Positions 1 through 6,113 of a stretch of DNA of 6,113 nucleotides are shown in pieces (positions within the stretch are counted from its first letter, which is position 1; each line of letters starts with the position of its first letter). The notes beneath the pieces are model-generated. The model did no database searches. It saw only the letters and a list, made by a program, of their open reading frames with translations, and was not told the DNA's origin. A program made the position numbers and the translations under genes. Origin of the DNA: Hyphomicrobiaceae bacterium (GTDB taxonomy: Bacteria; Pseudomonadota; Alphaproteobacteria; Rhizobiales; Hyphomicrobiaceae); assembly GCA_020442225.1 (NCBI GenBank), contig JAGRKR010000318.1:1-6113 (forward strand), given 5' to 3'.

Positions 1-1073
1 GCGATCCGGCGGATCGTCTCGGCCGGGATGCCGGTCACCTCGGCGGCGCGCTCCGGCCCGTGCTCGTCGGCCAGGAAATGCCGGGCCATCAGCTCGAATA
101 CCGGCCGCGCCTTGCGCCCATCCGGCAACGTGATCTGGCCGGAGAGCTGAGGCGCGATGTCCGGCAGGTGCGCATCGACGATGGTCTGGCTCTTCTGGTC
201 GAAGGCGCGGGCGTGACCATGCTCGTCGCGCAGCACGAGGCCGTCGTCGGCGCTGCCGGGGTTGTCGATGATCAGCCAGGGCGCGTTCGTAAATCGAATG
301 AGAAAATCGAGGTCGATGCTTTGCGAGCGGAACAGCTCATGGATCAGCGCCGCCACGAAAATACCGTCGGTGCCGGGTTTCAGGCCGATCCACTCGTCGG
401 CGATGGCGTTGTAGCCGGTGCGGACGGGATTGACGGCGAGCACCTTGGCGCCGCGCTTCTTCAGCTTGCCGAGGCCGATCTTGATCGGATTGGAGGCATG
501 ATCCTCGGCGATGCCGAACAGGATGAGGTACTTGGTCAGATCCCAGTCGGGATCGCCGAATTCCCAGAATGCGCCGCCGAACGTGTAGAGCCCGGCTGCG
601 GCCATGTTGACCGAGCAGAATCCGCCGTGCGCGGCGTAGTTGGGCGTGCCGAACTGCACCGCCCACCAGCCGGTCAGCGATTGCGACTGGTCGCGACCGG
701 TGAAGAAGGCGAGCCGCTTGGGATCGCTGCCGCGCACGTTGCCGAGCCACTCGGTCGCATGGCCGAGCGCTTCCTCCCAGCTGATCTCCTTGAATTCACC
801 GGAGCCGCGCGGCCCGACACGCAGCAACGGCGCCCTCAGGCGCGCCGGCGAATAGTGCTGCATGATGCCGGCCGAGCCCTTGCCGCAGATGACGCCGCGG
901 TTGACGGGATGCTGGCGGTTGCCATCGATGTAGCGGACCTGGCCGTTCTTCAGGTGCACGCGGATGCCGCAGCGGCACGCGCACATGTAGCAGGTCGTGT
1001 GCTTGATCTCGTCGCCGACGGGGGCGGAAAGCTCTAGGCTCGGCTCGGCTGGCGCTGCGGTCTGCCCGGTCAT
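1..1073 (-). CDS. Molybdopterin-dependent oxidoreductase catalytic subunit, SoeA-like (partial, 3' end outside window)
   Basis: I translated the reverse strand from the ATG at 1073; it is open to the window edge, giving 357 full codons. Residues 28-35 read CYMCACRC, the C-x2-C-x3-C of the N-terminal [4Fe-4S] site (C28, C31, C35), and C63 in VICGKG is the expected fourth ligand. Cys153 in GGFCSVNMAAAG, followed by YTFGGAFWEFGDPDWD, sits where the family places the molybdenum ligand (Cys here, not selenocysteine). A cofactor-binding stretch follows (KYLILFGIAEDHASNPIKIG, then VLAVNPVRTGYNAIADEWIG). There is no Tat signal before the first cluster, so the enzyme should be cytoplasmic. The wording of the N-terminus recalls SoeA, the catalytic subunit of the cytoplasmic sulfite-oxidising SoeABC complex; this is from memory, and formate dehydrogenase or nitrate reductase relatives remain possible. 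The partner FeS and NrfD-type membrane subunits would lie beyond position 1. The start is supported by GGAG (complement of 1078-1081) four bases upstream. Confidence 0.9.
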   Translation of the reverse strand, partial: MTGQTAAPAEPSLELSAPVGDEIKHTTCYMCACRCGIRVHLKNGQVRYIDGNRQHPVNRGVICGKGSAGIMQHYSPARLRAPLLRVGPRGSGEFKEISWEEALGHATEWLGNVRGSDPKRLAFFTGRDQSQSLTGWWAVQFGTPNYAAHGGFCSVNMAAAGLYTFGGAFWEFGDPDWDLTKYLILFGIAEDHASNPIKIGLGKLKKRGAKVLAVNPVRTGYNAIADEWIGLKPGTDGIFVAALIHELFRSQSIDLDFLIRFTNAPWLIIDNPGSADDGLVLRDEHGHARAFDQKSQTIVDAHLPDIAPQLSGQITLPDGRKARPVFELMARHFLADEHGPERAAEVTGIPAETIRRI

Positions 1074-1151
1074 TGTTCTCCAAACCTACAGAGGTGCCGT
1101 AGCGTCACGTCGGGCACGGCGATTAGCGCTGGCTTTGCTCTCCTCGGCGGC

Positions 1152-1179
1152 GGCGTGGGAAGATCCCGGGCACCACGCC
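1152..1179. repeat. Inverted repeat GGCGTGG / CCACGCC
   Basis: GGCGTGG at 1152-1158 is exactly complementary to CCACGCC at 1173-1179, with a 14-base interval. A smaller dyad, GGGA-AGA-TCCC, overlaps the left arm (1157-1167) and is an alternative fold. It lies about 80-105 bp upstream of the minus-strand oxidoreductase start, so it could be an operator or a leader hairpin for that gene. No T-run follows on either strand, so a terminator is unlikely. Confidence 0.35.
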
Positions 1180-1191
1180 AGCAGTTTCGTT

Positions 1192-1205
1192 CGCAGCTTG
1201 CTGCG
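1192..1205. repeat. Inverted repeat CGCAGC-TT-GCTGCG
   Basis: This is a perfect 6-bp dyad around a 2-base centre. The tight spacing fits a dimeric protein-binding site better than an RNA hairpin. It lies in the promoter-bearing divergent region, 20 bp from a second dyad at 1225-1239. No known regulator consensus is recognised, and the GC-rich background makes chance occurrence quite possible. Confidence 0.3.
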
Positions 1206-1224
1206 GAGCACAAATAATTGACTG

Positions 1225-1239
1225 GTCGCACGCTGCGAC
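1225..1239. repeat. Inverted repeat GTCGCA-CGC-TGCGAC
   Basis: This is a perfect 6-bp dyad around a 3-base centre, just beyond the AT-rich tract AAATAATTGA (1213-1222 region). An AT-rich patch flanked by two dyads would suit a regulated promoter, but I cannot assign a -35/-10 pair or a regulator. Confidence 0.3.
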
Positions 1240-1372
1240 GAGCCCAACTTGTCGTGATCACCGTAGCATCGCCGAGCAGCATGGCCTGTCGGCTCGACGA
1301 CGCTTTCATTCTCTTGGTAAGGGGCTATCATGGCCTTGACCATGCGGCCCATTATCTCGCCGATATTACATT

Positions 1373-1388
1373 TGTGATGTGCGTCACA
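1373..1388. promoter_or_regulatory. CRP/FNR-family operator (CRP-type palindrome)
   Basis: The sequence TGTGATGTGCGTCACA has both half-sites of the CRP consensus TGTGA-N6-TCACA with no mismatch. The flank is partly consistent with the wider consensus (ATT before, CAG after). Its centre is about 96 bp upstream of the preferred ATG of the double-FHA gene and about 307 bp upstream of the divergent oxidoreductase start. The plus-strand FHA/protease genes are therefore the more likely targets. A -10-like TATCCT lies at 1404-1409, but its spacing from the site is not the classical class II spacing (-41.5), so activation or repression cannot be decided. The half-sites do not match FNR (TTGAT-N4-ATCAA). 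The regulator could be any CRP-like protein of this organism. Confidence 0.6.
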
Positions 1389-1461
1389 CAGCTGCGGGTT
1401 GGCTATCCTGTTGCACTTGTTCGCGTTTGCCCGCACGCCCAGCTACGCGTTACAGAATGTT

Positions 1462-1467
1462 AAGGGA
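1462..1467 (+). promoter_or_regulatory. Ribosome-binding site for the double-FHA gene
   Basis: AAGGGA lies nine bases before the ATG at 1477. The alternative in-frame TTG at 1399 has no comparable Shine-Dalgarno and lies only 10 bp after the CRP-type palindrome, so this site decides the start. Confidence 0.65.
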
Positions 1468-1476
1468 TCGCCGAAC

Positions 1477-2241
1477 ATGCGGGTGTGGTTGAACCAGCTC
1501 TTGCGCAGCAAGCGTGGCGGGGACGACGGCATGCGTTCCGGTGCTGCGGATGGCGCGCCCGCGGCGGCCGACCCCGGCTCTTCGGCGGTCGCGCTGCTCT
1601 CGTCGGGCGACGGGACCACCATCGAGGTGGACGGCTCGCGCGTGGAGGCCGGCCGGTCCATCGTCATCGGGCGCCACGCGAGCGCCGACGTCGTCGTCGA
1701 CGACGATTGCATCTCGAAGCGTCACGCCGAGCTGAGCCTGAGACCGGACGGCCGCCTCGAGGTGCGTGATCTCGGCTCGCTCAACGGCACCTGGACCTCT
1801 GGCGGCCGCGTCGACGCCGCCGTCATCGCCAGCGGCGAGCGCGTCCGCTTCGGGCACCGCGAATACACCGTCATGCTCAAGCGCGACATGGAGGCGGCGC
1901 GCGAAGCCGGCTGGATGCTCTCGTGCTTCGACGAGGACGGCCAGGTCATGCAGCTCGAATTGCGGCCGGAGACGGACCCGCAAAGCGGACTGGCCATGGA
2001 GTCCATCTGGTCGGTGGGCCGCGCCGACGACCTTGTCGATGTCGTCATCGAGCGCAACGACATATCGAAGATGCACGCGCGCTTCCGCTTCATCCCCGGC
2101 ATGGGGCTCGAGGTCATGGACCTCGGCTCGACCAACGGGACCTTCGTGGACGACGAGCGGATCGACGGAAACTATCGGCCGCTCTCCGGGGCGGAGTGTA
2201 TCCGCTTCGCGACGATCGAATTTACCTTGAGCCGGCTCTAG
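1477..2241 (+). CDS. Soluble tandem FHA-domain protein
   Basis: This 254-aa protein is predicted to recognise phosphothreonine through two forkhead-associated (FHA) domains. FHA-1 covers about residues 45-134: GR at 65-66, S80 with H83 in SKRHAEL, and N103-G104 in GSLNGTW. FHA-2 covers about 146-254: GR at 181-182, S197 with H200 in SKMHARF, and N220-G221 in GSTNGTF. There is no signal peptide or membrane segment, so it should be cytoplasmic. The N-terminus (MRVWLNQLLRSKR) is short, basic and possibly amphipathic, and is followed by an Ala/Gly-rich linker. The double-FHA unit is clearly related to the C-termini of the two protease-FHA proteins downstream; FHA-2, which starts GWMLS, is closest to that of the second one. 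It may be an adaptor or competitor for the same ligands. One oddity is Leu102 in FHA-1, where a Thr or Ser usually precedes the Asn-Gly. The ATG at 1477 is chosen over a TTG at 1399, which would add 26 residues. No partner kinase is visible. Confidence 0.88.
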   Translation: MRVWLNQLLRSKRGGDDGMRSGAADGAPAAADPGSSAVALLSSGDGTTIEVDGSRVEAGRSIVIGRHASADVVVDDDCISKRHAELSLRPDGRLEVRDLGSLNGTWTSGGRVDAAVIASGERVRFGHREYTVMLKRDMEAAREAGWMLSCFDEDGQVMQLELRPETDPQSGLAMESIWSVGRADDLVDVVIERNDISKMHARFRFIPGMGLEVMDLGSTNGTFVDDERIDGNYRPLSGAECIRFATIEFTLSRL

Positions 2242-2254
2242 GAGGATCGCTCGA

Positions 2255-2276
2255 GCGGGCGGCGACCGTCGCCCGC
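2255..2276 (+). terminator. GC-rich stem-loop after the double-FHA gene
   Basis: GCGGGCG (2255-2261) pairs perfectly with CGCCCGC (2270-2276) around an 8-base loop, beginning 13 bases after the stop codon. An overlapping alternative pairs GGCG (2261-2264) with CGCC (2270-2273). There is no T-run afterwards (CTCTTACCC follows), so intrinsic termination would be weak. It may instead partly terminate, or protect the 3' end of the first transcript and lower expression of the protease genes. Confidence 0.35.
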
Positions 2277-2410
2277 CTCTTACCCGTGCCCGACGCTGGA
2301 GTGGGCCGGTGGACTAACGACGTTTGCCAAGACTGGACCGGGTTCGGATTGTCCGCGGGTCGCCGGAAATGTTAGCCTCTTGCAGAGGGCAACGGTTGGG
2401 ACTTCACTTC

Positions 2411-2417
2411 AGGGGAG
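2411..2417 (+). promoter_or_regulatory. Ribosome-binding site for the first protease-FHA gene
   Basis: AGGGGAG lies eight bases before the ATG at 2426. It is the strongest Shine-Dalgarno of the three plus-strand genes. It favours this start over the upstream in-frame TTG at 2324 and ATG at 2369, which would place about 20-34 extra residues before the export signal. Confidence 0.7.
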
Positions 2418-2425
2418 CGAAAGCC

Positions 2426-4159
2426 ATGGCGGGCGGCATCGGAGTGGGGCTCGTGAGCACGGCTCGGGCCGTGACTCGGGTCGCGAGGTTGTTGCGACTT
2501 GCCGTTCTCCTGTGCGCGGCCGTGGCCCTGGCGGGCTTCGACGTCCAGAAGGTCGAGGACAGCGTCGTTCGCGTCTTCGCCAGCGGTCAGGGACGCCTCT
2601 CCACGGGCTCGGGCTTCGTCGTCTCCGGCGGCACGGTCGTGATCACCAACAATCACGTGGTGGCTGGACGCAACAACATCTTCGTCGGGATGCTGGAAAA
2701 GGGCGTACCCTTTTCCACGCCGGCCCGGCTCGTCTATGCCGATCCCAGCCGCGATCTCGCGGTTCTGCGCACCGAGCGGCGCATTCCCGGCTCCATCGCC
2801 AAGATCGCCGACTACGAGCCCAAGAAGGGTGCGGAGCTGGTGGCCCTGGGCTTTCCGGGCTACGCCGACGAGAAGTTCCCTCGCGAGGCGTTCGAGGGCC
2901 GGTTCAGCAAGAAGATGTTCGATGCCACGCTGACCAAGGGCACCGTATCGCGCTTCCTGGACAGCTATGGCAACCGCACCGGCCGCGTCATCCAGCACAC
3001 GACCACCATCAATCGCGGGAACAGCGGCGGTCCGCTGTTCGACGCCTGTGGCAACGTCGTGGGCGTGAACACCTTCGGCAAGCTCGACAGTCAAGGCCGC
3101 GAGCTCGTGCCGGGCATCTATTTCTCCATGCATTCGAGCGAAGTTCTGGCCGTGCTGCGGCGAACGGGCCTCGAGGCCGACCAGATAGTCAAGAGCTGCG
3201 ATCCGAAGCCCATCGTTCTCGCCGCGCCGCCGCCTGCCCCCGCGCCGGCGCCGAAGATGACGCTGATGTACGCGCTGTCCGGCGCGGCGCTGTTCATTGC
3301 CATGATTTCGACGATGACGGCTCTCATCGCCTATCGCCGAAAGCCCGAGCTCATCCGCGTGCCGTTGTCGCGCCTCAGCGAGTCGGCCTCGCGACTGTTG
3401 CGGCGGCCGGGCTCTGAGAAGGTGCCCGCGCCGAGGCGGGCGCAGCTCGACGATCGCGCCATCGAGAAGCGGGCCTTGCCCCTCAAGTCCGCCGACGTGG
3501 CGCCGACCGACGCACTCAAGCAGCTCGTGCTGGAGCCGCAGTCGTCCGGCTTCGATCCGATCCGGATCGAATTCGACCGCTTCGCCTCCGGCCGGCGGCT
3601 GCTCGTGGGGCGCGGTAGTGGATCCGACGTGGTGGTCGCGGACCCGTCCGTGTCGAGCCGTCATGCCGAGCTGTCGCTCGACGAGCGTGGACGTGTGCAC
3701 GTCGCCGACCTGCAGTCCTCGAATGGCACCTGGGGTGACGACGGGCGCGTCACGCGGGCCGTCCTGAGCAACGGCCAGACGCTCCGCTTCGGCAAGATCG
3801 CCTATACCGTGCGTCTCGGCGGCATGCTTGACAACCGCGCGGCGGCGCAGACGTGGGTGCTCGAAGGGAGCGATGAGGCGGGGCGCAGGCATCGCCTCAA
3901 GCTGGTGGCGACGGGCGAGGCGACCTGGATCATCGGGCGGGAATCTCCGCCCGCCGACCTGCTCGTCGAGAATGCCAACGTGTCCAAGCAGCACGCGCGC
4001 TTGCGCTACCGGCCGGGCAGCGGGCTCGAGATCGCCGATCTCGGCTCGACCAACGGCACGCGCGTCGACGGCGAGAGTGTGGGGAGTGGCTATCGCAGTC
4101 TGGCGCGCGCAAGAAGGGTTCAGGTGGCGGGCGTCGTGCTTGAGCTCAAGCAGGGTTGA
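2426..4159 (+). CDS. Membrane-anchored trypsin-like (HtrA-type) serine protease with cytoplasmic tandem FHA domains, copy 1
   Basis: 577 aa. Residues 18-36 are a basic-then-hydrophobic export signal with a possible signal peptidase site at ALA-G (34-37). Residues 38-256 are a trypsin-fold protease with a complete triad: H77 in TNNHVV, D110 in SRDLAVL and S200 in GNSGGPL. No PDZ domain follows, unlike DegP/DegQ/DegS. Only two cysteines, C208 and C258, lie in this part, suggesting a disulfide. A Pro/Ala-rich spacer (267-276) leads to a membrane helix (about 278-303) followed by basic residues (YRRKPE), which places the C-terminus in the cytoplasm. Two FHA domains follow: about 367-464 (GR 395-396, S410, H413, N433-G434) and about 476-577 (GR 504-505, S520, H523, N543-G544). 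All key residues for phosphothreonine binding and for proteolysis are present. I infer that binding of a phosphoprotein in the cytoplasm recruits or controls a periplasmic protease. The downstream gene is a tandem paralogue. If residues 18-36 are not cleaved they act as a signal anchor, and the topology of the rest is unchanged. The substrate is unknown. Confidence 0.9.
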   Translation: MAGGIGVGLVSTARAVTRVARLLRLAVLLCAAVALAGFDVQKVEDSVVRVFASGQGRLSTGSGFVVSGGTVVITNNHVVAGRNNIFVGMLEKGVPFSTPARLVYADPSRDLAVLRTERRIPGSIAKIADYEPKKGAELVALGFPGYADEKFPREAFEGRFSKKMFDATLTKGTVSRFLDSYGNRTGRVIQHTTTINRGNSGGPLFDACGNVVGVNTFGKLDSQGRELVPGIYFSMHSSEVLAVLRRTGLEADQIVKSCDPKPIVLAAPPPAPAPAPKMTLMYALSGAALFIAMISTMTALIAYRRKPELIRVPLSRLSESASRLLRRPGSEKVPAPRRAQLDDRAIEKRALPLKSADVAPTDALKQLVLEPQSSGFDPIRIEFDRFASGRRLLVGRGSGSDVVVADPSVSSRHAELSLDERGRVHVADLQSSNGTWGDDGRVTRAVLSNGQTLRFGKIAYTVRLGGMLDNRAAAQTWVLEGSDEAGRRHRLKLVATGEATWIIGRESPPADLLVENANVSKQHARLRYRPGSGLEIADLGSTNGTRVDGESVGSGYRSLARARRVQVAGVVLELKQG

Positions 4160-4219
4160 GCGAGGCGCACAGCGCGTCTCCCTCGATCATGCCGGCTTAT
4201 GGCGTGTACAGGTATGAGC

Positions 4220-4236
4220 CGGGGGTGCTACCCCCG
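4220..4236 (+). promoter_or_regulatory. Strong stem-loop between the two protease-FHA genes
   Basis: CGGGGGT (4220-4226) pairs perfectly with ACCCCCG (4230-4236) around the 3-base loop GCT. With one bulged C the stem can gain AGC/GCT outside (4217-4219 with 4236-4238). It lies 60 bases after the first paralogue's stop and about 65 bases before the preferred start of the second. No T-run follows, so it is more likely a leader, processing or attenuation structure than a complete intrinsic terminator. Confidence 0.4.
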
Positions 4237-4290
4237 CTGGGCAACGCAGCAGCACGATGGCGCAATGGGCCGGGTGCTCGGGCAGATGGC

Positions 4291-4297
4291 GGGAAGG
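4291..4297 (+). promoter_or_regulatory. Ribosome-binding site for the second protease-FHA gene
   Basis: GGGAAGG ends four bases before the ATG at 4302, a short but workable spacing; a further in-frame ATG at 4311 would have 13. The upstream ATG at 4257 has no good Shine-Dalgarno. Starting at 4302 gives 577 aa, the same length as the paralogue upstream. Confidence 0.55.
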
Positions 4298-4301
4298 CGA
4301 G

Positions 4302-6035
4302 ATGAAACTGATGCTCGGGACACGGAGATCGCTGCAACGGCCAGCCGGTAACGCCTTGCGTGCCTTGGCACTGATTGCGGTCGCGTTCCTCTCGATGGGA
4401 CTCGACGTCAAGACGGTCGAGGACGGGGTCGTGCGCGTCTTCGCCATTCGCGGCCAGCGCATGAGCCTGGGCACCGGATTCCTCGTCCAGGGCCAGAACA
4501 TCGTCGTCACCAACAATCACGTCATCGACGGCGGCGAACGCTTCGTCATCGGCACACTCGACGGCGGGCGTGCCGTGTCCAAGCGTGCGACCGTGCTCTA
4601 CGTCGATCGCCAGAAGGATCTCGCCATTCTCCGGACGGAGGGCAGCCTGCCGGGCCGCTCGGTGCCGCTCGCGTCCTATGAGCCCGCCAAGGGCTCGGAC
4701 GTGACAGCCATCGGCTATCCCGGCGCCGCCGACGACGAGACGCAGCGGCGCGGCGCCTCGGGTGAGCTCGAGCCCCGCCTGTTCGACAGTACGGTGACCA
4801 AGGGGACCGTGTCCCGTATGGTCGACGGCGCGCTCGGCAACACGGCGCGCATGATTCAGCACAGCACGCCCATCAACCCCGGCAACAGCGGCGGACCTCT
4901 GTTCGACGATTGCGGCGCCGTGGTCGGTGTCAACACGCTCAGGAAGCACATGGTGCAAGGCCCCGGTGGCCGGCCGGACTTCATTCAGGGCATCTTCTAT
5001 TCCGTCCATACGAACGAGGTCATCAAGTTCCTCAAGCAGCACGGTTTCACGGCCGACCGCACGCGTTCAGGCTGCGCGCCGCGCGCGGCGGGCGGACCGA
5101 AACTGTCGATCATGTACGCGATTTCCGGCGCGGCGCTGCTGATGGCGACCTTCGCGGCGCTCATCGCCTACTACCGCAAGCCCGAGATCATTCGCGTGCC
5201 CCTGTCCCGCGTCGGCGAGACGGCGTCACGCCTGCTGCGGCGGGCGCCGAGCACGGGCGGCGGCAGCCAGAGCGGAACCTATGGGGGCAGCCAGGGCGGC
5301 CTGCCGCCGGCGCGGCCTTACCGCAGCAGTGCCGTCGGACAGGGAACGCTGCCTGCGACGGGGCAGATCGCGCAACTCGTGCCGATCGCGGGCGGCAGCC
5401 CCATCATGATGGACATCACGAGGCTGTCGGGCGGCAGCGCGCTCGTGCTCGGCCGCAATGCGAGCTGCGACATCGTCATCGGCAACGACACGGTCTCGAG
5501 CCGCCATGCCCGTCTCTCGCTCGACTCCAGCGGCCGCTTGCGGATCGAGGATCTCGGCTCGTCGAACGGCACCTGGACGACGACCGGCCGCGTCACGGAC
5601 ATCAGTCTCGACACCGGTGACGCCATCCGCTTCGGCAAGGTGAGCTTCACGGTCATGCTCCCGAGCGCCGGCTCGGTCTCACAGGGTGTGCGCGCGATGC
5701 CGTCGGGTTGGATGTTGTCCGGCTTCTCGCAGGGCGGACAAGTGATCCAGTTCGTGCTGCGGCCAGAGGTCGATGGCACCGGCAATCTCGTTGAAACGAC
5801 GTGGTGCGTCGGACGCGATCCCTCGCAGGCGCACTTCGTCATCGACAGTCCCGAGGTCTCGAAGCAGCATGCCAACCTGCGCTTCGTGCCGGGCAAGGGG
5901 TTGCAGATCTGTGATCTCAACTCCACGAACGGAACTGCCGTCGACGGCAAGGGCGTCGGCACCAGCTATCGGTCGCTCGACGGCGTGCGCAAGGTCAGCT
6001 TCGCCAAGTTCGATCTGACGCTGAGTACGCTCTAG
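4302..6035 (+). CDS. Membrane-anchored trypsin-like (HtrA-type) serine protease with cytoplasmic tandem FHA domains, copy 2
   Basis: 577 aa from the ATG at 4302; an ATG at 4257 would add 15 residues before the export signal. The order of parts matches the upstream gene. There is a hydrophobic export signal (about 18-33), then LDVKTVED, which aligns with FDVQKVED of copy 1. The protease domain (about 34-256) has H73 in TNNHVI, D106 in QKDLAIL and S196 in INPGNSGGPL. The only two cysteines outside the cytoplasm are C204 and C258. A membrane helix (about 268-290) is followed by basic residues (YRKPE). A Gly/Ser/Gln-rich linker (about 318-336) replaces the charged linker of copy 1. FHA domains follow at about 358-453 (GR 384-385, S399, H402, N422-G423) and 469-577 (GR 504-505, S520, H523, N543-G544). 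Both active site and phosphothreonine pockets look intact. The two copies clearly differ in sequence across all domains, so the duplication is not recent and the copies may have different substrates or ligands. The specific function is unknown. Confidence 0.9.
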   Translation: MKLMLGTRRSLQRPAGNALRALALIAVAFLSMGLDVKTVEDGVVRVFAIRGQRMSLGTGFLVQGQNIVVTNNHVIDGGERFVIGTLDGGRAVSKRATVLYVDRQKDLAILRTEGSLPGRSVPLASYEPAKGSDVTAIGYPGAADDETQRRGASGELEPRLFDSTVTKGTVSRMVDGALGNTARMIQHSTPINPGNSGGPLFDDCGAVVGVNTLRKHMVQGPGGRPDFIQGIFYSVHTNEVIKFLKQHGFTADRTRSGCAPRAAGGPKLSIMYAISGAALLMATFAALIAYYRKPEIIRVPLSRVGETASRLLRRAPSTGGGSQSGTYGGSQGGLPPARPYRSSAVGQGTLPATGQIAQLVPIAGGSPIMMDITRLSGGSALVLGRNASCDIVIGNDTVSSRHARLSLDSSGRLRIEDLGSSNGTWTTTGRVTDISLDTGDAIRFGKVSFTVMLPSAGSVSQGVRAMPSGWMLSGFSQGGQVIQFVLRPEVDGTGNLVETTWCVGRDPSQAHFVIDSPEVSKQHANLRFVPGKGLQICDLNSTNGTAVDGKGVGTSYRSLDGVRKVSFAKFDLTLSTL

Positions 6036-6094
6036 GGTGCGATCGGTCGAGATGGAGGCGTGGAGCGTCGCCATCGAGGGCGTGAATCGCACCC
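6035..6094 (+). terminator. Nested inverted repeat after the last gene, possible terminator
   Basis: GGGTGCGAT (6035-6043, beginning at the last base of the stop codon) is exactly complementary to ATCGCACCC (6086-6094), with 42 bases between. Inside, GATGGAGGCG (6051-6060) and CGTCGCCATC (6066-6075) form a second stem with 8 of 10 pairs and a 5-base loop. Together they can fold into one long hairpin interrupted by an internal loop. No T-run follows (ACTCGGG), so intrinsic termination is not certain; a 3'-end stabilising structure or a protein site is also possible. Confidence 0.4.
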
Positions 6095-6113
6095 ACTCGG
6101 GAGTCATCGGGCG

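Follow-up and report, generated by a model that had tools for sequence, protein, structure and literature searches.

HtrA-type periplasmic proteases are understood in terms of PDZ domains that lie on the same side of the membrane as the protease itself, and DegS/MarP-type proteases have a role in envelope stress. MarP also carries a multi-helix domain at its N-terminus. FHA and FHA-like domains are known from secretion systems: the Fha protein of T6SSs is encoded together with T6SS and PpkA/PppA genes, and the inner ring protein of YscD-type T3SSs has an FHA-like cytoplasmic domain N-terminal to its membrane helix, along with periplasmic ring domains. In YscD-type proteins, the FHA-like domain makes phosphorylation-independent contacts. 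Here, we analyze a window of 6,113 nucleotides from a Hyphomicrobiaceae bacterium (the whole stretch at positions 1 to 6,113 of contig JAGRKR010000318.1), in which an S1C-type protease is followed, within the same polypeptide, by a predicted membrane helix and two FHA domains.

Gene layout and protein architecture

Three consecutive genes on the forward strand of the window encode FHA proteins: orf0, ORF A, and ORF B. ORF A (2426..4159, forward strand, 577 aa) combines a signal segment, an S1C-type protease, a transmembrane helix, and two FHA domains, in that order, and its coordinates and residue numbers had been given correctly by an earlier sequence-only reading of this DNA. The architecture stands, but ORF A is one of two tandem copies and not a singleton. 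ORF B (4302..6035, forward strand, 577 aa) starts 142 bp downstream of ORF A, has the same architecture, and is 43.5% identical to it; ORF B had been missed, as had orf0 and the conserved cysteine pair described below. orf0 (1477..2241, forward strand) is a soluble tandem FHA protein of 254 aa that lacks a protease and, by hydropathy, any hydrophobic segment over the threshold. On the reverse strand, a divergent molybdopterin oxidoreductase gene (3..1073) runs off the window and is a neighbor considered to lie outside the FHA-protease system. The window contains no kinase or phosphatase genes by its ORF list and by Pfam on four window proteins, and the Pfam scan of these four proteins likewise revealed no T6SS or PpkA/PppA genes in the window. 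Operon signals were considered and dropped: promoter-like sites number 2 (0.5 expected, sd 0.9) and terminator-like sites 4 (2.2 expected, sd 2.1), with neither kind located between the three FHA genes.

The protease domain of ORF A (Pfam Trypsin_2 at residues 61-214, 8.2e-26; 2606..3067) has the chymotrypsin-like fold and His-Asp-Ser triad of HtrA/Deg (S1C) proteases, with a core that resembles DegS/MarP-type proteases in a fold match spanning residues 35-250. The triad residues, already described as intact in the sequence-only reading, are H77 (2654-2656), D110 (2753-2755), and S200 (3023-3025), and their columns are conserved in 121, 121, and 122 of 122 aligned proteins, respectively. The absence of PDZ domains noted in the same reading also holds, with no Pfam PDZ match in ORF A or ORF B, and the AlphaFold model of ORF A contains a linker, a helix, and FHA blocks beyond the protease. 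No listed NCBIfam Deg/HtrA model reached its cut-off with either protein; TIGR02037 scores 84.1 bits with ORF A and 84.7 bits with ORF B against a cut-off of 416.2. The MarP model NF033740 also falls short, at 89.7 bits for ORF A and 70.1 bits for ORF B against a cut-off of 250.

Pfam detects two FHA stretches in each protein, with scores of 106.2 bits for ORF A (1.2e-30) and 102.9 bits for ORF B against a gathering score of 20.7. In ORF A, FHA 1 covers residues 389-462 (3590..3811; G395, R396, S410, H413, S431, N433) and FHA 2 covers residues 498-574 (3917..4147; G504, R505, S520, H523, S541, N543). These domains had been read as retaining their characteristic residues, and the alignment bears this out. 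Gly-Arg, Ser, His, Ser, and Asn-Gly are invariant in all 42 two-FHA rows, which include near-copies of ORF A and ORF B (two rows), both in FHA 1 (395, 396, 410, 413, 431, 433, 434) and in FHA 2 (504, 505, 520, 523, 541, 543, 544). We take these residues, on the basis of FHA structures, to include the phosphothreonine contacts. Across all 122 rows, R396 is present in 120 and S410 in 121, while N433 is present in just 98. No other sequence evidence speaks as strongly for the importance of phosphothreonine binding as this constraint, and from it we infer that the FHA pair binds a phosphothreonine peptide. A possible intramolecular phosphosite after the helix was rejected: an E-T/S-x-S-like pattern is shared by ORF A, ORF B, and some of the one-FHA relatives, but most two-FHA relatives lack it.

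The protease is predicted to lie outside the inner membrane and the FHA domains in the cytoplasm. An export signal and a membrane helix at about 278-303 followed by basic residues had been proposed from the sequence, and several features agree with this. Hydropathy windows of ORF A peak over about 15-43 and 278-303, and the AlphaFold model places helices at residues 11-34 (the N-terminal hydrophobic export segment, 2456..2527) and 279-305 (the transmembrane helix, 3260..3340, with a basic stretch after it). An Ala-Leu-Ala/Gly site, identified by eye, directly follows the N-terminal segment. In the 20 residues before and after the helix, Lys/Arg number 1 versus 5 in ORF A and tie at 4 versus 4 in ORF B. 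A full-length structure prediction, which the sequence-only reading had suggested as a check, models the protease and FHA domains mostly at pLDDT >=90 per ten-residue block, while the linkers flanking the helix (272-276 and 325-361) fall below a pLDDT of 50, with a pTM of 0.52. Among the 121 aligned rows with one or two FHA domains, all have a hydrophobic segment (mean hydropathy >1.6) between protease and FHA, and Lys/Arg are commoner after this segment than before it in 109. An N-terminal segment above the same hydropathy value is found in 36 of 42 two-FHA and 54 of 79 one-FHA rows.

Homologues, the cysteine pair, and a plasmid relative

Homologues of ORF A number 4533 at E <1e-3, and Trypsin_2 and FHA occur together in 120 of the 120 listed (precomputed Pfam list). 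The organism names among those listed include Hyphomicrobium, Roseibium, Litoreibacter, Rhodospirillaceae, Pseudomonadota, and one Candidatus Eiseniibacteriota, and a full-length protein 99% identical to ORF A is present in another Hyphomicrobiaceae assembly. Together, the near-identical protein and the shared domain content indicate that the architecture did not arise by chance. The 120 listed homologues, ORF A, and ORF B make up the alignment of 122 rows, in which the FHA model finds one FHA in 79 rows, two in 42, and three in one (P0114). P0114 has two of its three FHA domains ahead of the protease, the opposite order, and lacks a clear membrane helix and the cysteine pair. A tree was built from 58 selected rows by a quick method that warned of several long branches. 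In it, a single branch (SH-aLRT 96) separates the two-FHA from the one-FHA proteins, and the second FHA therefore need only have been gained or lost once. ORF B falls in a group with P0002-P0004 (SH-aLRT 94), and P0005-P0007 join ORF A (SH-aLRT 84). P0004 and P0006 very likely come from one genome, and a second lineage therefore appears to have retained one member of each of these two groups. orf0 shares 43% identity with the FHA pair in ORF B and 42% with the pair in ORF A. After the window's own P0121, the next best match of orf0 by E-value (among proteins 0.55-1.75 times its length) reaches 28% identity, and orf0 may be a lineage-specific, protease-less derivative.

A scan of genome contigs found just two distant Scalindua protease loci. 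In Planctomycetota, 46 of 294 genomes match at E 1e-30 (with up to 5 candidates scored in each), all listed matches end by model position 237 of 436, corresponding to the protease alone, and 20 loci contain no FHA by the family model in any frame of at least 60 aa. One scan of IMG/VR gave no relatives and another gave 208; among the best 80 of these 208, none has a match to the family-built FHA model in open frames of at least 60 aa.

The protease half of ORF A contains a cysteine pair (3047..3199) comprising C208 (3047-3049), eight residues past the catalytic serine, and C258 (3197-3199), before the membrane helix. Both cysteines are present in 119 of 122 aligned proteins, the exceptions being P0102, P0112, and P0114. 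The first of them is absent from all 20 FHA-less S1C-type proteases of Planctomycetota, a control that covers the C208 position only, and Cys occurs in at most 13 of 122 rows in any column aligned to the FHA half of ORF A. This distribution points to a putative C208-C258 disulfide that probably stabilizes the protease and fits a protease outside the membrane with FHA domains inside. The spacing from C258 to the helix has a median of 12 residues and reaches 44 to 93 in the 14 longest-spacing rows, all one-FHA, where the intervening stretches are mostly rich in Ala, Gln, and Glu, appear heptad-like by eye, and perhaps form a coiled-coil stalk. Six proteins (P0050, P0063, P0093, P0111, P0092, and P0112) have a long, repeat-like stretch of this composition, probably coiled-coil, from protease to membrane helix. 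On the other side of the helix, the linker to the first FHA ranges from 8 to 120 residues over the 122 rows, the odd P0114 included.

Plasmid proteins were searched with ORF A and family members, the Azospirillum lipoferum protein, and its VWA-FHA neighbor as queries (4 to 30 matches listed per search, of 4 to 746 records). The sole FHA-bearing plasmid relative among the matches listed belongs to A. lipoferum 4B; a Bosea plasmid serine protease, at about 321 aa, was set aside as too short for a trypsin-TM-FHA architecture. On the A. lipoferum 4B plasmid AZO_p4, the Pfam-defined order on one strand is DUF4384, OmpA, VWA-FHA, FHA, PP2C, PP2C, trypsin-TM-FHA, FHA-kinase-DUF805, and kinase, in a cluster (L004, 7552-20364) that also holds a hypothetical gene. 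In this one neighborhood, the one-FHA member is surrounded by two Ser/Thr kinases, two PP2C phosphatases, and further FHA genes. The member retains the triad and both cysteines, and its FHA domain has Gly-Ser for Gly-Arg and Asn-Lys for Asn-Gly, so it may not bind phosphothreonine canonically. The locus links this kind of protein to Ser/Thr phosphorylation as a single one-FHA case and is silent on partners in the window's host. The plasmid cluster as a whole is a possible envelope phospho-signaling system.

Proposed recruitment by phosphorylated partners and other readings

We consider it slightly better than an even bet that ORF A and ORF B are membrane-anchored, periplasmic, PDZ-less S1C-type proteases that are recruited or clustered by threonine-phosphorylated cytoplasmic partners through their tandem FHA domains. 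In such a mechanism, the FHA pair would dock on one or more membrane-associated partners that a Ser/Thr kinase has phosphorylated and would thereby gather or cluster the protease there, with proteolysis outside the membrane following phosphorylation inside. PP2C phosphatases would reverse the phosphorylation, and orf0, as a protease-less FHA-FHA protein, could compete for the same phospho-partners or bridge them. In this scheme, the kinase and substrates, the role of orf0, any regulation of proteolysis, and the signaling across the membrane are inferred. We favor recruitment over rigid allostery, since linker length varies and the model gives the linkers low confidence. Counting against the mechanism are the lack of a kinase or phosphatase gene in the window, the nature of the kinase neighborhood, which is one case and concerns a one-FHA relative with substituted FHA residues, and the Lys/Arg bias, which is tied in ORF B and opposite in a few relatives. 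The sequence-only reading had seen in ORF A a one-protein transmembrane link by which phosphorylation could localize or switch the protease; the architecture and the predicted topology hold up and the FHA contacts are strongly constrained, while localization or switching by phosphorylation stays conjectural. A broader version is more tentative and, in our judgment, somewhat short of even: an inside-out device in which cytoplasmic threonine phosphorylation, read by the tandem FHA domains, would directly govern the place or activity of the protease across the inner membrane, within a kinase/PP2C/FHA gene system spread over alphaproteobacteria and with protease-less FHA paralogues as competitors.

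Signaling could also run from the outside in. The protease, whose core has a DegS/MarP-type fold, would then sense periplasmic damage or cleave itself or a partner, with the FHA tail as the output to a cytoplasmic kinase/phosphatase circuit, in keeping with the FHA-tailed relative beside kinase and PP2C genes in A. lipoferum and with a cysteine pair that could be redox-sensitive. We regard this as a live but unlikely rival, given that Pfam found no PDZ-type sensor domain and that the conserved FHA residues are the ligand-binding ones. The latter point also bears on a static scaffold, likewise a live rival, in which the FHA domains would anchor the protease to a membrane complex independently of phosphorylation: the contact Arg, Ser, and Asn, which a scaffold does not need, are invariant in both FHA domains of all 42 two-FHA rows. 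A scaffold more easily accommodates the missing FHA arginine of the A. lipoferum member and the score of the FHA stretches above the cut-off for PF16697 (Yop-YscD_cpl; 73.5 versus 33.2 bits). These matches coincide with the FHA domains, C-terminal to the helix, and the protease lies ahead of the helix, an arrangement that differs from the YscD layout. We rate a scaffold as a little less probable still than an outside-in sensor.

Both of these alternatives, like recruitment, place the protease outside. A reversed topology, with the protease inside and the FHA domains outside, or with both inside and the hydrophobic segments peripheral, would be easier to reconcile with the N-terminal hydrophobicity below 1.6 in 6 of 42 two-FHA and 25 of 79 one-FHA proteins and with the opposite Lys/Arg bias in 5 of 121 rows (4 of 42 two-FHA and 1 of 79 one-FHA proteins). 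The signal-like segment of ORF A, the positive charges after its helix, and the restriction of the cysteine pair to the protease half make such a topology highly improbable.

Comparison with described systems

The trypsin-TM-FHA(-FHA) architecture recurs in alphaproteobacteria, is common in sequence data, and is apparently unstudied. The suggestion that the system is undescribed thus stands for experiments, since no experimental description of a trypsin-TM-FHA protein was found in the open-access literature (most subscription papers lie outside this scope), but not for sequence databases, where the architecture is common. The available text of a 2008 survey lists a single FHA-FHA-Tryp protein, NP_811686.1 of Bacteroides thetaiotaomicron, and contains no experiment on it (PMC2605481). 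Like ORF A and ORF B, that protein combines two FHA domains and a trypsin domain, with the FHA domains N-terminal to the protease, the reverse of the order here. In the Agrobacterium T6SS Fha/TssL circuit, an FHA protein reads phosphothreonine made by the Ser/Thr kinase PpkA (PMC3953482), a precedent for an alphaproteobacterial FHA domain reading a kinase mark; the portion of the paper available names no protease. As far as their accessible text extends, two eLife papers on conflict systems describe trypsin effectors and FHA domains, but not the trypsin-TM-FHA architecture (PMC7159879, PMC8195603).

ORF A and ORF B combine known parts, and the way these are arranged suggests a new regulatory logic. 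If true, a PDZ-less branch with a predicted phosphothreonine reader across the membrane would provide a direct route from Hanks-type kinases to envelope proteolysis and would mean a new type of target for alphaproteobacterial kinases, an idea testable with a single protein. HtrA, DegP, and DegS (S1C) share their fold and triad with ORF A, but ORF A and ORF B lack the PDZ domain and instead have a C-terminal membrane helix, an FHA pair, and an extra cysteine pair. Compared with MarP (Rv3671c), ORF A and ORF B score below the family cut-off, have a single N-terminal hydrophobic segment, and end in FHA tails.
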